Below, piece after piece: positions 1-7,838 of a stretch of 7,838 nucleotides of DNA. Every line of letters starts with the position of its first letter. The stretch's first letter is position 1. Origin of the DNA: a bacterium (GTDB lineage Bacteria > Orphanbacterota > Orphanbacteria > Orphanbacterales > Orphanbacteraceae). The notes beneath the pieces are model-generated. The model was not told where the DNA came from, made no database searches, and saw only the letters and a list, made by a program, of their open reading frames with translations. Location: positions 1 to 7,838 of the forward strand of contig JALGYY010000045.1 of NCBI GenBank assembly GCA_025782575.1, written 5' to 3'. A program made the position numbers and the translations under genes.

Positions 1-1
1 A

Positions 2-145
2 GCCATCTTTTGGGCATCCGCGGCGGTGGCTACAGGGACCTGGGTTTATGCATTCCGCGATACGCCACGAGCGATCGAACGTGTGTCGCTATCTCCGGAA
101 TGGACGGGGGACGGCGTGCGTCTCGCCCTAACAGTCGCGTACTAA
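2..145 (+). CDS. C-terminal end of an unidentified envelope-type protein (5' truncated)
   Basis: This reading frame is open from the left edge and ends at TAA 143-145, giving 47 residues. It starts with a hydrophobic stretch (AIFWASAAVATGTWVYAF), continues RDTPRAIERVSLSPEWTGDG, and ends VRLALTVAY. The alternating hydrophobic pattern closed by an aromatic residue resembles the last strand of an outer-membrane beta-barrel or a secreted beta-sandwich, but the piece is too short to name a family. The stop lies 22 bases before the next start, and no promoter is evident between them, so the two genes probably form an operon. An antisense frame across this stretch has no ribosome binding site and was discounted. 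The assignment is an inference from frame, composition and spacing. Confidence 0.5.
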   Translation, partial: AIFWASAAVATGTWVYAFRDTPRAIERVSLSPEWTGDGVRLALTVAY

Positions 146-167
146 CTGGAACACAAGGAGGAAGGCG

Positions 168-884
168 ATGAGGAGATCTAGGATGGGTGCGCTCGCACTC
201 TGTTTGCTGGTCGCGCTGACCGGCTGCATGCAGACAACGCGCACATTCACGAGAGTTGAGTTCAAGCCGTATAGCGCCGCGGAGCAAGTGCAGGAAAAGG
301 AAGGGGTGGTGTTCGAGTCGCACGACGTCCAGGAGTGGCCAGCTACCTTCTATGCAGATGTTCAGATGTGCAACGAAGCGCGTCAGCCGATCATTGATAG
401 CAAGGGCCTGCCGATAATGGAAAGGATCTCTTTCGCGCAGTCGAATCAGTGGTGGGAAAAGTACTCCATCACGAACAACACCGACCACGTCCTCCGACTG
501 AATCGCACGATTATAAGATTGTTCGACCCCGCGGGTAACGAGTATGAGGCAGTCGACAAGAATGAAATATCGGCGACGCTCCTTGCAAATCGCCCATGTA
601 TGACCACGCATGAAGCACTACCTCGAATAAAACTTATCAAGATGTTTGATCGCAACACCGAAGTCTTACCAAAGACCACCTCAACCGGCTGGATTGCATT
701 TTCGACGGCAAGCATAAATCTGCCCGGTTTGTGGAAGGTTGCTATCTACGAGGTCCCCGTCGAGGTGGATGCTGCTGGTGTTCCTACAAAGACAACCCAC
801 TTTGAATTCCGCGCGATTGCAAAAGCATACGAGGAGGTTTGGAAGGGCAAGGAACTCGTGTCGCGCACAGAGCTGCAAGACTAG
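168..884 (+). CDS. Secreted lipoprotein with a possible DUF4352-like Ig fold
   Basis: The product has 238 residues. It begins with a lipoprotein signal peptide: basic MRRSRM, a hydrophobic core (residues 7-17) and the lipobox LTGC with the acylated cysteine at residue 20. The residue after the cysteine is Met, not Asp, which in diderms favours the outer membrane. Residues about 95-185 read like an Ig-type domain of the DUF4352 kind: YSITNNTDHVLRLNRTIIRLFDPAGNEYE, followed near residues 168-178 by PKTTSTGWIAFS, a position where that group has a Pro/Gly-rich turn and a G-W-x-x-F strand. A conserved-looking EFRAIAKAYEE segment closes the protein. The start is ATG 168, with AGGAGG at 156-161 six bases upstream; ATG 183 is in frame but lacks such a site. 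The precise role is unknown, possibly envelope assembly or ligand binding. Lipoprotein status is well supported; the domain name is tentative. Confidence 0.88.
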   Translation: MRRSRMGALALCLLVALTGCMQTTRTFTRVEFKPYSAAEQVQEKEGVVFESHDVQEWPATFYADVQMCNEARQPIIDSKGLPIMERISFAQSNQWWEKYSITNNTDHVLRLNRTIIRLFDPAGNEYEAVDKNEISATLLANRPCMTTHEALPRIKLIKMFDRNTEVLPKTTSTGWIAFSTASINLPGLWKVAIYEVPVEVDAAGVPTKTTHFEFRAIAKAYEEVWKGKELVSRTELQD

Positions 885-1027
885 ATAGGGGCGTCGCAAG
901 CTTTCTGTTCTAGCGGCGCGGAGAACGACATTGGGATGCATGCGGCCCCGGGAATTTTGACGGAAAGTGGCGATCATCGCGCCCATGCAGGAGACGACAT
1001 CTGGGGTTGAGGAACGGTCACCGCACC

Positions 1028-1060
1028 AGCCTTGTGAGGTGCCGCAAGGCTTGCTAGAAT
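1028..1060 (+). promoter_or_regulatory. Sigma70-type promoter with an overlapping inverted repeat, leaderless start
   Basis: A -35 box TTGTGA (1032-1037) is separated by 17 bases from a -10 box TAGAAT (1055-1060). The ATG of the ORF6N gene follows only six bases after the -10 box, so transcription would start at or next to the ATG and the message would be leaderless. No Shine-Dalgarno sequence is present, which fits. A perfect 7-base inverted repeat, AGCCTTG (1028-1034) and CAAGGCT (1045-1051), covers the -35 box and spacer and could be an operator. Box matches and repeat are seen directly; function is inferred. Confidence 0.5.
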
Positions 1061-1066
1061 TCCGAT

Positions 1067-1603
1067 ATGGTGAATAAACGACCTCTCATCCCTGCGGAAC
1101 AGATTCAGTCGAAGATTCTCCTCGTCCGGGGAGAGAAGGTCATGCTCGATTCTGACCTGGCGGTTCTCTATGGTGTAGAGACGAAAGTCCTCCTGCAAGC
1201 GGTTAAGCGAAACATCGATCGCTTTCCGTCCGACTTTATGTTTCAGCTTGATAATAAAGAGTTTGCGGCTTTGAGGTCACAAAATGTGACCTCAAAAACA
1301 GAGGGGAGAGGTGGACGTCGAACGCCGCCGTATGTCTTCAGTGAGCAGGGCGTGGCCATGCTCGCCACGGTCCTCTGAAGCAAACGGGCGATCCAGGTGA
1401 ACATCCAGATCATTCGAACCTTTGTGCAGCTCCGCCAGATCCTCTCCACACACAAAGACCTCGCTCGGAAGCTGTCCACGCTTGAGCGGAAGTACGACGA
1501 GCAGTTCAGGGTTGTTTTCGACGCGATTCGCGCACTGATGACGCCACCGGAACCAAAGGGAAAGCGGATCGGGTTCGCGACCGACGACGAGAAGTCACAA
1601 TAA
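1067..1603 (+). pseudogene. ORF6N-domain protein, split by an in-frame TGA
   Basis: The ORF6N family (DNA-binding domain, Pfam ORF6N) is common in phages and mobile elements. Residues 1-103 carry its signature in order: [70 protein letters not shown]. The frame then hits TGA at 1376-1378 and continues in the same frame as SKRAIQVNIQIIRTFVQLR plus a helical C-terminal tail to TAA 1601-1603. Intact relatives read VLRS.RA.QVN here, so the TGA replaces an Arg codon; CGA to TGA is one C-to-T change. Total length including the stop position, about 178 residues, is normal for the family. GTG 1397 could restart the second half, but it has no good ribosome binding site. The simplest reading is a recent nonsense mutation; readthrough or a sequencing error is less likely. 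The gene points convergently at the minus-strand pair downstream. Confidence 0.88.
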
Positions 1604-1619
1604 GATGCTCGATCAAAGG

Positions 1620-1654
1620 AAGAAGCCGCCTGGATCGGTACCGGGCGGCTTCTT
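1620..1654 (+). terminator. Hairpin terminator between convergent genes
   Basis: AAGAAGCCGCC (1620-1630) pairs perfectly with GGCGGCTTCTT (1644-1654). Three further pairs inside (TGG with CCG, one a G-U) leave a seven-base loop. The hairpin starts 16 bases after the ORF6N stop and ends 7 bases before the stop of the converging minus-strand gene, so it probably serves both directions. The U-tract is short and interrupted (CTTCTTGAGTCTCTT), so termination strength is uncertain. Confidence 0.75.
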
Positions 1655-1661
1655 GAGTCTC

Positions 1662-1946
1662 TTAGTAATCTAAGGGCAAAAGGGCGGTGACATGGGTTTC
1701 GTCGTCGATGAACCAGAGCCTTGAATCGGCCCCTGTCGGATTCTCGAACACCTGGAGGTAGTCAATTCCGTCATGATTCCAAGCCAGAGTCTGGAGGATG
1801 AGATAGACAGGAAGGATGAGTTTCACGCCGAAGGCATTGAGCGCTGCGGGAACAGCGACAAGCTGTCCCGTGAATCTCCATCGTGAATCCGGGTGGTCGA
1901 GAGGGATCTCCTGTGGCTTTCGCTTGAGCCGAATCCCGCCCTTCAT
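1662..1946 (-). CDS. Small conserved protein of the kind found next to radC on mobile elements
   Basis: The product has 94 residues, starting MKGGIRLKRKPQEIPLDHP and ending WFIDDETHVTALLPLDY. The pattern F-x-G-Q-L-V-A-x-P-A-A-L-N near residues 25-37 together with a terminal W-F-I-D-D-x-x-x-V-T-x-L-L-P-x-x-Y matches my memory of a widespread small plasmid-type family (relatives end like IWIITEADRS.TTILLP.EY) whose function is unknown. I choose the ATG at 1946 because it overlaps the stop of the upstream radC frame in TGATGA, a classic translational coupling arrangement. The longer open frame reaching back to 2156 gets its first 70 residues from the radC relic in the wrong frame and should not be annotated. 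The coding part looks intact, but its coupled upstream partner is dead, so expression is doubtful. The family link is from memory. Confidence 0.62.
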   Translation of the reverse strand: MKGGIRLKRKPQEIPLDHPDSRWRFTGQLVAVPAALNAFGVKLILPVYLILQTLAWNHDGIDYLQVFENPTGADSRLWFIDDETHVTALLPLDY

Positions 1947-2214
1947 CAGAGATACCCCGGTTCGCGAAATGACTCGTACCTCCCATTCCCGATGATCACA
2001 TGGTCGAGAATATCGATCCCGAGCAGTATTCCCGCTTCGATTAGCAGATTCCGCGGTTTCGATGACTTCCCTATTCGGTGCGGTTCTTGGCATCGAGGAG
2101 AAGAGCGAGGAACGGCTCCTGTTTCCGTGGGAGCCGGTGTCTTCGGGCGAACTCATATACTGATTGCGGGTCGGAGACGATCGTCCCTTCCGAGATTCTG
2201 CTGTCTAGGCACAT
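1946..2214 (-). pseudogene. radC: RadC/JAB-domain (JAMM) protein, internally deleted and frameshifted
   Basis: Three minus-strand frames together spell a RadC C-terminal domain. Frame A, from ATG 2214 (GGAGG six bases upstream, at 2225-2221), reads SDPQSVYEFARR then KQEPFLALLLDAKNRTE and stops at TAG 2073-2071. Frame B, about 2078-2049, reads PNREVIETAE, matching the segment after the metal-binding motif (PSRED-E-T). Frame C, 2044-1946, reads LIEAGILLGIDILDH, VIIGNGRYESFRE, PGYL and ends TGA. In intact RadC about 45 residues lie between DAKNR and P-x-R-E, including the HxHPSGDP zinc site; these are absent. One deletion plus one further small indel explains the layout. Length without an N-terminal HhH region suggests the short JAB-only form found on mobile elements. 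The product cannot be functional. Confidence 0.86.
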
Positions 2215-2539
2215 GAGAAACCTCCGTTTGGTCGTAGGTGGAAAGAGCGGACAATGGGCTCATTCTTCTTCCTACCCTGGACTCGAGTGGGATAGAAGGT
2301 GGGGGGAGGTCTTGGCTCCAGCACATCGGGTTCCGGGACGCCGGACGGGTAAGAGGTACGGTTGCCGCATGCTATGCGTTGAAGTATTACTGTGCAATTC
2401 CAATGGGTTTGAAATAGTTGTGAGCCGAACTCCGAGATTTCGCCTGTCAAACACAATCCGAGCCGGTTGTTTCCGGTGACATTGGACTATTCCATGTGGG
2501 AACAGCGATCTCGACTCTTCGACCGTCCATGGACCTTAG

Positions 2540-2749
2540 GATTGTAATGAGCCTCAGCGCAAAAACGAAGACGTCGAACTCGCGACATTCGAATGGCTCG
2601 ACTGGTCTTGCAAGCGACGACGATTCGAGCCGATCGAAACATTCCACCCATCGAGCATCGGAAGGGACTTAGTAAATTGGAACTAGAAGTCGCCGGATCC
2701 GTCGGCGGGAGTCAGCCAAGGAGGTCTTCCGAATACCCGGGGAGATTCA
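2540..2749 (+). mobile_element. 3' remnant of an IS3-family insertion sequence (transposase orfB end plus right end)
   Basis: The frame open from 2540 to TAG 2684-2686 contains NEDVELATFEWLDW (2564-2605) followed by KRRRFEPIETFHPSS. IS3-family integrase-type transposases end with a closely similar stretch (ED-VE-AT-EWVDW-N-RRLLEPIG--PPAE). Here the catalytic DDE portion is absent, the frame is closed by TAG at 2537-2539, and the Asn-His/Asn-Arg positions have drifted, so only a decayed C-terminal piece is left. About 60 bases downstream, 2720-2749 reads GAGGTCTTCCGAATACCCGG then GGAGATTCA, resembling the right inverted repeat of these elements (GGAG-CTCCG-AAACCCGGGGCGGTTCA). No matching left end (TGAACCGCCCCGGG type) is visible. 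Identification rests on remembered family consensus. Confidence 0.6.
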
Positions 2750-2975
2750 CTCATGGCAAGGGTGCTATTACCCCATTAGGCCACACAAGCGATCAGAGTT
2801 GCACATAAAACATTCACCCCCCCCGGCAATGGCCTCAAGCGAGGCGAGGGGAAGCGGAATCCAGTACAGCTTCAGGAACTGAGCGGATCCGACCCGAGTT
2901 CCGTAGAAATAGAAAATGGCCTAATCTCCGGGTATAGTCTGGTTGCTCTTGGTCAGATTCGATTGCGACGGATCA

Positions 2976-3104
2976 ATGGATATCAGCATTTGCCCTCGGT
3001 TATCCGAAAGGCTAAGAAATCGGCTTAAAGGATTCGGAGTTCAAGAAATGAGACCGGAGAGAGTGCCAGAGAAATTTCTACGAGAACAGGGACACATCCA
3101 CTAA
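2976..3104 (+). CDS. Doubtful 42-residue small ORF
   Basis: ATG 2976 opens a frame beginning MDISICPRLSERLRNRLKG and ending PEKFLREQGHIH before TAA 3102-3104. A TATAGT box lies at 2933-2938, with a weak TAGAAA 17 bases before it, about 40 bases upstream of the ATG. There is no Shine-Dalgarno sequence. The composition (charged, helical) is more protein-like than the neighbouring frames, but I recognise no family. It may be a chance frame or the end of a decayed gene. Confidence 0.15.
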   Translation: MDISICPRLSERLRNRLKGFGVQEMRPERVPEKFLREQGHIH

Positions 3105-3144
3105 CCCGGCCGCGCCTGTTTGTCATCTAATTTCTCCCTGGGCC

Positions 3145-3178
3145 TTGACAAGTATCCGCCTCGACCGGAGTGTATAGT
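3145..3178 (+). promoter_or_regulatory. Candidate promoter of the cohesin-like/caspase-like operon
   Basis: A perfect -35 box TTGACA (3145-3150) and a good -10 box TATAGT (3173-3178, preceded by TG) lie upstream of the preferred TTG start at 3231. The spacer is 22 bases, longer than the 16-18 usual for sigma70, so either the boxes are used by a variant factor, only one is real, or expression is weak. A start near 3185 would leave a leader of about 46 bases. If the promoter is real, it also argues against the longer open frame that begins at 3120. Confidence 0.35.
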
Positions 3179-3230
3179 CCATAGGCTAATCGTTTCCCTC
3201 GTTTTTCTATACGTCCGAAGGGAGATCGTC

Positions 3231-4475
3231 TTGAGATTTCAAACTCGTATTCTGGTTTTTTCTTGTTTCGTGCTCATGGGCTGGCCAAACATCGGGCTCG
3301 CGGGAGTAGTAGCAGTCCTTGATGTGGACGGGGACCCGACCAACGGTCCCGATACGGTATTTGTTGAACCGCTCGAGAGGGTCGACGTGGGGGTCTGGCT
3401 CGTTGGCGATGAAGAGGTTTCCGGATTCTCCGTGGCAGTAGAAGAGCCGACCGGAAACTTGGCATGGATAAGAACCCGTCCGAATGGGAGCTATTTTCTG
3501 CCGGAGGATTGGACCCCCCGACATCCCCGCTATGAATCCGAGAGAGCCGTCGTTGAGGCAACGGATTTCACCGGCAGCACACCTGTTGGGCTACCCCGGA
3601 GAGTGGCGCGACTTGCTTACACTGCGACTGCATCCAGCGGGAGCTATCCACTTCGAATTGACCCACAACAGTCGGGATGGTTCGGAGATGGGGCTTCCGG
3701 GGAATTTGGTGGGCTGACTGCTTTAGTGGTTCACGTAGAGGGAACATTACCTGCTGTGTTTCCCGCAGCGATTTGGCCGGAGACGACGACTCGAGTAATT
3801 GAGTCGAGAGTAATTGACGCTGGCGAGGTCTATCTCTATGGAAATACGATCAGCCGCGCTGGAGGCTATCTTGTGGAGTTCGGCGAGGACTTTGTTCAGC
3901 TGAATGGAGTCCCGATCATGCCGCCCATCGACCGTCAATGGACACCCAAGGTCGTGCCAGGATCGAATTCGGCACAGTATATGGGGCTAATGAGTGACGC
4001 TCATGCGCGATACCTCGACGCGCTTGCCGGGAGCGAAGATCTGCGCGCGGTTAAGGAGGAGATACTAGAGACGCTAGCGTCAGCGCAGACCGTGATCGAC
4101 TCGGCAAGATTATCGGACGGCGGCCGAGTCTTCGTGAAGATGGTTGGTCAAGACTTTTGGGCAGAAGTCTCCTTTGCAATGCACCCCACGTCCGCGACGG
4201 CGGAAAGCCGGGAACGGGGGCTTAGAAGAGAATTTGAGTTCATTTGTAATCGATTGACGATCGGGGGGGTTATTATCGTCTCAACCGGGCGCGGGATGAT
4301 CTCCTTCTCTCCCAAGAGTGGCGCCGGGGTCTTGCCGAGCATTCGAGCAGAGATTGAGAGAGCAAGGCGCTCGACATATAGCGAGCTTCAACGGCGCGTT
4401 TGGGATAGCAAAAAAATGGATCATAGCGTTGCCTATGACTTCAAGAACCCGATTCGCCTTAGCGGAGGTAGATAA
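3231..4475 (+). CDS. Secreted protein with an N-terminal cohesin-like beta-sandwich
   Basis: I start this gene at TTG 3231, giving 414 residues: AAGGGAG (3218-3224) sits six bases upstream, and the product then opens with a signal peptide (MRFQTR, a hydrophobic core, likely cleavage after GLA at residue 24). The frame stays open to 3120, but that would bury the signal peptide. Residues about 27-170 resemble a cohesin or Ig-like secreted domain: VVAVLDVDGDPTNGPDTV, then VDVGVWLVGDEEVSGFSVAV, and later VARLAYTATASSGSYPLRI and LTALVVHVEG. The second half (200-414) has GGYLVEFGEDFVQLNGVPI and a helix-rich region (255-290) and matches nothing I know. No enzyme motif is visible. It is the first gene of an operon with the caspase-like gene, three bases apart. 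A role as partner, scaffold or substrate of that protein is inferred only from this coupling. Confidence 0.85.
   Translation: MRFQTRILVFSCFVLMGWPNIGLAGVVAVLDVDGDPTNGPDTVFVEPLERVDVGVWLVGDEEVSGFSVAVEEPTGNLAWIRTRPNGSYFLPEDWTPRHPRYESERAVVEATDFTGSTPVGLPRRVARLAYTATASSGSYPLRIDPQQSGWFGDGASGEFGGLTALVVHVEGTLPAVFPAAIWPETTTRVIESRVIDAGEVYLYGNTISRAGGYLVEFGEDFVQLNGVPIMPPIDRQWTPKVVPGSNSAQYMGLMSDAHARYLDALAGSEDLRAVKEEILETLASAQTVIDSARLSDGGRVFVKMVGQDFWAEVSFAMHPTSATAESRERGLRREFEFICNRLTIGGVIIVSTGRGMISFSPKSGAGVLPSIRAEIERARRSTYSELQRRVWDSKKMDHSVAYDFKNPIRLSGGR
3792..3821 (+). repeat. In-frame 15-base tandem duplication
   Basis: Two adjacent 15-base units, CGAGTAATTGAGTCG and AGAGTAATTGACGCT, share GAGTAATTGA and encode RVIES followed by RVIDA (residues 188-197 of the cohesin-like protein). 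It looks like a small slippage duplication that has since diverged. Confidence 0.5.
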
Positions 4476-4478
4476 GCC

Positions 4479-7400
4479 ATGTGGAATCGGGCCGGTTTTG
4501 CGATTGCTTGTCTCGCTTGTCTCGCGCCATCAGGCCTCGACGCAGCATCGAACAAAACTCCGGGAGCCAACGACCTCTACTACTTTCACAGCGCAGGGAA
4601 CATCGGGTCGGGAATTGGCCCCCTGATCGCGATCCACGACGATCTTGGCTACGGAGATCCAACAGACAACCGAATCAACGAAAGCAGCTTTCCGACGAAC
4701 TCCCCCGGCAAGGATTATCTAGGAAAACTGGTGACGGCACTTGGAAGCGGTGACTATGGAATCATCTACATCGTTGCGCACGGAAGTTCAACGGAACTTG
4801 TGGTCGAGGAATACACGATTCGAGCCAAGCGAGATACGGCATTTATTCGCTACAACACTCCGGGGACCCTGGACTATATCCCCGGCGTGTCGGCCATAGA
4901 CCTGATTAGCGGAATCTATGTGATCGCCATTGACCCCGTTTCATTGGGGCAGCACTTTCAAGACAACACAACCATTGTTCATTTTCTCTCATGTTGGAGC
5001 AATTCGTGGGCGGGCGATGTGGCCGACGGGGCGCAATGTATCATGTCATATGAAGATACGACGGTCACCGCTCTCGGCCGCGACGCAGACGCGACCCTTT
5101 TGTACTCGCGAATGCGGGGATCGGGAGGAAATCCCTTTCTCTCGGTTCAGGCGGCCAAGGATTTGGGCGGCCTCTCGCCGACCTTCCACATTGACGGGGA
5201 TTTGAATACTGTCCTTGTGCCTAGCTTGGTCGACTTTGGACCCGCACCGGGGACACTTGTAGAGAAGAATGTTCCGGGCGGTCTTCTCTTCAACACAGAG
5301 ATGGACACCTCAACGGATCCCATTGCCGCAGGTTTGAAGATAATTAGCGGATCATTTGAAGATGTAGCAAAACTTATCGGGGCTTCGTGGGTGAGCTCAG
5401 ACTCCATCGCATGGGAAATGGTTCCAGTGGACACGGGCCCTTTCGTTGTAGAGGTTCCCGCCGCGTTCAAGAGCCTGGGGGCCGGGATTGCTGTGGACTT
5501 CGATGGCTACGCGCCCTATGACAGTGACGTGCTCTCTATTAACTATGAAGCCCGTGGAGACGAGTCGTCCGCCGCCTACCTTACTTCTTTCGCGGTCTCA
5601 GGCGAGGGTGTCACCTGGCGAACGTGGCATGAGGACGGCACCAAAGGATTTTTCCTCGAAGGATCGTTGGGCGGTGGACAGGAAGAGTGGGAACGTATTT
5701 CTCCGACAGTTCCCGCAACGGGCGCGGGGAGCGAGTATTCGTTGTCTCTGCCGGGAGATTACGAATTCGTTCGCCTGGTGGAGGTGGAGGAGCGGCACGG
5801 AACTCGTTCTGATAGGATCTTGGAGATATATGAAACAAATAGCCTCCCGTCTGCACGCCCCCCCACGCTGTCTTCTCGCTGGGCGGAGTACGCACCCCGC
5901 AAATACCACATTCTGGGCGTTGAGCGAGATCGACTTGCTATTGAAGAATACGTGGCGGGGCGTGCCGCGCTCGGCCTTGAGACCACGTTTGAGATTATTC
6001 CCAGCATAGACAAGACTGCGGTCGCTCGCGTGCGGGAGCGCGGGAAGACTGGTCCGCTGGTGTCCATTTGGCAGAGCCCTCCTCCGAACGTCGGCGGGCC
6101 AACTCAGCCACAGAAGACAAACACCTGGTATCAAACACTGATCCTGGCCCCAGCCGCCTTAAACGGCAGCTCGGCGATTGATGCATATGCCGTAGAGCTA
6201 ACAGCCCACGGCCGCGGTCTTGTGGCGGTAAGTCTGTTTGACTCCACAACCGCGACCACCGATACCCTAGTAGCCTTGATAGAGGCGTATTCCCCTGAAC
6301 CACACTATGTCGTCATTTTTGGCCGAGGTGCGTTTGACGGCATTGGGGCGACGACGGTTCCGTTCTTTTCCCTGCCAAGCCCGCAGCCCGTGTTTGTTCC
6401 GCAGAGCGGAAACATACTTTCTTTCGGGGCCTATGAAGGGACAAGCACATCTGTATCGAGAATGGTGGGGTTTGTCCCGGCGAACAACCCCGGCGAGGTG
6501 TTCCTCTACTTAGACAAGGCACACGACCAACAATATAACTCTCCCGATCTAGGAATTGACATGCGAGAGTTGGGTTGGTGGGTTGGTGATCATAACAATT
6601 GGGGCAATTCTGGTCCGTACGCCAAAGCGCTCATGGATCTCGTTCGAGACACGACACGCGCCGCTTGGCAGTTCCACGAGCTTACCGCTAGCGAAATAGG
6701 GTACGGCCAAACCGCCCGAACAGATAGCGCCAACGCACACCTCCAGGGTGGCCGCTCGTTGGTTGCCTTGTTTGGTACGGCATCGCTCTATTGCAACCCG
6801 GCCGATTGGCTGAGTACCTATGAGCCCAACCTCTACACCAATCTGGATTCTACCGGTCGATATACCACTTTTCTTTCGATGTCGTGTCATGCGAACGCTT
6901 GGGATCACGAAGGTCAAACCTGCATCGGAAGTCCCCCCCGTGACCATGTTATGACTGAGATGCTAAAGATCCCACTTGGAGGAGCGATCAATTCCATCGG
7001 GCCCACGAGGGGATGCTATCAACACTACTACTACGCGTATCTTGTCGAGTTCATGAAGCAGTACGACAATTGTCGAAGCGTGTGGACGAGCGGGCAACCT
7101 ACCATTGGGTGGCTCCACAAGGAGGCGAAGAACGCGCTCTTGGCAAGGTATCCGGGCAACCTGGATGTGGAGGCACTTTGCAGCATGTTGGCGCTCATGG
7201 GCGACCCCACGCGGATCTTGTACGGCCCCATGGACAACGAAGTATACCAGTATGTCGGGGTTGAGCTAGGAGACGATGCTCCGAGGGTTGACGCAAGCGT
7301 TTCTGCTGCGAGGCCGAATCCGTTCAACCCCCGAACGTCCATCGTTGTGTCAGCTCCAGCCGGTGGGCGCGTACTTGTTGAAATCTACGACGTGCGTGGC

Positions 7401-7565
7401 CGGCGGGTGAGGACACTTGCCGATGAGACGGTGGCACCCGGAGATCATGAAATCGCGTGGACGGGAAAAAACGATGACGGCCGCGATATGCAGAGCGGGG
7501 TCTACTTCTACCGGGTCGAGGTAGATGGCGATGTGTCCACAGGTAAGGTCGTCCTTGTAAGATAG
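4479..7565 (+). CDS. Secreted double caspase-fold protein (C25 gingipain-like) with FlgD-Ig C-terminal domain
   Basis: The product has 1028 residues and a signal peptide (MWNRAGFAIACLACLAPSGL, cleavage near residue 22). Region 1 (about 30-235) has two strand-plus-dyad motifs typical of clan CD peptidases: GIIYIVAHGSS with His101 and TTIVHFLSCWSNS with Cys172. Residues 240-460 are beta-rich linker domains. Region 2 (about 475-915) follows the peptidase C25 plan: YHILGVERDRLAIEEYVAGR, PHYVVIFGRGAF, GRSLVALFGTASL, FLSMSCHANAWD with Cys803, and the closing LALMGDPTRILYG. At the C25 active-site GHGS the sequence is GTAS (766-769), so the usual His is missing. The last 90 residues are a FlgD-Ig/T9SS-like module: ARPNPFNPRTS, VEIYDVRGRRVRTL, SGVYFYRVEV, KVVLVR. 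ATG 4479 has GGAGG (4464-4468) inside the end of the previous gene, which implies translational coupling. Likely a secreted or surface protease, with region 1 active and region 2 possibly structural; substrate unknown. Confidence 0.9.
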   Translation: MWNRAGFAIACLACLAPSGLDAASNKTPGANDLYYFHSAGNIGSGIGPLIAIHDDLGYGDPTDNRINESSFPTNSPGKDYLGKLVTALGSGDYGIIYIVAHGSSTELVVEEYTIRAKRDTAFIRYNTPGTLDYIPGVSAIDLISGIYVIAIDPVSLGQHFQDNTTIVHFLSCWSNSWAGDVADGAQCIMSYEDTTVTALGRDADATLLYSRMRGSGGNPFLSVQAAKDLGGLSPTFHIDGDLNTVLVPSLVDFGPAPGTLVEKNVPGGLLFNTEMDTSTDPIAAGLKIISGSFEDVAKLIGASWVSSDSIAWEMVPVDTGPFVVEVPAAFKSLGAGIAVDFDGYAPYDSDVLSINYEARGDESSAAYLTSFAVSGEGVTWRTWHEDGTKGFFLEGSLGGGQEEWERISPTVPATGAGSEYSLSLPGDYEFVRLVEVEERHGTRSDRILEIYETNSLPSARPPTLSSRWAEYAPRKYHILGVERDRLAIEEYVAGRAALGLETTFEIIPSIDKTAVARVRERGKTGPLVSIWQSPPPNVGGPTQPQKTNTWYQTLILAPAALNGSSAIDAYAVELTAHGRGLVAVSLFDSTTATTDTLVALIEAYSPEPHYVVIFGRGAFDGIGATTVPFFSLPSPQPVFVPQSGNILSFGAYEGTSTSVSRMVGFVPANNPGEVFLYLDKAHDQQYNSPDLGIDMRELGWWVGDHNNWGNSGPYAKALMDLVRDTTRAAWQFHELTASEIGYGQTARTDSANAHLQGGRSLVALFGTASLYCNPADWLSTYEPNLYTNLDSTGRYTTFLSMSCHANAWDHEGQTCIGSPPRDHVMTEMLKIPLGGAINSIGPTRGCYQHYYYAYLVEFMKQYDNCRSVWTSGQPTIGWLHKEAKNALLARYPGNLDVEALCSMLALMGDPTRILYGPMDNEVYQYVGVELGDDAPRVDASVSAARPNPFNPRTSIVVSAPAGGRVLVEIYDVRGRRVRTLADETVAPGDHEIAWTGKNDDGRDMQSGVYFYRVEVDGDVSTGKVVLVR

Positions 7566-7594
7566 ACATCCAAAGAGGCCTCCGGGTTATTCCT

Positions 7595-7616
7595 CGTCTG
7601 GAAAACGCCTCAGACG
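7595..7616 (+). terminator. Weak hairpin after the caspase-like gene
   Basis: CGTCTG (7595-7600) pairs with CAGACG (7611-7616) around a ten-base loop, about 30 bases after the stop. There is no U-tract, so this is at best a weak or Rho-assisted end; it may be chance. Confidence 0.22.
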
Positions 7617-7644
7617 GGTGGAATATGTGCAAACGCGTAGCGCC

Positions 7645-7677
7645 TTGACACTGCATCATAACGGACGTTATGGTGCA
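7645..7677 (+). promoter_or_regulatory. Promoter with near-perfect dyad operator
   Basis: A perfect -35 box TTGACA (7645-7650) is followed 18 bases later by TATGGT (7669-7674), a moderate -10. Between and over them lies the dyad TGCATCATAACG (7652-7663), GA, CGTTATGGTGCA (7666-7677), matching at 11 of 12 positions, with a perfect core CATAACG-GA-CGTTATG. A repressor dimer bound here would block the spacer and -10 box, suggesting an autoregulated gene. Any transcript would be nearly leaderless for the ATG at 7685. The boxes and symmetry are seen; the regulatory role is inferred. Confidence 0.5.
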
Positions 7678-7684
7678 TATTGTT

Positions 7685-7768
7685 ATGGCGAAGAAGAAAC
7701 CCCTGAAAACCGACGATCTGGTCGTGTATGTCGTCAGCCAAAGTGGGACAGTTTCTCCTGAGAGCTAA
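7685..7768 (+). CDS. Tiny ORF, probably a truncated gene start
   Basis: ATG 7685 opens 27 residues, MAKKKPLKTDDLVVYVVSQ followed by SGTVSPES, ending at TAA 7766-7768. An in-frame ATG at 7670 would lie inside the -10/dyad and is less likely. The first 18 residues look like a genuine basic N-terminus placed directly after a regulated promoter, but from about 7737 the DNA turns into repeats resembling an insertion-sequence end. I therefore suspect a host gene cut off after about 18 codons. I do not recognise the family. An overlapping frame from ATG 7728 stays open to the right edge (AKVGQFLLRAKGHPLLDQ and on) and is an alternative reading. Confidence 0.3.
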   Translation: MAKKKPLKTDDLVVYVVSQSGTVSPES

Positions 7769-7774
7769 AGGACA
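7737..7774 (+). repeat. Direct repeats resembling IS21-family terminal repeats
   Basis: GCCAAAGTGGGACA (7737-7750) and GCTAAAGGACA (7764-7774) are two copies of one motif, the second lacking three bases; each is preceded by AG or GAG. On the minus strand they read TGTCC(CAC)TTTGGCT and TGTCCTTTAGC. IS21-family elements carry several such repeats beginning TGT at their ends. No istA or istB gene is seen in the window, so this would be a solitary end or a remnant. Confidence 0.4.
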
Positions 7775-7781
7775 CCCTCTC

Positions 7782-7838
7782 TTAGATCAGCGGGCCGTAA
7801 TAGATCGTTTCGACCAATTGATCTCCCTTGATTATACC
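7782..7838 (-). CDS. Possible C-terminal end of a minus-strand gene (truncated by the edge)
   Basis: On the minus strand the frame from the edge reads GIIKGDQLVETIYYGPLI and stops at TAA 7784-7782. The composition is protein-like and the stop falls just before the repeat pair. It is only 18 residues, the opposite strand is open as well, and I recognise no family, so the call is tentative. Confidence 0.2.
   Translation of the reverse strand, partial: GIIKGDQLVETIYYGPLI

Follow-up and report, generated by a model that had tools for sequence, protein, structure and literature searches.

A C25 domain that has always lost its histidine and never its cysteine, paired with a clan-CD-like region in a predicted T9SS-secreted protein family

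What can a peptidase domain of family C25 be kept for once its catalytic histidine has gone, and what does it do behind another region that carries a His/Cys pair of its own? The question is raised by one gene in a stretch of 7838 bases (the window), which is the entire contig C23 of the draft genome G000, from a phylum represented by seven genomes in the collection analyzed. Known representatives of family C25 are the gingipains and PorU, the sortase in the type IX secretion system (T9SS). The initial annotation of this gene described two clan CD-like regions in a single protein, the C25-like one without its catalytic histidine, and proposed either an active domain paired with a pseudoenzyme or a shifted dyad using the histidine next to the cysteine. 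All the residues on which it relied (H101, C172, GTAS at 766–769, C803, and H804) are found where it placed them.

The gene extends from 4479 to 7565 on the forward strand, stop included, behind a GGAGG Shine–Dalgarno motif at 4464–4468, and encodes 1028 amino acids; a full-length orthologue is found in Candidatus Eisenbacteria (BLASTP E 5e-92). The span first assigned to it, 4479–7226, is too short, since the open frame continues until the stop at 7565, with a FlgD_ig/T9SS-type tail as its last part. All the following segments lie on the forward strand. The hydrophobic N-terminus ending in AA (residues 1–23, 4479–4547), read from the sequence by eye, is a probable signal peptide. Region 1, the clan-CD-like His/Cys domain (residues 30–250, 4566–5228), is supported by the matches of profiles A2 and A9 to other proteins and by a weak C25 match. 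It is followed by linker modules (residues 251–470, 5229–5888), Ig-like and then fibronectin-like as judged from their pattern, which could be aligned across family members and which gave no Pfam match. Region 2, a complete C25 domain without the catalytic histidine (residues 473–915, 5895–7223), was recognized with Pfam PF01364 and hhalign. The C-terminal FlgD_ig/T9SS type A sorting tail (residues 943–1028, 7305–7562) is matched by PF13860 at 36.7 bits and by TIGR04183, the T9SS type A sorting domain, at 30.4 bits for a cut-off of 23 bits. When genome G000 was searched with the window protein, 150 matches were obtained, nearly all of them to the sorting tail, of which there are about 150 copies. 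SprA, the T9SS translocon, scores above cut-off in each of the 12 genomes tested; in G000, which is one of them, the TIGR04189 matches sum to 525 bits within one frame of 2037 amino acids. The two-region protein would be a T9SS substrate that reaches the cell surface or leaves the cell.

Relatives were collected with region-1 profiles and whole-protein profiles. The profile A3 search across the phylum of G277 was redone with a query devoid of the sorting tail, because the tail had swamped the matches of the first one. Eleven homologues were found in related uncultured bacteria, which makes twelve region-2 proteins with the window protein. Eight of them have both regions, namely the window protein, L056 (identical to L057, from Candidatus Eisenbacteria isolate RS_13_32), L131, L132, L089, L090, L147, and L045, the N-terminus of which is cut by a contig end. 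Region 2 occurs without region 1 in L133, L134, and L135, and L010 is cut. L133 (2098–4578) has a different N-terminal domain in place of region 1, with YNCHAYAW...NHSAI, which recalls a cysteine hydrolase of the CHAP/NlpC type. A scan of IMG/VR for relatives of the window protein retrieved none, and none of the PADLOC defence models matched.

By profile comparison, region 2 is a bona fide and whole C25 (gingipain) domain. Pfam PF01364 covers residues 600–911 (E 1.9e-15, 57.5 bits for a cut-off of 23), and hhalign aligns the 11-member family profile, across 342 columns, with one built from 25 other C25 domains found in the same phylum (99.8%, E 2.8e-28). The position of the catalytic histidine, located both by HMM alignment and by a joint MAFFT alignment with these 25 domains, is occupied by Thr767 (codon 6777–6779). 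In the joint alignment, this column reads T, T, A, N, A, T, L, V, S, S, S, and V across the twelve members; the HMM alignment concurs wherever it reaches the column, except for L133, which is shifted by two residues and has an arginine there. The histidine is present in 21 of the 25 other domains, the remaining four having N, R, N, and W. The nucleophile position behaves quite differently, Cys803 (6885–6887) being invariant in the twelve members, as compared with 24 of 25 in the other set. Of the two residues expected of an active C25 peptidase, the nucleophile (C803) is thus in place and the histidine of the GHG motif (T767) is not. The spacing of 36 residues between T767 and C803 equals that of the full C25 paralogue L013 of the same genome, in agreement with the C25-like spacing initially put forward. 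Only four residues are invariant in region 2: S769 (6783–6785), C803, G908, and P910. Since all twelve members lack the histidine and all twelve retain the cysteine, the loss reflects neither chance nor a local error.

The histidine being always lost and the cysteine always kept, the “dead” half appears as a maintained part of the protein, and not as a decaying one. Amino-acid identities between members are indeed higher in region 2 than in region 1: 69 vs. 28% for L089/L090, 47 vs. 29% for L131/L089, and 32 vs. 26% for the window protein and L056. Judged from these alignments, region 2 is not decaying and outdoes region 1 in conservation wherever pairs can be compared. AlphaFold2, run on region 2 with a two-sequence input, gave a pLDDT of 32.4. 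Other C25 proteins of the phylum have also lost the catalytic histidine, namely L030 (GNGG), L031 (GRGG, with the cysteine also replaced by serine), L036, and L040, so that pseudo-C25 domains are not rare there. These are scattered single cases in a canonical background, whereas the window family has lost the histidine throughout and the cysteine never.

Region 1 shows the conserved order of a clan CD dyad, histidine and then cysteine. His101 (4779–4781) is conserved in 11 of 11 sequences and Cys172 (4992–4994) in 10 of 12. As in clan CD generally (caspases C14, clostripain C11, legumain C13, CPD C80; PMC4357240), each of the two residues follows a run of hydrophobic residues such as a strand would show; unlike in these families, 71 residues separate the histidine from the cysteine, and no family profile matches region 1. 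Comparison of region 1 with Pfam and PDB gave nothing usable, apart from one CHAT match at E 0.063. The region-1 profile yields a weak match with C25 that pairs His101 with the GHG histidine, with a score of 17.9, where 100 column shuffles reached 17.0 at most. A caspase fold is weakly supported, because AlphaFold2 with a two-sequence input returned an unusable model (pLDDT 28.6), and region 1 is therefore labeled clan-CD-like rather than clan CD. Its profile also matches the lipoproteins L046 and L055, which both have the histidine and the cysteine. Two further region-1 lipoproteins, divergently oriented at locus L054 of contig C22 in G000 (2480–5569 on the reverse strand and 5521–7779 on the forward strand), keep the histidine and have asparagine and serine, respectively, in place of the cysteine; they are apparent pseudoenzymes of region 1, so that this region may not always be a peptidase. 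In the window protein, it is probably an active clan-CD-like peptidase, as far as its conserved residues allow a prediction.

A second gene accompanies the main one. It probably starts at a TTG codon at 3231, with a signal peptide, and extends to 4475 on the forward strand (the mechanical ORF being 3120–4475), 3 nt before the main gene. Homologues of this partner lie directly upstream of L056, L089, L090, L131 (partial; seen by eye), L132, and L147. It is present at all seven loci that combine region 1 with region 2 and have upstream DNA available, the window included. Upstream of the members devoid of region 1 (L133, L134, and L135), other genes were seen by eye, and the partner at none of the three. 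The C-terminal domain of the partner can be matched by hhalign to the segment ahead of region 1 in the lipoproteins, with a score of 27.3 as compared with a maximum of 15.8 in 100 shuffles, over 46 columns only and with an HH probability of 20%. Clan CD zymogens normally have pro-domains, and an N-terminal prodomain is listed for gingipain (PMC4357240). This profile match suggests that the partner could be a pro-domain supplied in trans. The rest of the window contains an ORF6N-domain gene (1067–1378) interrupted by an in-frame TGA (1376–1378); the same frame is open to about 1600 and continues past the stop like the remainder of the protein (SKRAIQVNIQIIRTFVQLRQ...), so this is probably a broken gene. 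Between it and the partner gene, about 1.7 kb (1400–3100) has no evident gene. Searches for tRNA and Rfam matches in the window gave none.

Another feature of the family came from two homologues of different genera: each has a single TGA in frame, at a codon position common to both, and homology extends to either side of it. In L089 (gene 1502–4339, reverse strand, genome G140), the codon is at 2768–2770, and in L090 (gene 921–3839, reverse strand, genome G390), at 2196–2198; the context is TGA GAC CTG TGG in both. L131 has a cysteine in this column. Both genomes have SelB and a tRNA-Sec gene above cut-off. Identity between the two proteins rises from 35% ahead of the UGA to 69% past it, which implies that translation continues beyond this codon and that the part encoded there is under selection. 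Hairpins of 8 bp are found 3' of the UGA in both genes, in the same register, from base 16–17 counted from the U of UGA; they share one compensating pair, and the chance of finding both is about 0.006 by simple shuffles. In L090, another fold has a lower energy than the hairpin, the thermodynamic z-scores are weak, and a search for SECIS elements in L089 and L090 with Rfam gave chance-level matches only. On this pattern, L089 and L090 probably represent a new selenoprotein, with UGA read as selenocysteine within the C25 half. They share with bacterial selenoproteins (PMC9312934, PMC12013277) the UGA/Cys pairing, SelB, tRNA-Sec, and a candidate hairpin 3' of the UGA. These two papers on bacterial selenoprotein families mention no C25, gingipain, or caspase-like selenoprotein, and no paper mentioning a C25 selenoprotein was found in the open-access literature searched. 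The window protein has no UGA, and the Cys/Sec column is absent from it and from most members.

Several explanations can be weighed against these observations. An artifact or a decaying gene could be suspected, as the window makes up an entire 7.8-kb contig in a draft assembly. The orthologue L056/L057 shows G-T there as well, ten further homologues also lack the histidine, and the frame is open across 1028 codons, which leaves almost no chance for this reading; a sequencing error in particular is ruled out by the homologues equally devoid of histidine. It is very improbable that region 2 is still an active peptidase in which another base, His804 or a residue elsewhere, has replaced the lost histidine. 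The cysteine and the fold are indeed kept, as this would require, but the residue after the cysteine reads H, Q, G, G, D, D, G, G, D, G, G, and A in the twelve members, so that His804 (6888–6890) is proper to the window protein, and no other region-2 column has a histidine in more than 5 of 12. A dyad shifted to His804 was rejected on these grounds, and a relocated one is unlikely. Of the two proposals of the initial annotation, a conserved His/Cys region beside a C25-like pseudoenzyme is thus retained as a family-wide arrangement, and the dyad using His804 is abandoned.

Region 1 could also lie outside clan CD, its HG and C motifs being incidental and the whole an adhesin-like surface protein devoid of catalysis. 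The missing Pfam and PDB matches, the uninformative AlphaFold model, and the two homologues that lack the cysteine would fit such a view; it is nevertheless rather unlikely, as His101 and Cys172 are retained to the extent given above in sequences only 16–28% identical to the window protein, and the profile pairing of His101 with the C25 histidine scores above 100 of 100 shuffles. A serious rival, if still an improbable one, is that region 2 has been re-purposed as a thiol/selenol domain, in which Cys803, together with the Cys/Sec in the N-terminal half of the C25 domain in some members, would perform redox or acyl-transfer chemistry without histidine. An invariant cysteine in the absence of histidine would be expected from it, as would the TGA found at one codon in two genera with a cysteine in the same column of L131, the selenocysteine machinery of both genomes, and the higher identity past the UGA; the window protein and most members, which have no Cys/Sec column, speak against it.

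The explanation preferred here, and considered fairly likely, is that of a T9SS-secreted protein combining a probably active clan-CD-like region 1 with a maintained C25 pseudopeptidase, along with a co-transcribed partner. Region 1 would act as a cysteine peptidase through His101 and Cys172, and the co-translated partner would keep it latent or aid its folding, like a pro-domain acting in trans. As the general-base histidine is gone family-wide while the cysteine and the fold are strongly constrained, region 2 would most likely be a module that binds a substrate or a partner, and possibly a covalent thiol trap. A broader proposal can be made only tentatively: the C25 domain would have been converted family-wide to a histidine-independent thiol domain at the cell surface, thiol/selenol in some genera, accompanied by a clan-CD-like peptidase in cis and a pro-domain protein in trans.

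The gingipains RgpA, RgpB, and Kgp and the PorU sortases (PF01364) share with this family the whole C25 domain, the nucleophile cysteine, the GDP motif, and the T9SS-type tail; in contrast, the window family never has the catalytic histidine, carries a second His/Cys region in front, and comes with a dedicated partner gene upstream. A C25 lineage in which the base is always lost and the nucleophile never, and in which this domain is, in one branch, better conserved than any other part of the protein, offers a clean natural test of the reason for keeping a clan CD pseudopeptidase. The partner gene points to a zymogen system divided between two genes. Should the UGA be read as selenocysteine, the selenoproteome would gain a family of protease-related surface proteins, and the branch concerned would be the first C25 selenoprotein found, as far as the literature search reached.
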